Under the pieces are notes generated by a model, which saw only the letters and a program-made list of their open reading frames with translations, made no database searches and was not told the DNA's origin. Source: Bacteroidota bacterium (lineage in GTDB: Bacteria > Bacteroidota > Rhodothermia > Rhodothermales > UBA10348). Taken from it: 64,000 bases of DNA. This document shows positions 1 to 64,000 of this stretch, piece by piece (positions within the stretch are counted from its first letter, which is position 1; each line of letters begins with the position of its first letter). Location: the NCBI GenBank assembly GCA_022567305.1, contig JADFHF010000011.1, positions 1-64,000 of the forward strand, written 5' to 3'. A program made the translations under genes and the position numbers.

Positions 1-1
1 G

Positions 2-217
2 CTATGTACTCATGAATGAGTGTGCATTTGAATTGATATAAATCCAATACTTACGGATCACTGGATCCTGGTTTGTGGGATCGGCTTGACACTTCATGCA
101 GCTCCATACCATGAGTCTGCTAGCTTTAGACTGCCCCCACGCCCACAATTGACTGATACGGAGATGCAGCATCTTGGACGGATTCGATTTGTCTGCCGAT
201 AAAAGAAGTGTCCGCAA
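2..217 (-). CDS. Unassigned short open frame at window edge
   Basis: A 71-codon open frame lying 44 bp downstream of the MscS gene on the same strand. I do not recognise it. It contains a CMKC pair and a tryptophan-rich middle stretch (QLWAWGQ), has no signal peptide or membrane segment, and could be a small cytoplasmic protein co-transcribed with the channel or simply a chance frame. It ends inside the window. Confidence 0.25.
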   Translation of the reverse strand: MRTLLLSADKSNPSKMLHLRISQLWAWGQSKASRLMVWSCMKCQADPTNQDPVIRKYWIYINSNAHSFMST

Positions 218-261
218 AACCGGGGTAGAACCCTAAATCGAGATTTGACGGAGGGTGCCTG

Positions 262-1305
262 CTATTGAATCATATGCACCGTGCGTGTTGGGAACGGGAT
301 CTCGATGCCACTTTCATTCAGGGTATTGTAGATCAGCTCCGTCATTTCCAACTTCCTGGCAAATTGCTTCCCATAATCGTCCACCCACACCCGGGCCTGC
401 ATGTCGAGGGAGAAATCGCCCATATTCAAGAAGAGCACCTGGGGTTCAGGCTCCTGCAAAATGTCGTCCAGCCGGCTGATCACATCCAAAACAATCCGTT
501 TGACCTCGGCCACGTCACTGCCGTAGGCCACCGCGAAATTCACGCTGACCCGGATAGACGCATCGGGTTTGGTGTAGTTCTTGACCCGTGCATTGGCTAG
601 TTGCGAATTCGGAATGGAGATCACTTCGTTGTCGTAGGTCCGCATCAAGGTGGTGCGAAGACCAATGTCCAGCAACACTCCCAGTTCGTTGCTCTCGAGT
701 TGGACCTTGTCACCCACATTGACAGAACGATCCAATATGAGCTGAATGCCGGAGAAGACGTTGGACAGGCTGGTGTTCAAGGCCAAGGCGACAGCCAGAC
801 CGCCAATACCGAGGGCGCCCAGTAGGGGGCCGATTTGGACGCCCCATTGCCCCAGGATGATCAGAACACCAAGGATGACAACGCTCATCTTTACGGCCTT
901 GCGCAAGAGGGGCACCAGGCCTTTGTCCATGGTAGACGCGGTTCGTTCTAGCCAGGTCTTTTCCAGCCATTTTGATATGTCGTCAACCACGTTGATTGCA
1001 CTGCGCATTATCAGCACAGCAAGAACAGAGAACAGTATCCGCTCGGGAATGGGGGTCTGCAGAGCCAGAGGCGTGAGGGCCACCATCAGACCGATGACCG
1101 GAATCGAATAGGTTACGAGTTTCTTGACCGCCAGTATGACGATATCATCCACCTCGGTCTTGGTCTTTTGGACCAACCCGAGTAAGACAAATCGTAGGAT
1201 CCAGCGCACGACGACAGTCAGCACCAGTGAAAGGATGAAGATCCCCAACGACTGACTCCAAGGGTTTTCAAGATAGGAACTTAGTATGTCGACGAGAGCG
1301 TCCAT
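262..1305 (-). CDS. MscS-family mechanosensitive ion channel
   Basis: Inner-membrane small-conductance mechanosensitive channel that releases solutes on hypo-osmotic shock. The 347-residue chain has about five hydrophobic segments in residues 10-190. The last one is the glycine/alanine-rich pore helix (GALGIGGLAVALALN, around 165-180). The soluble beta domain follows, with the family signature VNVGDKVQL and IPNSQLANARVKNYT. The start is well supported by a strong Shine-Dalgarno sequence, AGAGGAGG, six bases before the ATG. It is longer than E. coli MscS (286) because of extra N-terminal membrane helices, as in the YbdG/YnaI-like branch. The exact ion preference cannot be read from sequence. 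Confidence 0.93.
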   Translation of the reverse strand: MDALVDILSSYLENPWSQSLGIFILSLVLTVVVRWILRFVLLGLVQKTKTEVDDIVILAVKKLVTYSIPVIGLMVALTPLALQTPIPERILFSVLAVLIMRSAINVVDDISKWLEKTWLERTASTMDKGLVPLLRKAVKMSVVILGVLIILGQWGVQIGPLLGALGIGGLAVALALNTSLSNVFSGIQLILDRSVNVGDKVQLESNELGVLLDIGLRTTLMRTYDNEVISIPNSQLANARVKNYTKPDASIRVSVNFAVAYGSDVAEVKRIVLDVISRLDDILQEPEPQVLFLNMGDFSLDMQARVWVDDYGKQFARKLEMTELIYNTLNESGIEIPFPTRTVHMIQ

Positions 1306-1429
1306 GGTAATCCTCCTCTAAACGTGTGTAGAAGTTGGTACTTGATCGCGCACAGGTACCCTACCCGGGCGGTTGTCTGTCAGATCAAGCTGCGATCCTA
1401 TTCTCCCTCACGATGGTCATTGCCATCGG

Positions 1430-2167
1430 TCATGATAGCATACGGATTACTCCCTTCATACTCACGGGCCAAGACCAAACTCTCCTTATGTCAGCTCCAA
1501 GTTGGTTCCAGTTTTGAAGATCCACTGACGTCCACACTTCATCAAATCGATCAGCGTAAAAAAGGCCGTCGATATAGTGAAGTCTATCTGGATCGATTAC
1601 GTCTACGGTTGACCAAGTTGTACCCCCATTTGTCGACACCATAAAATCGCTGAAAATAGTCTTGTACCCTATTAGATCCCCCATACGAACGACGGCAAGG
1701 ACAGCTGTAGATTCCAAGTATGGAATTGGGTCTACATTCGGGATCGTCCACGTCGCCCCATTGTCCGTTGAGTTGAACAAGATTGAGGCTGTACCGCCTA
1801 CTGCAATATCACTACCAATTGCTGTTACAGTCCATGCGTCCGACGGCAACAGCTGATTCCACGTCAACCCATTATCATCCGATATGAAAGTGCCTCTCAA
1901 ACCAACTGCAAAAATTCGATTCGATCCAAGAGCCATTTCGAACAAAAACGAAACGTCAAATACTTTGATGAAAGACGTTCCGCTATCTGTGCTGCGATAA
2001 ATGCCGTCTCCATCCACGATGGCGAGGACATCACCGTTGGGAAGTACTAACAGGTCCTCGACGTCGTCAAAAAGTATCGCGGGCGTCGCCTCCCAAAATT
2101 GAGCTTTGACGGGAAGAACGAAGACGAGCCAGAGACTCGCCAGGCTCAATGCAATGCGTACAGTCAT
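1430..2167 (-). CDS. Secreted YCF48/BNR-like beta-propeller protein, possibly frameshifted at its 3' end
   Basis: An exported protein with a cleavable signal peptide (residues 1-22, ending VKAQ) followed by repeats of the BNR/photosystem-assembly type, such as IYRSTDSGTSF, FISDDNGLTWNQL, LFNSTDNGATW and MVSTNGGTTWSTV. These form blades of a beta-propeller. No catalytic residues for a sialidase are visible, so a structural or adhesive role is more likely. The reading frame ends abruptly (KGVIRMLS). The next frame over carries a more protein-like tail (LVLAREYEGSNPYAIMTDG) running to 1398, so one base may have been gained or lost around 1465-1500. Its function is unknown. Confidence 0.7.
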   Translation of the reverse strand: MTVRIALSLASLWLVFVLPVKAQFWEATPAILFDDVEDLLVLPNGDVLAIVDGDGIYRSTDSGTSFIKVFDVSFLFEMALGSNRIFAVGLRGTFISDDNGLTWNQLLPSDAWTVTAIGSDIAVGGTASILFNSTDNGATWTIPNVDPIPYLESTAVLAVVRMGDLIGYKTIFSDFMVSTNGGTTWSTVDVIDPDRLHYIDGLFYADRFDEVWTSVDLQNWNQLGADIRRVWSWPVSMKGVIRMLS

Positions 2168-2489
2168 TTCTTCAAGCGGTGGGAGCTAGAATGTCGACTT
2201 GTTAACCAATGATATGAGGATTTGCAAGCATGAAGCATTATTTAGAGTTGGAATCGGCTTGTCTTCTAGAATGCTCGTGTTCAAATTGGGATTGAGTTAG
2301 TTCTTGTTTAGAAAAGCTCAACTATTGCATACCAATTCTTCGTATGGCGGATCGTGACGGCGGCTGTAGTTTTCGTTGCGATCGCTTGAAAATGCATATT
2401 TTTTACAGATTATGTTACCCTCTTGTTACTAATTCCAAGTATCAGTTTGCGTAAAATATTTATTATCAATGATTTATAGAATACTATAG
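2168..2489. other. Intergenic region, 322 bp
   Basis: Divergent spacer between the beta-propeller gene (minus) and the SpoIIE phosphatase gene (plus). It is AT-rich near 2395-2480 and must hold both promoters. I see no open frame, RNA fold or clear operator. It contains ACTTGTTAACC at 2195-2205, a partial match to the palindrome described at 55.2 kb, but the second half is missing. Confidence 0.5.
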
Positions 2490-3689
2490 ATGATCGACCC
2501 AAAATCATTTTATCGGAAGATGGATCGGCTCTTCGGCGACATCGCCGGGGGGCACCACGACAAATCTTTTCTCCCCGGGATCCTGAATGCCCTTCAGGAA
2601 ACCTTCGGAGACGAAATGAACATCGGATGTGGCCATTTATTCGAGGAGAAGGGTGAGAACTGGGTTCTTCTCGCACATACCGATCAAAAAGCGACGTTGG
2701 AATCCACGTTTCCTGTCGATTCTGCTACCACTGAATTTCTCAACCAACACGGCGGATATATCTTCGATAATCCGGAAGAGAGCCCGGAGCTGTACGCGGA
2801 CAGAAAAACAGCCCTTGCAACCCCTGCTGCATTCATCGTTTCGCTCTACCCCTTTCGACGATGGATGTTTGTCTATTGTCTATTACCGGGTTGGAATCGG
2901 GAAGAAATTGCCTTGATGCTGAATAGCGTTCGCTCCGCGCTGAATTACCGGATGCGAGCGGAAGTGGCACTCAGCGATCTTGAGAAAGCCGCCGAGATCC
3001 AGAGAAGCTTGCTGCCTGCAAAGCCTCCTTCATTTCCGGGATATGATATAGCAGCGCGCATGAAACCTGCTGAAGCCGTGGGCGGAGACTTCTACGACTT
3101 CATCTCCATGTCCGACGACATTATAGGTATCGTCGTCGGAGATGCCAGTGGACACGGATTGCCGGCTGCGCTTCTCGTCCGGGACGTGATCATGGGTCTT
3201 CGCATGGGGATGGGAACGCACCTGCGAATGCTTTACACGATGAAAAAACTCAATCGGGAGATTCATCGGACGACCTACTCAACTCGGTTTATTTCTGTTC
3301 TCTATACGGAATTGGAGAAGAACGGAAATCTCCTGTATGCAAACGCAGGACACATGCCAGGCCTCATATTCGACGGCGACGATGTACGTCAGCTTGAACC
3401 GACGGGGATGATTTTGGGACCTCTCGCCGATGTTCCCCTAGACCGAGCGTTTGCCCACCTTCCACCGGGTGGAATTCTCGTCTTATTTACGGATGGGGTG
3501 ACCGAGCGCATAACGGATTCGGACGAACCGCTCGAGACGGAGGGCCTCATTGAGATTATTCAGACTAACCGGCATCTTTCCGCCGCCGATCTCGTGGATT
3601 GCGTATTTAAGAAAGCGCTCGCCCTCCACCATGAATCCGATATCCTGGATGACGACACTACGGTCGTGGTCATCAAACGTGATCCGTAG
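2490..3689 (+). CDS. SpoIIE/RsbU-type PP2C serine phosphatase with N-terminal sensory domain
   Basis: A 399-residue cytoplasmic phosphoprotein phosphatase of the kind that dephosphorylates anti-anti-sigma factors in partner-switching stress pathways. Residues 1-150 look like a GAF-like sensory domain. The linker and catalytic domain start at EIQRSLLPAKPPSFPGYDIA (about 169-188). Metal-binding acidic positions are visible in VGGDFYDF (D200, D203), VGDASGHG (D218) and FTDGVTE near 352. There is no transmembrane segment. No anti-sigma kinase or STAS antagonist gene lies next to it, so the partner is elsewhere. The ATG at 2490 has no obvious ribosome-binding site but is the only one that keeps the whole N-terminus. 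Confidence 0.9.
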   Translation: MIDPKSFYRKMDRLFGDIAGGHHDKSFLPGILNALQETFGDEMNIGCGHLFEEKGENWVLLAHTDQKATLESTFPVDSATTEFLNQHGGYIFDNPEESPELYADRKTALATPAAFIVSLYPFRRWMFVYCLLPGWNREEIALMLNSVRSALNYRMRAEVALSDLEKAAEIQRSLLPAKPPSFPGYDIAARMKPAEAVGGDFYDFISMSDDIIGIVVGDASGHGLPAALLVRDVIMGLRMGMGTHLRMLYTMKKLNREIHRTTYSTRFISVLYTELEKNGNLLYANAGHMPGLIFDGDDVRQLEPTGMILGPLADVPLDRAFAHLPPGGILVLFTDGVTERITDSDEPLETEGLIEIIQTNRHLSAADLVDCVFKKALALHHESDILDDDTTVVVIKRDP

Positions 3690-3695
3690 TCTGAT

Positions 3696-4449
3696 CTAAA
3701 GATCGTCTTTTGTCGGCACACCTCTCAGTTCGATCGGTTTCACGCTCTTGTCTCGCAATTTCAGATTGAGCATTTCTACGAACACCGAAAATGCCATCGC
3801 GAAATAGATGTACCCGCGCGGTAGATGTACGTCCAAACTTTCAGCAATCAGGGCGACCCCTACGATGAGCAGGAACGCCAGCGCCAGCATCTTAATGGTC
3901 GGGTGATCATCGATAAACTCAGAAACCGCACGAGCACTCAACATCATAAAAAGAACCGCGATGACAATCGCTGCAACCATGACGGGGACGATATCAACCA
4001 TCCCTATCGCGGTTATCACGGAATCCAGCGAAAAAATGACGTCTAGAATCAGTATTTGAACCAGAACGGATCCGAAAGACACCGCTTTCCCCGCATGCCC
4101 CTTTATTTCTTCCCCCTCAAGCTTTTCGTGGATCTCCTGGGTGCTTTTGGCCAGCAGAAATAGTCCGCCTAACATCAAGATAATATCCCTTCCTGAGATG
4201 GCGGCTGAGAGCACCGTAAAGATGGGTTCGGTCAGGCGCATGATGAATGTCAACGACAACAGCAACGCAACCCGCCCAAACAGAGCCAGCGCCAATCCTA
4301 AAAGTCGAGCCGTGTTCTGCTGATCCTTTGGCAGTCGATGGGCCAGGATCGATATGAAAATGATGTTAGTCGATACCCAAAACAATTTCGAGCGCCGTCA
4401 ACGTGCCGAGGGCTATCCACGCCTGCGGATCAGAAAGCCAGTCGAACAT
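3696..4449 (-). pseudogene. TerC-family membrane protein, interrupted by a one-base frameshift
   Basis: TerC proteins are integral membrane proteins linked to tellurite resistance and manganese/metal export. The downstream frame (3696-4367) gives a typical TerC body with about six membrane helices and the conserved SLDSVITAIGM motif. The expected N-terminus (MFDWLSDPQAWIALGTL through VLGID, 27 codons) is present just upstream at 4369-4449 in another frame. An extra base at about 4368 turns GID-NII into GID-stop. With that base removed, a normal 250-residue protein results. The alternative TTG start at 4385 would lose the first helix, so I regard the gene as broken or wrongly called by one base rather than as a shorter protein. 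Convergent with the SpoIIE gene, six bases apart. Confidence 0.85.
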
Positions 4450-4563
4450 CGCGAAGAGAAGATCTCAGTGAAGAGGAGAAAGTGGGCCTTCAACCCTTTA
4501 CGATACGCATGTAAGAGTTCGCATTCACGAAATTCCATGTATTCGAGAATGAATAGCCGACGA

Positions 4564-4683
4564 TCAGCGGGCTACGATGCCGAATTTTTTCAGCTCTATC
4601 GCCGCCAAAAAAACAGCCGGGCTTTCAGCGCTCTCTTGAATTGTTTCCAGAATGACATGGTCCGTTTCTCCATCTGAATGCAT
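4564..4683 (-). CDS. Possible 39-residue small protein upstream of terC
   Basis: A short frame with protein-like composition (starts MHSDGETDHVILETIQ, ends KKFGIVAR). It lies between the lipoprotein and TerC genes on the same strand. The open frame can be traced upstream without a stop to about 4751, overlapping the end of the lipoprotein gene. No family recognised, no membrane segment, and no clear ribosome-binding site, so it may be a remnant or a chance frame. The rest of the 4450-4742 spacer shows nothing I can name. In particular, no yybP-ykoY manganese riboswitch core was found before terC. Confidence 0.3.
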   Translation of the reverse strand: MHSDGETDHVILETIQESAESPAVFLAAIELKKFGIVAR

Positions 4684-4742
4684 CGATTCTACGGAACGCC
4701 CGGCACCAGGATGCAGATCGTGCAACGAATAGTCGGGGTCGA

Positions 4743-5666
4743 CTAGAAGTCATATCCTAATGCAACGGACAAATGATCTGCATTCCACTCCTGAATGTAC
4801 AGGCCGATGGAGCCAAATCTTCCGTATCCATTGATGACATTCGAGAAGGCACCCGGAACAGAAAGGACTTCCGGATCAAACACGCCGGCTGGAGGATCCC
4901 AATCCTGATCGAGAATCCTGAGCTGGACACCCAAAGCGGAGATTCCGACCAACGTCGCATCGGTAATGTCGCCGGTGTCTATCGACGATTGAATGTTCTC
5001 GCGCACGACGGCCTGATCTTCCGAAATAGTAAGCCGCATCTGCCATCCCCCGTCCGCGGTTCGATATCCCGATCGCCCGTATTGGACATACACCCGGCGA
5101 TTAATCGTTCCCCCACCACCCCAGAGATAAATTCCTTGAATTTCCCACGGTGAAGCAATCCTGGGGATATAGATATCCTGATACAATTCGGTGGAATCGG
5201 GAGAAAACACTTCCGGCCCTTTTTCAAACAGAGCAGCATCCGGGATGTACGGAACAGTTGTTTCGGCAGTCGCCATTTTGCCATCTGATCGAACCACCTC
5301 AAGCCGGTATGTACGCAGCGGGTTGATGATGAATTGCGATTTAAAAATGTGTCCGTACGAACCGTCTTCCAGTTGTACCAGGCTGTGCGTCCATTCTCTA
5401 CGGTATCCCGTCCGAAGATCCGTAGAGAAGACCTGGGCGTCGATATCCGCCTGCGGGTCAGACGGCCTACCGATTCGTTCGGCATGCCGCGTCACCGGTA
5501 TCACCCGCACCGTATGTTCGGTCTCGAGAACGTCCAGAAATCCATAGATGGTGTAATACTTCCCATCGTTAGAAAACGGGTCAATGACCGTATCAGAGCA
5601 CCCTGGCCACACGATCGCCGAAACAAGTGTAATTAGAACGATCAAGAAGCGCTTCCCGTAAAACAT
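4743..5666 (-). CDS. Outer-membrane lipoprotein, DUF4249-like
   Basis: A lipoprotein with signal peptide and lipobox (LVSAIVWPGC, lipidated Cys at residue 23 from the chosen start). The body resembles DUF4249 proteins of Bacteroidota, which have an N-terminal immunoglobulin-like region and usually partner TonB-dependent receptors. Motifs of the type ETEHTVRVIPV, then a YRLEV segment and a TAETTVPYIPD segment, match that architecture and parallel the second lipoprotein at 62.9 kb. I take the ATG at 5666 rather than the one at 5711 because it places a KR-rich n-region directly before the hydrophobic core. Unlike the 62.9-kb copy, no receptor gene is adjacent. Ligand unknown. Confidence 0.7.
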   Translation of the reverse strand: MFYGKRFLIVLITLVSAIVWPGCSDTVIDPFSNDGKYYTIYGFLDVLETEHTVRVIPVTRHAERIGRPSDPQADIDAQVFSTDLRTGYRREWTHSLVQLEDGSYGHIFKSQFIINPLRTYRLEVVRSDGKMATAETTVPYIPDAALFEKGPEVFSPDSTELYQDIYIPRIASPWEIQGIYLWGGGGTINRRVYVQYGRSGYRTADGGWQMRLTISEDQAVVRENIQSSIDTGDITDATLVGISALGVQLRILDQDWDPPAGVFDPEVLSVPGAFSNVINGYGRFGSIGLYIQEWNADHLSVALGYDF

Positions 5667-5830
5667 AGGCGCATAAACAAGTTGAGTTCTAGAGCTTAAA
5701 AGCGAATTCACGTTGTTCGACCACTAAGACTCACGAGCGTGAACGCGGTAAATTCAGAAATCATTCAACAGGGAGTTCTTTTTTTGGTTTGTGCTGTTAG
5801 AATAAGATGTTTAACCGTATTTAGGCTGTC

Positions 5831-6337
5831 ATGAGATGGTTCGATAGAAACTTCTCGTTTGAAATCCCGCTGTGGCTTTACCCGAATATCGTTGAGCGAC
5901 TGCGCGGAACGCCGGCCAGGATTGAGGAACTATCACGCGACCTGAGTAAGAACGTACTTACAGATCGGATGAATCCGTCTTGGAGTATTCAGGAGAACAT
6001 AGGTCATCTATGGGATCTGGAGCGGCTCTGGTACGGACGTGTCGAGGATTTCGAGAATGGCGCCGAAATGCTGCGGCACGCGGATCTGGAGAATCGCCTG
6101 ACGCATGATGCCGATCATAACGAATCCGAATTGAGCGAGCTGCTAGCGCGATTTCGTACGGAGCGGTCACAGCTGGTTGAAAAATTGGACCTCGCGGATG
6201 AATCCTTCCGGAGTAACGTATCCCTTCATCCGCGACTCAATCAGCCCATGCGCGTTATCGATCTGGCCCATTTCGTGGCAGAACACGACGATCATCATCT
6301 CGCACGCATCTCTGAGCTAATCAGGGCCCTTCCGTGA
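5831..6337 (+). CDS. DinB-family four-helix metal-binding protein
   Basis: A 168-residue protein of the DinB/YfiT superfamily, small four-helix bundles that bind a metal through three histidines. Several members act as thiol-S-transferases using bacillithiol or mycothiol; others have no known role. The ligand-type histidines are visible in ENIGHLWDLERLW (about residue 60) and in the closing helix HFVAEHDDHHLARI (about 149-162). Its stop codon overlaps the GTG start of the downstream symporter gene (GTGA, 4 bp), so the two are translationally coupled. A specific substrate cannot be assigned. Confidence 0.8.
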   Translation: MRWFDRNFSFEIPLWLYPNIVERLRGTPARIEELSRDLSKNVLTDRMNPSWSIQENIGHLWDLERLWYGRVEDFENGAEMLRHADLENRLTHDADHNESELSELLARFRTERSQLVEKLDLADESFRSNVSLHPRLNQPMRVIDLAHFVAEHDDHHLARISELIRALP

Positions 6338-7827
6338 CGACGCTTTACGTTGTCCTTTTCGCGTATTTCCTTACGCTGTTTGGAATCGGGTTCTTCGCGT
6401 CCAGGCGCATTAAAACCCTGGGCGATTATTTCGTTGGAGGGAAGCGCCTTGGATATTGGGTCGTAGCGTTTTCTGCCCGGGCGACCGGTGAATCGGCCTG
6501 GCTGCTACTCGGATTGACGGGGCTCGGCGCCATGGTCGGTCTCAGTGGGTTGTGGGTCGTGGCCGGTGAAGTTTTGGGGGTTGGTTTTGCCTGGTTCTAT
6601 ATGGCCAAACCCTTCAAGAGGGAATCCGACGCGTTTGATTCGATCACCATACCAGACTATCTGGTTTCCAAGTTCGACGACGGCACGGAGGACGGTGCAC
6701 GAATGACCCGTCTGGTTCGAATTCTTTCCGCCGGAGCCCTGGCGATTTTCGTGACGATCTACGTCAGCGCCCAAATCGATGCCACGGGAAAAGCCTTCGA
6801 GAGTTTTCTGTCCTGGGACTATTACACAGGAATTCTGATCGGTTTCGGCGTCGTCGTCGTTTACACGTTTAGTGGCGGATTTGTAGCTGTAGCCTGGTCC
6901 GATCTTTTTCAGGGCTCGTTGATGCTACTCGGGCTTGTGGCCGTGCCACTATTCGCTTTTATTTCGATTCCCGACGGGCAGAGCCTGCTCGAAGGACTTC
7001 GCAGTATTGACCCGGGTCTAGTTAATCTCTGGGGACTGGGTGGATTCTCTCTGGAAAACGTCCTTCTGATTGTCAGTTACGCGGCGATCGGGATTGGATT
7101 TCTAGGGTCTCCCCAGGTTTTTGTCCGATTCATGTCCATTCGAGGAGAAGGTGAAATCAACAAAGGGAGATGGGTAGCAATCGTCTTTACCCTTTTGACG
7201 GATTTGGGGGCTGTCTTTACCGGAATTCTCGGTCGATATCTCTTGGTTGGCCCCGGACGAGATCCCGAAGCGGTTCTGAGCGGCGCCGCAGAGAGTGTAC
7301 TGCCCATGCTCGTCGAACATCTCTTTCCCGCGGTCATCGTCGGGATCTACATCGCCGCTGTTCTTGCGGCCATCATGTCGACGATCGATTCGCTGTTGGT
7401 TGTGGCCTCGAGCGCGGTAACAAGAGACTTCTACCAACAAATTTACCATCCCACACTCTCGAATGAATCGCTGACGAGACGCTCGAGAATCGTCACGCTT
7501 GCCATGGCTGTCGCAGCGCTCGCGCTCGCCCTCACGGTCTCTTTTCTTTCTCCTGATCGCACGATTTTCTGGTTTGTCATTTTTGGATGGTCTGGAATCG
7601 CGGCCACCTTCGTTCCTGTGATGCTCCTTTCGCTTTTTTGGAAGGGATATACCGTACGCGGTGTGATCGCTTCAATGATCACCGGATTCTTTTCCATTCC
7701 CCTATTCAAATTTGCAATTCCTGCCATTCCGGAAATCGGAATCTACTTCGAGTTGATGGGAGAAATGGCCCCTTCCGTGATTTGCGCACTCGCCGCCGGG
7801 GTCGTCTTTAGTCGCAGCAAAACGTAA
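6334..7827 (+). CDS. Sodium:solute symporter (SSS family)
   Basis: A 497-residue secondary transporter of the SSS family (PutP/PanF-like), with about 13 hydrophobic helices. These include the N-terminal FGIGFFASRRIKTLGDYFVGG, typical of the family, and RATGESAWLLLGLTGLG. It starts with GTG overlapping the DinB stop codon. The general resemblance is to proline/pantothenate carriers, but the substrate cannot be read from sequence. It lies 176 bp upstream of the pyrimidine-degradation operon, which has its own NCS1 permease, so it could either serve that pathway (for example beta-alanine uptake) or be unrelated. Confidence 0.88.
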   Translation: MTTLYVVLFAYFLTLFGIGFFASRRIKTLGDYFVGGKRLGYWVVAFSARATGESAWLLLGLTGLGAMVGLSGLWVVAGEVLGVGFAWFYMAKPFKRESDAFDSITIPDYLVSKFDDGTEDGARMTRLVRILSAGALAIFVTIYVSAQIDATGKAFESFLSWDYYTGILIGFGVVVVYTFSGGFVAVAWSDLFQGSLMLLGLVAVPLFAFISIPDGQSLLEGLRSIDPGLVNLWGLGGFSLENVLLIVSYAAIGIGFLGSPQVFVRFMSIRGEGEINKGRWVAIVFTLLTDLGAVFTGILGRYLLVGPGRDPEAVLSGAAESVLPMLVEHLFPAVIVGIYIAAVLAAIMSTIDSLLVVASSAVTRDFYQQIYHPTLSNESLTRRSRIVTLAMAVAALALALTVSFLSPDRTIFWFVIFGWSGIAATFVPVMLLSLFWKGYTVRGVIASMITGFFSIPLFKFAIPAIPEIGIYFELMGEMAPSVICALAAGVVFSRSKT

Positions 7828-8003
7828 GTCCGGCCCGCCGGCTTGCTATTTTGACAAGTCCGGGTAAATTGGCCCTGTTTGGGGCTCTTCTGCAGAATTG
7901 ATGTCTTCGGTTTCGTTACCAGGCAACGCGCTGCGACGAACATCTTTTCTTTTCAGAGCATTTAGGCGTATCACCAATCAATCAACGAAAAACGGAATCA
8001 GCT

Positions 8004-8876
8004 GTGGACGATCGTATCGTAAAGGCCGCCCTTATCCAGGCCACCCTGTCGGAAAGCACGGATTCACCCACCGAAAAGATTAAGTCGTCGATGACGGATA
8101 AAACCGTTGCGATGATCGAAGAGGCTGCGCAAAAGGGTGCGCAGGTGCTCTGTACACAAGAACTTTTTAACGGTCCGTATTTCGGCGCCGAACAAAATCC
8201 CAAGTGGTATGACATGGTGGAGCAGATCCCGGACGGCCCTACCACGAAGCTGATGCAAGATCTGGCTGCCAAGCACAAGATGGTCCTCATCATCTCACTC
8301 TACGAAGAGGACCTGACGGGTGTGTATTACAATACGGCGGCCGTCATTGATGCCGATGGATCGTACCTGGGCAAGTTTCGAAAAATCCACATTCCGCACT
8401 GCTATCCGGGCTTTTGGGAGAAGTTTTATTTCCGTCCAGGAAATATGGGGTATCCGGTCTTTGATACCGCGATTGGGAAAGTTGGGGTCTACATCTGCTA
8501 CGATCGCCACTTCCCCGAAGGCTGGAGAGAATTGGGCCTGAATGGCGCTGAAATCGTATTTAATCCATCGGCGACCGTCGCCGGCTTGAGCGAGTATCTC
8601 TGGAAACTGGAACAACCCGCCGCGGCTTGCGCGAATATCTATTACGTGGGAGCAATCAACCGTCCAGGAACGGAGGCCCCCTGGAATATCGGCGAGTTTT
8701 ACGGCACGTCTTATTTCGTGAATCCGAAAGGACAGATCATTGAAGAAGGTCCTCGATCGGAAGATGCCGTTGTCCTCGCTGATCTCGATCTTAATATGAT
8801 CCGCGAGGTGCGCAACACCTGGCAGTTTTATCGGGACCGGCGACCGGAAACGTACAAAGCGATTGTCCGACCGTGA
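8004..8876 (+). CDS. Beta-ureidopropionase (N-carbamoyl-beta-alanine amidohydrolase), nitrilase superfamily
   Basis: Hydrolyses N-carbamoyl-beta-alanine or N-carbamoyl-beta-aminoisobutyrate to the beta-amino acid, CO2 and ammonia, the third step of reductive pyrimidine breakdown. The 290-residue chain has the nitrilase Glu-Lys-Cys triad: E53 in CTQELFNGPYF, K127 in FRKIHIPH and C165 in YICYDRHFPEGWRELG. The close relative N-carbamoylputrescine amidase shares these motifs, but the neighbouring permease, aminotransferase, dihydropyrimidinase and PreTA genes settle the choice. The start is GTG at 8004. It is the first gene of a seven-gene same-strand operon. Confidence 0.92.
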   Translation: MDDRIVKAALIQATLSESTDSPTEKIKSSMTDKTVAMIEEAAQKGAQVLCTQELFNGPYFGAEQNPKWYDMVEQIPDGPTTKLMQDLAAKHKMVLIISLYEEDLTGVYYNTAAVIDADGSYLGKFRKIHIPHCYPGFWEKFYFRPGNMGYPVFDTAIGKVGVYICYDRHFPEGWRELGLNGAEIVFNPSATVAGLSEYLWKLEQPAAACANIYYVGAINRPGTEAPWNIGEFYGTSYFVNPKGQIIEEGPRSEDAVVLADLDLNMIREVRNTWQFYRDRRPETYKAIVRP

Positions 8877-8966
8877 TTGGCCGACCGCGATTGGCCGATC
8901 ATGATTGTTCGACCGTGATTGGCCGACCATGATTGGCCGACCATGAATGTTCGACCGTAACTGCAC
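8869..8966 (+). repeat. 14-bp tandem repeat, seven units, with 42-bp higher-order period
   Basis: Seven consecutive 14-bp units of consensus GACCGTGATTGGCC fill the gap between the ureidopropionase stop and the permease start. Units at 8869, 8883, 8897, 8911, 8925, 8939 and 8953 follow a pattern ending GGCC, GGCC, GTTC, GGCC, GGCC, GTTC, so the array is also two copies of a 42-bp unit. The first unit contains the last codons and stop of the upstream gene (CGA CCG TGA), and the array appears to have grown from that gene end. It could affect coupling or mRNA stability between the two genes. Confidence 0.9.
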
Positions 8967-8984
8967 GGCCCTAGCCGAGGCCCC

Positions 8985-10499
8985 ATGACGACTACCGACA
9001 TTACCCAATCCAGTCTCTACAACGAGGATCTGGCACCCGTATCGATGGCGGACCGGTCCTGGGGACGGTGGGCGATAGCCGCCCTCTGGGTTGGAATGGC
9101 CGTCAATATTCCCACTTATACGCTTTCAGCCGGGTTGATTTCACAGGGGATGAGCTGGGGGCAGGCGCTGCTGGTCATCGCTCTCGGAAATTTGATCGTG
9201 CTCGTCCCGATGGTTCTAAATGCCCATGCCGGTACCAAGTATGGCATTCCATTCCCGGTTATCCTCCGTGCTTCTTTTGGCACGATCGGCGCCAATATTC
9301 CAGCATTAATGCGCGCACTGGTGGCATGCGGGTGGTTCGGAATTCAGACGTGGATCGGTGGTTCGGCCATATACACGTTGTTTTCTGTCATTTTCGGGTT
9401 TGAACCGGCTACGGCCGCGGATGTCCTTCCGTTGATCGGTCTTTCGCTCGGCCAGCTCACGTGTTTTCTTCTTTTCTGGGCCATCAACATTGCGGTCATC
9501 GTCGCGGGGATCAATTCCATCAAGCTACTCGAAACCTTGGCTGCGCCGTTTCTCCTGGTGCTCGGCTTGGGACTCCTATGGTGGGCCGTCTCGAGCGCGG
9601 GTGGCTTTTCGGCGGTTCTCTCCGACAGCACCGTTGCCCGTGTACGGGGATCATTGGATACGGAGTTCAACTTCTGGGCCACGTTTTGGCCCAATCTGAC
9701 GGCCATGGTCGGATTCTGGGCGACCCTCTCGCTCAATATTCCCGACTTTACACGTTATGCTTACTCGCAGCGCGATCAGATGCTCGGTCAGCTTATCGGT
9801 CTTCCAACGACGATGACGCTTTACGCCTTCATCGGTATTACGGTGACTTCGGCCACCGTCCTCATCTTTGGTGAAGCTATCTGGGATCCGGTCCTTCTTC
9901 TCGGACGATTTGAAAGTCCCATGATCATCGCCTTTGCACTCTTCGGCCTGACGATTGCAACGCTCTCGACCAACATTGCGGCCAATGTCGTGTCGCCAGC
10001 CAACGATTTCTCCAACCTGTGGCCGCGTCGGATCAACTTCAGACGTGGTGGTCTGATTACCGGTGTCATCGGCATTCTCATCTTCCCCTGGAAGCTCTAC
10101 ACCGATCTATCGAACTATATTTTTACGTGGCTCATCGGGTATAGTGCACTTCTGGGCTCCATTGCCGGGATCATGATCTGCGACTATTTCGTCATTAGGA
10201 AAATGAATCTGATCACCAGGGATCTCTACCTTCGTGGCAAGTCGTACGAATATGGAAGCCATGGAATAAATTGGCGTGCCCTTGTTGCGATGGCTGCGGG
10301 GATTCTACCCAACGTCCCGGGATTTCTTTCGCAGGCGTCCGATGGTTCGATCCACGTGGGAGCGCTATTCGATTCTATATATACGTATGCATGGTTCGTG
10401 AGTCTGCTTTTAGCGGGTTTTGTTTACTTTGTCCTGATGCGCGCTTTTCCGGTTGAACAGCACGAGCCAGATATCGAAAATGAGCCTTCAACTTCATGA
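8985..10499 (+). CDS. NCS1-family nucleobase permease
   Basis: A 504-residue inner-membrane symporter of the nucleobase:cation symporter-1 family (uracil, cytosine, allantoin, hydantoin carriers). About 12 hydrophobic helices are visible. The family signature is present near the N-terminus: RSWGRWAIAALWVGMAVNIP, then TYTLSAGLISQGMSWGQALL. Later segments such as GFWATLSLNIPDFTRYAYSQ are typical of Mhp1-like carriers. In this operon uracil/thymine (or dihydropyrimidine) uptake is the natural role. Its stop overlaps the next ATG (ATGA, 4 bp). A 14-bp tandem repeat array lies directly upstream, ending 18 bp before the start codon. Confidence 0.93.
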   Translation: MTTTDITQSSLYNEDLAPVSMADRSWGRWAIAALWVGMAVNIPTYTLSAGLISQGMSWGQALLVIALGNLIVLVPMVLNAHAGTKYGIPFPVILRASFGTIGANIPALMRALVACGWFGIQTWIGGSAIYTLFSVIFGFEPATAADVLPLIGLSLGQLTCFLLFWAINIAVIVAGINSIKLLETLAAPFLLVLGLGLLWWAVSSAGGFSAVLSDSTVARVRGSLDTEFNFWATFWPNLTAMVGFWATLSLNIPDFTRYAYSQRDQMLGQLIGLPTTMTLYAFIGITVTSATVLIFGEAIWDPVLLLGRFESPMIIAFALFGLTIATLSTNIAANVVSPANDFSNLWPRRINFRRGGLITGVIGILIFPWKLYTDLSNYIFTWLIGYSALLGSIAGIMICDYFVIRKMNLITRDLYLRGKSYEYGSHGINWRALVAMAAGILPNVPGFLSQASDGSIHVGALFDSIYTYAWFVSLLLAGFVYFVLMRAFPVEQHEPDIENEPSTS

Positions 10500-11863
10500 G
10501 TGAAACACAGACAGTAGAAAATCCGCGGATTCCGGCCTGCGAGTATGAGCCGGCACCGTATGAAGGACCTTCGCGGGACGACACGCTAGCAGATCGAAAA
10601 CGATTCGTTCACCCGTCGGTCTTTACGCTCTACCGCGATCCTATTATGATTGTGGATGGGCACATGCAGTGGCTCTTCGATGAGACCGGGCGGCGCTATT
10701 TGGATATGCTCGCGGGGATCGTAACGGTGTCATGTGGCCATTGCCATCCGAAAATCGTAAGCCGCGTGCAGGAGCAGATGCTTCGCCTTCAGCACGCAAC
10801 GACCATCTATCTTCATCCCAATCTACCGTTACTGGCTAGGAAACTGGCCGCCAAGTTGCCGGATGGATTGGATGTGACGTACTTCGTGAATAGCGGGAGC
10901 GAAGCGAACGAGTTGGCCATCAATATGGCGCGCGTTTTTACCGGTCATACCGACGTGATCGCCCTGAGAAATGCCTATCACGGTATGTCCTCAACATCAG
11001 CCGGTTTGACTTCCCTCCACACCTGGCGACATGACATTCCGCTCGGCGCCCGTGTCCATCACGCCGTCTGCCCGGATCCCTATCGCAGCGTGTTCGATGG
11101 AACGCCGGAAGAGATTGCGCACAAGAGTGCCGAGGATATTCGTGAACTGATCAAATTTTCGACGTCCGGGAATGTCGCAGCGTTCATCTGTGAACCGATT
11201 CAAGGAGTAGGCGGTGTAACCATGGGTGCATCCAATTATCTTGGCGAAACGTACGCCATTGTTCACGAGGCAAAGGGACTGTGCATTGCAGACGAAGTCC
11301 AGACGGGATTCGGTCGCCTCGGCGAGCACTTCTGGGGATTTGAAATGTATGATGTGGTTCCCGACCTGGTCGTCATGGCCAAGGGCATTGGAAACGGGAT
11401 GCCGATGGCGGCGGTGACCACGACTCGGGAAATCGCCGACGTCTTTACGGATCGGCTTCACTTCAATACATACGGAGGAAATCCGATCAGTATGGCTGCC
11501 GGCCTGGCCGTCCTGGATGTCATTGAAGAAGATGGACTACAGGAAAATGCTCGAAATGTAGGTGCGAGACTCAAGGCGAGTCTAGAGGGCCTGATGCACA
11601 AGCACGAATTAGTGGGCGATGTGCGCGGTATGGGTCTGATGTTGGGAGTCGAACTGGTTCGCGATCGTGATACGAAAGAACCAGCGCCGGTTGAGACGGC
11701 CGCAGTACTGGAGGCTGCCCGAGAGTTGGGCGTGCTCTTCGGCAAGGGGGGGTTGTACGGTAATGTTCTTCGGATAAAACCTCCCTTGTGCATTGCCGAA
11801 GACGACGTTGACTTCGCTGTGGGCGTGCTCGATCGCTCGCTCACGGTCGCGGCCGCGTTATAA
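10496..11863 (+). CDS. Class III PLP aminotransferase, beta-alanine/beta-aminoisobutyrate type
   Basis: Predicted to transaminate beta-alanine to malonate semialdehyde, and 3-aminoisobutyrate to methylmalonate semialdehyde, using pyruvate, glyoxylate or 2-oxoglutarate. The 455-residue sequence has class III hallmarks: NSGSEANELA (cofactor phosphate loop, about 132-141), CIADEVQTGFGR with D266 contacting the pyridine nitrogen, and the Schiff-base lysine K296 in VVMAKGIGNGMPM. It most resembles the AGXT2/PydD group. Start codon overlaps the permease stop and the next gene follows after about 20 bp, so it is mid-operon. Amino-acceptor preference is not readable from sequence. Confidence 0.92.
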   Translation: MSETQTVENPRIPACEYEPAPYEGPSRDDTLADRKRFVHPSVFTLYRDPIMIVDGHMQWLFDETGRRYLDMLAGIVTVSCGHCHPKIVSRVQEQMLRLQHATTIYLHPNLPLLARKLAAKLPDGLDVTYFVNSGSEANELAINMARVFTGHTDVIALRNAYHGMSSTSAGLTSLHTWRHDIPLGARVHHAVCPDPYRSVFDGTPEEIAHKSAEDIRELIKFSTSGNVAAFICEPIQGVGGVTMGASNYLGETYAIVHEAKGLCIADEVQTGFGRLGEHFWGFEMYDVVPDLVVMAKGIGNGMPMAAVTTTREIADVFTDRLHFNTYGGNPISMAAGLAVLDVIEEDGLQENARNVGARLKASLEGLMHKHELVGDVRGMGLMLGVELVRDRDTKEPAPVETAAVLEAARELGVLFGKGGLYGNVLRIKPPLCIAEDDVDFAVGVLDRSLTVAAAL

Positions 11864-11882
11864 CTAGAGTGTGGTAGGCACT

Positions 11883-13310
11883 ATGAAATTCGATAAAGTC
11901 GTTACTGGCGGCACCGTTGTTACGCCGAGTGGAACCGTTGTGGCCGACATCGGCATCGTTGGAGAAAAAATCGAAGCCATTGGAACAGATCTAGGCGCGG
12001 CAGCAAACGGTGCCACCCGGATCGACGCCTCCGGACATTATGTCATTCCGGGGGTTCTCGACGTCCACGTGCATCTCGCCTTGCCGTTTTGCGGCACCGT
12101 TTCTTCCGATGATTATCTAAGCGGTACCCGCGCTGCCGCCCGCGGTGGCGTTACGACACTCGTTGATTTCGCCATTCCGTACGAGGGCGATTCCCTCAGT
12201 GATGCCGCGGATAACTGGCACAAGAGGGCCGAAGGAAAGTCCCTCATCGACTACACGTTTCATATCTGCATCACCCGTTGGGACGAGCACAAGGATCAGA
12301 TAGAAGGCATGATCGAACGCGGTTTCTCTACGTTCAAGGAATTCATGATCTATGAATCGGAAGGCTGGCAATCGGACGATCGAGCCTTGTTCGGCACACT
12401 CGAGAAAATGAAAGAGCATGGCACTATGCTGCTGGTGCACGCTGAATCAGCTCGGGTATTGGATGAACTCATCGAGCGGCATCACACGCCGGAGCTGATG
12501 GCGAAGCATGGCGCCAATCTTCATGCCATGACGCGACCGAATTTTATCGAAGCTGAAGCCATTCAGCGCGCTATCATGTGGAGCGAGATTACGGGCGGAC
12601 AGCTGTATATCGTTCATATGTCCACCGAAGAAGGAGCCGAGCTCGTAAAATCCGCCCAGATGAGAGGCGTCCCCGTCCTCGCAGAAACGTGTGCCCAATA
12701 TCTGGTGTTGGACGATTCCGTCTTCGATCAGGAGGACGGGCATCTGTTTGCGTGCTGTCCCCAGGTCAAGAAACAGACGGACTCGCTTCGCCTTTGGAAA
12801 GGCATGAGAAGCGGCGAAGTGTCGGTCGTATCGACGGACACCTGCACTTTTACGCGCGAACAAAAAGCGATGTGGGAAGGTGATTGGACCAAGATCCCGA
12901 TGGGTCTTCCCGGACTGGAAACCCTACTACCGATCGTTTACACCCACGGGGTACGGTTCGGACGAATATCCATCGAGGAAATGTGTCGATTGCTCAGTAC
13001 CAACCCGGCGCAGATCATGGGGCTGTTTCCGAAGAAGGGGGCGATTCAGGTCGGCGCGGATGCTGATCTGGCCATTGTTCACCCGACTCACGAAATCACC
13101 ATTGATCCGGCCGAAATGGAGACCAATGCCGATTGGTCGCCGTATGAAGGCTGGTCCTTGGCTGGGTTTTCCCGAACGACGCTTTCGCGCGGCGATGTCA
13201 TTGTAGACGACTATCGAGTCGTAGGAAAAGCTGGCAGAGGTAAGTGGCTCCCTCGGAAGAAGGCCGGATTGGCGCGCACCGAGTCCGAAACTAAAATGTC
13301 TGAAGCATAA
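11883..13310 (+). CDS. hydA: Dihydropyrimidinase
   Basis: Opens the ring of 5,6-dihydrouracil or dihydrothymine to give the N-carbamoyl beta-amino acid, the second step of the pathway. It is a cytoplasmic binuclear-zinc amidohydrolase. The DVHVHL motif (H62, H64), carboxylated lysine K152 in STFKEFMIYES, metal-binding histidines in LLVHAES and YIVHMST, and the D in VVSTDTC are all visible. I prefer the ATG at 11883 (475 residues) over an in-frame GTG at 11871, since the family starts directly with a beta-strand like MKFDKVVTGGTVVT. Allantoinase/hydantoinase are the alternatives, but the operon context favours dihydropyrimidinase. Confidence 0.94.
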   Translation: MKFDKVVTGGTVVTPSGTVVADIGIVGEKIEAIGTDLGAAANGATRIDASGHYVIPGVLDVHVHLALPFCGTVSSDDYLSGTRAAARGGVTTLVDFAIPYEGDSLSDAADNWHKRAEGKSLIDYTFHICITRWDEHKDQIEGMIERGFSTFKEFMIYESEGWQSDDRALFGTLEKMKEHGTMLLVHAESARVLDELIERHHTPELMAKHGANLHAMTRPNFIEAEAIQRAIMWSEITGGQLYIVHMSTEEGAELVKSAQMRGVPVLAETCAQYLVLDDSVFDQEDGHLFACCPQVKKQTDSLRLWKGMRSGEVSVVSTDTCTFTREQKAMWEGDWTKIPMGLPGLETLLPIVYTHGVRFGRISIEEMCRLLSTNPAQIMGLFPKKGAIQVGADADLAIVHPTHEITIDPAEMETNADWSPYEGWSLAGFSRTTLSRGDVIVDDYRVVGKAGRGKWLPRKKAGLARTESETKMSEA

Positions 13311-13325
13311 AATATAGACTCCGAA

Positions 13326-14798
13326 ATGGTAGAAACAATAACCGCCGAAATGCTGCCCAATGTGATTGGTGGAGAGCATGTAATGTGTTCTTCCGGGCGA
13401 AGCCTACCTGTGACGGCCCCGCTAACCGGAGAAATCATCGCAGAAGTTCCGATGTCGGATGCCGCTACGCTCGATCTGGCCGTCGCCGCGGCAACGGAGG
13501 CTCAGAAGGAATGGGCGGCTCGTCCGCTGAAAGATCGAGTGCAGGTTTTTTATAAGATGAAGACGATCGTGGAGGACGAATTGGATCATCTTATCGAAGT
13601 CATTACGCGGGAAAACGGGAAAATGCGTGATGAATCGAAGGGCAGTGTACTCCGCGCCGTCGAATGCATCGAGTATGCAGCCAGTCTTCCCCAGATTGCC
13701 TCAGGGCGGATTCAAGAGGTCAGTAAGGGCGTCGATTGTCGTACGAGTCGACATCCTGTGGGCGTTGTCGCTGGAATTACACCCTTCAACTTTCCATTCA
13801 TGGTGCCCCTCTGGATGGTGCCCATGGCAATCGGCCTCGGAAATGCATTCGTACTCAAACCCTCTGAGCAAACGCCCCTCAGTGCCATTGAAATCGCGCG
13901 AATTCTGAAAGAGTCGGGGCTACCTGACGGCATTTTTTCAGTGGTCAACGGAGATCGCGAAATCGTCGAGGCGATTTGTGATCACCCCGGAATCAGTGCC
14001 ATCGGATTCGTGGGATCAACCCGCGTCGCTCGAACCGTGTATGAACGCGGAACAGCGACTGGCAAACGCGTCTGTGCGCTTGGTGGTGCAAAAAACCACC
14101 TCGTTGTTGTACCGGACGCCGATCCGGAGATGACAGCCACGAATGTGGTCGCCTCAGTGGTTGGTTGTGCCGGGCAGCGGTGTATGGCTGCCAGCGTCCT
14201 ACTGGCCGTCGGGGAATCTGATCATATTGTTGATCTCATTCGCGAAAAAATGGGGGCGTTAGTGGCAGGTCGTGACATCGGTGCTATTATTAATGAATCA
14301 GCCTACGAGCGGATCACGGGTTACCTGGACCGGGCTGAGGAGAACGGCGCTACTCTCATTCTGGATGGACGAGATGCTGTAGCGGATGACGTTCCTGAGG
14401 GTGGCCGTTATCTCGGCGGTTGCATCATTGATCAGGCCCAGCCCGACCATGAAGCCTCGCGCGACGAGATATTCGGACCCACGCTTACCATTATTCGATG
14501 TGAATCCCTGGACGAGGCAATCGAGATCGAAAATGCGAACCCGTATGGAAATGCCGCTGCGATCTATACATCATCCGGAGGAACGGCGCAGTATTTCACC
14601 AGCAAGGTGAGCGCCGGCATGGTTGGAGTGAACATTGGAGTTCCCGTTCCTCGCGAACCCTTCGCCTTCGGTGGCTGGAACGACAGCAGTTTCGGCGGTG
14701 GCGACATTACCGGTGATTCTGCCATCGATTTCTGGTCGAAGACCAAGAAGATCACGTCGAAATGGTCGGATCAGGATAAGAGTAATTGGATGTCATAA
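13326..14798 (+). CDS. mmsA: CoA-acylating (methyl)malonate-semialdehyde dehydrogenase
   Basis: Converts malonate semialdehyde to acetyl-CoA, or methylmalonate semialdehyde to propionyl-CoA, with NAD+ and CoA and loss of CO2. This connects the pyrimidine-derived beta-amino acids to central metabolism. The 490-residue chain is a typical MMSDH: ITPFNFPFMVPLWM substrate-channel signature (about 151-164), IGFVGSTRVA in the NAD-binding fold (about 226-235), and the catalytic Cys C286 in VVGCAGQRCMA. The active-site loop QRCMA and the absence of the general-base Glu of ordinary aldehyde dehydrogenases are features of the CoA-dependent family. Follows hydA by 15 bp. Confidence 0.94.
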   Translation: MVETITAEMLPNVIGGEHVMCSSGRSLPVTAPLTGEIIAEVPMSDAATLDLAVAAATEAQKEWAARPLKDRVQVFYKMKTIVEDELDHLIEVITRENGKMRDESKGSVLRAVECIEYAASLPQIASGRIQEVSKGVDCRTSRHPVGVVAGITPFNFPFMVPLWMVPMAIGLGNAFVLKPSEQTPLSAIEIARILKESGLPDGIFSVVNGDREIVEAICDHPGISAIGFVGSTRVARTVYERGTATGKRVCALGGAKNHLVVVPDADPEMTATNVVASVVGCAGQRCMAASVLLAVGESDHIVDLIREKMGALVAGRDIGAIINESAYERITGYLDRAEENGATLILDGRDAVADDVPEGGRYLGGCIIDQAQPDHEASRDEIFGPTLTIIRCESLDEAIEIENANPYGNAAAIYTSSGGTAQYFTSKVSAGMVGVNIGVPVPREPFAFGGWNDSSFGGGDITGDSAIDFWSKTKKITSKWSDQDKSNWMS

Positions 14799-14821
14799 TC
14801 TGCGACTAGCATCGGTCCTCT

Positions 14822-16153
14822 ATGATTCAGAAGACACTTCTTACGCCCGATCAACTGGCCGAGAATTTCGCCGACCTTCATGCCGCCTATCCCCGGGATG
14901 AAGCGGTTACGGAATCGTCTCGGTGTCTCTTTTGCTTTGATGCACCATGTACACGGGCTTGTCCGACACACATCGACGTACCCCGATTCATTCGTCAAAT
15001 CCTGCACGACAATATGGCGGGGGCTGCTGAGACCATCTTCTCGGAGAACATCTTCGGTGGCTCGTGTGCGCGAGCCTGTCCGACTGAAGTCCTTTGTGAA
15101 GGTGCATGCGTTGACAATACGCTGTTGAATGAACCCGTACAGATCGGTCGGCTTCAGCGCTATGCGACGGATTCGACGCCGGCGTCGTTCACTCCCGGCC
15201 CCGTTACAGGCAAACGCATCGCTGTCGTAGGATCGGGACCGGCGGGTCTATCGTGCGCGTATACGCTTCGGCGGTTGGGGCACGCTGTTACGGTATTTGA
15301 AGCTTCCGATATCGCGGGGGGACTCAATACGCTTGGAATCGCTGCTTACAAAATCACGACTGAATTTTCACTCTCTGAAATCGATGCCATTCAGGCCATG
15401 GATATCGAGATTCGCCTGGGAGAATACGTCGACGCAGTGCGCCTTGAAGAGCTTCGAGCCTCGTATGATGCGGTTTTTCTCGGAATTGGCCTCGGCCCGA
15501 CGGCCAACCTGGAGATTCCGGGAGAAGATCTCGGCGGCGTTACCGAAGCGCTCGAATTTATCGCACAAACGCATACGGGTCCGTTTGAGGAGTGCGAAGT
15601 GGGTCAAAATGTCGTTGTAATCGGTGCCGGGAATACGGCGATTGATGTCGCAACCGAAGCCGTCCGACTCGGCGCCGAGAACGTATTAATTGTCTACCGA
15701 CGAACGTCCCACGAAATGTCGGCCTTCGCTTACGAATACGAACTTGCGAAAGCGGACGGCGTCAAGTTCGAATGGCTCGTCCGTCCCATTAAGTTTCTTG
15801 GAGAAAATGGAGTGCTGAGTGGCCTCCGCTTGCAGCGTCTAGAACTCGTCGGCGAAGGTCGTGGGGCTATGTTGCAAGTGATTCCGGATAGCACGTTCGA
15901 TATTGCGTGCGATATGGCTATCAAATCTTTGGGGCAGGTTGCTCTCGAGCCGTTTCTTTCAGAAGCAGCCGACCTGCAATTGGAGGGTGGGAAGGTGGGC
16001 ATTGACGCTTCAACCGGGGCAACCGGAGTAGATGGGCTATTTTCAGGCGGAGATTGCACTAACAAAGGCGCCGAAATCGTGGATGCCGTTCAGGACGGGA
16101 AAATTGCCGCCTTCGGAATCGACGTGTACCTTGGCGGGCTGGGGTCTTTATAA
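14822..16153 (+). CDS. preT: NAD-dependent dihydropyrimidine dehydrogenase subunit PreT
   Basis: FAD/Fe-S subunit that passes electrons between NAD(P)H and the PreA catalytic subunit in the first, reductive step of uracil/thymine degradation. The N-terminal domain carries two cysteine groups for [4Fe-4S] clusters (C35, C38, C43, C47 and C82, C86, C92, C96). A dinucleotide fold for FAD follows (IAVVGSGPAGLSCAYTL, about 130-146), then a second one for NAD(P) (NVVVIGAGNTAIDVATEA). At 443 residues it is close to E. coli PreT (412) and to the N-terminal half of eukaryotic DPYD. It is immediately followed by preA. Confidence 0.94.
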   Translation: MIQKTLLTPDQLAENFADLHAAYPRDEAVTESSRCLFCFDAPCTRACPTHIDVPRFIRQILHDNMAGAAETIFSENIFGGSCARACPTEVLCEGACVDNTLLNEPVQIGRLQRYATDSTPASFTPGPVTGKRIAVVGSGPAGLSCAYTLRRLGHAVTVFEASDIAGGLNTLGIAAYKITTEFSLSEIDAIQAMDIEIRLGEYVDAVRLEELRASYDAVFLGIGLGPTANLEIPGEDLGGVTEALEFIAQTHTGPFEECEVGQNVVVIGAGNTAIDVATEAVRLGAENVLIVYRRTSHEMSAFAYEYELAKADGVKFEWLVRPIKFLGENGVLSGLRLQRLELVGEGRGAMLQVIPDSTFDIACDMAIKSLGQVALEPFLSEAADLQLEGGKVGIDASTGATGVDGLFSGGDCTNKGAEIVDAVQDGKIAAFGIDVYLGGLGSL

Positions 16154-16172
16154 CACACTGACGGATTCATCC

Positions 16173-17555
16173 GTGCAAAAACCAGATCTAACAACTACGC
16201 TTGCCGGCATTCGGTCGCCCAATCCATTTTGGTTGGCGAGCGCCCCACCGACGAACTCCGCCTATCAGATATGTCGCGCTTTTGAAGCTGGCTGGGGGGG
16301 CGCCGTGTGGAAGACCATTGGTCACGATCCAATTGTCAATGTCTCCTCTCGTTACGGTAGTATCGACTACGATGGGCGAAAAATGATGGGTTTCAACAAT
16401 ATCGAGCTCATCACGGATCGAACACTCGAGACCAATCTTGAGGAAATCGCTGACGTCAAGAAGAAATTCCCTGACCACGCTCTCGTGGTTTCGTTGATGG
16501 TAGAGTCTACGCGCGCTGCCTGGCATGACGTGGTGAAACGAACGGAAGACACCGGTTGTGATGGACTCGAGCTGAATTTTGGTTGCCCGCACGGGATGAG
16601 TGAGCGCGGAATGGGCTCCGCCGTTGGACAAGTCCCCGAGTACACGCAAATGGTCACGGAATGGGTTAAGGAAATCGCCCAGACTCCCGTGTTGATCAAA
16701 TTGACACCAAACGTCGCGGATATCCGGTACATCGCGCGCGCTGCAAAAGCAGGTGGAGCTGACGGCCTGTCGCTCATCAATACGATCAACTCAATCATGG
16801 GGATAGACCTGGATTCCTTTAATCCGAAACCCCACGTGGCCGGACGAGGATCACATGGCGGTTATTGCGGACCGGCCGTCAAGCCGATTGCCCTAAACAT
16901 GGTGCAACAGCTCGCAGACGATCCGGAAGTCGGCCTTCCGCTATCGGGAATGGGCGGTGTTCAGGCCTGGCAGGATGCGATCGAATTCATGTTGCTCGGG
17001 GCTGGCAATGTCCAGGTGTGTACGGCTGTCATGCACTACGGCTTTCGAATTGTTGAACATCTGATCAGCGGCCTCGAGAACTGGATGGCTTCAAAAAACT
17101 ATGCGCAGACGTCCGATTTCGTTGGATTATCGGCGGGAAAACTAGGTGATTGGGCAGATTTGGACCTCGGATACAAAGTCGTCGCCGAGATCGATCAGGA
17201 GACGTGCATTCACTGCGGCCTCTGTTATATCGCCTGCGAAGACGGTGCGCATCAGTCCATCGATATGACCCGGATCGAGGACTCGACTATTTCGAGCGAT
17301 GATCCCTCATTGCCGTCCTTCCTCAGCGGAGGACAGACGGTTTTCGCAGGTGTCGGCGATGGCTACGCGAATCGTTTTGATATTAATCAGGAAACTTGTG
17401 TGGGGTGTAATCTATGTTCGTTGGTCTGCCCCGTAAGTACGTGCATCACCATGGTTGAGAAAGAATCAGCGATCCCGTCGATCACTTGGCGGATATACCA
17501 GGAAAAGCTTCAAAGCGGGAAAATCGAGAGAATCATGCCCCCGGATCACGTTTGA
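16173..17555 (+). CDS. preA: Dihydropyrimidine dehydrogenase catalytic subunit PreA
   Basis: FMN-containing subunit that reduces uracil/thymine to the dihydro form. The first 330 residues form a dihydroorotate-dehydrogenase-like barrel with ELNFGCPHGMSERGMG. The C-terminal part holds two [4Fe-4S] ferredoxin motifs, CIHCGLCYIAC and CVGCNLCSLVCP, that receive electrons from PreT. The frame is open upstream, but that part is the tail of preT in another frame. GTG at 16173, 19 bp after the preT stop, gives a 460-residue protein starting like known PreA. The residue matching the active-loop Cys of mammalian DPYD is Val (GSAVGQ), which I believe is common in bacterial forms. Last gene of the operon. 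Confidence 0.93.
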   Translation: MQKPDLTTTLAGIRSPNPFWLASAPPTNSAYQICRAFEAGWGGAVWKTIGHDPIVNVSSRYGSIDYDGRKMMGFNNIELITDRTLETNLEEIADVKKKFPDHALVVSLMVESTRAAWHDVVKRTEDTGCDGLELNFGCPHGMSERGMGSAVGQVPEYTQMVTEWVKEIAQTPVLIKLTPNVADIRYIARAAKAGGADGLSLINTINSIMGIDLDSFNPKPHVAGRGSHGGYCGPAVKPIALNMVQQLADDPEVGLPLSGMGGVQAWQDAIEFMLLGAGNVQVCTAVMHYGFRIVEHLISGLENWMASKNYAQTSDFVGLSAGKLGDWADLDLGYKVVAEIDQETCIHCGLCYIACEDGAHQSIDMTRIEDSTISSDDPSLPSFLSGGQTVFAGVGDGYANRFDINQETCVGCNLCSLVCPVSTCITMVEKESAIPSITWRIYQEKLQSGKIERIMPPDHV

Positions 17556-17566
17556 TTTAGAGCGGT

Positions 17567-18103
17567 TCAGCTCTCGTCGGAATATAGATTCCGGATTACC
17601 CAGCGGGCGTCCTCGTCACCTTTCGCCGCTCTCTCCTCTAGCTCCTTAATGGCGACTGCATACCGACGTGACTGCTGCGTATACGCCTGGTTGATGTCTC
17701 CCTTCAGTAGATACGGCCTCACGTTTTCTCTCATTGCACGTGCGACCAGTAGCATAAATTCTTTAGTCTGAATCTTTTCGACCTCTCCACCTGCCTCCTC
17801 AAAAAGGAACACCTGCGCTGCGGCGGAACCGGAGTTCCAGAGAAGTTTGAGGGCGAGATCGTTGTCCGTGTCGTTTCCCAGTGCATCCGCTTCAAAGTAC
17901 AAGGCCATCATCTCATGAACATCTCCGGCCTGCGCCTTCGAACGAATTTCCGAAATGCGTCGCTCGTAGACCCACTCGCCAAGTATCGGTGTCTGGAATA
18001 CTTTTTCGAGGACAACCGGGTTGTCTGTCTTCACGACCATCACGGCCATGTATCCCATCTCCAGGAGAAGGAAGAAAAAAACCAAGAGGAATTTCAGCTT
18101 CAT
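17567..18103 (-). CDS. Membrane-anchored hypothetical protein with Sel1/TPR-like helices
   Basis: A 178-residue protein starting with one hydrophobic segment (residues 3-24) that serves as an uncleaved anchor or signal peptide. An all-helical region follows, with two Sel1-like patterns: RSKAQAGDVHEMMALYFEA and ERAAKGDEDARWVIRNLY. The latter closely follows the A-x-G-D-x-x-A-x-x-x-L-G-x-x-Y spacing. Such repeats usually mediate protein-protein contacts in the periplasm. I cannot assign a function. It converges with preA, 11 bp between stops. Confidence 0.6.
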   Translation of the reverse strand: MKLKFLLVFFFLLLEMGYMAVMVVKTDNPVVLEKVFQTPILGEWVYERRISEIRSKAQAGDVHEMMALYFEADALGNDTDNDLALKLLWNSGSAAAQVFLFEEAGGEVEKIQTKEFMLLVARAMRENVRPYLLKGDINQAYTQQSRRYAVAIKELEERAAKGDEDARWVIRNLYSDES

Positions 18104-18386
18104 CTTCTTTATGAGGTTCGGCTTAGCGTTATCGGCCGATTTTTTTCATTGGCTGATCGTGAAAGGGGGCTCTCACAATGAAGTTATCGGCGGTTTTCCA
18201 GGATTCTTGAAGGCACAAAACAAAAGATCTTCGTCTTTTCAATCATTATAGAATGGTTTTTCTTGCTTTCGGGACGAGGTTGTAAACAAACCATTTGATT
18301 CGGATACTGCTCTTCCGCACAAACCTGGCGAGAATGCATGAGCCAGGTGAGCCGTCGAAGTGACCTTTTACCCGCCCTCGTCCTCC

Positions 18387-19754
18387 ATGCCGCGCTCCGA
18401 ACCGTCTGGCTTCCATCGATTTCTCAAGCGGTGGGTCCGCGTTGAGCCATCCGAAATCGGAGCGGTCGTCCTGGCTTTCGTCTATTTCTTCTCGCTTCTC
18501 TGCACGAATTACATCCTGCGCCCCATACGCGAGGAAATGGGGATCGCGGGCGGGGTGGACAACCTTCAGTGGCTCTTCACGGGGACGTTTGTTGCGATGC
18601 TTACGCTGGTCCCTCTGTTTGGATGGGTAGCGGCCCGATATCCCCGAAAGCAATTCCTCCCATACGTCTATTACTTCTTTCTTGCGAATATTCTGATTTT
18701 CTATGCACTGTTTACTTCGGACATCAAGCATGCGTACGTGGCTCGGGCATTCTTCATCTGGCTCAGCGTATTCAACCTGTTCGTAGTGTCGGTCTTCTGG
18801 AGTTTCATGGCTGACATCTTCAGTGACCCACAGGCGAAGCGACTGTTTGGCTTTATCGCAGGCGGAGGTACCATCGGTGCGCTGACGGGTCCGGTGCTCA
18901 CGGCCAGCCTGGTCGGAATCATCGGTGTGAACAACCTCCTCTTGATCGCTGCAGGATTGCTCGCCCTACCGGTTTTGTGTATTCAAGGGCTAGCCAGATG
19001 GACAAAGAAATCCGGCATCGATCGAGATCCTCAGAAAGAAGCCGAATCAGACAGACCGATGGGAGGAAGCATTTTTGCTGGCATTCCGCTCGTCCTGAGG
19101 TCCCCCTACCTACTGGGCATCGGAGCACTTATCCTACTCTATTCCACGCTTGCTACCTTTCTCTATTTCGAACAGGCAGCATTGGTAGAAAACGCCTTCT
19201 CAGAACCGGAGCAAAGGGTTGCGCTCTTTGCAGGGATTGATTTTTCAACCAACGCCATCACCATTCTCGTCCAGGTCTTTCTTACGGCGCGAATCGTTGA
19301 GCGATTGGGTCTGGCGTGGACACTCGCCCTGATTCCCCTCGGTGTGGCGGTTGGTTTTCTTGTTCTTGGCCTGGCCCCGGTGCTCGGTGTTTTGGTGGTG
19401 ATGCAGGTGTTAAGACGCGCCGGCAATTTCAGCCTGACGAAGCCTGCTCGTGAGATGCTTTACGTTGTTCTAGGCAAAGAAGAGAAATACAAGGCCAAGA
19501 ACTTCATTGACACCGTTGTATATCGAGGTGGAGATGCCGTAAGCGCGTGGGCCTACACGGGACTTCGCGCCATAGGTGTATCTTTGGCCGGAGTTGCTTT
19601 TGTAGCCGTTCCACTCGCGGGAATTTGGGCATGGGTCTCCTTCCGGCTCGGTAGGAGAAACGCGGAACTCGTCGCGGCTAAAAGGCTTCGATTCAAGGAT
19701 CATAGCAGAGGTATTCGTCATGAAAGATTTACAGCCCGGAATGACAAGACGTGA
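18387..19754 (+). CDS. MFS/NTT-like membrane carrier
   Basis: A 455-residue integral membrane protein with about 11-12 hydrophobic helices. The N-terminal part (FLKRWVRVEPSEIGAVVLAF, then LLCTNYILRPIREEMGI) and the FGFIAGGGTIGALTGPVLT segment resemble the ATP:ADP antiporter-like group of the major facilitator superfamily, but bacterial relatives are usually annotated only as MFS transporters. Substrate unknown. I chose the ATG at 18387 over a GTG at 18360, as the extra nine residues add nothing family-like. The 3' end overlaps the next gene by 35 bp, which indicates co-transcription. Confidence 0.8.
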   Translation: MPRSEPSGFHRFLKRWVRVEPSEIGAVVLAFVYFFSLLCTNYILRPIREEMGIAGGVDNLQWLFTGTFVAMLTLVPLFGWVAARYPRKQFLPYVYYFFLANILIFYALFTSDIKHAYVARAFFIWLSVFNLFVVSVFWSFMADIFSDPQAKRLFGFIAGGGTIGALTGPVLTASLVGIIGVNNLLLIAAGLLALPVLCIQGLARWTKKSGIDRDPQKEAESDRPMGGSIFAGIPLVLRSPYLLGIGALILLYSTLATFLYFEQAALVENAFSEPEQRVALFAGIDFSTNAITILVQVFLTARIVERLGLAWTLALIPLGVAVGFLVLGLAPVLGVLVVMQVLRRAGNFSLTKPAREMLYVVLGKEEKYKAKNFIDTVVYRGGDAVSAWAYTGLRAIGVSLAGVAFVAVPLAGIWAWVSFRLGRRNAELVAAKRLRFKDHSRGIRHERFTARNDKT

Positions 19755-20661
19755 CGCCATCAAGGTCGGCGCGGTTGCGAGTGCAGGACTTGCATTCGGC
19801 CAGATTCCCGCCTTCGCCCATGCGGCCGAGCTCATCTCCAAACCGATTCCGTCATCCGGCGAAATGATTCCGGTAGTGGGTATTGGTACGGCCAGGTATT
19901 TCGATGCCCGGGTGACCGACGAGGAGATGCTCGTAAGGCGGGAGGTGATTGAACAGCTTCCCAAGTTGGGTGGCATGCTGATCGATACGGCAGCCGGATA
20001 CGGTCGCGGAGTGGCTGAAAGTATGTTGGGAGACCTCGTCGCCGATTTAGGAAACCGAGATCAACTTTTCCTGGCGACCAAAGTCAGGAAGTCCTCTGCC
20101 GAGGAAGGAATCTTAGAAATGGAAGCCTCATTCAGGAAGCTCAAGATCGACGTCATCGATCTCATGCAGGTCCACAATCTGGTGGGCATCAACGAGATGT
20201 TACCGATTATGCGCGAGTGGAAAACAGACGGACGGTTCCGATACATTGGCGCATCCACGTCGTCGGATCGTCAGTATCCGGACTTTATCGCCATGATGGA
20301 AGCGGAAGATCTCGACTTCATCCAGGTGGATTACTCGCTCGCAAATCGGTCTGCCGCCGAGCGAATCCTGCCCCTTGCCGCGGACCGAGGTATGGCGATC
20401 CTGGTCAATCTGCCATACGGCCGTGGACGCCTTTTTCGGGCCGTAGGAGATCGACCGCTTCCGGAATGGGCTTCCGAGTTTGGCGCGAAGACTTGGGGAC
20501 AATTCTTCTTGAAATACATTGTATCGCATCCGGCCGTGACGTGCGCGATCCCCGGGACGTATAAGATGGCGTATCTGGAGGACAATCTGGGAGCCGCAAC
20601 GGGGGAGCTTCCGGTCGCAAGCCTCCGAATGCGCATGGAGGAATTCTACGACGCCCTGTAA
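19720..20661 (+). CDS. Tat-exported aldo/keto reductase
   Basis: A 313-residue NADPH-dependent aldo/keto reductase with an N-terminal twin-arginine signal (TRRDAIKVG at residues 9-17, then a hydrophobic stretch ending FAHA), so it should act in the periplasm. The catalytic tetrad can be read as D89 and Y94 (IDTAAGYG), K121 (LATKVRK) and H152 (MQVHNLVG). The cofactor-binding end is in AIPGTYKMAYLEDNLGAA. Overlaps the carrier gene by 35 bp. Its substrate is unknown; possible partners are the carrier or another carbonyl-generating enzyme. Tat-exported members of this family are common in Bacteroidota and Proteobacteria. Confidence 0.88.
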   Translation: MKDLQPGMTRRDAIKVGAVASAGLAFGQIPAFAHAAELISKPIPSSGEMIPVVGIGTARYFDARVTDEEMLVRREVIEQLPKLGGMLIDTAAGYGRGVAESMLGDLVADLGNRDQLFLATKVRKSSAEEGILEMEASFRKLKIDVIDLMQVHNLVGINEMLPIMREWKTDGRFRYIGASTSSDRQYPDFIAMMEAEDLDFIQVDYSLANRSAAERILPLAADRGMAILVNLPYGRGRLFRAVGDRPLPEWASEFGAKTWGQFFLKYIVSHPAVTCAIPGTYKMAYLEDNLGAATGELPVASLRMRMEEFYDAL

Positions 20662-20675
20662 CCGAGCGTTCGCCG

Positions 20676-21473
20676 TCAGCGAAAACGATAGCTGAATTGA
20701 ACGCCGGCGGCTTCGGGTCCGACGATAGGCGTGATCGTCGATCGAGGATTCGAGCCTGTTCCCTTGTGTCTTTTCACTAACCACCGAGCTGTAAATAATC
20801 CGAGCGTCGCACCCGCAATGATATCGGTTGGCCAATGTTGGTCGAGAGCAATTCGTGCAATTCCCGTGGAAGCGCTCAGAACGAGGAGGCCATACGTGGC
20901 CAAATGGGGATAGTAGAGTACCCACGGCGTGATGACGGCAAAGGCCGCAGTCGTATGCCCCGATGGAAACGATGACTGGCCTGAAAACATATCTACGCGC
21001 TCAGGCGACGACCCCGTTTTCGGTCGATATCTTCCAAATACGAATTTGAAGAGGGTCGACAACGACCCGGCGAAGAGCCAGGACTGAAGAGACGTAAAGG
21101 CGGCATCCTGAAACCGTTCATTTCCTGCGACTAGGGATGCCCCGAAAATTCCCACCATGGGGACTACGACGAGCGGATCACCCAGCTCATTCGTAACGTC
21201 CAGATAGTTCCCCCACGTGCCGTGGTAACCCGCTTGAATACGATCCAGCCCGGTCTGATCGAAGTTCGAGGTAGGTAATAAAAGTACGGCCCCACCGGCA
21301 GCAAATAGCGGGAGTCTCGGTCCCACGTGGCCGACGAAGGCTCCCGCGTCCTCAGACAGCCAGCGGCCGAATCGACCGGGTTCCTGTGCCGCGACGTCGA
21401 TTGAGCAGATGGTTAAGCATATCGCAGTGCTAATTATTGCAATCTCGGGCCGCACTCTCGGTTGGTTACGCAT
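20676..21473 (-). CDS. PAP2-superfamily phosphatase
   Basis: A 265-residue exported or membrane-bound phosphatase with signal peptide (RPEIAIISTAICLTI, cleavage near DVAAQ). The three PAP2 motifs are visible: KFVFGRYRPKTG (motif 1), FPSGHTTAAFA (motif 2) and IARIALDQHWPTDIIAG (motif 3). Such enzymes dephosphorylate undecaprenyl pyrophosphate, lipid phosphates or phosphatidate, or act as acid phosphatases. The frame remains open upstream to 21791, but that part overlaps the preceding lipoprotein gene and is arginine-rich noise. The ATG at 21473 places the signal peptide correctly. Follows the lipoprotein gene by 17 bp, so likely co-transcribed. Confidence 0.88.
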   Translation of the reverse strand: MRNQPRVRPEIAIISTAICLTICSIDVAAQEPGRFGRWLSEDAGAFVGHVGPRLPLFAAGGAVLLLPTSNFDQTGLDRIQAGYHGTWGNYLDVTNELGDPLVVVPMVGIFGASLVAGNERFQDAAFTSLQSWLFAGSLSTLFKFVFGRYRPKTGSSPERVDMFSGQSSFPSGHTTAAFAVITPWVLYYPHLATYGLLVLSASTGIARIALDQHWPTDIIAGATLGLFTARWLVKRHKGTGSNPRSTITPIVGPEAAGVQFSYRFR

Positions 21474-21490
21474 GAATGGAGGAATCCTCC

Positions 21491-22201
21491 TTAGTGGGTT
21501 GAGACCTCTGTGAGCTCTAGTCGGGTATCCCCGTCGGTGGTCAATACATGGCCGATTCCCGGACAGAAAAATTTGTGCTCCATTTCTTCGGGCTCGATCG
21601 CGGAAAATTCCCTCGTCATGATACAATTCTGGAACACGGCATATTGTACGTCGACGATCTCGTTCAGGCTCAGCACTTCTCCTACGTCTTCTGCTATTCC
21701 GGGAAGATACTCTTGATAGTAAATTGAGCCGAGTTTGGGTTTGGCCCACATTATTATTCCGGCACTGGCTCCATCCTGCCCGGTCTGCCATGATTCTTCT
21801 TTGGCAACGATCACTCCGTTCTCAATAGCCCATTCGACCTCGCCCAAGTACCATACATTGCCATCGACATCCTGGGCGTACAAGATTTCTGATTCTTCAA
21901 ACCGTTCTCCGTTGAGCCATTCCTGCTCCCGAACAATCGTCGCGTTGATTCCACTAATCGCTCGTTTATCGTCAGTGACTTCAACGACCATCAATACCTG
22001 GCCGTCAACTGTATCGCTCTCGAATCGTTTAACCGTACCTGGAATGAGTGGGAAAAGCGGATTCGAGAATTCAATCGTCGCTGGGAACTGAGTCGCGTTC
22101 AATGGCACCGGAGTTCCAAAGAATTCAATATCCGAATGGGGCCGAACCGTATCGCACGCCGCGAGAACGAGCAAGCAAGCCATAAAAAGAGTCCATCTCA
22201 T
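21491..22201 (-). CDS. Hypothetical lipoprotein
   Basis: A 236-residue lipoprotein with a short signal peptide and lipobox (LLVLAACD, Cys at residue 16). The mature part is beta-rich and acidic. It contains PLIPGTVKRFESDTVDGQ, YAQDVDGNVWYLGE and FCPGIGHVLTTDGDTRLEL, a pattern seen in uncharacterised bacterial secreted proteins in which a quantity recorded as DVDGNVWYLGE repeats. I cannot name a function. It sits between the barrel protein and the PAP2 gene, all on the minus strand with gaps of 17-18 bp, so the three form an envelope-related operon. Confidence 0.7.
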   Translation of the reverse strand: MRWTLFMACLLVLAACDTVRPHSDIEFFGTPVPLNATQFPATIEFSNPLFPLIPGTVKRFESDTVDGQVLMVVEVTDDKRAISGINATIVREQEWLNGERFEESEILYAQDVDGNVWYLGEVEWAIENGVIVAKEESWQTGQDGASAGIIMWAKPKLGSIYYQEYLPGIAEDVGEVLSLNEIVDVQYAVFQNCIMTREFSAIEPEEMEHKFFCPGIGHVLTTDGDTRLELTEVSTH

Positions 22202-22219
22202 AACTGCGTCGATAAATAT

Positions 22220-23500
22220 TTATCGGGAACGATACCCCATCGTCACCGCGAAACCGCGTGAGTATTCGCACGCACGCGTCATCTGGTAATTAATCTGTTC
22301 TGTCACGCCTTGATAGTCGAGTTCCATGTCAAATTCCTGACGTCTTGTTGGGCAAAACGCGTAACGCCCCTCAATTCCAACGCTCAATCCCGGTCCGATA
22401 AGGAAATCAACACCTGCAATCGAGTGTATTTGGAAGGGTGTGAAGGCGCCAGCACCAACATGTGGTTGGACTTTCTTGGAAGTGCCTGTCAGCAAAAACC
22501 ACTTGGCAGATGCGCCAATAAATGCACCTGTAAAGGGAATCTGATCCAAAGACACCTGGCCGTCTGTGAAACGATATTTGACGGCAATCCTTCGTGGGCC
22601 CAGTCCAGCCTCGATTCCGAAAAAGAGAGACGGTCGACTAGGAAACGAGTAGTGGTAGGAAGCTGCCTTGACCGAGCCTTGGATTGAATTTGAGTACCGG
22701 ATCATGCTGGTGCCGCCCATTCGCTCGCTCCGAATCGCACCTGTTTTTTCCGAACGGCATCGCTCGCTACACCACGGGCGAACGATAACTCCTACCCCAA
22801 CGGCACTCAACAGGTCAAAGGTGCCGAATCGGTTGGTTTCGCGGTGATTTGAGGGCTGGGGTGGCCCCAGTGGAAGCCGCCCATCGACAGAATCATCCAT
22901 GAGTGCAACATGGGACGTCGACTCGACAAAAAATGAAAGACTTGAATTCAGAGTGTATTCAAGACCGGCGCCCAAAACGGGGCCGTGGATGTAGTGTTTG
23001 CGAGAATACAGCTCTTGATCGGCATCAAGAACAAGTGAGTCAAATATGATAACCTTGCCGAAGGTCAGATGATATCCAAAGTGTACGTACGGCGAGAGCA
23101 CTCGCCGGCCCGGCTGATACCGTAACATAAGCTGATGGGTACGGCGCTTTGTCGGGTGGTTTCGGATCTCCAGATCATCGTAGAATCGCGTTATCAACGG
23201 ATAGTCGGCAAACTGAATCCCGAGTGCCAGACTCCATGCCGGAGCAAACTGATATCCTATTTCGCCACCCGCGCTGTACGGAATCTTGTTCTCGACACCA
23301 AATGCGCGACGGTTGAAGACGACGGTGTTGTTGTCCCCCAGATAGCTCGACAGCCCCGCCTTGGCCTTTACGAAAAAGGAGTATGAATTTCGCGGAGCCT
23401 GCGAATAGGCCGGTAAAGCAATAAGGAGGACAACGATGTAGGTGGACGTCCGTTTTCTGGCTAACGTCCGGGCTATTGCCGATTCGAATCGCGAATGCAT
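22220..23500 (-). CDS. Outer-membrane beta-barrel protein, hypothetical
   Basis: A 426-residue exported protein with a signal peptide (residues 1-34, ending AYSQA) and a series of amphipathic strands typical of OmpA/OmpW-like barrels. Examples are YSAGGEIGYQFAPAWSLALG, THQLMLRYQPG, SPYVHFGYHLTFG and VGAGLEYTLN. A second barrel-like series follows residue 270 (LFFGIEAGLGPRRIAVKYRF), so it may hold two consecutive barrel or half-barrel units, or one of about 16 strands. First gene of the three-gene envelope operon. No specific transport role can be assigned. Confidence 0.65.
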   Translation of the reverse strand: MHSRFESAIARTLARKRTSTYIVVLLIALPAYSQAPRNSYSFFVKAKAGLSSYLGDNNTVVFNRRAFGVENKIPYSAGGEIGYQFAPAWSLALGIQFADYPLITRFYDDLEIRNHPTKRRTHQLMLRYQPGRRVLSPYVHFGYHLTFGKVIIFDSLVLDADQELYSRKHYIHGPVLGAGLEYTLNSSLSFFVESTSHVALMDDSVDGRLPLGPPQPSNHRETNRFGTFDLLSAVGVGVIVRPWCSERCRSEKTGAIRSERMGGTSMIRYSNSIQGSVKAASYHYSFPSRPSLFFGIEAGLGPRRIAVKYRFTDGQVSLDQIPFTGAFIGASAKWFLLTGTSKKVQPHVGAGAFTPFQIHSIAGVDFLIGPGLSVGIEGRYAFCPTRRQEFDMELDYQGVTEQINYQMTRACEYSRGFAVTMGYRSR

Positions 23501-23622
23501 AGTCGGATTTCGGTAATTTTATCCTATGACACACACGGAACGGTCACTGCGTAATGTCGCGCCTTATTCTTCGACTGGGTCGTCGAGTGTCACCGAGAAT
23601 CCGCATACAAAAAGAGTGAGGA

Positions 23623-24143
23623 ATGGCGAAAGGAAAGAAAGCAATTTATGCGGCGATCCTGGGAAATGCCCTCACTATTTCGCTTTACGATTCGACGACG
23701 CCATTCAAGAGTACGAGTCAGCCCTTGACCTGAACCCGAATTTTGCTCCTGGTCATTGGCATCTTGGGTGGGTGCTAGAGCAGGTGGGGCGCTATGATGA
23801 AGCCATCTCCCACGCCCAGCAGGCCATTGATATTTCTGAGGGAAATCTGTTGTATGTCGCATCTTTGGGGCACGCTTATGCCATCGCGGGTCGGACGGAA
23901 GAAGCGAGAGCGATACTCGATCAATTGGATAAAGAACGCGCTACCCGACATGTCTCGGCTTATCATGTTGCTGTAATTCTTGGAGCCCTCGCTGATATAG
24001 ATAAGGCCTTCGCCTGGTTGGATCGGGCCGTTGATGAGCGATCGCCTTGGATCGGATATATGGGTGTGGATCCCCGGATTGGGACCTTTCGAGAAGATTC
24101 GCGTTTAGATATGTTTTTTCAACGCGCCAATCTCGTTTTGTAG
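23623..24143 (+). pseudogene. Deletion scar: CDF transporter start fused to the tail of a TPR protein
   Basis: From ATG 23623 one frame reads MAKGKKAIYAAILGNAL, the usual beginning of cation diffusion facilitator (CDF) metal exporters, and similarity stops at about 23676. From about 23680 to 24143 a different frame reads TPR units (ALRFDDAIQEYESALDLNPN, then GRYDEAISHAQQAID) and ends RSPWIGYMGVDPRIGTFRED. That ending is characteristic of the C-termini of large kinase-TPR or adenylate-cyclase-TPR proteins. The TPR frame is open back to 23526 but without family-like residues. The simplest reading is one deletion that removed the rest of the CDF gene and the front of the TPR gene. Probably not functional. 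Confidence 0.7.
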
Positions 24144-24206
24144 GCATCATCATGGTAGATTGTCCCGACGACGAAAATCACGTCATCGAAGAAGCCGCCC
24201 AGGAGC

Positions 24207-26021
24207 ATGTCCGATAAACCCGTCAAGAAACCCAACCCGCTTCGAAAATCTGCGACTTGGCGTGAGGCCCGTGCCGTCATCTGGACCCACCGTAGGACAT
24301 TAAGGATTGGTTTCTTTTTGATGGTAATCAATCGGCTGAGTGGTTTTGTCCTCCCGCTAGGGTCAAGGTATCTGATTGATGACATTATCGGCGAAAGTCA
24401 ACCTGAGGCACTGCTCACTCTGGCGGCGGCAATAGGTGGAGCCACACTCGTTGGGGCAGTAACGACTTTTGCTCTTTCACAGGTTATCAGTATTTCCGCC
24501 CAGGGAGCCATCATGGATATGCGCCGAAGAGTCCAGGCACACGTTACTCGACTCCCGATACGGTATTTCGATCGGACGAAAACGGGGGAGCTGATCTCTC
24601 GCGTCATGACGGACGCTACGGGCATTCGAAATTTGGTCGGCACGGGTATCGTGCAGCTCGTCGGTGGCGTTTTCACTGCCGTGATCGCTATGACCCTTCT
24701 TTTCTATCTGAATTGGAAACTGACGTCCATTACTCTCGGACTTCTCTCCGTCTTTGGAGCGGGGATGGCCTTGGCTTTCAGTCGGCTTAGGCCCATTTTC
24801 AGAGAGCGAGGAGAAATCAATGCTGAGATCACAGGTAGACTTAACGAGACACTCAATGGCATCCGGATCGTCAAGGCTTATGGCGTGGAGGAACGTGAAC
24901 AAAATGTGTTCTCCGACGGCATCTCGCGTTTGTTCTTGAATGTGAAGAAATCCATCACGGGTGTATCGGCCATTTCGACGTTTGCCGGGCTCATTATCGG
25001 AGGGGTCGGCATGGTGATGATTATAGTGGGGGGGGAAGCTATTATCGAGGGCACTATGACGATGGGAGATTTCGTAATGTACATCTTCCTGATCGGGCTG
25101 TTGGCAGCTCCGATCATACAGATCGCCTCCATCGGGACGCAGGTAACCGAGGCCTTTGCCGGACTCGATCGCATCCGGGAACTGCTTGCGAATGTTACAG
25201 AGGAGGAGGAAGATGAAAAACGCGCGTCTCTCAATGGCATTACAGGCGAGCTTATATTCGACGACGTTCATTTCGCCTACGAAGAAAACGTCCCGGTTCT
25301 AAACGGCATCACATTCACTGCCCCGGCGGGTTCGACCACGGCTCTTGTCGGATCGAGTGGATCGGGTAAGAGCACGCTTGCGAATTTAGTCATGGCGTTT
25401 CACCGTCCAACATCCGGGCGTGTGCTCGTCGACGGACAGGATCTCGCGGAAGTAAAACTGAGAGATTATCGGAAATTCCTCGGTGTTGTTTTGCAGGAAA
25501 ATTTTCTTTTCGACGGGACAATTATCGAAAACATTCGATTCGCGCGACCAAATGCAACATCAGAGGATGTAGAACGAGTGAGCCGCTTGGCTCATTGTCA
25601 CGATTTCATTATGAACTTCCCGGACGGCTATGACACCGTCGTGGGCGAACGAGGCGTCAAACTCTCCGGAGGCCAGCGTCAGCGTGTGGCCATCGCCCGA
25701 GCCATTCTCGCGGATCCAAGAATTCTGATTCTAGACGAAGCCACGTCCAGCCTGGACAGTGAAAGCGAAGCCCTCATCCAGGCAGGCTTCAAGAGTCTTC
25801 GAAAAGGGAGAACGACATTCGTGATTGCTCACCGTCTCTCGACCATTCGTAGCGCAGATCAGATTCTCGTGATTGAGAAGGGGGAAATCCTCGAGAAAGG
25901 CACTCACACCTCACTGATGGCGGCCGGAGGACGGTACAAGGAGCTACATGATCACCAGTACACGTGGGAGGAGAATCTCTTCATCAACCCAGGTGAGGAT
26001 TATCTGACTACCGAATCTTAG
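24207..26021 (+). CDS. ABC exporter, fused permease-ATPase (MsbA-like)
   Basis: A 604-residue half-transporter that should work as a homodimer in the inner membrane, exporting lipids, drugs or peptides. Six membrane helices fill about residues 30-320. The nucleotide-binding domain has Walker A GSSGSGKS (K388), signature LSGGQRQRVAIARA, Walker B ILILDEATSSLD and the H-loop VIAHRLS. The general layout matches MsbA/BmrA, but the substrate cannot be told from sequence. It starts 63 bp after the TPR scar and converges with the LVIVD protein gene. Confidence 0.93.
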   Translation: MSDKPVKKPNPLRKSATWREARAVIWTHRRTLRIGFFLMVINRLSGFVLPLGSRYLIDDIIGESQPEALLTLAAAIGGATLVGAVTTFALSQVISISAQGAIMDMRRRVQAHVTRLPIRYFDRTKTGELISRVMTDATGIRNLVGTGIVQLVGGVFTAVIAMTLLFYLNWKLTSITLGLLSVFGAGMALAFSRLRPIFRERGEINAEITGRLNETLNGIRIVKAYGVEEREQNVFSDGISRLFLNVKKSITGVSAISTFAGLIIGGVGMVMIIVGGEAIIEGTMTMGDFVMYIFLIGLLAAPIIQIASIGTQVTEAFAGLDRIRELLANVTEEEEDEKRASLNGITGELIFDDVHFAYEENVPVLNGITFTAPAGSTTALVGSSGSGKSTLANLVMAFHRPTSGRVLVDGQDLAEVKLRDYRKFLGVVLQENFLFDGTIIENIRFARPNATSEDVERVSRLAHCHDFIMNFPDGYDTVVGERGVKLSGGQRQRVAIARAILADPRILILDEATSSLDSESEALIQAGFKSLRKGRTTFVIAHRLSTIRSADQILVIEKGEILEKGTHTSLMAAGGRYKELHDHQYTWEENLFINPGEDYLTTES

Positions 26022-26084
26022 GAATCGCCACTTTGATTGGCCTCCGCGAAGTATTTCTCGGTCGAACCGTTCGATTCATTCAGG

Positions 26085-27404
26085 TCAGTTCGTTCCTTCG
26101 TCCTCATCATCCCACTTCTGCGCACTTGACACGTCCGGAACTCCCCAATCCGCACCGTTCCAGCCATTGAACCCTTCCATCTTGAAGGTCCAGAATCCTG
26201 TGGTCATATCAGAAATGATGATAAGTCCATCCGCATTGCGAACATCCACGCCAAAGGCACCGTTACCGACTCCTCCCATAATTCCGTCGTCCGTAGATCC
26301 GGAAAACGTGTCGTAGTATCCGACAGTTTGAGGATTTGTCGGATCGAGCAGGCTGAAAATCTGAAGCCCATCGTGATAGCCAGAGACAAAAACGTACGGC
26401 CAGCGGACTTCGTGGTTATGCGTTAGGTTTTCCCAGTCGGCCGTCCAGGCAGAGATGGGTTGGGAAATATTCGAGACGTCGCCGTCTAGAGCCGGTTGGA
26501 GGTCGAAGATCCTCAAGGGAGCATATCGATACTCCGTCTCAGCGATAACATATCGTCCGTTCGGACCCGGTGTAAACGTATGACCGCGTCTTACGCCGCT
26601 GATTCCAGTAAGGGTGATTTCCAGTACGGGATTCTCGATGTCGGAGACGTCATAGATGTAGTAGCCTCCCGTTCCTCCGCCGTAAAATCGGTCCTGACCG
26701 GTATCCGGATGAAAACCCAGATAGAAATCATGGTAACTCGCATTCGGATTGTCGACCGGAATCGGAATATTGCCAACCAGGGCGTTTTCCAGGTCGCCGC
26801 TAACCACGCGACCAAGGTCGTAAACATTGCAGCCCGCACCTGAAATCGTGGTCACCAGAAGAACCCGACCACTCGAATGCTTATAGATAAATATATTGTG
26901 GAAGCCTCCCGGAAGCTCGGGCTCGCGAATACGTGCCACCTCGCGAACCGTCGACGGATCCGGGAGCCCGGTCACGTCCAGAATCACCGCACCTAGATCG
27001 CTGTCCGGTCCTGCCGAGCGAAATTGGAGTGACTGAACGATGTAATACCGGCCCTGCCACTTGAAATGCTTCACGTCCATGCCCCCTGTACCCACATGCA
27101 GGTCGTCGTCTTCGATTCGCCACTCATAAATCACGTGTGGATTTGCGGGATCCGAAAGGTCAATAATATCCGTGCCTCGTGGAGATTCGGGGCCGTATCT
27201 GACGCGAGCCACGTAGGCATACGGACGATTCATTTCCTGCTCAATCTCCAGGTCAGCGAGGCTGATTTGTGGACCGAGGGGGAGGTGACCGAGCACTTCA
27301 ATGTTGTCGCTACCGGGCTTTTCGGGTGTCCATTGGGCCGAGGCCTGCGGGGCGATGGTCACAGCAAGCAGCACCATAAATCCGACTAAAGAAAAACGTT
27401 TCAT
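26085..27404 (-). CDS. Secreted LVIVD-repeat beta-propeller protein
   Basis: A 439-residue exported protein (signal peptide 1-23, ending ASAQ). It carries LVIVD-type propeller repeats such as GTDIIDLSDPANPHVIYEW, YYIYDVSDIENPVLEITLT and LQIFSLLDPTNPQTVGYYDT. Each blade ends with a D-x-x-N-P turn. The C-terminus is acidic (KWDDEDEGTN). The fold is shared with selenium-binding-protein-like and choice-of-anchor proteins. A cell-surface or periplasmic scaffold/enzyme role is possible, but no catalytic site is obvious. It lies 147 bp downstream of the Rieske oxygenase gene on the same strand. Confidence 0.75.
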   Translation of the reverse strand: MKRFSLVGFMVLLAVTIAPQASAQWTPEKPGSDNIEVLGHLPLGPQISLADLEIEQEMNRPYAYVARVRYGPESPRGTDIIDLSDPANPHVIYEWRIEDDDLHVGTGGMDVKHFKWQGRYYIVQSLQFRSAGPDSDLGAVILDVTGLPDPSTVREVARIREPELPGGFHNIFIYKHSSGRVLLVTTISGAGCNVYDLGRVVSGDLENALVGNIPIPVDNPNASYHDFYLGFHPDTGQDRFYGGGTGGYYIYDVSDIENPVLEITLTGISGVRRGHTFTPGPNGRYVIAETEYRYAPLRIFDLQPALDGDVSNISQPISAWTADWENLTHNHEVRWPYVFVSGYHDGLQIFSLLDPTNPQTVGYYDTFSGSTDDGIMGGVGNGAFGVDVRNADGLIIISDMTTGFWTFKMEGFNGWNGADWGVPDVSSAQKWDDEDEGTN

Positions 27405-27551
27405 GAGAATCTCCGGGGGTAAATGTCCAAGTCTAATGTCAGGCGGCTGATGCGTCTTTGGGGGAGTGTCGCATGCGATTCAATCAAAAAGCGGATCAAT
27501 GTCACATTAACAACGACCAGCGGCAAAATACCATTCGATACTCTTCGCCTT

Positions 27552-28706
27552 TCATTTCTTTTCTGCGAGAGCCTTCAGTAACTCCTTGTCCAACGCGTAT
27601 AGCATATCCTCCTGTGGGGCGTAGCGACCCCCCGTGAATCGGATTGAGCTCGTTCCCAGCTGCATCTGCTCACACACGGCCCAGTCCTGGCGATTCGTCA
27701 TGTCCCAGAATTCAATGGCGGATTGAAATCGCTCCATTTTCTTTGCATCGTTCATGACCTCGGGATGAAGTAGGAAGTAGCAGTCATTCGTGATTTCGCC
27801 CACGTTAACCGGTCGAATGAGGTGATACAGCACAAAATCCGGGTGTGGCGACAAGAGCAGATTGGGGTACACCGAATAGTAATACACGCGCTGAAGGTCG
27901 TCTCCAGAGACGTCGCAAACGGGAGGAGCTGCCGCGAGGCCATCCATCGTCATGCTTCCCCCCTCCGTTGTCAATTCCATGTATCCTCCGATTACGGCCC
28001 CCTCCATACAATCGTGCACGGCATTTTGAAAAGGGGTCCAGTCGGCAAGAAGAGGATGTACGCCGGGGCAGTGGTAACACTCCTGATAGTTCTGAAGAAT
28101 GAGTTTCCAGTTGCACTTCAACCGGTAAGGAAGATGATGCGCTATACGAAGTTCAGGGAGTCTCCACGCTTCAAACCGCTCGAATAGGGCACCCATTTCG
28201 TCTTCGAACGGGGCTGGGTTTTCTGACAGATTGATAAACACAAACCCACCCCAGAGGCGAACATTTACCGGATAAAGGGAATGGTCCTCCTTTTTGAACC
28301 CGGATACATCGCGCATCAACGGAGCTCCTTTCAGTGCACCGTCCAGGTCATACTGCCATGCATGATACGGGCACTGAATAACACCATTTTCGAAATGGCC
28401 CCTTTCTTCCATGCAGATCCGTGTTCCACGGTGGCGACATACGTTGAAGTGGGCCTTTATTTCGTCCCTCTTCGTGCGAGAAACAATAATGCTCTCGTTA
28501 CCAACGGGCACGACAATGAAATCGCCTGGCCTAGAAATCTGCTCCTCCCGACACGCAAGCTGCCAGCGTCGATAGAATATTTTTTCAAGTTCCTGTTGGT
28601 AGATGTCTTCCGAATGATAATATTCACCCGGGAGCGTGAACATCTCTTCAGGGACCGGATAATCGACTCCCCGCTTCCTGAATGTCCCATTCGATGGATT
28701 CATCAA
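27552..28706 (-). CDS. Rieske non-heme iron oxygenase, large subunit
   Basis: A 384-residue ring-hydroxylating/demethylating oxygenase alpha subunit. The Rieske [2Fe-2S] ligands are C90/H92 (NVCRHRGTR) and C112/H115 (QCPYHAWQYD). The mononuclear iron site is visible in NYQECYHCPGVHPLL. The closest architecture is that of quaternary-ammonium oxygenases (choline, carnitine or glycine-betaine monooxygenase) and related demethylases rather than benzene dioxygenases. No reductase or ferredoxin gene is adjacent, so electrons must come from elsewhere. The small gene upstream (28749-29054) probably belongs to the same transcript. Substrate not assignable. Confidence 0.9.
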   Translation of the reverse strand: MMNPSNGTFRKRGVDYPVPEEMFTLPGEYYHSEDIYQQELEKIFYRRWQLACREEQISRPGDFIVVPVGNESIIVSRTKRDEIKAHFNVCRHRGTRICMEERGHFENGVIQCPYHAWQYDLDGALKGAPLMRDVSGFKKEDHSLYPVNVRLWGGFVFINLSENPAPFEDEMGALFERFEAWRLPELRIAHHLPYRLKCNWKLILQNYQECYHCPGVHPLLADWTPFQNAVHDCMEGAVIGGYMELTTEGGSMTMDGLAAAPPVCDVSGDDLQRVYYYSVYPNLLLSPHPDFVLYHLIRPVNVGEITNDCYFLLHPEVMNDAKKMERFQSAIEFWDMTNRQDWAVCEQMQLGTSSIRFTGGRYAPQEDMLYALDKELLKALAEKK

Positions 28707-28748
28707 TTGACTGTCTTCCTCCCTTGAGAACTTGACGGCTGCAGGTAC

Positions 28749-29054
28749 TCAGCCCCACTTCTGGCCGAGTTCGTCCAATCCAGAATTTTGCAGATCCTCG
28801 GGTGACATGGCTATTCTGAAACGACAATCAGCTTCGAATGTTAGGAACCAAGGTTCTGCGATGGAGGGAATGTCTGATGCCGAGTCGATATTGTAAACGG
28901 CGGTTGCGCCCCGTGTGCCGTCTTCTTCTGTGAAGTAAATCGACTCCGGCTTGGTTTCCTCTAAAATGCGCCCAATTTTTTGACCGGCACTTCCGTCTCG
29001 AACGTATGAATTGAACGGTTCGTGTGGAAAATTAATATGTACTAGATATCGCAT
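28749..29054 (-). CDS. Small hypothetical protein, DUF3303-like fold
   Basis: A 101-residue protein starting MRYLVHINFPHEPFN with the pattern of ferredoxin-like alpha/beta dimeric small proteins (EETKPESIYFTEEDG, then GATAVYNIDSASDIP, then FRIAMSPEDLQ). I recognise it only as similar to small DUF3303/muconolactone-isomerase-like proteins of unknown role. It lies 42 bp upstream of the Rieske oxygenase gene on the same strand, so it may be its accessory protein or simply co-transcribed. Confidence 0.6.
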   Translation of the reverse strand: MRYLVHINFPHEPFNSYVRDGSAGQKIGRILEETKPESIYFTEEDGTRGATAVYNIDSASDIPSIAEPWFLTFEADCRFRIAMSPEDLQNSGLDELGQKWG

Positions 29055-29201
29055 CGCGCTGGTTCGTTTGGTGAGAGAAAGTTCATTGTGCGATTAAGAT
29101 AATCGATTAATAGCCATCTGGAAATCAAAAAGTCTCTGGTCTACATGGGCCAGTGGCGCAACCGGGGGCCCGAGGCTGGCGTAGGATTTTCCCGATTCGT
29201 A

Positions 29202-29603
29202 TCAAACGTTGAGAGACATGAATGCCCCGCCCCCGTCGATTCTTCCCGAACCGTTCAATCGCCTACACTCATGGGCCCGTGCCCAGCCCTGGTTGGGCCG
29301 ATTTACGCTGATGAACTCCATGGCGATGAAGGGGCTCGGCTCGGTGCCGTGAGGAGCATCAGAAGGCACCGCCTCATCAATCTCAAAAACACTGGCGATA
29401 TTCGGGTGGTGAAGCTGGGCTGCGGCCTTCGCCTCGCGGTAGAATCGCGTCCTGTCGTCTTCGCTCGCCAAGGCTGCCGATGGTAGCACTTTAATTGCTA
29501 CAGTGCGGTCGAGCTTCGTGTCCACGGCCTTATAGACGATCCCCATGCCGCCGCGGCCCAGTTCTTCGAGGATCTTGTAGTGGGATAAGTTCTTGCCGAC
29601 CAT
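29202..29603 (-). pseudogene. N-terminal remnant of a Ser/Thr protein kinase
   Basis: The first ~95 residues are the start of a Hanks-type kinase: KNLSHYKILEELGRGGMG glycine loop, VAIKVLPSAAL with the ATP-anchoring lysine, FYREAKAAAQLHHPNIASVF (helix C), and FIAMEF at the hinge. After about 29310 the similarity ends and the rest (SVNRPNQGWARAHEC...) is not kinase-like. Catalytic loop HRD, DFG, membrane helix and the usual C-terminal TPR/propeller region are all missing, so the gene is dead. In this lineage such kinases often end in TPRs with the same tail as the scar at 23.7-24.1 kb, so the two fragments belong to one family. Confidence 0.75.
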
Positions 29604-29741
29604 TCCAGTTCCGGGTGAGTTCGCCTAAAGAAACGGGGTTACAGGCGGAAGTGCAAAAAAGGTCGTCTGATGCAATACTATTTCAATACTTATTGCATTT
29701 AACCTATCTGGTGACATGGCCGAGGTGATCAAAAACTAAAA

Positions 29742-29780
29742 AGCCTTTCTGGCCAACAAGTGGTCAGAAAGGCTGTTTTT
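29742..29780. terminator. Rho-independent terminator, bidirectional
   Basis: A 14-bp imperfect hairpin (AGCCTTTCTGGCCA and TGGTCAGAAAGGCT, five-base loop) with TTTTT on the plus side and, on the minus strand, TTTTTAGTTTTT. It ends the minus-strand tRNA/ribosomal-protein transcript just after tRNA-Cys and also blocks transcription coming the other way. Confidence 0.88.
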
Positions 29781-29818
29781 GGACATGAATGGTCATTTAT
29801 TGCCACCGTGTCTAGCTG

Positions 29819-29889
29819 AGGTGACGGACGGATTCGAACCGTCGTACAGGGTTTTGCAGACCCTTGCCTAGCCACTCGGCCACGTCACC
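29819..29889 (-). tRNA. tRNA-Cys (GCA)
   Basis: A 71-nt tRNA cloverleaf on the minus strand. The acceptor GGTGACG pairs with CGTCACC, the anticodon loop is CTGCAAA giving anticodon GCA, the T arm is GACGGTTCGAATCCGTC, and the discriminator base is U, as expected for cysteine tRNA. No CCA is encoded. Last gene before the terminator. Confidence 0.95.
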
Positions 29890-29931
29890 CTTTCGTGGCG
29901 TCATGTCCATCTTGCCATGGCGGAGTTTCTG

Positions 29932-30210
29932 TACGCCCGGCAGGACTCGAACCTGCAACCTGCGGATTAGCGTACCACTACGACTTTCGTCGCCACCGCT
30001 GACGCGGCTTTGTGGTCTGGACCATCTCTTCACCGTCTCAGGTGCGGCGCGTATGGCCTCTACGGATCCCCGCGAAGGTTTCCTCGGGATTGCCACCGTC
30101 AAGTTCGCTGAGGTTTCCCCGATACAGCGCCGTCCACTCTACAAATTCCTGTTTCTCTGCAGAGGCTCCTTTTTGAAGTCCGCCGCTCTCTCCAGTTGAG
30201 CTACGGGCGC
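29932..30210 (-). tRNA. tRNA-Arg (UCU) interrupted by a group I intron
   Basis: The two exons are 30176-30210 (35 nt) and 29932-29970. Joined, they form a tRNA with acceptor GCGCCCG, D arm AGCTCAACTGGAGAGAGC, anticodon stem GCGGA/TCCGC, loop CTTCTAA (anticodon UCU, decoding AGA/AGG) and T arm GCAGGTTCGAGTCCTGC. The first acceptor pair is G-U. Without removal of the intron the anticodon loop would read CTTCAAA (UCA) and the 3' half would not fold. The break lies directly after U34. No CCA is encoded. Confidence 0.93.
29971..30175 (-). ncRNA. Group I self-splicing intron in tRNA-Arg(UCU)
   Basis: A 205-nt intron. P1 pairs the exon end GGACUU with GAGCCU, placing the U-G wobble at the 5' splice site, and the last intron base is G. 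Counting from the intron start, P2 is 12-18/33-39, P3 is CGGCGC 44-49 with GCGCCG 126-131, P7 is GGCCAU 118-123 with AUGGUC 151-156, and P8 is CACC 132-135 with GGUG 142-145. A GAC-GAAA-GUC hairpin closes P9. Core segments (CGGGGAAACCU, GGCAAUCCCGAG, GAUGGUCCAGA) parallel the subgroup IC3 introns of Azoarcus and cyanobacterial tRNAs. It encodes no endonuclease. Confidence 0.9.
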
Positions 30211-30281
30211 AGGAAGTAAAAGAACGAAGTGCATTTCGACACAACAGATTACAGCTCCGAACTCGAAAGTCTGGATTGTAG

Positions 30282-30356
30282 TCGGGGTGGCAGGATTCGA
30301 ACCTGCGACCTTCTGCTCCCAAAGCAGACGCGCTAACCGAGCTGCGCTACACCCCG
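30282..30356 (-). tRNA. tRNA-Pro (UGG)
   Basis: A 75-nt tRNA on the minus strand. The acceptor CGGGGTG pairs with CACCCCG, the anticodon loop is CTTTGGG (anticodon TGG), the T arm is GCAGGTTCGAATCCTGC, and the discriminator is A. Lies 43 bp after the DUF4295 gene and 71 bp before tRNA-Arg, in the same transcript. Confidence 0.95.
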
Positions 30357-30399
30357 AATTGGAAATTCGGATTGTTTTCCTGGAAAGAATCGAAAAGGG

Positions 30400-30570
30400 C
30401 TACTTCTTGGCCGCTGCCAGCTCATCTTTGACCTGGCTAAGTTCTACCATCTTCGTCTTGAAGCGGAAATGTCCGTTGGCCTTCTTTTCGGAAATGACGA
30501 GCTGCGCCATACGCTTGGATGGGACTTTCTGCCTCCGAACCTTATCGCTAAATGATTGCTTCTTTGCCAT
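30400..30570 (-). CDS. DUF4295 family small basic protein
   Basis: A 56-residue basic protein beginning MAKKQSFSDKVRRQKVPSKR and ending ELAAAKK. In Bacteroidota this family is encoded directly after rpmB and rpmG, exactly as here, and is thought to be ribosome-associated. Its precise role is not known. Position, size and lysine/arginine richness all fit. The start is ATG at 30570. Confidence 0.9.
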   Translation of the reverse strand: MAKKQSFSDKVRRQKVPSKRMAQLVISEKKANGHFRFKTKMVELSQVKDELAAAKK

Positions 30571-30631
30571 CTCTAATCAGGGTTTGAGCAAGCGCCACTC
30601 GTTGCAGCTTCTCGTCGTGAGCGCAGCTTCG

Positions 30632-30802
30632 CTACTTGGTTTCTCGGTGGAGTGTATGCTTGCGTAGCTTCGCATTGTATTTCTTCAGCTCCAGTCGATC
30701 TGGGCTATTGCGTCGGTTCTTCATCGTTGAATAGCGCGATGTACCCGGGGCTTCGGTACAGTCTAAAATAACCTGTATGCGAACGTCTTTTCCTTTTGCC
30801 AT
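30632..30802 (-). CDS. rpmG: 50S ribosomal protein L33
   Basis: A 56-residue ribosomal protein of the large subunit near the exit site. The sequence has the L33 signature [20 protein letters not shown] followed by [19 protein letters not shown]. The paired CxxC zinc ribbons of the zinc-binding form are missing (only one cysteine), so this is the zinc-independent C-minus type. Located between rpmB (21 bp upstream) and the DUF4295 gene. Confidence 0.95.
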
Positions 30803-30822
30803 CTCTAGTTACCCTCCCCTCG

Positions 30823-31059
30823 TCAAACTTTGACGCCCTTTTTTCGGGCCGCCTTGAGTACCGCAGTAATTCCGTTCCGATTGATCGTCTTGATCGTCTT
30901 GGCAGATACGCGGAGTGTGATCCACCGCTTCTCTTCCGGAATATAGAATCGTTTCTTCTGCAGGTTTATGGCGAACGTCCGCTTCGCTTTGTTGTGCGCA
31001 TGCGACACGTGGTTACCCGCTACTGGACCTTTTCCGGTCAACTGATCTTTACGTGACAT
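30823..31059 (-). CDS. rpmB: 50S ribosomal protein L28
   Basis: A 78-residue large-subunit ribosomal protein. The chain begins MSRKDQLTGKGPVAGNHVSHAHNKAKR, the typical L28 start, and continues with FAINLQKKRFYIPEEKRWITLRVSAKTIKTI. First of the rpmB-rpmG-DUF4295-tRNA series and probably the start of that transcript, or continued from lolC/E 172 bp upstream. Confidence 0.96.
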   Translation of the reverse strand: MSRKDQLTGKGPVAGNHVSHAHNKAKRTFAINLQKKRFYIPEEKRWITLRVSAKTIKTINRNGITAVLKAARKKGVKV

Positions 31060-31231
31060 CGTAGAATCTTACTAAATCCTCACCGTTTCGGTGTGGAAAC
31101 GAATCGCTAAAAAATATCGTTAAAAAGGCAAAGACTGATTAAGATAGCCCGACCCTTTTCGTTTAGCAACCAACCAACCACTCCGGAAAGTCTCAGTTCC
31201 GCCGAATTTCTGTGAAGGTTTTGATCGAACA

Positions 31232-32497
31232 CTAGCCTTCAACGGCCACGGCCTCGGCGATTTCGATCTTTGTGGCCCGGTTAGCGGGGTAAACCGCCGC
31301 GGCAACACACAACCCAAGCGCCACAAGCGTAATCACGGCCACGTCAAAGGTCTGAATGGAAACGGGATAGGCATCTATCAAGAACGACTCCGCGCCTGCC
31401 AGCGGTACCAGGGCAAATTTTTTCTGGGCTAGGGCGAGACCGAGGCCCAGGACCAGTCCTATACCTGAGCCAAGAGCACCAATCAGGAGTCCTTCTATCA
31501 GGAAAATGCGGCGTATGTCTTTCCGCGTCGCTCCCATCGCGCGCAGGGCGCCCACATCTCGTCGTTTCTCTATCACGATCATCGTTAACGATCCTAAAAT
31601 GTTGAATACCGCGACGATTACAATCAGAATCAGTACCAGAGAGGCCCCCCATTTCTCGAGTCGCATCACGTCGTACAGTGATTTCTGAAGATCATACCAC
31701 GTCAGAACCGTGAATTGGGCCGGGTCCAATTGTTCGCTGAGCAAATCCTTTACTTCCCCGGCTCGCTCCAGATCGTCCAGTCGAAGATCGAGTCCAGAAA
31801 CAAACGGCCCCATTCTAAAGAGTCGCTGCGCTTCGGACAGGTCAATGAAGACATGACTTTCGTCGTACACCGCCTCCAGTTGAAACAGTCCACGAACTTC
31901 AAACTGTCTAAATGGGATGCCAGACAACACGCGCGTAAACGTGCGCTCCAGGGCCGGCGCAGAGAGCAGCGCGACGCGGCTTGCCGCCTGACCACCTCCC
32001 CCAGGAATCAGCAACAGTCGTTCCCCAAGTCGCTGCCCGAGCACGACACCGGGCCTTCCGTCCTTGTTCGATAAGTCGAATCCTCCAAAGACAATACCCG
32101 CCAGAACACCCGAATCCTCTGAGAGGTTGGTCGGATCAACACCGCGCACAATCACAACTTTGTTCACGTCTGACGCTCCGTCGTGCCGAAGTAGCGCCTT
32201 GCCCTCGACGTATGGAGCTGCGTATCTCACGGATGGCATCAAGGATGCAATCCCAACGAGCGAGTCGACGCTCTGGATTCCCCGCTCCGATGTGGATACG
32301 ATTCGCACATGCGGATCAAATGAAACCAGCATGTCCCGCACAAAATCAAAAAAGCCATTCAACACGGAGAGAACGACAATCAACGCGGCCACTCCCAGCG
32401 AAACTCCCGCTACCGATATCCCCGTTATTTTTGAAATCAGAGAGAATGACCTGGGGCTTACGAGATACCTGCGTGCGATCTGGAACCGGTAGTCCAA
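31232..32497 (-). CDS. Lipoprotein-releasing ABC transporter permease (LolC/LolE)
   Basis: A 421-residue permease that, with the LolD ATPase, extracts outer-membrane lipoproteins from the inner membrane for delivery to LolA. An N-terminal helix (ISVAGVSLGVAALIVVLSVLNGF) is followed by a large periplasmic domain and three C-terminal helices of the FtsX/MacB type (LILIVIVAVFNILGSLTMIV onward, with RAMGATRKDIRRIFLIEG). LolD is not in this window. The start is unclear: TTG at 32497 lacks a good ribosome-binding site, and the open frame continues upstream. Many Bacteroidota have a single LolCE homologue. Confidence 0.9.
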   Translation of the reverse strand: MDYRFQIARRYLVSPRSFSLISKITGISVAGVSLGVAALIVVLSVLNGFFDFVRDMLVSFDPHVRIVSTSERGIQSVDSLVGIASLMPSVRYAAPYVEGKALLRHDGASDVNKVVIVRGVDPTNLSEDSGVLAGIVFGGFDLSNKDGRPGVVLGQRLGERLLLIPGGGGQAASRVALLSAPALERTFTRVLSGIPFRQFEVRGLFQLEAVYDESHVFIDLSEAQRLFRMGPFVSGLDLRLDDLERAGEVKDLLSEQLDPAQFTVLTWYDLQKSLYDVMRLEKWGASLVLILIVIVAVFNILGSLTMIVIEKRRDVGALRAMGATRKDIRRIFLIEGLLIGALGSGIGLVLGLGLALAQKKFALVPLAGAESFLIDAYPVSIQTFDVAVITLVALGLCVAAAVYPANRATKIEIAEAVAVEG

Positions 32498-32613
32498 AGG
32501 GATGGCAATTTGAGTGTAATAATGCCCTGTAATAGCAGAATGGACCCAAAAAAGATCCGTCTAGGTCAAAAATAGGTGTTTACTCGAACAATCCGCTTTC
32601 TGGGAGGTTTTCG

Positions 32614-33328
32614 ATGAGAATAACACGATTTTAGCGTCTTGAATAGCCGGTTCACTTTCATACTGTTTTTCGTTTTGATCAGCTGGGCCACACAGGTCCG
32701 CGCTCAGGATGATTCGTTTGTCGATCCACGTGAACCATCGAATGGCCTGGGCGGCCAGGTATTGCTAACCAATAGCGGTTTCGCTCTGGGCGGTTACTAC
32801 ACGCGGGCGCTCGGCCGCGACGTCTCGTTCATTGCCGAGTTAAGCATTGGAAGTGGAAAAGATGAGCGGGAAGTTGCGTTCATCGATCGATTTGGAAGGC
32901 GCGATCTTCCCAACAAAGCCAATTACCTGCTTATGATGCCTGTGCAAATCGGTATTGAAAAGCGTCTCTTCCGATCGAAAATCGAAGATAACTTCAGACC
33001 CTTTCTCCACCTTACGGTTGGCCCGACCGTGGGTTGGCTCTACCCTTATTTCAGGGACGACAATGGCAACGGTATGTTGGATAGCGGGGAAAAAACGTAC
33101 GATGGTTTCAGTGCGCTACCAAAGGGCGGATTTGAACTGGGCGTCGGAGGTACGTTTGCATTGGGGGCCTATTTTGGGGCAACCACGGGCATCGTTCAAA
33201 GCGTGCGGATCGGATATACCTTTACGCATTTCCTGGACAAGATCAGCCTGCTGGAACCCAGCATCCGCAAACCCGGCCACTTCTTCGGCACGCCGGTTAT
33301 TCTAGTGAGTTTTGGGAAGCTTTTTTGA
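32614..33328 (+). CDS. Outer-membrane-type hypothetical protein, start region frameshifted
   Basis: An exported protein of about 235 residues with beta-barrel-like strands (GGQVLLTNSGFALGGYYTRAL, FELGVGGTFALGAYFGATTG) and a calcium-loop-like DDNGNGMLDSGE. The uninterrupted frame begins only at TTG 32639. An ATG at 32614 has a perfect GGGAGG six bases upstream. Its frame joins the main one if one T is dropped from the T run at 32629-32632, giving MRITRFSVLNSRFTFILFF as a complete signal-peptide start. I therefore extend the gene to 32614 with a one-base frameshift. Function unknown. Confidence 0.65.
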
Positions 33329-33364
33329 CGTGTGTTCCGGAGGTCGCGTCTTCTACGTTTTCGG

Positions 33365-34459
33365 TTAGACATTGAACCGGAAAAGGATGACATCCCCGTC
33401 CTGAACGATGTAGTCTTTCCCCTCCGATCGCATGGCACCGGCCTCCCGCGCACCTACTTCTCCACCCAGGTCTAAAAACTTTTCGAATTTGATCGTCTCC
33501 GCCCGAATGAAACCTCGGGCAAAATCGGTGTGGATTTCACCCGCGGCGTCTTGGGCCATGGTGCCGCTCTTTACTGTCCACGCTCGCGATTCTTTCGGCC
33601 CCGAAGTGAAAAACGTAATTAAACTCAGGAGGTCATAAACTGCGTGTATCAGGCGGTCCAACCCGGCTTCGTCAATTCCCATATCCTCCAGGAATGATAC
33701 GCTCTCGTCTTCGTCCAGCTCTGTAAGCTGCGCTTCCAGTTCCGCCGAAACAACGACAACCCTGGCTCCTTCCTCCCGTGCTACGGCCCGGACTCGATCT
33801 ACATATTCATTGCCCTCCGATAAGTCGTCTTCCCCCACGTTCGCAGCAAACAGAACCGGTTTTACAGATAGGAGCGAGAGCGCTCGAAGCCAGATTTGCT
33901 CTTCGTCGGTTCGTTCAAGACGTCGAACCGGAATACCCCCCGAAACATGAGCCAACAGTCTTTCGAGAAATTTCTGTTCTTGACGGTCTTTGACGTCTCC
34001 CCCTTTGGCCATTTTCTCTGTCTTCTCGACGCGACGCTCAATCGATTCGAGATCCTTCAGCATGAGCTCGGTTTCGATAATTTCGATATCCCTCTCGGGG
34101 TCGATGGTCTCCGCAATATGGGTGACCTTGTCATCTACGAAACATCGAACAACATGAATTATGGCATCAACCTCTCGAATGTGGGAGAGAAATTGATTCC
34201 CAAGGCCTTCCCCTGTAGAGGCACCAGCAACGAGTCCGGCGATATCCACAAATTCGACGGTCGTCGGAGTGATCTTGGGAGATCCGGTTACCTCTGCAAT
34301 CTGTTGTAGGCGTGCATCGGGCACCAATACCATCCCGATATTCGGCTCAATCGTACAGAACGGGTAATTGGCCGATGCGGCTCCGGCTTGGCTGAGCGCA
34401 TTGAACAAGGTTGATTTCCCAACATTGGGGAGTCCTACAATACCAGCCCGTAAAGGCAT
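33365..34459 (-). CDS. ychF: Redox-regulated ATPase YchF (Obg-like)
   Basis: A universally conserved P-loop protein that binds ATP rather than GTP and associates with the ribosome, influencing translation and oxidative stress. The 364-residue length is standard. Visible are the G1 loop GLPNVGKSTLFNALS (about 9-23), the G3 motif VEFVDIAGLV, a coiled-coil insertion around 130-200, and a C-terminal TGS domain (LISFFT-type LITFFTSGPKESRAWTV, then HTDFARGFIRAETI). The G4 motif is replaced by NVGE (ANVGEDD), as expected for ATP preference in YchF. Confidence 0.97.
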   Translation of the reverse strand: MPLRAGIVGLPNVGKSTLFNALSQAGAASANYPFCTIEPNIGMVLVPDARLQQIAEVTGSPKITPTTVEFVDIAGLVAGASTGEGLGNQFLSHIREVDAIIHVVRCFVDDKVTHIAETIDPERDIEIIETELMLKDLESIERRVEKTEKMAKGGDVKDRQEQKFLERLLAHVSGGIPVRRLERTDEEQIWLRALSLLSVKPVLFAANVGEDDLSEGNEYVDRVRAVAREEGARVVVVSAELEAQLTELDEDESVSFLEDMGIDEAGLDRLIHAVYDLLSLITFFTSGPKESRAWTVKSGTMAQDAAGEIHTDFARGFIRAETIKFEKFLDLGGEVGAREAGAMRSEGKDYIVQDGDVILFRFNV

Positions 34460-34605
34460 GCTTTTCTCTTTTTACTCGTGTCTTGAGTGTGGTCGGGGAT
34501 TGACCGCGGGACATATCGTGTCGTCCAGGTATTGTTTCTGACAGTCGGTATATACAAGTTGAATTACTCAACTTTCCTCGTTCACATCTTCGCTCTGGCA
34601 TGCGT

Positions 34606-35262
34606 TTAGCCCATATAGGGTACGGAAACAAAGCGCCGATCGGGTAGAGACACCGCGGTCAGGAATCCCATCGCCGGATGGGTATGATAGACGCAGCCCG
34701 TATCGATGTTAATGAGCTGCTCCTTATTGACGACCTCCGGAACCGGAGTATGGCCACAGACAACCGTTTTCTCCCACAATAGGGTCTCGGTCTTCAGATG
34801 CGACCGCTCCCAGAGATACACGTCATGGTTGTCCTCTTCCATGTTCTCGGCTATGGTCATGTCGGGGCGCAAACCGGCATGGACAAAGAAGAAGTCCTCT
34901 GTATCCAAGTAAAACTCTGTGTTTCGAACAAAATCGATATGTTCTTGAGGAATTACCATTTCCCCGCCAGGATCCATATAGCTCGACAGCGTTGCGATTC
35001 CTCCATTGATGGCGAAGATGTCATACTCGCCGTCGTCAAGATATCCAAGAAACAGATCTTCGTGATTTCCCCTGAGAAATGTACAGGTCTTTTCTTCTCG
35101 GAGAGCGATCAGTCGGTCAATGACCCCTTTTGAATCGGGTCCCCGGTCAATGTAATCACCAATAAAGATCAGGTGGTCGTCGCTTTGGACATCCAAAATC
35201 TTGAGAAGGCCATCCAGCGTTCTTGCGCAACCGTGAATATCTCCTATCGCGATTAGTCCCAT
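34606..35262 (-). CDS. Calcineurin-like serine/threonine phosphatase
   Basis: A 218-residue metallophosphatase of the PPP/bis(5'-nucleosyl)-tetraphosphatase group, with the complete motif set: GDIHGCARTL, GDYIDRGPDSKG, FLRGNHEDLFL, VHAGL and CGHTPVPEV. These bind a dinuclear Mn/Fe centre. It may dephosphorylate phosphoproteins or hydrolyse diadenosine polyphosphates; relatives are annotated both ways. Cytoplasmic, with no signal peptide. Lies between nusB and ychF on the minus strand. Confidence 0.92.
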   Translation of the reverse strand: MGLIAIGDIHGCARTLDGLLKILDVQSDDHLIFIGDYIDRGPDSKGVIDRLIALREEKTCTFLRGNHEDLFLGYLDDGEYDIFAINGGIATLSSYMDPGGEMVIPQEHIDFVRNTEFYLDTEDFFFVHAGLRPDMTIAENMEEDNHDVYLWERSHLKTETLLWEKTVVCGHTPVPEVVNKEQLINIDTGCVYHTHPAMGFLTAVSLPDRRFVSVPYMG

Positions 35263-35313
35263 CTGGCTACGGCAAGTAGATACATCTTATATAAACCCTG
35301 CAGTAACCACCCG

Positions 35314-35805
35314 CTAATTCGATTCATTCTCTTCTTCTTTCTCTACAACGGTATCCGTCTCAACCAGACCCCGGCCGCTTTTTTTCATCCGGCCTGACCC
35401 GCGAAAGTCAGTCAATACTGAATCCAGTATCCCGTTAATAAACTGCCCGCTTTTCTCAGTACTGAAACGTTTGGCGACCTCGATCGCTTCGTTGATCGTG
35501 ACCTTTGGAGGAATATCTTCAAACGTCAGCATCTCGCACATGGCAAGCCGTAGTAGAATGCGGTCAACGAGAGCAATGCGTGATATATCCCAATTTTGAG
35601 CGTATTTGACCACTATTTCGTCCGCTTCCTCCGTGAAATCAAGTGTGCGCAGAAATAGGTTCGTAGCAAAATCCAAGGATTCGGGATCTTTTTCGAAATG
35701 CTTTTTGATCACGTTTTCCAGGACATGTTGCGCATCCCCACTGCCCAACTCAAAAGCGTAAAGGGCCTGCATGGTGCGCTCACGCGCTTCGCGCCTACTG
35801 CTCAT
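35314..35805 (-). CDS. nusB: Transcription antitermination factor NusB
   Basis: A 163-residue all-helical protein that, with S10 (NusE), binds boxA of rRNA leader transcripts and prevents premature termination. The family pattern is visible as SRREARERTMQALYAFELG at the start, then NWDISRIALVDRILLRLAMCE and PPKVTINEAIEVAKRFSTEKSGQFINGILD. It has a charged C-terminal tail (EKEEENES) beyond the usual length. The gene is the first of a minus-strand set that includes the phosphatase and ychF. Confidence 0.96.
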   Translation of the reverse strand: MSSRREARERTMQALYAFELGSGDAQHVLENVIKKHFEKDPESLDFATNLFLRTLDFTEEADEIVVKYAQNWDISRIALVDRILLRLAMCEMLTFEDIPPKVTINEAIEVAKRFSTEKSGQFINGILDSVLTDFRGSGRMKKSGRGLVETDTVVEKEEENESN

Positions 35806-36013
35806 TGTGAACGCGGTCTTTCAAATAACTGGTGGGGAAATCCACCTATTTCGGGCGGATAATTCGTGATGCAGCCCGAGGATAATCCAGTTTGCGCTGC
35901 TTTTCAAATTCGTCACCAAATATTCCTATGTCCGTTGCGATGAAGAGCAGTTACGAGGATTAGACCGGTGTGTCTTTTCAGAGAACGGATTCTATGAAAC
36001 GCCCGCGCCATTC

Positions 36014-38341
36014 ATGAAGTATCCCGCGATGTTCGCCGCTCTCTTGATTGGCCTAGGTGTCCTTCTTGCGGAAGCGTCGTCAACATGGCTGCTTCCTCTT
36101 GGCTTTTCGTGGTTCGGACTTGCAACTTTATTCTACTTGCGGGCCCGGCAAGTGGAGAGCAAGAGGGTCGTTACTTGCGCTGCTGTGTTGTATACCGCCG
36201 CCGCTTTGTTCGGGATCGTTGGGTCGAGCGTCCTAAACACACTGGCTCGGTCCGTCCCGGATCCGAAAGGGATTTCTCAGTGGGCTGCTCTTGGGCCTCC
36301 CGTCATCTTGGAGGGTCGAATTCGTCGGCTCAGTCATGGGCGCAATACCGTGGGCATAGCCGAAATTGACGTGAGTTCTTTTGTCTATGCTTCTGTCAGA
36401 TGGGAATCGAGGGGACGTGTCCGGATCCGCTCTTTTCCGCTCGAATCAAATGTTCATCCGGGTGATGTCGTTCGACTGAGTGGCTCTCTACAGAGCCTCC
36501 GTGGCAAAAGGAATCCATACGATTTCGACGAGGCCGCGTATTATCGACGACTGGGTGTATCGGCGGAACTCATAGTTGACGAGTCAGATATTGAACTCGT
36601 CGAGCATCGACACGGTGGTCTATTGTATGGGTTCGAGAATCTAAGGATGATGATCGGAGCTCGAATCATCCGTATCCATCATTCTGTTGCGTCGAAAGAA
36701 GTTGTCCCTGCGCTGCTGCTCGGTGACCGGAGTCGCATCTCACATGAATCCCGGACGGCGTTTCGCGAAGGTGGTCTGTCCCACCTTTTGGCCATCTCGG
36801 GTTTACACGTCGGCATCATTGGAATGTCGTTTTACTTTTTAGTGGGTCTTTGGCTAGCCCGGATGAATCTTGGTTTCCTTCGCCTAAAGGCAGCGAGAAG
36901 TGCGCTCACGGGGATCATGTTCATCGCCTTTGTTCTCCTAAGTGGAGGCAGCACGTCCGTTCAGCGTGCCGTTGTCATGGCCACTGTGTTTCTTCTGGGC
37001 GCGGCCTTCGGAAAAGAGGTGTCTGGTTGGAATATGTTAGGAATAGCCGGTTGCCTCCTGCTCGCCTTTGATCCATCTCAGATCTACGCGCCTGGATTTC
37101 AGCTTTCGTTTGCTGCGGTCGCTGGGATTTTCCTGTGGCCAAAAGGCGACGCTCTATCCGTGCCCGGCACTCGAGCGATGCTGCAGATTATTCGATTTCT
37201 CTCGGGTACGGTGAAGATTTCTATCGCAGTCACGTGTTCGACACTACCCGTTCTTCTTTACCACTTCGGAACAGCTCCTCTTGGAGGGATTCTCGCAAAC
37301 ATCCTAGCGATTCCTCTGACATCTATCCTTCTTTTATCCGGGATTATCTCTACGGCTGTCGGAAGCGCCCTTTTTTTTGTTGACGCCACGGACTTTCTTG
37401 CCACTCTGCTTTTTTCCCTGGCACAAGCCGCTTCTCAAGCGCTCGAAAGCACGTCGTTAACCGTTGCAAAGGGCATTCTTTACCCCGTGTCGTTCATACC
37501 GGTATCGCTCCTTCTGGCCTTTCGTAGCCCCGTCCGGCGCAATCAATCATGGTTGTTCCTTCTGAGCATCTCTTTGTGCTTGACGCCTTTTGGTACGAGA
37601 TCCATCTACATGTCGGTTACGTTTCTTGACGTAGGTCAAGGTGACGCTGCACTGTTTTTCACGCCGGTGGGTAAATCTATATTGGTAGACACGGGCCGCG
37701 GATACTCGAGCGTCCGTAGCATCCGGGCCCATCTTGCTGGTCGTGGTGTAGAAAAAATTGATCTGCTCATCATTTCTCACTTCCACGCAGATCACGTGGG
37801 TGGTTTAGACCGCTTGCTGAGAGAAATCCCCATCAGCCGAATCGTTGGGCCTTCAAGCCATGAAAAATATACTCGTCCCATTGAAGCCGTAACTCGAGGC
37901 GACACTCTCTTTGTAGACCGGTCGGTTTTCATCGAAGTGCTCGCTCCGTCCGTTGCTTTTTCCACTCGTTCCGAAAACGAATCTTCCGTGGTCGTCAGAA
38001 TTACCTATGGGCAGCATTCCTTCTTAATGACCGGCGACGCCGAGCGCTCCATCGAGACGGACCTGATTTCCGCCTTCGGAAGTGCTCTCGAATCCGACAT
38101 CGTGAAGGTCGCCCATCACGGCTCCGATACGAGCAGTTCTCGTTCGTTTATTCTTCGATCCTCCCCGAGAAACGCCATAATCAGCGTAGGGAGAAAAAAT
38201 CGATTCAAACACCCGGATCCTCGCGTCATTCAACGATGGAGAGAAGCGGGTGTTAACGTATCGACGACGGCGCTCGAAGGAGGAATCAGTCTTTCGACAG
38301 ACGGGATATTGATCTTGAGATCTCGATGGGCGAAGAGATAA
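36014..38341 (+). CDS. comEC: DNA internalisation competence protein ComEC/Rec2
   Basis: A 775-residue inner-membrane channel that brings single-stranded DNA into the cytoplasm during natural transformation. The N-terminal part has hydrophobic helices and an OB-like soluble domain (VRLSGSLQSLRGKRNPYDFD, about 150-175). The competence domain helices follow (LLAISGLHVGIIGMSFYFLV). The C-terminal metallo-beta-lactamase domain (from about 545) carries SHFHADHVGGLD and TGDAERSIE/VAHHGSDTSSS, so a nuclease centre appears intact. Full-length for the family, so transformation is plausible; no other competence genes are in the window. Confidence 0.94.
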   Translation: MKYPAMFAALLIGLGVLLAEASSTWLLPLGFSWFGLATLFYLRARQVESKRVVTCAAVLYTAAALFGIVGSSVLNTLARSVPDPKGISQWAALGPPVILEGRIRRLSHGRNTVGIAEIDVSSFVYASVRWESRGRVRIRSFPLESNVHPGDVVRLSGSLQSLRGKRNPYDFDEAAYYRRLGVSAELIVDESDIELVEHRHGGLLYGFENLRMMIGARIIRIHHSVASKEVVPALLLGDRSRISHESRTAFREGGLSHLLAISGLHVGIIGMSFYFLVGLWLARMNLGFLRLKAARSALTGIMFIAFVLLSGGSTSVQRAVVMATVFLLGAAFGKEVSGWNMLGIAGCLLLAFDPSQIYAPGFQLSFAAVAGIFLWPKGDALSVPGTRAMLQIIRFLSGTVKISIAVTCSTLPVLLYHFGTAPLGGILANILAIPLTSILLLSGIISTAVGSALFFVDATDFLATLLFSLAQAASQALESTSLTVAKGILYPVSFIPVSLLLAFRSPVRRNQSWLFLLSISLCLTPFGTRSIYMSVTFLDVGQGDAALFFTPVGKSILVDTGRGYSSVRSIRAHLAGRGVEKIDLLIISHFHADHVGGLDRLLREIPISRIVGPSSHEKYTRPIEAVTRGDTLFVDRSVFIEVLAPSVAFSTRSENESSVVVRITYGQHSFLMTGDAERSIETDLISAFGSALESDIVKVAHHGSDTSSSRSFILRSSPRNAIISVGRKNRFKHPDPRVIQRWREAGVNVSTTALEGGISLSTDGILILRSRWAKR

Positions 38342-38353
38342 AGGCAAATAAAA

Positions 38354-39193
38354 TCAGTGATCAATAAAGAGCGGGATTTCGGAGTGATCGAGCAGATGTG
38401 ACGTGGCATCTCCCAATTTTTCTGCCGTAAATGTTTTTTTAGTGTGGGCTCCCATCACGATCAGATCTACCTCATGGCTCTGCGAATGTTGAAGTATGCA
38501 CGTTTTAGGATCAGAATCAACCACGCTCAACACCTCCGTCGTGAAACCGTGCTCCTCGAGATACGACTTGGACATCTGGAGAATGAGTTCCGATTCCGGT
38601 GAATCCGCGTCATGGATATTGATCACCTTAATTTCCAGGTCCTTTCCGAACGGCTCAAGATGAATAAATCTTCGGACAGCACGAGCAGATTCATTGGTTC
38701 CGTCGTTGGCGATAAGGACTCGTTTTACTTCGCGGTATTCGTTCGAGACGACCAGACTGGGTCCTATCGTATTCTGAACAATCCGTGCAATCGTGTGCGT
38801 TTGCTGCTTTGGGTGACTGTAGAAAAAATGAGGATCGTTCCCGACGACCAGCAAATCGTGGTATTTCATATCCTCAACGATACGTTGAAAAGGCACCCCT
38901 TCCTCAACCACTTCTGTGTGCTTGACATCTGTAGCCTCAACCATTTTGCGAAACGACTCGGTAAGCAACAACGCTTTTTCGCGGGCCTCCGTCGTCAGGT
39001 TTTCGCGGAGCTTTTCGGCGTAGTACATACTCCCGATTCCACCTCCTTTCACGCTGGCCTCAATGCTGCCCATATCAACAACGGCGACACCGGTCACACG
39101 AGCACCGAAACGACGCGCGATCTCCAGGGCGTACCGCGTAGCGACGGTCGTATCGGAGTCGAGGTCTAGGGCAACTAGAATTCTTCTAATCAT
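38354..39193 (-). CDS. Tandem universal stress protein (two UspA domains)
   Basis: A 279-residue protein with two consecutive UspA domains. The first begins MIRRILVALDLDSDTTVATRYAL and contains the segment HDLLVVGNDPHFF. The second starts at VKRVLIANDGTNESARAVRRF and ends with LIVMGAHTKKTFTAEKLGDATSHLL, close to the ATP-binding G-x2-G-x9-G(S/T) motif. I use ATG 39193 rather than an upstream in-frame start, because it begins the first domain strand. Likely a stress-induced regulatory protein. Stop converges with comEC, 12 bp apart. Confidence 0.9.
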   Translation of the reverse strand: MIRRILVALDLDSDTTVATRYALEIARRFGARVTGVAVVDMGSIEASVKGGGIGSMYYAEKLRENLTTEAREKALLLTESFRKMVEATDVKHTEVVEEGVPFQRIVEDMKYHDLLVVGNDPHFFYSHPKQQTHTIARIVQNTIGPSLVVSNEYREVKRVLIANDGTNESARAVRRFIHLEPFGKDLEIKVINIHDADSPESELILQMSKSYLEEHGFTTEVLSVVDSDPKTCILQHSQSHEVDLIVMGAHTKKTFTAEKLGDATSHLLDHSEIPLFIDH

Positions 39194-39621
39194 TTGAGCG
39201 GGTCTACGAACTGGAAGTCTGATGGAACGACTCAAATGTAATGGAAGAATGGACAGGCGACAACTGACGAAAAGGCTTGAAAAGCTCTTCTCAACAGAGA
39301 TCCAATAATTATATAAAGAAAGAGTATTTGTTGTATATCGTAGTAGGTCGTGTGGAATTGTTAGCAGAAAAACTTACAAACAAAGTTGGTCCAGGAAGTC
39401 CACACACGATCGTAACAAAAGGGAGTGCTCGTGTGATTTTTTTCGCTTTGTTGAAAGGCGCCATGTTTTCCCCATCGCTTTTTCTCATCGCTTTGCGTGT
39501 GGATAAAATGTAGACCGTATGTCCAAAAGCTACCAGTTCTGAACAAGTCTTCACAAGACTCTGTCGTAAAATAATTCGTCTACAATCTTCGAACGACTTT
39601 TCAACAGCGCTAGAAACGCTC
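39194..39621. other. Intergenic region, about 430 bp
   Basis: Spacer between pgi and the UspA gene, both on the minus strand. It is AT-rich at 39290-39350. Two overlapping frames of about 80 codons (39309-39554 minus, 39277-39513 plus) show no family-like features, and I do not call them. A short inverted repeat AGTCTT-CAC-AAGACT lies at 39546-39560. No RNA or repeat recognised; promoter of the UspA gene must be here. Confidence 0.5.
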
Positions 39622-40917
39622 TTACGGTCGGCCCAAGAGCGAAAACATTTCCGCCTTGTACGCCTCTACTCCCGGCTGTACAAACGGGTTAACCCCTAGG
39701 AGATAGCCCCCCACAGAAACCGCATGCTGGAAAAAGTAGATGCATCTTCCAAGGTTTTCTTCCGAAAGTACGTCCATGCTCAGAGTCATGTTCGGGACGC
39801 CTCCCTCTTCATGTGCCCGGGATGTCCCCAGGAAGGCACTTTCGTTGACCGCCGAAATAGATTGTCCGGAGAGATAGTTTAATCCATCCAGATTGCCGGG
39901 ATCAGGTGGGATCGTAACCACTTCTTCATCCTTAACGATCAGAAACGTCTCGAATAGGTCTCGACGGCCGTCCTGTAAATATTGTCCAATAGAGTGTAGA
40001 TCGGTCGAATAGGCCGCAATAGAGGGAAAAATACCGTTGTGGTTCTTTCCTTCGCTCTCAGCAAACAGCTGTTGCCACCAAGACGCTACTCCCGATAGGC
40101 GCGGCTCAAAGTGGGCCAAAACCTCGGTCGTATACCCTTCGTTCAACAAATAATGGCGGATACCGGCATAAGACAAGGCCATATTTCCTTCCGACTCAGC
40201 AAGCTCCGATAGCATAGCCACAGCGCCATAAAAGAGAGACAGGATGTCCACTCCGGCTGCAGCAATAGGTAACAATCCAGCAGGGCTCAACACGGAAAAA
40301 CGCCCACCAATATCCCGCGGAATGACGAAACGCGGGTAATCTTTCTCATCGGCGAATGCATTTAGCGCTCCGGACTCAGGATCCGTAATGATGATTATTC
40401 GCTGGGCGGTATCATCAAATCGACTTTCCATCCACTGACGGACAAAACGAAACGCGATGGCAGGCTCCAGGGTCGTACCGCTTTTGGAGACGACGACCGC
40501 GCACACCGATCTGCCTTCCAGATAGACGAGTAACTCACGCATGTATGCGCCGCTCAAATGATGCCCGACGAAAATGATTTCGGGTGTCGTGGAGGACATG
40601 TCCTCCTGCTCTTCCGAAGATATCGGGAAGTTTGGACTCAGCGCTTCAATAATCGCTCGCGCCCCCAGATACGATCCTCCAATTCCAATGCAAAGGAGTA
40701 CATCCGCCTTTGCACGAATGAACGATGCGGTTCGGGAAATCTCCTCCAGCAAGGCATCATTCGGCTCCTGAAGGATACGCCTCCACCCGAGCCACTCACT
40801 GCCTGCCCCGGAGCCAAGGGTAAGCGTCTTGTGAGCCGCAACGACACGAGGAGAAAAGCGCTTCCAACTCTTTTCGTCAAGAAACGCGTCAACACGCGAG
40901 TGATCGAGGTAGATCAT
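39622..40917 (-). CDS. pgi: Glucose-6-phosphate isomerase
   Basis: Interconverts glucose-6-phosphate and fructose-6-phosphate. At 431 residues it is the short form found in Firmicutes and Bacteroidota. Visible features are the sugar-phosphate loop LLCIGIGGSYLGARA, VVSKSGTTLEPA, PRDIGGRFSVLSPAGLLPIA (PGI signature) and the base glutamate in AESEGKNHNGIF. The C-terminal histidine/lysine region is in NPFVQPGVEAYKAEMF. The gene is monocistronic by spacing. Confidence 0.96.
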   Translation of the reverse strand: MIYLDHSRVDAFLDEKSWKRFSPRVVAAHKTLTLGSGAGSEWLGWRRILQEPNDALLEEISRTASFIRAKADVLLCIGIGGSYLGARAIIEALSPNFPISSEEQEDMSSTTPEIIFVGHHLSGAYMRELLVYLEGRSVCAVVVSKSGTTLEPAIAFRFVRQWMESRFDDTAQRIIIITDPESGALNAFADEKDYPRFVIPRDIGGRFSVLSPAGLLPIAAAGVDILSLFYGAVAMLSELAESEGNMALSYAGIRHYLLNEGYTTEVLAHFEPRLSGVASWWQQLFAESEGKNHNGIFPSIAAYSTDLHSIGQYLQDGRRDLFETFLIVKDEEVVTIPPDPGNLDGLNYLSGQSISAVNESAFLGTSRAHEEGGVPNMTLSMDVLSEENLGRCIYFFQHAVSVGGYLLGVNPFVQPGVEAYKAEMFSLLGRP

Positions 40918-40981
40918 ATCTGGAAAGAAGTAAAGAAGCGTATCTTTGAGTCATTAAAAAGTACAACCGCCTGCCGTATCA

Positions 40982-42193
40982 ATGCGAACATTCATTTCCT
41001 TTGCGGAAGCCCGTAAGACGGTCATGGCGGCCGCCGTTCCGCTCGGAAATGAATCCGTATCCCTGCGAAACGCTGCGGGTAGAACCCTGGCCGAGGGCGT
41101 CGTGTCCTCCGAGGATATCCCGCCATTCAATAACTCGGCGATGGATGGATACGCTGTTATTGCCGACGATTGTACAGGCGCCCCCGTGCGCCTCGAAGTC
41201 ATTGCTGACATTCCCGCAGGCCGACCACATGACGGAGAAATTCGCACCACAACCTGCGCTCGGATCATGACGGGTGCCCCCGTTCCTGCGGGCGCAGATG
41301 CTATTGTTCCGGTTGAAAAAACACGGGCGGACGGACCGAATGTCTGGATTGATGAGGCGCCAATTAAGGGAATTCATATCCGTTTAGCCGGCGAGGATAT
41401 TAAGAGTGGCGACCAGGTATTGTCTTCCGGGATCGTCATTACACCTCCGGTTGTTGGGATGTTGGCCACGCTCGGGTTTGACCCCGTGTCCGTTGTCAAG
41501 CAGCCCCGCGTCGTGGTCATTTCAACAGGTGATGAAATCGTGTCGTCGTCGGAAATGCCCGGACCCGGGCAGATTCGAAACTCGAACGGCCCGGCCCTGG
41601 CCGCGCAAGTGGAATCGGCAGGCGGAATCGCCACGGCCGTGCTACATGCACCCGATACGCCCGAAGGTGTCCGAAAAACGATTGAATCCGGCACGAACGC
41701 TGACATTCTTCTATTCTCTGGAGGCGTTTCTATGGGAGCGTATGACTTTGTGCGCACAGAACTTGAGGCGATGGGTGCTACATGGGATTTCTGGAAAGTG
41801 AGACAGCGGCCCGGCAAACCGCTCGTGTTTGGACGTTTTAAAGACACGCTCCTCTTTGGACTTCCGGGAAATCCCGTTAGTTCGGCCATGTGTTTCGAAA
41901 TGTACTGCCGCCCTGTGTTGGCTCATATGTTAAAGCGAGACAAGGATTTTCGGGATCTTCAAGCGGCTATTCTTTCTCACCCGATGAAAAAGAAAGAAGG
42001 GCTCTATTACTTCGCAAGAGGTATTGTGGAGGATGCAGGGGCGAAGGGTGTTCGCAAGGTTCGAGACACGGGGCCCCAAGGCTCAAATTTGTATTCGTCA
42101 GTCGTGAAAGCGAACTGCATCATCCACTTACCCGAAGACATGGAAAATCCGGACGAAGGAACCAACGTATTGATCGAGGCGCTCGAATGGTGA
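40982..42193 (+). CDS. moeA: Molybdopterin molybdenumtransferase MoeA
   Basis: Inserts molybdate into adenylylated molybdopterin in the last shared step of molybdenum-cofactor synthesis. The 403-residue chain has the MoeA domain order with PFNNSAMDGYAV near residue 50, RIMTGAPVPAGADAIVPVE at about 95-115, the VISTGDEIV fold start, LLFSGGVSMGAYDFV and LFGLPGNPVSSAMCFE. The C-terminal domain IV is intact. It serves the molybdoenzyme 10 kb downstream; other moa/moe genes are outside the window. Converges with the GntR gene, 8 bp apart. Confidence 0.96.
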   Translation: MRTFISFAEARKTVMAAAVPLGNESVSLRNAAGRTLAEGVVSSEDIPPFNNSAMDGYAVIADDCTGAPVRLEVIADIPAGRPHDGEIRTTTCARIMTGAPVPAGADAIVPVEKTRADGPNVWIDEAPIKGIHIRLAGEDIKSGDQVLSSGIVITPPVVGMLATLGFDPVSVVKQPRVVVISTGDEIVSSSEMPGPGQIRNSNGPALAAQVESAGGIATAVLHAPDTPEGVRKTIESGTNADILLFSGGVSMGAYDFVRTELEAMGATWDFWKVRQRPGKPLVFGRFKDTLLFGLPGNPVSSAMCFEMYCRPVLAHMLKRDKDFRDLQAAILSHPMKKKEGLYYFARGIVEDAGAKGVRKVRDTGPQGSNLYSSVVKANCIIHLPEDMENPDEGTNVLIEALEW

Positions 42194-42201
42194 GCCCCGT
42201 T

Positions 42202-43011
42202 TCACGCTCTCTTGAATACGGGTTCAAACTGCATTAACGGGTATCCTAAGGAGGTATTTCGATCCGTGCCCTGTCCGCTATCCACTTCCAGTTCATATGC
42301 GACCCGATCACAGCGATAGTATCGCTGTTGGAAATAGACAGGCTGTCCCTTTTCTGAATACGACGTTCGCTCGATAACAAGTAGGGCTCGGCCCCAGGGA
42401 ATGTTCAAATGCCCGGCGACGTCGTTGGGTGCATTAACCGCTTCAATCCGGAAGCGCCCTCGCTTGATCGGGATATCAAAGTCTCTTTCCAGGATAGTAT
42501 ATATGGTCTCGGATGCGAGATCACTATCGTCAAGTAATCGGGCATACATGGCCGGTAGCCACGTGCGGTCAAAGGCAATGGGTTCGCCATCGCCGAATCT
42601 GAGCCGATCAAGCCGTAGGACCTTCTGACCGTCCGTCAGGCCAAGCGCGCGCATAACCTTTTTGGCGGGTTGTTCGGCTTCAAAAAGCAGGACTTCCGAG
42701 TGCGCACGCAGGCCGGCCGCAGTCATTTCTTCAACGAAGTCTGTCAACTGTACGAGGCCTGGCCTTACCCGCGAGCCCTGGACAAATGAACCCAGGCCCT
42801 GCCGCTTATAGATGAGCCCTTCTGACTCGAGAGTCTGAAGGGCGCGGCGGACAGTTATTCTACTTACAGAAAATTGTTGCCCCAGCTGCTTCTCGGAACG
42901 AAGTTGATCATCCGCCCCCAATATTTTCTGTTCGATCTGATCCCGAATCCATGAACTGATCTGTTCATGTCGGGGACTTCCCGATTTAAGGGGAATTAAG
43001 GACTCGTCCAT
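42202..43011 (-). CDS. GntR-family transcriptional regulator, HutC subfamily
   Basis: A 269-residue regulator with an N-terminal winged helix (RDQIEQKILGADDQLRSEKQ, then FSVSRITVRRALQTLESEGLIYKRQGLGSFV). The C-terminal UTRA ligand domain (from about 85) contains LLFEAEQPAKKVMRALGL and GQPVYFQQRYYRCDRVAYEL. HutC-type regulators sense small metabolites and bind CTTGT-N4-ACAAG-like palindromes. Such sites lie in its own promoter and in front of two sulfur operons (see findings). I use ATG 43011 because the upstream in-frame ATG at 43080 overlaps the operator. The effector is unknown. Confidence 0.88.
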   Translation of the reverse strand: MDESLIPLKSGSPRHEQISSWIRDQIEQKILGADDQLRSEKQLGQQFSVSRITVRRALQTLESEGLIYKRQGLGSFVQGSRVRPGLVQLTDFVEEMTAAGLRAHSEVLLFEAEQPAKKVMRALGLTDGQKVLRLDRLRFGDGEPIAFDRTWLPAMYARLLDDSDLASETIYTILERDFDIPIKRGRFRIEAVNAPNDVAGHLNIPWGRALLVIERTSYSEKGQPVYFQQRYYRCDRVAYELEVDSGQGTDRNTSLGYPLMQFEPVFKRA

Positions 43012-43068
43012 GGTGGTGCGGCTAGTAAAGTATTGACGTGTTTCCAGAAGATAGCGCAAACCGAGAAG

Positions 43069-43094
43069 ACTTGTAATCACGTGCTAATACAAGT
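43069..43094. promoter_or_regulatory. Probable autoregulatory operator of the GntR gene
   Basis: A 26-bp interrupted palindrome with arms ACTTGTA (43069-43075) and TACAAGT (43088-43094). It can also be read as two 16-bp sites overlapping at a 10-bp offset (43069-43084 and 43079-43094), matching the 55.2-kb palindrome at 11 and 13 of 16 positions. It lies 58 bp upstream of the GntR start codon, consistent with self-repression. Confidence 0.65.
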
Positions 43095-43136
43095 AGTCGC
43101 TCCATCACCGTTTCAATCGCAGAGAAGCCCCAGGTG

Positions 43137-46100
43137 TTACTTGAGGAACATCATTTTCCGGGATTCTGCGAACGATCCGGCCGTCATTTGGACAACGTAG
43201 GCGCCACTGGCAAAACCAGAAGCATCCCACCGGACACGGTGCACCCCGAGAGGCATCCGGTCGTCAACGAGAACGGCGACGCGCCGCCCGATCATATCAA
43301 ATATCTCTATCCGCACATCCTCGGAGTGGGCAAGCGAGTATTCGATCGTTGTAGACGGGTTGAAGGGATTGGGATAGTTCGGCTCCAGATTGAACACGGC
43401 CGGCAGCCCTGCGTCGTCGTCGGCGATAGATGTAATGAGCGCAGAGGTGTCAACGGTGAAGACGCCACGGCCATGCGTGGCAACGATAAGCAGATCATCT
43501 ACAATCCGCATGCGGAAGATGGAAACTGCCGGCAAGCCGTTATCTGCGAATTCCCAGCTTTCGCCATCATCTCTGGAAATAAACAATCCAACCTCAGTAC
43601 CCGCCCAAATTTCGGACGGATTATCGGGAAGCACCAGCAGATCGTGCACGGCGACATTCGGAAAACCATTGGCACTTTCCTTACCCGCGGGGCTCGCAAA
43701 ACCAGAAAGGTCCTCCCAAGTTTGTCCCAGGTCGCGAGTTCGAAGAATCTTTGGATTGTTAAACGACGAGAAGAGAACATAGGCTGTTTCCGGCTCGGCC
43801 GGGTGCGTTGCGATGGCGGATATTCTTCCGGATGAGAGGTCTTCCGGAGTTGGGACCGCGGTGAACGTTTCACCCGCGTCGGTGGAAACGTGTACATGGC
43901 CGGAGACGGTTTCGAAAGAGAGCCCCATTTCATACCCTGCCCAAACGATAGACCCGTCTGCGAGCGAAACCCTCACTTTTCCAGATCCGCTAAACCCCCA
44001 GTCCTCAGGCGCAATCGCTCGCAGCGACCAATTTCCGCCAAAGTCGGTTGACTTCCAGACTCCGGATTCACCAATCGTGAATACATGATTTGGGTTGTGG
44101 AACGAGCGGTGTAACGACGTGATGAATTGACCGCCACCGTCGCTTCCCACGTCGGTCAATCCGGTATGAGACGAAATCCAATTGGCCCCCTTGTCTGTTG
44201 ACCTCCAGATATCGTTGAACTGGACGGAGCCCAGAACAAGCTGTTCATCGTCCTGATTCCACGCGACCTCAAAGCCATCGCCGCCGAAAGCCGGTAACCA
44301 TCCCTGACGTGCATTCGGGTTTCCGAATGATCGCCAGGTGCCATTGTCCTGGGTTCCACCGACAAACTGAGTGACACCGGGTCTCTTATCCACACCATAA
44401 AATTGACTGGTGTTGTAGGTCCGGTGTCTCGCAATAAAGTTCGAGGCCTCATTAGGGGAGTAAAATATTCCTCCATCATTACCCACGAGGAGTTCAAAAG
44501 ACTGTGTTTCCTCACTTTCAACGATGGGTATGATCGCATGTTGGTCTACGTGAAGTGTATTTGAGTTTGCCACCAGGACCGTGGTTCGAGTCAAACCCTC
44601 AACGATTTCAACATTTATTCGAAGCGTCGAAAGGGGGAGGCTCTCAGGATTCCAGATCGCTTCGTCTGCCAGAATCGGCCAAAAGAAATAGAGCAGTTTG
44701 TGGAGAGGGCCACCGGTCTGCGCAATGGAAGGGTTTGGAAAGGCCGGGGTATAGGTCTCGGCATGAATCAAGAGGTATTCTCTTCCGAGATTTGCTTCGT
44801 CACGCAGGATGAGATTAAACGCTCCGTCATGAAGCCGGTCCCTGAATGAGACCGCCAGCTGCCGATTGTTCTCTATATCCCACACTTCGAACGGGACGTC
44901 AACGTAGTCAGCGTACGGGTACGTAGAAAAAAGGATACCCGGTCCATCGGGGGGAATGAACCGATGCGCCTTTTGGGAAAGGCCTAGCCCAAAACGAACT
45001 TCAACAGATACAAACTCCTCTTCAGTGATGGTAGCACCGGGCTCAGACAACCCTGTTTTCATTCTTCCGTCAAAGTGAGTGGCCGACACGAAGGAAACAA
45101 AGTCGAGGAACAGGAAGGTGTTTTCCTCATCCAGCGATTTGACGACAGCAATTGTCGCAGTACCACCCAATGTCACCTCGTATAATTCAATTCCACCGAG
45201 GAATACCCGGTTCTCATCGAATGGATCGACGGCAATCGCATTGTCGTACCAGCCCTGGATTCCTGTCCAGTCAGGATTCAATGTGCCCGCTTCCGGAACA
45301 ACGGGTACCCAGAGATTTCCTCCATCAGGACTCATAAAGAGCTTGTCGGTCTCTTCCTCCGCCTCAACCGAAGCGTAAAGGCGCTGTGGATCGGAAGGAG
45401 CAATGGCCAGCTCAAGCCGCGCCGCTGAGGAGATCCCCCCGTCACTCAAACCGAACAGGCCAACAGACGCCATGCCCCACGTCAAACCGGCATCCGTCGA
45501 ACGAACGACACCCATTCCACTTTCAGAAGCGTAGAGGCGGTTAAAATTGGACGGGTCGGCAATAATCTGAAGAACACCGGGCGTACTGGTCGCCGAGTAT
45601 TCTTTTGTCCAGGTGTCACCTCCGTCGTCCGAACGGAAAATGCCCTCTCGGGTGGCTGCAAGCAGCAGGTTTTCGTCAGCTGGAGAAACGACGAGTCTGT
45701 TGACAAATCGGAAATCAAAGTCGGAAGCGGTTGTAGCAAGTTGGATCCAACTATTTCCTCGGTCGATCGATTTAAACACTCCCGCACCTGAAACAGCGTC
45801 TCCATTGAAGAACCCTTCCCCGGTTCCACCATACAGGACCTCCGGGTTGGATGCGGCCTGTACCAGCGTCGAAAACGCAAGATTGGGGAGATCTGGCGTC
45901 AGCATTGTCCAAGAAAGCCCTGCATCAGTGGTTTTCCATATTCCTCCAGAGACAGCCGCGGCATACCATGTGTCGTGTGAGGGATCGTCTGGATCAACCA
46001 CGATCGCGCGCGTGCGCCCCCCTACATTTGCGGGACCTCGTTCAACCCAGGGAAGAATCACCGAACCCGATTTTGCCCCACGCTTGGCCGCGGAGAGGGC

Positions 46101-46331
46101 ATCCATTAAATAGTTCTGCGGGTAAGTTGGCTCACTCTCCCAGGCGGCTGTCTTGATGTCGTTCAGATATTCCGCGAACAGATCTGGATATCCGGCCACC
46201 GCGTCTTCATGTGGCGTCTCCGAAGAAAGACTTGTTTGCAGAAGGCCAGAAGTCTGCGTGATGGCGAACCCGGCGGCGACCAAAATCGCCAACAGACTCC
46301 CGTAAAAAATTCGCCGGTGCGTCTCCGTCAT
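43137..46331 (-). CDS. Large secreted beta-propeller protein with type IX sorting domain
   Basis: A 1064-residue exported protein. It has an N-terminal membrane segment/signal (residues 8-30), a sortilin/VPS10-like beta-propeller with many Asp-box repeats (WKTTDAGLSWTM, FRSDDGGDTWTKE, WRSTDKGANWISS, VWKSTDFGGNWS, FISRDDGESWEF), and inserted segments around 430-640. The final ~85 residues form the T9SS type A sorting domain (NLEPNYPNPFNPSTTIEYSL, then VEIFDMIGRRVAVLVD-type and SGAYVVQM). The sorting domain is cleaved as the protein crosses the outer membrane through the gliding/secretion machinery. Probably a surface glycan-binding or exo-acting protein; substrate not evident. Confidence 0.9.
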   Translation of the reverse strand: MTETHRRIFYGSLLAILVAAGFAITQTSGLLQTSLSSETPHEDAVAGYPDLFAEYLNDIKTAAWESEPTYPQNYLMDALSAAKRGAKSGSVILPWVERGPANVGGRTRAIVVDPDDPSHDTWYAAAVSGGIWKTTDAGLSWTMLTPDLPNLAFSTLVQAASNPEVLYGGTGEGFFNGDAVSGAGVFKSIDRGNSWIQLATTASDFDFRFVNRLVVSPADENLLLAATREGIFRSDDGGDTWTKEYSATSTPGVLQIIADPSNFNRLYASESGMGVVRSTDAGLTWGMASVGLFGLSDGGISSAARLELAIAPSDPQRLYASVEAEEETDKLFMSPDGGNLWVPVVPEAGTLNPDWTGIQGWYDNAIAVDPFDENRVFLGGIELYEVTLGGTATIAVVKSLDEENTFLFLDFVSFVSATHFDGRMKTGLSEPGATITEEEFVSVEVRFGLGLSQKAHRFIPPDGPGILFSTYPYADYVDVPFEVWDIENNRQLAVSFRDRLHDGAFNLILRDEANLGREYLLIHAETYTPAFPNPSIAQTGGPLHKLLYFFWPILADEAIWNPESLPLSTLRINVEIVEGLTRTTVLVANSNTLHVDQHAIIPIVESEETQSFELLVGNDGGIFYSPNEASNFIARHRTYNTSQFYGVDKRPGVTQFVGGTQDNGTWRSFGNPNARQGWLPAFGGDGFEVAWNQDDEQLVLGSVQFNDIWRSTDKGANWISSHTGLTDVGSDGGGQFITSLHRSFHNPNHVFTIGESGVWKSTDFGGNWSLRAIAPEDWGFSGSGKVRVSLADGSIVWAGYEMGLSFETVSGHVHVSTDAGETFTAVPTPEDLSSGRISAIATHPAEPETAYVLFSSFNNPKILRTRDLGQTWEDLSGFASPAGKESANGFPNVAVHDLLVLPDNPSEIWAGTEVGLFISRDDGESWEFADNGLPAVSIFRMRIVDDLLIVATHGRGVFTVDTSALITSIADDDAGLPAVFNLEPNYPNPFNPSTTIEYSLAHSEDVRIEIFDMIGRRVAVLVDDRMPLGVHRVRWDASGFASGAYVVQMTAGSFAESRKMMFLK

Positions 46332-46491
46332 AAACTGAGAGATTCTTGTTCTTGGAGAATCATTCTTGAAACCCGATAGAAACCGTCCCGAAATCCTGTG
46401 GAATCTACATTTCGAGTGCTACCTTTATCGCCCCCAACGAGGATCGGATTCAGATCCTTCCTACAGCGAGTTCGTCAAACCGTTTCAGATT

Positions 46492-49047
46492 ATGCGTCGC
46501 TTATTGATAATTGCCTGTCTGTTTCTGACGACAGTTCTTCCTGCAGCTGCTCGGCAAACTCTATTGACGCCGGCCGACTATTTAGGCTATGAGCTGGGCG
46601 AGCGGTTTACGAGGCACCACGAGGTAGCGGGCTACGTCAAGCATGTTTCTGAAGCGTCTCCCAATGTCGTGCTGACCGAGTACGGTAAAACGAATGAAGG
46701 CCGCGCCCTGCTGCTTTCATTTATTTCGACGCCCGAAAACCTGGCCCGACTGGAGGAAATCCGGACGAATAACCTGAAACTTGCGGGTCTGATGGATGGC
46801 GAACTGGTTGGCGAGGCGCTCTCGATCGTCTGGTTGAGTTACAATGTCCATGGAAATGAGTCCGTCAGTTCGGAGGCGGCCATGGCGACCCTGTATGATC
46901 TAGCGAATCCGAGCGATCCAAAAACACAGCCGTGGCTTGCAAACACGATCGTCCTCCTCGATCCGATGATTAATCCGGACGGACGCGACCGGTATGTCAA
47001 CTGGTATAACCAAGCGGTGGGGGCGACAAACAACGTAACCCCGGATGCACAGGAGCACAGCGAACCGGGACCAGGTGGCAGAACCAATCATTACAATTTT
47101 GATCTCAATAGAGATTGGTCCTGGTTGACGCAAAAGGAGACGCAGGCCCGAATCAGAATCTACAATGAGTGGATGCCACACGTTCACGTTGATTTTCACG
47201 AGCAAGGCGTCGATAGTCCTTACTATTTTGCTCCGGCGGCGAAGCCATTGCACGCCGTGATTACAGACTGGCAGGTCGAATTTCAGACGATTATCGGTCG
47301 CAACCACGCACGGTATTTCGATCAGAAAGGGTGGTTGTATTTTACGAAGCAGCAATTCGATCTTTATTACCCGGGATATGGAGATACGTACCCCATGTAC
47401 AACGGCGCCATCGGGATGACGTACGAACAGGGTGGGGGCGCGCGCGCGGGCCTCGGCATTATCACGGCTGAAGGAGATACGTTGACGCTCGCCGGTCGAA
47501 TCGCTCACCACTACACGACCGGTCTCTCGACCGTAGAGATGGCATCGGTTCATCACGACCGAGTTGTAGACGAATTCAAGGCGTATTTCGATCGTGCGAA
47601 CTCCAATGTCGGCGGCGAATTCGCATCATATGTGGTGAAGGCGGATCCCGAGGATGGAAGGATAGATGCCATGGCTCTCCACCTTCAGGAGTTGGGAATA
47701 CATGTCGGGACGGTCTCGGAGGGGCGCCGCGCAAGCGGTTACAGCTACAGGTCCGGAGACGATACTACGTTTCGTGTCACACCCGGCGACCTGGTCATTT
47801 CGGCTCACCAGCCGAGATCCACCATGCTAAACGTTTTGTTTGAGCCGATCTCGTCCATTCCGGATTCGGTCACATACGACATTACGGCCTGGGCGCTGCC
47901 TTATGCCTATGACGTCGACGCGTATGCCACATCCGAGCGCATCGAACCAGACAGTGCGTATGTACGCTCCGAGGGGAATGTTTCTGTAGCCTCCGGACAG
48001 TCCTATGCCTATTTGATTCGGTGGAAGGATGTCTCTGACGCCAAGTTTCTTTCCGATCTCCTGCAGAAAAAAATCAAGGTGCGGTACGCAGAGAAGGCAT
48101 TCGAAATCGAAGGGGGCTCGTATGACGCGGGCACCCTGATCGTGACCCGCACGGGGAATGAGATGTTTGGCGAAAAACTCGGAAATGTATTGAGCGAACT
48201 CGCTCAGCGTCACAACCAAACGGTTACGGCAGTAAGTACTGGCTTTGTCGATTCGGGCGCGGATTTCGGATCCAGCGACGTGCATTATATTAAACCCCCG
48301 AAGGTCGCTGTCGTGCGTGGTAATGGCGGCGATTGGGCGTCGTCAGGACAAATATGGCACTTCTTTGAGCAGCAGATCGGGTATCCGGTCACGATGATGA
48401 CCCCCGAGCGATTCCAAAGCGTCGACCTGGGTGACTACGAGTTGGTCGTGTTGCCAGAAGCCTCCTATTCAGAACTGCTAAACGAGGACGGATTAGGACG
48501 ATTGACGTCGTGGATCAGAGCGGGTGGTCGTTTAATCGCTGTGGGTCGTGCCGCGTCGTTTTTTATGGGTAAAAAGAACTTCGCAATCAAAAAGAAACCG
48601 AAAGAAAAGAAAGACGAGGATGAAGAGGACGAAGAGGATAACGAAGACCGTCCTGATTCCGACACCCTAAAAGTTTACGGCGAGCGCGACAGAGATCGGG
48701 AAACAGAACGGAACCAGGGTTCCATCTATCAGGTCTCCGTCGACAACACGCATCCGCTTGCCTTTGGATTCGGGCAAGAGTCCTTCGTCCTTAAGCGGGG
48801 CACGGTGTCGCCGGCCTATCTGAGTGGGTCGGGCTCATGGAACGTTGGCGTCCTTAAAGTCCATTCGCTCGTGAGTGGGCAGGTCGGATTCGAAGTAAAA
48901 GAAAAGATCGAGGAAAGCCTGGCGTATGGCGTCCAGCAGATGGGAAAGGGTTCAATTGTTTACCTGATTGACAACCCTCTGTTTAGAGGATTTTGGTACT
49001 CGGGCCAACTGCTGATGGCGAATGCCGTTTTCCTGGTGGGTCAGTAG
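46492..49047 (+). CDS. Secreted M14 zinc carboxypeptidase-like protein
   Basis: An 851-residue exported protein with a signal peptide (MRRLLIIACLFLTTVLPAAAR). The M14 zinc ligands are visible: H120 and E123 in NVHGNESVSSE and H236 in HVDFHEQG. The catalytic Glu is probably in MTYEQGGGARAG. After the peptidase domain (to about 340) comes a long C-terminal part, with a glutamine-amidotransferase-like segment (KVAVVRGNGGDWASSGQ, about 640) and a highly charged lysine/aspartate stretch around 708-725. The open frame extends upstream to 46366, but the signal peptide fixes the start at 46492. Probably digests extracellular peptides. Confidence 0.9.
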   Translation: MRRLLIIACLFLTTVLPAAARQTLLTPADYLGYELGERFTRHHEVAGYVKHVSEASPNVVLTEYGKTNEGRALLLSFISTPENLARLEEIRTNNLKLAGLMDGELVGEALSIVWLSYNVHGNESVSSEAAMATLYDLANPSDPKTQPWLANTIVLLDPMINPDGRDRYVNWYNQAVGATNNVTPDAQEHSEPGPGGRTNHYNFDLNRDWSWLTQKETQARIRIYNEWMPHVHVDFHEQGVDSPYYFAPAAKPLHAVITDWQVEFQTIIGRNHARYFDQKGWLYFTKQQFDLYYPGYGDTYPMYNGAIGMTYEQGGGARAGLGIITAEGDTLTLAGRIAHHYTTGLSTVEMASVHHDRVVDEFKAYFDRANSNVGGEFASYVVKADPEDGRIDAMALHLQELGIHVGTVSEGRRASGYSYRSGDDTTFRVTPGDLVISAHQPRSTMLNVLFEPISSIPDSVTYDITAWALPYAYDVDAYATSERIEPDSAYVRSEGNVSVASGQSYAYLIRWKDVSDAKFLSDLLQKKIKVRYAEKAFEIEGGSYDAGTLIVTRTGNEMFGEKLGNVLSELAQRHNQTVTAVSTGFVDSGADFGSSDVHYIKPPKVAVVRGNGGDWASSGQIWHFFEQQIGYPVTMMTPERFQSVDLGDYELVVLPEASYSELLNEDGLGRLTSWIRAGGRLIAVGRAASFFMGKKNFAIKKKPKEKKDEDEEDEEDNEDRPDSDTLKVYGERDRDRETERNQGSIYQVSVDNTHPLAFGFGQESFVLKRGTVSPAYLSGSGSWNVGVLKVHSLVSGQVGFEVKEKIEESLAYGVQQMGKGSIVYLIDNPLFRGFWYSGQLLMANAVFLVGQ

Positions 49048-49055
49048 GGACCGGG

Positions 49056-49748
49056 CTAGCCGGTGTCCGATTCTACAAGCGGCCGCGTCCGCTGAAGGAG
49101 TTTTCTGAGGTTTTTATAACCCACTATTTTTTCAGCCTTGCTCCATGAGAACCATTTGACTTCTTTGATTCCCTCCCTTTTTTCAGGAGTAAAATTCCTG
49201 TCCCTGGTTTTCATCTGAAACCAGTGGGTCGTTTTGACCTTGAACCGCCGGTTCTCGGAGTACACGTGAACACTCACGTCGAGTGCTTTGACGATCTTGA
49301 TTCGGGAAATGCCCAATTCTTCTTTGACCTCTCGTTTGGCACACTGGCTGATAGATTCTCCCGGGTCCTGTTTTCCTTTCGGGAGATCCCAAACCCCCCT
49401 TCGGTGGATCAAAAGAATTTGCAGCTTCTCATTCTTGGCGCGTATTATGATCCCGCCCCCTGCTGCAATCTCCACCGGTTTCTGATACGGAGAGAGGTTA
49501 CGGATCGCATCACGAGGAACGACGACTTCCTTCTTTTTCTTCTTTTCGAGTGCCTCATAGAGACTTACTTCTCCCACTTTTGTCCGGGTCGGGGTCGCGG
49601 GGAGCGCGTCGGTGTCAACGATTAGGACTCGCGCCGGCGACTTTTCGAGCGCGGAGGGAAGGTCAGCAAACAAGCGCTTCGTTCGAAGCGGGACGCCTTT
49701 CGTTCGCTCTTCGAGTTTGCCCGTTTTGTCAGCGTAGAAATAAAACAC
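49056..49748 (-). CDS. Nudix hydrolase with N-terminal extension
   Basis: A 230-residue protein. The Nudix box GKQDPGESISQCAKREVKEELG (about 125-147) matches GX5EX7REUXEEXGU, so it should hydrolyse a nucleoside-diphosphate-linked substrate using Mg2+. The first ~90 residues are unusual: a lysine-rich coil (EALEKKKKKEVVVP) after a small beta-rich region. Substrate not determined. Converges with the peptidase gene, eight bases between stops. Confidence 0.88.
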   Translation of the reverse strand: MFYFYADKTGKLEERTKGVPLRTKRLFADLPSALEKSPARVLIVDTDALPATPTRTKVGEVSLYEALEKKKKKEVVVPRDAIRNLSPYQKPVEIAAGGGIIIRAKNEKLQILLIHRRGVWDLPKGKQDPGESISQCAKREVKEELGISRIKIVKALDVSVHVYSENRRFKVKTTHWFQMKTRDRNFTPEKREGIKEVKWFSWSKAEKIVGYKNLRKLLQRTRPLVESDTG

Positions 49749-49857
49749 GTCAACCGTAGATTTCGATGTTGTTCAGAAGGATGTTCTGCAGAAGATGAAC
49801 TGCACACGAACCTACGCGAGCAGCAAATAAAAAGCGCAGATCCGACTATCTTCGACT

Positions 49858-50427
49858 ATGAACGTTCAGCAGAAAACGAAGGTGTCTTTAGGGCTTCTCG
49901 TTGGCGGGCAATCAACAAGATTCGGCTCGGAGAAGTACCGGGCTTACCTGAATGGAATACCAATGGTTCAGCACGTGTATCGCGCGGCGGTAGATTTAGT
50001 CGATGAAATCCTCGTCTCGGTTGGCTCAGAAGAAAAAAACATCGGTTTGCCGTATGATTACGCCGTACTTGACGAGATCGCGGGTGCGGGGCCACTGGAA
50101 GGAATTCGCGCCTGTTTGAGCAGAGCATCCAATGAATGGCTTCTCATCATGGCCTGCGATTTGCCATTCATAACGACCGGAACGCTCGCTAAACTGATTC
50201 AACTTGCGAGGGAGCCGAACAAGATTATCATGTGCCGTTCAAAAGACGGTCAGACTCAGCCGCTCTGCGGTTGTTATCATCGTTCTCTCGTGCCTTTCCT
50301 GGAGACCGCTCTCAAAGAGGAACGATTTGGTGTTTACCGGTTTATCGATTCTGTATCCAACGTAGTCGAACTGGAGGTGCCGAGCGACGAATTACGTAAC
50401 ATCAATCATCCAGATGACCTATCGTAA
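49858..50427 (+). CDS. mobA: Molybdenum cofactor guanylyltransferase MobA
   Basis: Attaches GMP to Mo-molybdopterin to make the MGD form used by DMSO-reductase-family enzymes such as the one encoded 2.3 kb downstream. The 189-residue chain has the nucleotidyltransferase signature GLLVGGQSTRFGSEKYRAYL (about 12-31), EIAGAGPLEGIRA, and the metal-binding MACDLPFI. The C-terminal part, PLCGCYHRSLVPFLETAL, is typical of MobA. Lies 105 bp before the ferredoxin-NrfD gene and is likely in the same operon. Confidence 0.93.
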   Translation: MNVQQKTKVSLGLLVGGQSTRFGSEKYRAYLNGIPMVQHVYRAAVDLVDEILVSVGSEEKNIGLPYDYAVLDEIAGAGPLEGIRACLSRASNEWLLIMACDLPFITTGTLAKLIQLAREPNKIIMCRSKDGQTQPLCGCYHRSLVPFLETALKEERFGVYRFIDSVSNVVELEVPSDELRNINHPDDLS

Positions 50428-50531
50428 AATGAATTATCGCAGGGGCTTGCGAATCCGGTTACATCATCAGGATCTTTCGCCGAGCAATTCTGCGCACAGT
50501 TACCTTATCCGAACCGCCTAATCTTCCTCGG

Positions 50532-52196
50532 ATGAACTACGGCTTTCTTATCAACAATGACACCTGCATCGGTTGTCATGCCTGTACAACCGCTTGTAAG
50601 AGCGAGAACGAAGTACCGTTGGGCGTTAATCGCACCTGGGTGAAGACGGTCGAGACGGGCCTCTATCCGAACGTCACGCGAAACTTTCAGGTAACCCGCT
50701 GCAATCATTGTGCGAATCCGCCTTGTGTTCGCATTTGCCCCGTGACGGCGATGTATCAACGGGAAGATGGAATTGTTGAATTCGACCCTGATGCTTGCAT
50801 CGGTTGCAAAGCGTGTCTGCAGGCCTGCCCTTATGATGCTATATATATAGACCCGGATTCGGGGACGGCGGCAAAGTGTCATTACTGCGCGCACCGAATA
50901 GACATTGGACTGGAGCCCGCATGTGTCGTTGTATGCCCCGAACACTCGATTCTGGCCGGGGACCTGGATAATCCCGACTCCGAAATCTCAAAAGCAATCG
51001 CTGAGAACAAGGTAACCGTTCGGAAACCCGAACAGGGAACGGCCCCCAAACTGTTCTATATCGGTGGCGACGATGTGGCCATGCATCCAACGGCGGTCGA
51101 AAGGACTCCTGCCACCTTTGCGTGGGCAGATGTGATACCGCTCGGGGGTGATGGTGCAAACCGCGCATCTGCGGTATCGCCCGGGGCCGAATCGCCAAAG
51201 TCCGAGTCACAAGGCATCACCCGTACCGGAAAGCGGACACCCGGAACCCAGGGTGTTCCGTCCTCCGGGCCAATCATGATCGGAGATTCACGGATGGCCG
51301 AGCAGATGACGCAGGTGGTTTACAATGCACAGCACAAGGTGCCTTGGCACTGGCAAGTCCCGGCATACCTCGTGACCAAAGCAATCGGGACGGGTCTGTT
51401 CATGATTCTGAGTCTGGCATTTGGTCTTGGATGGATCGAATTCGAACCGACCAGTTTTCTGTCGATCGGGTTTGCGTCGCTCTTTTTCATCGTGGCAACG
51501 ACGGTATTACTGGTGTTGGATCTGGAGCGTCCGGAACGATTCCTCCGAATTCTTACGAGACCTCAGTGGAAATCCTGGCTCGTCCGCGGAGCCTATCTAC
51601 TCATAGCGTTCAGCATGCTCGCGTCGGTCTGGTGGATCTTGGAACTGGCATCCAATCTCGGCTGGATGGCCTCCGGTACGATTGATTCGATGCGGCCTAC
51701 CCTTCTATGGACAGGACTTCCTTTAGCATTCGGATCGGCCGTGTACACTGCATTTCTTTTTGGTCAGGCGGAGGGAAGAGATCTCTGGCAGAGCCCGTTG
51801 CTACCGGTACATCTGACCGTACAGTCATTCGTAGCTGGTGCAGCTACCCTAATTTTGATTGACGCAGCAGGGCTCTTATCCGACGAACTTGCACCGATCG
51901 CTCGGCTCGTTTTCGGTATTGGCCTGGCCGTGAATCTGATGATCACTTTTCTGGGAGAATTCGGAATGCCACCGGCGACCGAGGCGGCCGGCAAAGCGAG
52001 CCATGAAATTACCCATGGCAAGTACGCTCGCACGTTCTGGATCGGCAGTGTGTTCTTGGGACACATTGCGCCGCTGGCGCTTCTCCTGATGTTCGATAAA
52101 CCCGGTGTCTGGGTCGGCGCACTGCTTTGGATCGTAGGCTTCTATCTCTACGAACACGCATTCGTTATGGCCCCGCAGGAGATTCCCAATAGTTAG
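50532..52196 (+). CDS. Fused ferredoxin-NrfD electron-transfer subunit (SoeB-SoeC-like)
   Basis: A 554-residue fusion of two subunits that are normally separate. Residues 1-200 are a DmsB/PsrB-type protein with four [4Fe-4S] motifs: C12/C15/C18/C22, CNHCANPPCVRICP, CIGCKACLQACP and CHYCAHRIDIGLEPACVVVC. A low-complexity linker (about 215-250) follows, then an eight-helix NrfD/DmsC-like quinone-interacting membrane domain (WQVPAYLVTKAIGTGLFMIL to the end). There is no Tat signal, so the ferredoxin part stays in the cytoplasm. It passes electrons from the molybdoenzyme that follows to the quinone pool. Stop codon precedes the next ATG by six bases. Confidence 0.9.
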   Translation: MNYGFLINNDTCIGCHACTTACKSENEVPLGVNRTWVKTVETGLYPNVTRNFQVTRCNHCANPPCVRICPVTAMYQREDGIVEFDPDACIGCKACLQACPYDAIYIDPDSGTAAKCHYCAHRIDIGLEPACVVVCPEHSILAGDLDNPDSEISKAIAENKVTVRKPEQGTAPKLFYIGGDDVAMHPTAVERTPATFAWADVIPLGGDGANRASAVSPGAESPKSESQGITRTGKRTPGTQGVPSSGPIMIGDSRMAEQMTQVVYNAQHKVPWHWQVPAYLVTKAIGTGLFMILSLAFGLGWIEFEPTSFLSIGFASLFFIVATTVLLVLDLERPERFLRILTRPQWKSWLVRGAYLLIAFSMLASVWWILELASNLGWMASGTIDSMRPTLLWTGLPLAFGSAVYTAFLFGQAEGRDLWQSPLLPVHLTVQSFVAGAATLILIDAAGLLSDELAPIARLVFGIGLAVNLMITFLGEFGMPPATEAAGKASHEITHGKYARTFWIGSVFLGHIAPLALLLMFDKPGVWVGALLWIVGFYLYEHAFVMAPQEIPNS

Positions 52197-52202
52197 AGGA
52201 GA

Positions 52203-55181
52203 ATGGAAGAACGATCGAATCAAGAGACTCTCCAGATGCCGGTTTTTAGCGAATCGGATCGCGAACCGGACAAAGTGGACATGCAAACCGTCATCCATCC
52301 GGACGGTCGTATGAGCCAGTACCCACCCACGGAGAAATGGGACGATTGGGTGGAGTGGGATGGGAAAGCCTGGCCGAAAAAAGTAGCGAGGCATTATACG
52401 CTGGTGCCTACCGTGTGCTTCAACTGCGAAAGCGCCTGTGGCCTATTGGCCTATGTCGATCGAGAAACGCTGGACATCAAGAAATTTGAGGGGAACCCCG
52501 CACACCCCGGAAGCCGTGGAAGAAACTGCGCCAAAGGTCCAGCCACAATCAATCAGATTTACGACCCCGAGCGCATCCTGTATCCGCTCAAACGGGTGGG
52601 CGCCCGAGGGGAAGGGAAATGGAAGCGCGTCTCCTGGGAAGCAGTCCTCGACGATATCGCCGGGAAGATGCGCGAAAGTCGCTCGAGGCGGAAAGATGGC
52701 ATCATGTATCACGTCGGGCGCGCTGGAGAGGACGGATTCACCAACCGGTGCATCCAGGCGTGGGGCGTAGACGCACACAACAGCCATACGAATATCTGTT
52801 CTGCCGGAGCAAGAGCGGGGTACTTTTTCTGGGGAGGATTTGATCGCCCGAGCCCCGATTATGCGAACGCCCGAACCATTCTTCTCATCTCGAGCCACCT
52901 TGAAACCGGGCACTACTTCAATCCCCACGCCCAGCGGATCATGGAGGCCAAATTAAACGGCGCCAAGCTGATCACGTTTGATCCGCGCCTAAGCAATACG
53001 GCCTCAAAAAGTGACGTCTGGCTTCCAACCTGGCCGGGAAGCGAAGCCGCCGTGCTGCTGGCTATCGCCAACCATCTCATTCAGAATGATCTCTATGACA
53101 AGGATTTTGTGCGCCGGTGGGTGAACTGGAAAGAAACACTTTCTTTCTTCGATACGAATCCATTTCCCGACGTTGAATTCTCAGGAGATGGCGACACGCG
53201 AAAGAAGATAATGCGGGATCGCATCCGAAAACTCCTGTCACGACAGAGTTTTGATCTGGAAAAGGATCGGAAAGATTTTTATGTCTTCGATGAGCTGCTG
53301 AAGATGCTCTATGGAGAGTTCACGTTTGAGCGCGCCGCCGAAGAATCACAGGTGCCGATTGAACGGATTCGGGAGGCAGCTGAGTACGTCGCAAATTGCC
53401 AGGGTCGACTTTCCGCGCACACCTGGCGTTCCGCCTCGGTCGGCAATCTCGGGGGATGGCAGGTGGCTCGATGTCTCTTCTTCCTGAATGTGCTGACGGG
53501 AAGCGTCGGAAACCGGGGAGGGACGTCGGCCAACTCCTGGAATAAGTTTACTCCAAAACCCTTCGACCAACCTCCAGCGTTCAATGCATGGAACGAACTC
53601 CATTTTCCGCACGAGTGGCCGCTGGCGTTCTATGAGATGAGTTTTCTGCTGCCCCATTTTCTGGAAGAAGGCCGGGGCGACATCGACGTGTATTTCACGC
53701 GCGTCTACAATCCGCTATGGATCAACCCCGACGGGTTCATGTGGATGAAGGCGCTCAAGGACGAGGACAAGATAAAATGTCATATTGCCATGACACCCAC
53801 GTGGAACGAGTCAGCCTGGTTTGCCGATTACGTCCTGCCGATGGGTCACGCGGGCGAACGCCACGACCTGATGAGCCAGGAAACCCATGCGGGACAGTGG
53901 ATTGCGTTCCGGCAGCCGGTTCGACGAGTGGCGATGGAGAGGTTGGGAAAGAAAGTCCGGTACACGTATGAAGCCAATCCGGGAGAAGTCTGGGAAGAAA
54001 ACGAATTCTGGATTGAGCTGTCGGCGAAAATGGATCCCGACGGATCTTTAGGAATTCGGAAGCACTTCGAAAGCCCGTACCGAGCTGGGGAAATCGTAAC
54101 CGTTGAGGAATACTACCGGTGGATTTTCGAGAACAGCGTGCCGGGACTTCCCGAGGCGGCCGCGGCTGAGGACCTGTCACCCCTCGAATACATGCGCAAG
54201 TATGCTGCCTTCGAGATCACCCGTGATCAGTACACACCGTACGAGAGCCCGCTCGATTCGGAAGGAGTGACGCCCGATGATCGCAATCGACTGATAAAGA
54301 ACGGAACCGTGGTCGGTGTGACGGTCGACGGCGAGTCAAAAATCGGATTCGGGACGCCCAGCCGGAAACTCGAATTCTATTCGCCGACACTCTCGGAATG
54401 GGGCTGGACGGGAAAGGACTATGTGCTGCCCTGGTCGCTGAAGAGCCACGTCCACCCGGACAACATCGACCGGGCAAAAGGCGAAATGCTCTTACTCCCC
54501 AACTTCCGACTTCCGACGCTCATTCATACTCGAAGCGCGAACGCAAAGTGGCTCTATGAACTGAGTCACAAAAACCCTGTCTGGATGCATCCGTCTGATG
54601 CGAGACGACTCGGCGTAGCGAGCAACGATCTGATCCGAGTGACCACGCAGATCGGGTATTTTGTCGATCGTGTCTGGGTGACGGAAGGCATCAAGCCGGG
54701 GGTGATCGCGATGAGTCATCATCTCGGACGGTGGCGTCTAAAGGAGGATATGGGCGTCAACCGGGGTGCGTCGAATGTCGTCACATTGGATGATGATGCC
54801 GACGGAGGTAATCGACTTCGGGTTCTGAAAGGCGTGTCGGCGTGGAAGTCCGAAGATCCGGATACCAGCCGCATCTGGTGGGAAGATGTAGGCGTTCATC
54901 AAAATCTGACACACCCCGTTCAGCCGGACCCCGTTTCGGGCCACCATTGCTGGCTTCAAAAAGCGTATAACGTAGAGAAAGCGAGGCCGGAAGACCGGCA
55001 CGGAGACGTCTTCGTGGATACGAACAAGTCGATGGAAGCCTACCGAGACTGGCACGCCCTCACCCGGTCGGCCGTAGACCACAGTCCGGACGGGACCAGG
55101 CGGCCCTGGTGGCTCAAACGGCCTCTGAAACCGGTGAAAGAAGCCTACGTCCTGCCAAAGAAACCGTTCGGTAAGGACTAG
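52203..55181 (+). CDS. Cytoplasmic molybdopterin oxidoreductase, SoeA-like
   Basis: A 992-residue catalytic subunit of the DMSO-reductase family. It has a [4Fe-4S] site near the N-terminus (C72, C75, C79, C109) and a putative Mo-ligand cysteine C199 in SHTNICSAGARAG. Other family features are TFDPRLSNTASKSDVWLPTWPGSEAA and the C-terminal beta-barrel MGD-binding domain (LPTLIHTRSANAKWLYELS, then MHPSDARRLGVASNDLI). It lacks a Tat signal, which argues against periplasmic PhsA/PsrA/DmsA and for the cytoplasm-facing sulfite:quinone oxidoreductase SoeA. The sulfur genes around it support this, but other oxyanion substrates remain possible. AGAGGAGA precedes the ATG. Confidence 0.85.
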   Translation: MEERSNQETLQMPVFSESDREPDKVDMQTVIHPDGRMSQYPPTEKWDDWVEWDGKAWPKKVARHYTLVPTVCFNCESACGLLAYVDRETLDIKKFEGNPAHPGSRGRNCAKGPATINQIYDPERILYPLKRVGARGEGKWKRVSWEAVLDDIAGKMRESRSRRKDGIMYHVGRAGEDGFTNRCIQAWGVDAHNSHTNICSAGARAGYFFWGGFDRPSPDYANARTILLISSHLETGHYFNPHAQRIMEAKLNGAKLITFDPRLSNTASKSDVWLPTWPGSEAAVLLAIANHLIQNDLYDKDFVRRWVNWKETLSFFDTNPFPDVEFSGDGDTRKKIMRDRIRKLLSRQSFDLEKDRKDFYVFDELLKMLYGEFTFERAAEESQVPIERIREAAEYVANCQGRLSAHTWRSASVGNLGGWQVARCLFFLNVLTGSVGNRGGTSANSWNKFTPKPFDQPPAFNAWNELHFPHEWPLAFYEMSFLLPHFLEEGRGDIDVYFTRVYNPLWINPDGFMWMKALKDEDKIKCHIAMTPTWNESAWFADYVLPMGHAGERHDLMSQETHAGQWIAFRQPVRRVAMERLGKKVRYTYEANPGEVWEENEFWIELSAKMDPDGSLGIRKHFESPYRAGEIVTVEEYYRWIFENSVPGLPEAAAAEDLSPLEYMRKYAAFEITRDQYTPYESPLDSEGVTPDDRNRLIKNGTVVGVTVDGESKIGFGTPSRKLEFYSPTLSEWGWTGKDYVLPWSLKSHVHPDNIDRAKGEMLLLPNFRLPTLIHTRSANAKWLYELSHKNPVWMHPSDARRLGVASNDLIRVTTQIGYFVDRVWVTEGIKPGVIAMSHHLGRWRLKEDMGVNRGASNVVTLDDDADGGNRLRVLKGVSAWKSEDPDTSRIWWEDVGVHQNLTHPVQPDPVSGHHCWLQKAYNVEKARPEDRHGDVFVDTNKSMEAYRDWHALTRSAVDHSPDGTRRPWWLKRPLKPVKEAYVLPKKPFGKD

Positions 55182-55205
55182 GGTCCCACGCGATTCTTCG
55201 ACACA

Positions 55206-55221
55206 ACTTGTTATTACAAGT
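55206..55221. promoter_or_regulatory. Palindromic operator upstream of torD-like gene
   Basis: ACTTGT-TATT-ACAAGT, a perfect 6-4-6 inverted repeat in the 215-bp gap between the molybdoenzyme gene and the chaperone gene, 176 bp before the latter. It matches sites at 60.7 kb and 43.1 kb. The gap contains no other feature I can name. Confidence 0.65.
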
Positions 55222-55396
55222 AGACAAAGTGCCCATGCCTAGGACGTATTTTTTCCTGGCACTGCACGAGGATCGGTGCTTGGTGCCTCAACCCGCTATT
55301 CCCGATCGATTTAACGAAAGAAAAACTTTCGATGTGCGCCATGAAGCGTAATCTATTGCCGGTATTGTATTGTAAAGGGATGCTCAAAGGTCGTGC

Positions 55397-56332
55397 ATGA
55401 CAGACTCGGTTTTAACTTCGAATAGCGAAGCGTACGCCCTGATTTCGGATATTTTTCTGACCGGTTTGCTCGGCCCGGTTCAGGCCAGGGTTCGAACTAT
55501 TCCTCGTCTACGCGAAGTTTTGGTCCTGGATACTGACGACGAACTTGCAGCTGAACATGAAACGATGTTTGGCTTCAATGTCTATCCGTTTGCGTCGCTG
55601 TTTCTGGAATCCGATGGTATGCTCGGTGGAGAGACGACGCAGCAGATTCGAGCCTTCGCGTCGCGTTCAGGAATCGATGTCGAATCGGACAAGAACGCTC
55701 CAGATCATATCGCGACCGAACTCCGGATTCTTGAGAGGCTGGCGAAGAACGATCCACCTAAAGAAGGTTCTATCGCTGAGTTCATCGACCAGCATCTCTT
55801 CTCATGGCTTCCCGCCTTCGTCGTGGCCGTCCGCGAAGAGTCCAATGATTTCTACTCGGAAGTCGCTGATCTGATGCTCGAACATATCGTAGATCATCGA
55901 CGATCGATCCCTGCCCAGAGTTATGTTCGGGAACCAGAACCAGAACCAGAAGAACACCTCCTTTCCGACCCCAATACCGGGATTCATGATATCGCTGACT
56001 TCCTTACTTCACCGGCGCGGTGTGGATTTTTTCTGAGCCGCTCGACGATCGCAGGCATCGCACAAGGATCGAAATTACCGCACGGATTCGGTGGACGCAG
56101 TCAGATGATGATGACATCCATTCGTTCTGCATCGGCATACGGAGGATTGGATTTAGTCATCTGCGCAATTCATGACATCATTGATCGAAATCGATCGGCG
56201 TGGGAAACACTTTCAGAATCCGGATTGAAGTCCGCCCATATTTGGTCGGAGAACTGGCTAACGCGATTGAATCATTCGAGCAGTACGCTTGAACAGATGG
56301 CGTCTGCGATCCGGAGAGAGGAATCGGACTAG
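55397..56332 (+). CDS. TorD/DmsD-family molybdoenzyme chaperone with C-terminal extension
   Basis: A 311-residue all-helical chaperone expected to help cofactor loading of the upstream molybdoenzyme. Residues 1-180 are TorD-like: EHETMFGFNVYPFASLFLESD, TELRILERL and FIDQHLFSWLPAFVVAV. A short EPEPEPE linker (about 182) follows, then a 115-residue extension (SPARCGFFLSRSTIAGIAQ, SMMMTSIR-type helices) not part of classical TorD, which is about 200 residues. The extension's role is unknown; since no Tat signal needs proofreading here, it may act directly in assembly. Converges with the SulP gene. Confidence 0.82.
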   Translation: MTDSVLTSNSEAYALISDIFLTGLLGPVQARVRTIPRLREVLVLDTDDELAAEHETMFGFNVYPFASLFLESDGMLGGETTQQIRAFASRSGIDVESDKNAPDHIATELRILERLAKNDPPKEGSIAEFIDQHLFSWLPAFVVAVREESNDFYSEVADLMLEHIVDHRRSIPAQSYVREPEPEPEEHLLSDPNTGIHDIADFLTSPARCGFFLSRSTIAGIAQGSKLPHGFGGRSQMMMTSIRSASAYGGLDLVICAIHDIIDRNRSAWETLSESGLKSAHIWSENWLTRLNHSSSTLEQMASAIRREESD

Positions 56333-56355
56333 TCCGGAGCATGCGTGTTCGGAAA

Positions 56356-58086
56356 CTAGTCGTCCGGGAAGACTTGAGGCAGGCCTCTTCTCTTGTGTTC
56401 TTCGTAACGTCCCCAATCCGTCAAAATATGCTTTACAACTCGATGAACACTCAGAAAAAACCGATCCGACCCCATCGCGTCATAGAGCCCGGATTCCTTC
56501 ATGACTCGCAGGACGGGGATCTTCATTCCGCCGAAATACAGTTGGATATCCAACTCTTGAAGGGTTTCATGGACCTCTCTGAGAACTGATACGGCCGTCG
56601 TATCGATGTCGTTCACGCCATTCGTTTCTAGAATCACCGCCTGGACGGATTCTTTTGCAACATGCGACAGAATCACATCACGCACGTATTCGGCGTTGGC
56701 AAAATAGAAGGACGCATCGACTCGAAGAATGAGGATGTCTTCGATACGGATGGCGTCTTCAAAATTTGCGATGTCGCGATATGAATGGCTACCGGGTAGA
56801 CTTCCTAACACCGCTACGTTTGGCCGACTAATCCGGTACATGATGGCAACGATCGACAACACAATCCCGATCAAGACGCCCTCCTGGATACCGATCACCA
56901 AGGTAGTAATAAATGTAACGAGTGCGATCAATCCGTCGGTTCTCTTCGTTCTAAGCAGGTATCGCATCTCGAATACGTCGATCAGACCGAAAACAGCGAC
57001 GATGATGATCGCCGCAAGGACGGCCACGGGAAGGAAATAGAAGAGAGGCGTCAAAAAGAGAAGCGTGAGCGCGATCAGTCCCGCGGCAACGACGTTGACG
57101 AGACTCGACTGCCCCCCCGAATGGTCGCCGACCGAACTCCTCGAGAAACTTGCCGACACCGGTACGCTTCGAAAAAGACTTCCAAGGACGTTTGTCGCTC
57201 CAACCGCCACTAATTCCATGTTCGGTCGAATCGTGTATCCGTGTTTAGCCGCATACACTTTTCCTAACGATATAACGGTCATGAATTGAATGAGAGAAAG
57301 CGTGATGGCGGTCGGGAGAAGAGCCCCTAGAGTGCTGAAGGACGCTTGCGGAATGCCCATGGTCGGAAACCCGGATGGAATATCACCCACGATGGCCACG
57401 CCGGCGTCATTCAGACTAAGAACCCAAACCATCAATCCGCCGAGTACGATCGCGAATAACTGGCCTGGAGCCCAGGGTAACCAACGTTTGAGGCTCATCA
57501 GGAGGAGAATGCCGGCTATGCCTAGAGACACCGTCGCAAGATGGGCGCTCCCTGCCTGGGTTATGACCTGCTTGACAATGGTAATCACGCCGGCAGTTCT
57601 GGGGACATCAATTCCTGTTAGAAGGGTGAGTTGGCTGAGAGCGATGGTAATCGCAGCGGCAGACATGAACCCCAAAATGACAGGCCGCGATAGCAGGTTG
57701 ACGATAAAGCCAAATCTCAAGAGGCCCATTAGGATTTGAATTCCACCCACCATCAGCGCGAGTAGAAATGCCAGTTCGAGGTACTCTTTCGACATGGGTT
57801 CAGCGAGGGCACTCAGACCCGCGGCCACGATCAGGCAATCGATCGCCATAATGCCCACAGCCAGGTGACGCGACGACCCAAACAGTGGATATACGAGAAG
57901 AGGTACGAGAGAAGCATAAAGGCCATAAATGGGCGGCACGCCAGCGAGCAGCGCATACGCCATGCTTTGTGGGATCAATACGATTCCCACGGTGATGCCG
58001 GCGATCAGGTCCGCCCGGAAATCGGTTCCCGTGTAATGAGGGAGCCACTCGGTAATGGGAAGAAATCGCTTGACCACGTTCGACAT
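56356..58086 (-). CDS. SulP-family inorganic anion transporter with STAS domain
   Basis: A 576-residue integral membrane carrier for sulfate, bicarbonate or related anions. The N-terminal signature is visible as RADLIAGITVGIVLIPQSMAYALLAGVPPIYGLY, followed by about 14 helices and GSLFRSVPVSASFSRSSVG. The C-terminal STAS domain (from about 440) contains VILETNGVNDIDTTAVSVLREV. I choose ATG 58086, preceded by GAGAG about ten bases upstream, over a TTG at 58119. Last gene of the four-gene minus-strand sulfur operon, 76 bp after the persulfide dioxygenase gene. Sulfate export (or exchange) is the natural role here; import for assimilation is the alternative. Confidence 0.93.
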   Translation of the reverse strand: MSNVVKRFLPITEWLPHYTGTDFRADLIAGITVGIVLIPQSMAYALLAGVPPIYGLYASLVPLLVYPLFGSSRHLAVGIMAIDCLIVAAGLSALAEPMSKEYLELAFLLALMVGGIQILMGLLRFGFIVNLLSRPVILGFMSAAAITIALSQLTLLTGIDVPRTAGVITIVKQVITQAGSAHLATVSLGIAGILLLMSLKRWLPWAPGQLFAIVLGGLMVWVLSLNDAGVAIVGDIPSGFPTMGIPQASFSTLGALLPTAITLSLIQFMTVISLGKVYAAKHGYTIRPNMELVAVGATNVLGSLFRSVPVSASFSRSSVGDHSGGQSSLVNVVAAGLIALTLLFLTPLFYFLPVAVLAAIIIVAVFGLIDVFEMRYLLRTKRTDGLIALVTFITTLVIGIQEGVLIGIVLSIVAIMYRISRPNVAVLGSLPGSHSYRDIANFEDAIRIEDILILRVDASFYFANAEYVRDVILSHVAKESVQAVILETNGVNDIDTTAVSVLREVHETLQELDIQLYFGGMKIPVLRVMKESGLYDAMGSDRFFLSVHRVVKHILTDWGRYEEHKRRGLPQVFPDD

Positions 58087-58162
58087 ATGAAAATGCTCTC
58101 GTGTCGCCCGGTATTTCAAACGACCGAGTCGCCATAGCTCTGAAAGCCGGTTGGTTCGGCTT

Positions 58163-59605
58163 CTAGACCGTCTGCACCATACCGGAGGCCGTTTCGTTTT
58201 CTGCGCTCCAGGTCGGGTAATCTCCCTCTATATACGTAACATCGTGTCCAAGCCGCTCCAGAAGTGCAACCGCGGAGGCAGCCTGAGCTCCGGACTGGCA
58301 ATACACCGCCTTCCGGGTATCCGAATCCAGCTCATCGCGGCGTACCCACAGGCGATTATGGGGGATATTGTTCGCTCCGGGTATGTGCGACACACAGTAG
58401 TCGGCCATGGGCCGAACGTCAAGAAGTTGCGCGTTCGGGTCGTTACTGAACTCCGATACGTGATCAAGCCCCACGTGTGGGGTCTGGCGTAATTCTCCAC
58501 CGGATTGCACGTAGGTATCGAAGGTCTCGGGTGTGATAATCCCCTCGATCCGGTCTAGCCCGATCCGGATAAGATCTCGGACCGCTTCTTCCAGGCGTGA
58601 CTTTTCGATAATCAAATACAGCGACCGTGTTTCTTCTACGAATGAACCGGCAATCGTATTGAAGGTCTTATTGAGAGGGCAGAACAGAGACCCAGGGAGA
58701 TGGCCGGCCATGAATAGAGTCCGATCCAGGCGCGTATCCAGTACGACCGATTCGCTGGCAGTAATCGCCGCGATTTCATCGGCGTTAACGGTCCGGGGCA
58801 CGGGTAATTCTCCCAGTAAGTTTGGGCCACTCCGGTTATCCCTCTTCATCCGCGCGAAGTACATCGGCGGTTCAGGTTGGCCGTCAAGAATCGCAGAAAC
58901 GAATTCCTCTTCCCCCCGCATCGCAGCCTGGATGGCGACGTTGAATCGTCGTTCATAACCGACCGTTGATTCCGGAACGGCACCCAGGGCTTTGCCACAG
59001 GCACTTCCCGCACCGTGGCCGGGCCATATTTGGATATAATCGTCGAGGTCTAAAAAATTCAGGACGGATTGGTGCAGGGTTCTGGCGGACGGCACCATGG
59101 CGCCCGCCACTCCAGCCGCGGATTCAAGAAGATCCGGTCGCCCCAAATCGCCAACGAAAACAAAATCTCCGGTCGCCATTCCGATGGGTGCGTCGGCTCC
59201 GCCTCCCCGGTCCGTTACAAGATAAGAGAGATGCTCGGGGGTATGGCCGGGACAGTGCACCACTTTGAATTCGATGTTGCCGATTTTAAATACGTCTCCG
59301 TGACGAAGAAGCTGAAAGTTGTATGACGAATCGTTCAGCCACTCATATTTCCAATCGGCGTCTCCTTCGTCAGACGCAAAAACCTTGACGCCAGCCTCCG
59401 CGAACTCCCGAAGTCCGGACAAATAATCGGCGTGAATGTGCGTATCGGCTGCGGCAACCAATCTGAGCCCTTCTTGGGCGGCCGCCATCTGATATCGGTC
59501 AATATCCCTCTCCGGGTCGATAATGATCGCCTCGCCGGTGGCTTGACAGCCGATCAGGTACGCATACTGCGCGAGTTTCTCGTCCACGATCTGTCGAAAA
59601 AACAT
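58163..59605 (-). CDS. cstB: CstB-type persulfide dioxygenase-rhodanese fusion
   Basis: A 480-residue multidomain sulfur enzyme. Residues 1-235 are a metallo-beta-lactamase-fold persulfide dioxygenase with iron ligands H56 (DTHIHADYLSG), H121 (CPGHTPEHLSY) and D153 (VGDLGRPD). A middle rhodanese-like domain (about 270-365) has no cysteine in its active loop (SLYLIIEKSRLEE). The C-terminal rhodanese has the nucleophile C436 (VYCQSGAQAASA). This exact order matches CstB of Staphylococcus aureus, which turns low-molecular-weight persulfides into thiosulfate and/or sulfite. Here sulfite would feed the Soe-like enzyme. Third gene of the minus-strand sulfur operon. Confidence 0.92.
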   Translation of the reverse strand: MFFRQIVDEKLAQYAYLIGCQATGEAIIIDPERDIDRYQMAAAQEGLRLVAAADTHIHADYLSGLREFAEAGVKVFASDEGDADWKYEWLNDSSYNFQLLRHGDVFKIGNIEFKVVHCPGHTPEHLSYLVTDRGGGADAPIGMATGDFVFVGDLGRPDLLESAAGVAGAMVPSARTLHQSVLNFLDLDDYIQIWPGHGAGSACGKALGAVPESTVGYERRFNVAIQAAMRGEEEFVSAILDGQPEPPMYFARMKRDNRSGPNLLGELPVPRTVNADEIAAITASESVVLDTRLDRTLFMAGHLPGSLFCPLNKTFNTIAGSFVEETRSLYLIIEKSRLEEAVRDLIRIGLDRIEGIITPETFDTYVQSGGELRQTPHVGLDHVSEFSNDPNAQLLDVRPMADYCVSHIPGANNIPHNRLWVRRDELDSDTRKAVYCQSGAQAASAVALLERLGHDVTYIEGDYPTWSAENETASGMVQTV

Positions 59606-59653
59606 GGGTTCTATTTGGTCTTACTTCATGCTCAGAAAATGCTCAGAAAATGC

Positions 59654-60103
59654 TCAGTGGGGGAGTCGGGGGCGAAGAGCGCCGTACGTCCAGGTTCCGG
59701 CAACCGCAGCTACAATGGCAATCAACATCACCGTGACGCCATTTCCAACCAGAATAAACAGGGGTCCGGGACAGGCTCCTGTTAACGCCCAACCCAGGCC
59801 GAAGATCGTTCCACCCGCCCAGTACCGGGTACCGGTCCCCAATCTCTTTGATGGAATGGCGACCGGACTACCATCCAAGGCAGGCGCATTTCTACGCTTT
59901 ATCAGCCAGATGGAGAGCGCGGCTACCGCCACGGCTGCACCGATCACTCCGTAGAGGTGAAAGGACTGAAATCGAAACATTTCCTGAATACGAAACCAGG
60001 ATATGACCTCGCCCTTGGTCAGAACAATTCCGAAATAAATTCCAATGAGGGCGTACGGCCAGAGGCGTCCTGTGCTCTTGTTTTGCATGATTTTCTCGTT
60101 CAT
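59654..60103 (-). CDS. YeeE/YedE-type sulfur transporter, second half
   Basis: A 149-residue membrane protein with four hydrophobic segments and the motif GLGWALTGACPGPLFILVG, whose cysteine marks the sulfur-relay site of this family. It pairs with the product of the gene just upstream; in full-length YeeE (about 350 residues) both halves are one chain. YeeE imports thiosulfate or sulfane sulfur, passing it along conserved cysteines. The frame remains open upstream to 60490, but that region is the other half-gene in another frame. The start ATG at 60103 is 14 bp after it. Confidence 0.9.
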   Translation of the reverse strand: MNEKIMQNKSTGRLWPYALIGIYFGIVLTKGEVISWFRIQEMFRFQSFHLYGVIGAAVAVAALSIWLIKRRNAPALDGSPVAIPSKRLGTGTRYWAGGTIFGLGWALTGACPGPLFILVGNGVTVMLIAIVAAVAGTWTYGALRPRLPH

Positions 60104-60117
60104 CGGTGTAGCAGGTT

Positions 60118-60678
60118 TTAAAAGATGAACGGGAAAAGGACATGTGTCATAAGAAGTCCGCCGGCAAAAAACCCGAGTACGGCGATCAGTGACGGCAACT
60201 GCAGGTTTCCAAGTCCCATAATGGCATGCCCCGAAGTACACCCCCCGGCATATCTGGAGCCGAATCCAATAAAAAATCCACCCACCACAATGAGCAGAAC
60301 ACCTTTTAGCGATGTAAGCCCGGTCCAACTGAAAATCGACTCGGGAACAAGACCGTCGAAATTCGTGATGCCAAGCTGAGCTAAATCCCCTTTCGTTGCT
60401 TCGGAGAGAGCGATAGGATCCGGATTTCCCAACCATGTCGCAGCAATAAATCCACCGATCATCGCGCCAAAGATCATGGTCAGATTCCACCCACCTGCCG
60501 TTTTCCAGTCGTAATTAAAGAAGGGAATTTTACCTGGAATAGCAGCCGCACAGATGTGGCGCATGTTTTCTGAGACCCCGAACATTCGACCTCCCACGAG
60601 AAGGAGCATCGGTACGACAAGTCCGGTAAGCGGCCCGGCAACGTACCAGGGCCAGGCTTGGGAAAACAGTTCGATCAT
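60118..60678 (-). CDS. YeeE/YedE-type sulfur transporter, first half
   Basis: A 186-residue membrane protein with about five hydrophobic helices (WYVAGPLTGLVVPMLLLVGG, LTMIFGAMIGGFIAATWLG, SLKGVLLIVVGGFFIGFGSRY) and the family motif YAGGCTSGHAIMGL holding the second relay cysteine. First gene of the operon yeeE-like half 1, half 2, cstB, SulP gene. The same half-size pair occurs in many Bacteroidota and Proteobacteria beside rhodaneses and persulfide dioxygenases (PmpA/PmpB-like). Its promoter region carries two operator-like palindromes. Confidence 0.9.
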   Translation of the reverse strand: MIELFSQAWPWYVAGPLTGLVVPMLLLVGGRMFGVSENMRHICAAAIPGKIPFFNYDWKTAGGWNLTMIFGAMIGGFIAATWLGNPDPIALSEATKGDLAQLGITNFDGLVPESIFSWTGLTSLKGVLLIVVGGFFIGFGSRYAGGCTSGHAIMGLGNLQLPSLIAVLGFFAGGLLMTHVLFPFIF

Positions 60679-60711
60679 GCCTGAAGTGTGATTAGTTCTT
60701 CAAAGAATATA

Positions 60712-60769
60712 GATTGTAATGATAAGTAGGGCCAAAACAACATTCGTTTTTGATCCTGTCATTACAAGT
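60712..60769. promoter_or_regulatory. Two operator-like palindromes before the sulfur transporter operon
   Basis: Site one is 60712-60727, read on the minus strand as ACTTATCATTACAATC (12 of 16 matches to the 55.2-kb palindrome). Site two is 60754-60769, TCCTGTCATTACAAGT (13 of 16). Their centres are 42 bp apart, four helical turns. They lie 34-91 bp upstream of the first gene start, a natural position for a repressor. Confidence 0.6.
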
Positions 60770-60798
60770 ACTCGGGCTTGCACTCACGGACCTTTTGT

Positions 60799-62562
60799 CT
60801 ATTCGCCTGGAGACAAGGGTTCTTCGGGACTCGAAAGACGCAGATCTTTTGCTCGTAACTGAATGGATGTTCGTCCATTCCAGGTGTTTTCTTCTAGAGA
60901 GTAAATAAGCTCAATCGGCGAACCTGTCGTTTTACTCTCGATAAGAAGATCAAGATAGTCACTCATCCGAAAGCCGATTACCTCACGGTCAACTCCGGGA
61001 CGTCCGTTTTCGCGTACGGCAAATTTTAGATGGCTGTTATCGCGGCCGACGGTTTTTGGCTCACCGGATACATTCAAGTTAGATGTAAGGAAAAGAGGCT
61101 GGGCATTATCGGGGCCAAACGGCGCGAATTGCTTTAATACGGCCCAAAAACGCTCATCGATCGAGTTGAAGTGGAGCTGCGCATCCACCTCAAGGACGGG
61201 GTCTGGGAACGTTGGACTCACCTGACTGGCAACGCTCTCTTCAAATCGGAGACTGAACGCCTCGATATTTTCGATCGGAAGCGAGAGACCGGCCGCGTAG
61301 TCGTGTCCGCCATACTCTGTAAGGATGTCTTCGCAGGAGTGAATGGCTTCGAACACATTGATGCCGTTGATACTTCGGGCGGAGCCCTTGGCGTTCCCGT
61401 TTGCTGTCGTGAGCATCACGGTTGGACGGTAAAAACGGTCCACCAGGCGACTGGCTACAATGCCAATCACTCCCATATGCCAATCGGGTTGGTAGAGGAC
61501 GATTGTGTGCCGGTCAGAAGAAAGAAGAAGCCGCTCAGCCATCTGCACGGCTTCATCGAGGGTTTTCTGATCCAACACTCTGCGTTCCCGGTTCAATCTT
61601 TCCAACTGTCTCGAACGAGCAACCGCTTCCACTTTATCTGTGGTCATAAGCAGGGAAACGGCTCGTCCAGCATCTCCCAATCGTCCTGCGGCATTAATCC
61701 GTGGCCCCAGACCAAAAACGATGGAGGTGACCGAGCAATCGCTCAGACGGGTTCGCGTCTCCTCTGCCAGACAGCGGATGCCCACCCGTGGATTGGTTCT
61801 CAGTCGCAGGATTCCCTCTCTCAAAAGGATGCGATTTTCTCCCGTAACCGAAACGATATCGGCGGCGGTAGCTAATGCGACCAGGTCCAGGTACGGAACC
61901 GCATCAAGAGCGTCCCGACCGAGAGCAGACAATAATGCCTGAACAAGTTTAAACGTTACCCCGCAACCACATAGCTCGGTAAACGGATAGGTGCAGTCGT
62001 TCCGCTTCGGATCCAGTACGGCGACGGCATCGGGTAATTGATCGTGAGGAGTGTGGTGGTCACAGATAATCAGGTCAATCCCCAGTGCTTTTGCATAATC
62101 TGCTTCATCAATCGCCGTAACGCCGCAGTCGAGAGCTACAATCAATTTGGCTCCAGCCTCCGCGCAGACGTCTATTCCCTGGCGACTAAGACCGTAGCCG
62201 TGCTCAAAGCGATTCGGGACGAAGAAATTGACCGAGGCACCGAGGCTCTGTAGGAATCCCGTGAGCAGTGCGGTCGACGTGGTGCCATCCACATCGTAAT
62301 CTCCATACACGAAGACGTGTTCGTGCTCATCGATGGCTTGTCGGATCCTCGCAACGGCGTCGTGCATACCGTTCATCAGCATTGGATCGTGCAGGTCCTC
62401 AAACTTGGCGCGGAAGAAAAATTGTGCCTCATCGAACGACCTGACGCCTCGCTGAACCAGCAGGTGGGCCAACACGGAAGGCAAATCGTTGAGTTCCGCA
62501 CAAAGACGCTCAATGAGAGCCTCATCGTCTGGATTCGATAATATCCATCTGTATTTCCGCAT
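60799..62562 (-). CDS. recJ: Single-stranded-DNA-specific 5'-3' exonuclease RecJ
   Basis: Degrades single-stranded DNA with 5' polarity in recombination and mismatch/base-excision repair. The 587-residue chain has the DHH phosphoesterase motifs: FVYGDYDVDGTTSTALL (motif I, about 84-100), VALDCGVTAIDEA, LIICDHHTPHDQLPDAVAVLDP (motif III) and GCGVTFKLVQALL. The DHHA1 region follows, with INAAGRLGDAGRAVSLL and GGHDYAAGLSL. A C-terminal OB-type domain ends in IQLRAKDLRL. Full length, no odd features. Cytoplasmic. Confidence 0.96.
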   Translation of the reverse strand: MRKYRWILSNPDDEALIERLCAELNDLPSVLAHLLVQRGVRSFDEAQFFFRAKFEDLHDPMLMNGMHDAVARIRQAIDEHEHVFVYGDYDVDGTTSTALLTGFLQSLGASVNFFVPNRFEHGYGLSRQGIDVCAEAGAKLIVALDCGVTAIDEADYAKALGIDLIICDHHTPHDQLPDAVAVLDPKRNDCTYPFTELCGCGVTFKLVQALLSALGRDALDAVPYLDLVALATAADIVSVTGENRILLREGILRLRTNPRVGIRCLAEETRTRLSDCSVTSIVFGLGPRINAAGRLGDAGRAVSLLMTTDKVEAVARSRQLERLNRERRVLDQKTLDEAVQMAERLLLSSDRHTIVLYQPDWHMGVIGIVASRLVDRFYRPTVMLTTANGNAKGSARSINGINVFEAIHSCEDILTEYGGHDYAAGLSLPIENIEAFSLRFEESVASQVSPTFPDPVLEVDAQLHFNSIDERFWAVLKQFAPFGPDNAQPLFLTSNLNVSGEPKTVGRDNSHLKFAVRENGRPGVDREVIGFRMSDYLDLLIESKTTGSPIELIYSLEENTWNGRTSIQLRAKDLRLSSPEEPLSPGE

Positions 62563-62739
62563 GGGAACGAGAAGTGCTAGGCACGTGCGGGGAACGTGGG
62601 CAAGCAGTCAATATAAAAATGCTGTGCAAAAATGCTCAGTAAAGATGCAGCGACCGAGAATGGACCGCAGAGGGGCCCCAATCCCAGCAAAGCGTTTCAA
62701 TTTACGATGTTTTTGAATTCTGCAAGTTAACGAAGTCAC

Positions 62740-62953
62740 CTGTTTCTCAACCGCTCGACGCTTTGGATCGCCGTCATTCTCTTTCGTTACCGGTACGGTA
62801 TTGGTCTACCTGCTTGAATTCAGGGATCTCATGGAGAGCGTAAACCCGCCATGGCTCGCAGAAACCGGATTCGGTTTTATTCTTTCGCGGATTCTTGCGG
62901 CTGTCTTGGGATTCGTTGCCGGCGGAATCGGTAAGGGTCGCCGCGGCGACTAA
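62740..62953 (+). other. Possible tiny membrane protein gene with a frameshift
   Basis: Protein-like translation in two frames that join well if one base is shifted near 62793. The first part reads LFLNRSTLWIAVILF and the second VTGTVLVYLLEFRDLMESV followed by FILSRILAAVLGFVAGG and a GKGRRGD end. Joined, they give a ~70-residue protein with two membrane helices. No ATG is available for the first part. The only intact frame starting with ATG is 62831-62953 (40 residues, one helix). Overlaps the stop of the lipoprotein gene on the other strand by four bases. The spacer between recJ and this region shows nothing else. Confidence 0.3.
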
Positions 62954-63876
62954 CGCAACACGTTTACTACAGTCGAGATGCGGGAGAAACTGCCGAACAC
63001 ACCCCTACCCCCTTCAATATGGTCCAGGACGTTGGGAATTTCTCCGGGTGAAAGCGTGGTTCCCCCCTGCTGAACCTGTTGATAACGCAAGAAGTCGAAG
63101 AGAGCATCGTCAATCGCACTGGTGTGCACACGGGATTCCCCATAGAACACAATGGCGAACCAGGGAAGTCCAATTGTGAGTGTACCGTCCGGGTTCACAA
63201 TATAATTGCCTTCATTGATGGGTGGGGAAGAGTTCTGCAAAAAATCATCCAGCTCCTCCACGTCCAGGCTGCTGGCGTCGTATTCCTCCCCTGACGAAAT
63301 CTCGTAGATCACATCGAGGTAGAACGGGGTGAGCGTCGCAATGCTCGGTTCCAGTGCCTCTAGAGAAAAGACAAAAACACTCTGTCTTCCGGGATATGCG
63401 CTGACCGTGACGGTTTGTTCGAACTGAACCGGTCCTTGATACTGGACGGATGTTGCGTTAACACATTGCACAGAAAATGTACCGGGTACGATCGTCTGGG
63501 CGGTGACGATGCCGTGCCCGGGAACCCTGGCCTCCAGGGCATAGGTCCTCTCGGCTAGAATGGTATGTGGATCCGCGGGAATGTAAATGCCCGGGCGATT
63601 CTCATCGTGCACGTATTCGATTTCGAACTCAGAGTCACCTGTTTCAGAAAGGAGCCGAACGAAAATGGTTGCGTTTCGAATACCCAACTGCGAAGCATCG
63701 TATCGACTCCCGATTTCGGATGTCAGAGTCAAGCGGACCGTCGAAATGTCTTCTCCGGCTACCAGATAGGATTCCACGACAACCTCATCCTCATGGATGG
63801 AAGAAGAGGTCGTATCGCAAGCCGAAACAACCAACGCAAGAAAAGCGATTAACGCTCGCAACAGTACATATTTCAC
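62950..63876 (-). CDS. DUF4249-family lipoprotein beside a TonB-dependent receptor
   Basis: A 308-residue lipoprotein with lipobox LALVVSACD (Cys at residue 20). The DUF4249 layout is clear: EDEVVVESYLVAGEDISTVRLT at the start, then NATIFVRLLSETGDSEFEI, ERTYALEARVPGHGIVTAQTIVPG and a C-terminal region about the size of the family. These are surface partners of TonB-dependent receptors in Bacteroidota. The receptor gene ends six bases upstream on the same strand. Ligand unknown. Confidence 0.85.
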   Translation of the reverse strand: MKYVLLRALIAFLALVVSACDTTSSSIHEDEVVVESYLVAGEDISTVRLTLTSEIGSRYDASQLGIRNATIFVRLLSETGDSEFEIEYVHDENRPGIYIPADPHTILAERTYALEARVPGHGIVTAQTIVPGTFSVQCVNATSVQYQGPVQFEQTVTVSAYPGRQSVFVFSLEALEPSIATLTPFYLDVIYEISSGEEYDASSLDVEELDDFLQNSSPPINEGNYIVNPDGTLTIGLPWFAIVFYGESRVHTSAIDDALFDFLRYQQVQQGGTTLSPGEIPNVLDHIEGGRGVFGSFSRISTVVNVLR

Positions 63877-63882
63877 GGTTTC

Positions 63883-64000
63883 TCAGAAGTCTAGGGTGAG
63901 CGATAGATTGGGAATCGGTACCGGTATTTGAGGGACTGTCGTGCGGTCCACCGTGTCATCATCTTCGAACTCAAAGAAATAGAACCAGGTGTTATTCCTT
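63883..64000 (-). CDS. TonB-dependent outer-membrane receptor, C-terminal end (partial)
   Basis: The last 38 codons and stop of a protein running out of the window. The visible sequence (NNTWFYFFEFEDDDTVDR, then PQIPVPIPNLSLTLDF) ends with an alternating hydrophobic strand and terminal phenylalanine, as in outer-membrane beta-barrels. Together with the adjoining DUF4249 lipoprotein gene this points to a TonB-dependent receptor with which the lipoprotein forms an uptake pair. Identity rests mostly on this context. Confidence 0.7.
   Translation of the reverse strand, partial: RNNTWFYFFEFEDDDTVDRTTVPQIPVPIPNLSLTLDF

Follow-up and report, generated by a model that had tools for sequence, protein, structure and literature searches.

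The region 23501–24143 of the window, by which we mean the whole 64,000-nucleotide stretch that was analysed, holds one long open reading frame of 205 aa. This raises the question of whether the frame is a gene in its own right or runs across a point at which two broken genes have been joined. We favour the second answer, with a probability of about 0.7, namely that the locus is a pseudogene scar in which one illegitimate rearrangement fused a CDF (cation efflux) gene, at codon 15–17, with the C-terminal portion of a TPR gene in the same orientation. Our reasons are the break in CDF homology, the alignment of the TPR tail that abuts it, the switch of frame in codon usage and a CDF body that was not found in the assembly. 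The first 49 codons of the 205-aa frame are the leader and the CDF start read out of frame, and because of this the frame is, judged from its sequence, no normal gene.

Table 1 Features around the junction, and partial kinase matches elsewhere in the genome.
Feature	Position	Strand	Basis
Outer-membrane beta-barrel gene, divergent, upstream of the leader	22220–23500	−	Pfam OMP_b-brl
Leader, apparently non-coding	23501–23622	+	Plus-strand codon scores negative to ~23580; ORF list
CDF (cation efflux) gene start, first 15–17 codons	23623–23673	+	Homologous N-termini; reversed-peptide control
Junction interval	23668–23676	+	End of CDF similarity, onset of TPR similarity
TPR protein, C-terminal 156 codons and stop	23673–24143	+	Homology, Pfam, codon usage
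Mechanical 205-aa ORF	23526–24143	+	ORF list; alignment; codon usage
Partial kinase match L145	G000 C107:26971
Partial kinase match L146	C106:52808
Partial kinase match L142	C29:1092
Partial kinase match L141	C94:12336
Partial kinase match L143	C74:69559		Pfam match alone

For the upstream piece, the CDF frame opens with the ATG at 23623, reads MAKGKKAIYAAILGNAL and then TISLYDSTTPFKSTSQPLT, and closes at the TGA at 23731–23733, giving a frame of 36 aa. The 20-aa peptide from its start was searched against 394 genomes of the phylum and matched at E ≤ 1 in 18 of them, the own genome included. Among the 17 non-self matches, 15 were the N-termini of open CDF-like frames of 303–566 aa; of the other two, L110 did not pass the motif filter, and L115, a 29-aa frame, is not a CDF start. 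The best four matches all came from one other genus (G038, G048, G057 and G360), with 81% identity over residues 1–16 and E values of 0.0068–0.0096 per genome. The reversed peptide matched in 5 of the same 394 genomes with a best E of 0.39, and since these matches were weak and scattered, a chance similarity of the short CDF start is unlikely. One of the 15 homologous starts (L099) belongs to a CDF by both Pfam (PF01545, E 4.7e-34) and NCBIfam (TIGR01297, E 3.5e-42). A search of plasmids with the short CDF peptide returned no match.

Compared with the 15 N-termini, K5, K6, I8, Y9, A10, A11, G14 and N15 matched in all rows, K3 and G4 in none, A16 in 7% and L17 in 67%, and residues 18–27 agreed in no row at all. 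Isolated agreement reappeared at S32 (93%) and L35 (47%), which we take as chance. As column agreement collapses after residue 15–17, the CDF part is placed by this alignment as ending between 23667 and 23673. The scar therefore shares with CDF transporters (PF01545/TIGR01297) the start position and the first 15–17 residues, from which alone the gene is identified, whereas everything from residue 18 onward is missing, and Pfam found no family, including the PF01545 membrane domain, in the 36-aa frame.

The rest of the CDF gene was not recovered in the assembly either. A search of the own genome (an assembly 95.59% complete) with a full-length CDF of the subfamily gave nothing at E ≤ 1e-5, and the single PF01545 match of the genome, on contig C32, is 25% identical to the subfamily CDF. 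When the CDF was compared by tblastn with the window and 21 own-genome loci, this distant C32 protein was found (25%, E 1.7e-9), and all else had E values above 0.3. Copies of the subfamily, 58–100% identical, were present in 4 of the 60 genomes searched (the own genome among the 60); one of the four is the source of the query, and none belongs to the family of the window. The subfamily (loci L116–L119) is patchy within the order, which suggests transfer or repeated loss.

For the downstream piece, we compared the tail with a set of 19 frames, each 400 aa or longer and bearing a kinase-like motif, drawn from 17 own-genome loci and one G047 locus. Residues 50–203 of the 205-aa ORF, starting at base 23673, aligned ungapped with residues 607–760 of a 761-aa frame of the own genome (C96; 31% identity, E 1.5e-25), and likewise ungapped, with 34% identity, with residues 696–849 of an 860-aa frame from elsewhere in the order (G047), nearly at that frame's end. 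Both frames carry a kinase domain, so that the last 154 residues of the tail align without gaps to two Ser/Thr kinase-TPR proteins. A third own-genome frame (L149, 972 aa) was 36% identical to residues 115–200, in its middle and not at its end. In a wider comparison, 21 non-self homologous frames aligned at E ≤ 1e-5. Their alignments began within ORF residues 47–51 in 10 of 21 cases (residue 50 in eight, 47 in one and 51 in one), at residues 55–58 in another 10 and at residue 78 in one.

Pfam assigned the 205-aa ORF to TPR families (TPR_2, E 2.1e-13) and found no kinase domain in it. The best TPR_11 and TPR_16 stretches enter their profiles at positions 9 and 10, on which ground the first TPR unit seems to be cut. 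At the other end, the NF047558 model (TPR end-of-group C-terminus) scored 30.3 bits, slightly below its cut-off of 32, and the tail looks open down to the apparent natural end of the protein. Relative to kinase-TPR and cyclase-TPR proteins with an NF047558 end, the scar lacks the signalling domain and the upstream TPR units.

The original prediction had traced the tail to a kinase-TPR gene. This origin is plausible in view of the own-genome homologue, but the C-terminal end of this type is not exclusive to kinase proteins, and the prediction stands only in part. The closest tail homologue found in genome_contigs (L169, 40%) comes from a Verrucomicrobia MAG and is a TPR frame of 727 aa that lacks a kinase but has a guanylate-cyclase match barely above the Pfam cut-off (22.6 vs 21.9 bits); closer homologues there came from two loci among 80 pattern matches, both in Verrucomicrobia MAGs, at 40–42%. 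In two genomes of the window's family, short closed TPR frames end in a similar way and bear no kinase motif; these, L027 (335 aa) and L028 (293 aa, or ~233 aa from the first Met), may be stand-alone TPR proteins or remnants. As a tail of this kind is also the end of cyclase-TPR proteins and of shorter TPR proteins, any of these three types, kinase-TPR included, may have been the parent.

The two lines of similarity meet almost at a point, since CDF similarity ends at 23667–23673 and TPR similarity starts at about 23673 in another frame. Codon usage was scored in bits per codon with 28 long ORFs from the window as the training set, whose own scores (the training genes being scored on themselves) were 0.04–0.32. 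The CDF frame scored +0.52 across its 17 codons, a small sample, and +0.03 beyond them, while the TPR frame scored −0.19 ahead of the junction and +0.24 past it, inside the training range. The codon signal thus swaps frame where the homology swaps. That a CDF start meets a TPR tail in another frame, as originally proposed, is borne out by the 15 homologous CDF starts, the ungapped tail alignments and this frame switch, and homology and codon usage agree that two unrelated gene pieces join within a few bases.

Four observations count against a scar. The tail runs for 156 codons without a stop and has gene-like codon usage, as a working gene would show; relatives possess short TPR proteins with a similar end (L027, L028); CDF and kinase/TPR genes were not neighbours in any of the five CDF loci compared; and the CDF start is recognised from 15–17 residues. 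The first two would fit translation of the tail into a small TPR protein of its own, from the ATG at 23526 or a later start, with the leftover promoter of the CDF gene, and the complete C-terminus fits as well. Even so, we consider such a working gene very improbable: codon scores ahead of the junction are lower than background, the first TPR unit is apparently cut, and all 21 non-self homologues have at least 98 in-frame residues ahead of the aligned part, compared with 49–57 in the 205-aa ORF. It is extremely improbable that the join has become a new gene in use, with a metal-exporter promoter controlling a TPR domain that has lost its signalling domain; if it had, the TPR domain could compete for partners of the cell's many kinase-TPR proteins.

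The join could also be an artefact of assembly, with the two genes intact at separate places in the cell. The draft assembly is of a 3.76-Mb genome in 115 contigs, in whose gaps the CDF body might fall at 95.59% completeness, and the join did not recur elsewhere in the own assembly or, as the exact 29-base junction, in viral_contigs (0 matches). Yet the junction sits 23.6 kb into a contig of 89 kb, a search of 22900–24800 gave no direct repeat of at least 14 nt (and one overlapping inverted pair, at 23475–23496), and the 901 bases around the junction matched no second place in the assembly as DNA at E ≤ 0.001, all of which makes a chimera unlikely. A real rearrangement other than a simple deletion, in which an inversion, translocation or insertion put the TPR tail beside the CDF start, is improbable. 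It would suit the lack of neighbouring genes at the five CDF loci and the N-terminal kinase fragment on the opposite strand ~5.6 kb away (29603 to ~29313), but the CDF body was not found anywhere in the assembly, an outcome expected of a deletion and not of a pure inversion, and with most of the kinase domain missing from the fragment, inversion alone would rebuild no gene. We considered an inversion involving this fragment near 29.3–29.6 kb and set it aside, because it would place the CDF body at the other breakpoint, and the searches did not recover that body.

For the pseudogene scar, a single deletion would be the simplest form of the rearrangement, and would imply that the CDF and TPR genes were formerly neighbours. 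It would have removed CDF residues 18 to ~316 (~0.9 kb) together with the upstream part of the TPR gene, ~1.8–2.1 kb if the parent was kinase-TPR-like or ~0.4 kb if it was short and L027-like. With sizes taken from homologues, the total would come to ~2.7–3.0 kb or ~1.3 kb, respectively, plus the space between the genes. The scar would be young, given a tail that has kept an open frame and gene-like codon usage, and neither half would be expected to work.

Deletion had been named as the cause in the original prediction, and it remains the simplest account, in keeping with a CDF body that was not found in the assembly; former adjacency of the two genes drew no support from relatives. The original prediction proposed alignment with the closest genomes to find the intact CDF and kinase-TPR genes. 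In the five CDF loci compared (four of 19 kb and one of 3.2 kb) the two genes did not occur together, and no relative of the kinase-type homologue, the TPR tail, the beta-barrel or the ABC protein was found at E ≤ 1e-4. The 27 genomes of the family include none of the same genus. Upstream of the ABC transporter, the genes in relatives were variable and uninformative among the matches listed.

Bacterial gene remnants are truncated pieces, and annotation may report their open stretches as genes. The warning that the long TPR frame could mislead annotation was well founded, as software that calls ORFs would list a TPR protein of 205 aa here, with 49 leading residues that are the leader and another gene's start read out of frame. 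Among broken bacterial genes the scar is ordinary in kind. Its closest known counterparts are bacterial gene remnants and fused pseudogenes such as those of Rickettsia (PMC2374718), from which it differs in that two unrelated pieces abut at one point, within a 3.76-Mb draft genome.

The tail may belong with other kinase-family remnants in the genome, and the scar would then add another piece to this debris. PF00069 gave 25 rows in the own genome, of which 17 cover at least 211 of the 263 positions. The remaining 8, which fall at 7 places, are partial (Table 1), one of them (C111) being weak and lying within a 1003-aa frame of another kind. Among the translations listed, a good N-terminus that ends abruptly is seen in the kinase pieces of the window, C107, C106 and C29, and those in C94 and C107 contain stops. 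The fragment in the window (29313–29603, minus strand) starts at the ATG at 29603, matches Pkinase positions 1–67 by Pfam and breaks off past PFIAMEF, its end being set by eye at ~29313; it is a remnant of a Ser/Thr kinase gene. Also by eye, the pieces of C107, C106 and the window share the start MVGK, and those of C107 and the window end at a nearly identical residue.

Follow-up and report, generated by a model that had tools for sequence, protein, structure and literature searches.

Does the tRNA-Arg(UCU) gene of a bacterium from the order Rhodothermales carry a group I intron in its anticodon loop and, if so, what is the ancestry of that intron? The DNA studied is a 64,000-nt stretch of contig JADFHF010000011.1 (assembly GCA_022567305.1), to which we refer as the window. 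On its minus strand, genes for tRNA-Pro(UGG), a split tRNA-Arg(UCU) and tRNA-Cys(GCA) follow one another in that order (Table 1). The original prediction held that the two halves of the arginine gene join into tRNA-Arg(UCU) around a 205-nt insert after U34, and its coordinates proved correct to the base: exon 1 ends in ...GCGGACTT at 30176, exon 2 starts with CTAATCCGC... at 29970, both exons pair into a canonical cloverleaf, and ARAGORN calls the spliced exons as tRNA-Arg(tct). It had also warned that an ordinary tRNA scan may miss the gene; indeed, neither ARAGORN nor the Rfam tRNA model at its gathering threshold calls it in place. With introns allowed, ARAGORN mis-joined the window gene as Leu(caa) and the genes of several relatives as Ser, Asn or Leu, and host tRNAs were therefore read by splice-site pairing instead. 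Brute-force splicing at many cut points, again with ARAGORN, returned many spurious anticodons, so that host tRNAs were then read by eye.

Table 1. Features of the split tRNA-Arg(UCU) locus (window positions) and the split tRNA loci of a phage record
Feature	Position	Strand	Support or remark
tRNA-Pro(UGG), upstream neighbour	30282-30356	(-)	conserved tRNA cluster
tRNA-Arg(UCU) 5' exon, positions 1 to U34	30176-30210	(-)	cloverleaf; splicing in silico
Predicted group I intron, 205 nt	29971-30175	(-)	RF00028 match, core helices, covariation
P1, CUU / GAG, U34-G pair	30178-30176 / 30168-30166	(-)	invariant in 9 of 9 Rhodothermales Arg introns
P10, 5' strand / C35-U36 of 3' exon	30170-30169 / 29970-29969	(-)	two pairs, invariant
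P2 hairpin	30164-30156 / 30145-30137	(-)	8 of 9 pairs change on both sides (9 introns)
P3, CGGCGC / GCGCCG	30132-30127 / 30050-30045	(-)	100% paired, 6 of 6 pairs change on both sides (39 introns)
P4, encloses P5	30122-30118 / 30088-30084	(-)	location and covariation
P5	30113-30110 / 30096-30093	(-)	location and covariation
P6 hairpin	30083-30077 / 30069-30064	(-)	loop only a few nt here
P7, bulged A 30059	30060-30053 / 30025-30019	(-)	98.2% paired (39 introns)
P8 hairpin, CACC-UGAGAC-GGUG	30044-30041 / 30034-30031	(-)	location and covariation
P9.0/P9 domain	29974-30016	(-)
P9	30016-30012 / 29978-29974	(-)
P9b, CGAC-GAAA-GUCG	29992-29981	(-)	100% paired, 3 of 4 pairs change on both sides
Terminal guanosine of intron	29971	(-)	invariant
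tRNA-Arg(UCU) 3' exon, C35 to discriminator	29932-29970	(-)	CCA not encoded
tRNA-Cys(GCA), downstream neighbour	29819-29889	(-)	conserved tRNA cluster
Split tRNA loci of LR756508.1	L218:1500-1768 and L218:1901-2147; record about 12080-12730

Ribozyme core and its statistical support

We located a catalytic core P3-P4-P6-P7-P8 with a P3/P7 pseudoknot in the insert. G30058-C30020 is the predicted guanosine-binding pair and, with the outer G-C pair, is invariant in 39 sequences. P1 of the window intron comprises three pairs only, followed by a mismatch, and P9a is poorly paired across homologues. Some features would fit subgroup IC3: a small core without P5abc, a simple hairpin P5 and a GNRA-capped P9. 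The marks listed in the original prediction (the U-G pair in P1, the final G, the P3, P7 and P8 strands and the GAAA-capped P9) all hold.

Helix topology alone is not proof of a ribozyme: a loose rule for P3-P4-P7 gives 32 hits in the window, and helix matching was therefore dropped as evidence. Pairwise intron identities computed with cheap gaps were inflated and were likewise set aside. The insert has a folding z-score of -1.9 against shuffles, under default folding that cannot show a pseudoknot. An Infernal search with RF00028, which had been proposed as a check, matched the insert at 30185-29993(-) with 23.3 bits (E = 5.6e-4), below a gathering cut-off of 50 bits that is a curated threshold and not a biological property. 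When RF00028 was run on the whole genome, the window intron was unreported even at E 10 and an intron in the 23S rRNA gene was reported instead. This 23S group I intron (43.6 bits; G000:C50, L050:2789-3208 (-)) contains a frame of 139 aa resembling a LAGLIDADG endonuclease with a single motif (WITGFVDGEGCF).

In an alignment of nine Rhodothermales introns, built by sequence and with P6-loop inserts trimmed, 93.8% of cells are paired and 25 pairs are changed on both sides. The covariation score is 0.370, compared with 0.190 +/- 0.015 in shuffles (reached by 0 of 500), and pairing falls to 32-41% when the partner strands are slid. For 39 introns aligned by the model R1, 94.5% of cells are paired and 44 of 54 pairs are changed on both sides (0 of 500 shuffles). 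As P7 forms a pseudoknot it was excluded from R1, and its support is thus not circular; the window sequence lies within R1, so that its score against this model is no independent evidence. Phage LR756508.1 has two introns that are outside the training set, and these match R1 at E = 6e-52 and 9e-49. Covariance of P3 and P7 in homologues, a further check suggested at the outset, was borne out, with 100% and 98% pairing, respectively, in the 39 introns. We regard homology together with covariation as decisive in lifting the predicted group I identity above chance.

A protein-spliced tRNA intron of the bulge-helix-bulge type would share the anticodon-loop location, which is common to both intron classes. 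However, the insertion after U34, the length of 205 nt and the group I core with its covarying P3/P7 pseudoknot all argue against such an intron, as does the bacterial host, since the tRNA introns of bacteria are, according to PMC4033280, group I introns that splice themselves; we consider this explanation extremely unlikely. The window intron is apparently self-splicing.

The host tRNA set and the same locus in relatives

The genome was called Bacteroidota-like in the original prediction, correctly so, as it is that of a member of the Rhodothermales related to Longimonas halophila. Its assembly comprises 115 contigs and is 95.6% complete. A second intact tRNA-Arg(UCU) gene had been named as an observation that would speak against the reading; no second UCU tRNA was found among the 42 tRNA hits, although in an assembly so fragmented and of this completeness an intact copy may have been overlooked. 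Genes for tRNA-Arg(CCU) and Arg(CCG) are present. In 30 window ORFs, AGA accounts for 10.6% of arginine codons, or 6.1 per 1000 codons. The tRNA set of this genome also showed no tRNA-Arg(ACG), Ile(GAU) or Ala(UGC); the rRNA regions that are masked or missing may contain them, or introns may hide these genes too.

Comparison with the tRNA-Arg(UCU) genes of relatives, which had been recommended as well, found the intron absent from five sister clusters and present in six. The Pro-Arg-Cys cluster has an uninterrupted tRNA-Arg(UCU) gene in G009, G013, G015, G001 and G007, and the Arg gene between Pro and Cys holds the intron in G021, G014, G018, G008, G005 and G038. Across the order, the intron occurs at 34/35 in 15 of 114 Rhodothermales genomes, six of them from family f1 and nine, including Longimonas halophila, from f13; several relatives are MAGs. 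None of these 15 genomes has a contiguous full-length UCU match. About 57 genomes have a contiguous full-length match, a count for which anticodons were not read one by one, and a different intron is found at 36/37 of tRNA-Arg(UCU) in 16 genomes of f15 and f11.

These observations bear on the possibility that the gene is a tRNA pseudogene in decay, its insert being without function and AGA being decoded by a different tRNA. Since the genome is incomplete and Arg(ACG) and Ile(GAU) were also not seen, the missing second copy is not proof against it. Nevertheless, both exons yield a canonical cloverleaf, compensatory changes keep the ribozyme core, and all 15 genomes keep the same arrangement; we judge a pseudogene to be most unlikely. 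The genome has yielded a single tRNA-Arg(UCU) gene and, on comparative sequence evidence, the insert in its anticodon loop is very probably an autocatalytic group I intron that descends from a mobile element.

Other introns were encountered in the same survey. Members of family f15 carry group I introns in three tRNAs at once, namely Arg(UCU) at 36/37, Lys(UUU) at 34/35 (L039, L046, L049) and fMet at 33/34 (L045, L047, L048). Introns in tRNA-Leu(UAA) occur at 34/35 in genus g22, probably Salinibacter (L199, L198, L172, L190, L202), and apparently at 33/34 in three f1 genomes (L174, L177, L200); several of the g22 and f1 genomes with a Leu(UAA) intron also hold an Arg(UCU) intron. Beyond the order, tRNA-Arg(UCU) introns were seen in a Ca. 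Schekmanbacteria MAG (L071:3409-3742 (-)) and in a Bdellovibrionales MAG, where the contig end truncates the intron (L053:1-178 (-)).

Intron lineages, endonucleases and earlier reports

An unrooted tree of 51 intron cores (143 sites) resolves two lineages with 100% ultrafast bootstrap. The first contains the introns of tRNA-Leu(UAA), fMet and actinobacterial Lys(UUU), the 36/37 Arg(UCU) introns of f15 and f11 and one further Arg(UCU) intron (G444). The second contains the window intron, nearly all 34/35 Arg(UCU) introns, the Lys(UUU) introns of f15, the 36/37 Arg intron of G360 and the Lys(UUU) intron of one Microbacteriaceae MAG. Members of the window lineage also occur in about 18 viral contigs, in a Schekmanbacteria MAG and in further Bacteroidota. 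The f1 introns fall in two places of the second lineage, with one group beside those of the distant Bacteroidota G219 and G376 (89% support). The tree is thus incongruent with host families, and the intron has most likely moved horizontally; presence and absence at one site among sister species is another sign of mobility.

The cyanobacterial-type tRNA-Leu(UAA) intron is inserted after U34, and the window intron resembles it in this site, in its small size and in the U-G pair of P1. The original prediction had drawn attention to the common site, which stands, but the lineage differs from that of the Leu(UAA) introns found in Rhodothermales. A classical tRNA-Leu(UAA) intron that had jumped into tRNA-Arg(UCU) here would still be a group I intron, and only its descent would be different. 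The shared insertion site and 5' exon GGACUU fit such a jump, as do the genomes of the order that hold both introns and the Leu-type Arg(UCU) intron of G444, from which such jumps seem to occur. However, the window intron and the same-order Leu(UAA) introns lie on opposite sides of the 100% bootstrap split and differ in J3/4 and in the P6-P7 joining sequence. We regard such a jump as very unlikely. The host tRNA of the window intron is also a different one. The introns of Azoarcus tRNA-Ile(CAU) and Agrobacterium tRNA-Arg(CCU) sit after position 36 and share with the window intron a small size, the group I type and a place in the anticodon loop; the Azoarcus intron, added to the tree with a sequence entered by hand, falls in the first lineage with the 36/37 Arg(UCU) introns of f15 and f11, and not with the window intron.

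Classical-lineage introns were also observed after U34 of tRNA-Lys(UUU) in Actinobacteria (Microbacterium, Prauserella, Frankiales and Phytoactinopolyspora; L056, L057, L058, L059, L060, L063, L064, L066, L067, L072, L077). Two plasmids carry introns assigned to the classical type by eye: the 1.26-Mb Tritonibacter mobilis plasmid NZ_CP015231.1, in a tRNA-Thr(UGU) gene split after 36 (L219:1275-1600), and the Bradyrhizobium conjugative plasmid CP094621.1, at 34/35 of tRNA-Leu(UAA) (L220:1325-1615).

In seven relatives of the window intron the P6 loop contains an open frame, whose core of 135-137 aa is alike in all. PF11645 matched the four that were scanned, and a profile of all seven matched I-SspI (2ost) at E = 9.7e-4; phmmer with one of the endonucleases found no PDB relative. 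By these profile matches, the relatives' endonuclease is of the I-SspI-like PD-(D/E)XK type. I-SspI is encoded by the Synechocystis tRNA-fMet intron, from which the window copy differs in its host tRNA and in being without an endonuclease: there is no endonuclease frame in the 205-nt insert, and PF11645 is unmatched in its own genome, as it is in 14 control genomes. Recognisable endonuclease remnants persist in the introns of G014 and G005, and the intron of G018 has a shorter insert.

The combination of the UCU isoacceptor, this site and a Bacteroidota-like host had been thought unusual. As regards the isoacceptor this did not stand, since an interrupted tRNA-Arg-TCT has been reported in Beggiatoa BOGUAY and Ca. 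Thiomargarita nelsonii, alongside an interrupted tRNA-Leu-TAA (PMC4853749). Those organisms are Gammaproteobacteria, unlike the window host, and the comparison with them covers the interrupted tRNAs. The bacterial tRNA group I introns that have been reviewed come from cyanobacteria and from alpha- and betaproteobacteria (PMC4033280), and 36 genomes with intron-hidden fMet or Ile2 tRNAs are given in the tRNAscan-SE 2.0 paper (PMC8450103). In the open-licence literature searched, we found no report of tRNA group I introns of this kind in Rhodothermales, Bacteroidota or phage tRNA genes.

Phage tRNA genes and the proposed history of the intron

A blastn search of phage records matched LR756508.1, a 484-kb uncultured phage with genes for a tail sheath, DNA polymerase and helicase and with 16 tRNAs in its first 50 kb. 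It carries two nearby intron-split tRNAs, Lys(UUU) and Arg(UCU), whose introns belong to the window lineage. According to a 2014 review, all phage introns then known sat in protein genes (PMC3984707). A motif scan of IMG/VR yielded 33 contigs, nearly all confirmed by R1, with about 18 introns at 34/35 of tRNA-Arg(UCU) and three in Lys(UUU); these numbers need to be read with the proviso that IMG/VR contigs are predictions, so that individual cases may be cellular. On one contig the intron has phage-type genes for ribonucleotide reductase, thymidylate synthase and primase-helicase as neighbours, and a frame for an HNH endonuclease lies at the intron itself. At L250:8968-9465 (-), the region of a viral tRNA-Arg intron contains an HNH frame, not one of the PD-(D/E)XK type. 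The HNH frame suggests that endonuclease genes are exchanged between introns. In a second tree, of low resolution and considered without its support values, introns of phages are mixed with those of bacteria. Close relatives of the intron interrupt tRNA-Arg(UCU) at this site in phages and other bacteria too, so that the tRNA appears to be a shared target of a mobile ribozyme.

Judging by the cluster, tRNA-Arg(UCU) is presumably co-transcribed with tRNA-Pro and tRNA-Cys. Going by the intron family, the RNA would fold around P3-P8, and a guanosine bound in P7 would attack behind U34, where P1 has its U-G pair. Once free, U34 would in turn attack the junction behind the terminal G while P10 keeps the 3' exon in place, and the joined exons would present the anticodon UCU; the pairings are shown here, and the chemistry would be that of the family. 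The ancestor was probably a mobile element; its relatives have a gene for a PD-(D/E)XK homing endonuclease in the P6 loop, and the enzyme presumably cuts the anticodon region of intronless genes. The window copy, without an endonuclease, would have been retained because decoding of AGA depends on its exact removal. A wider proposal is that a distinct mobile group I lineage has specialised on the anticodon loops of tRNA-Arg(UCU) and tRNA-Lys(UUU) and spread among Bacteroidota and other bacteria via the tRNA genes of large phages, through cycles of endonuclease gain and loss of which the window represents an endonuclease-free end state. We hold this proposal to be evenly poised between right and wrong, and we infer its phage-to-host route.

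Genomes of Rhodothermales seem to lack an AGA tRNA because the gene is missed by standard annotation, and in the window this AGA-decoding gene is predicted to depend on a ribozyme. The wider intron family offers a natural series at one orthologous locus, in which the endonuclease is present, eroded or lost, or the site is empty. The window intron is a further case in an isoacceptor with an earlier report. Interest attaches most of all to the reservoir in phage tRNA genes; the occurrence of these introns there makes phage-to-host movement of tRNA introns directly testable.
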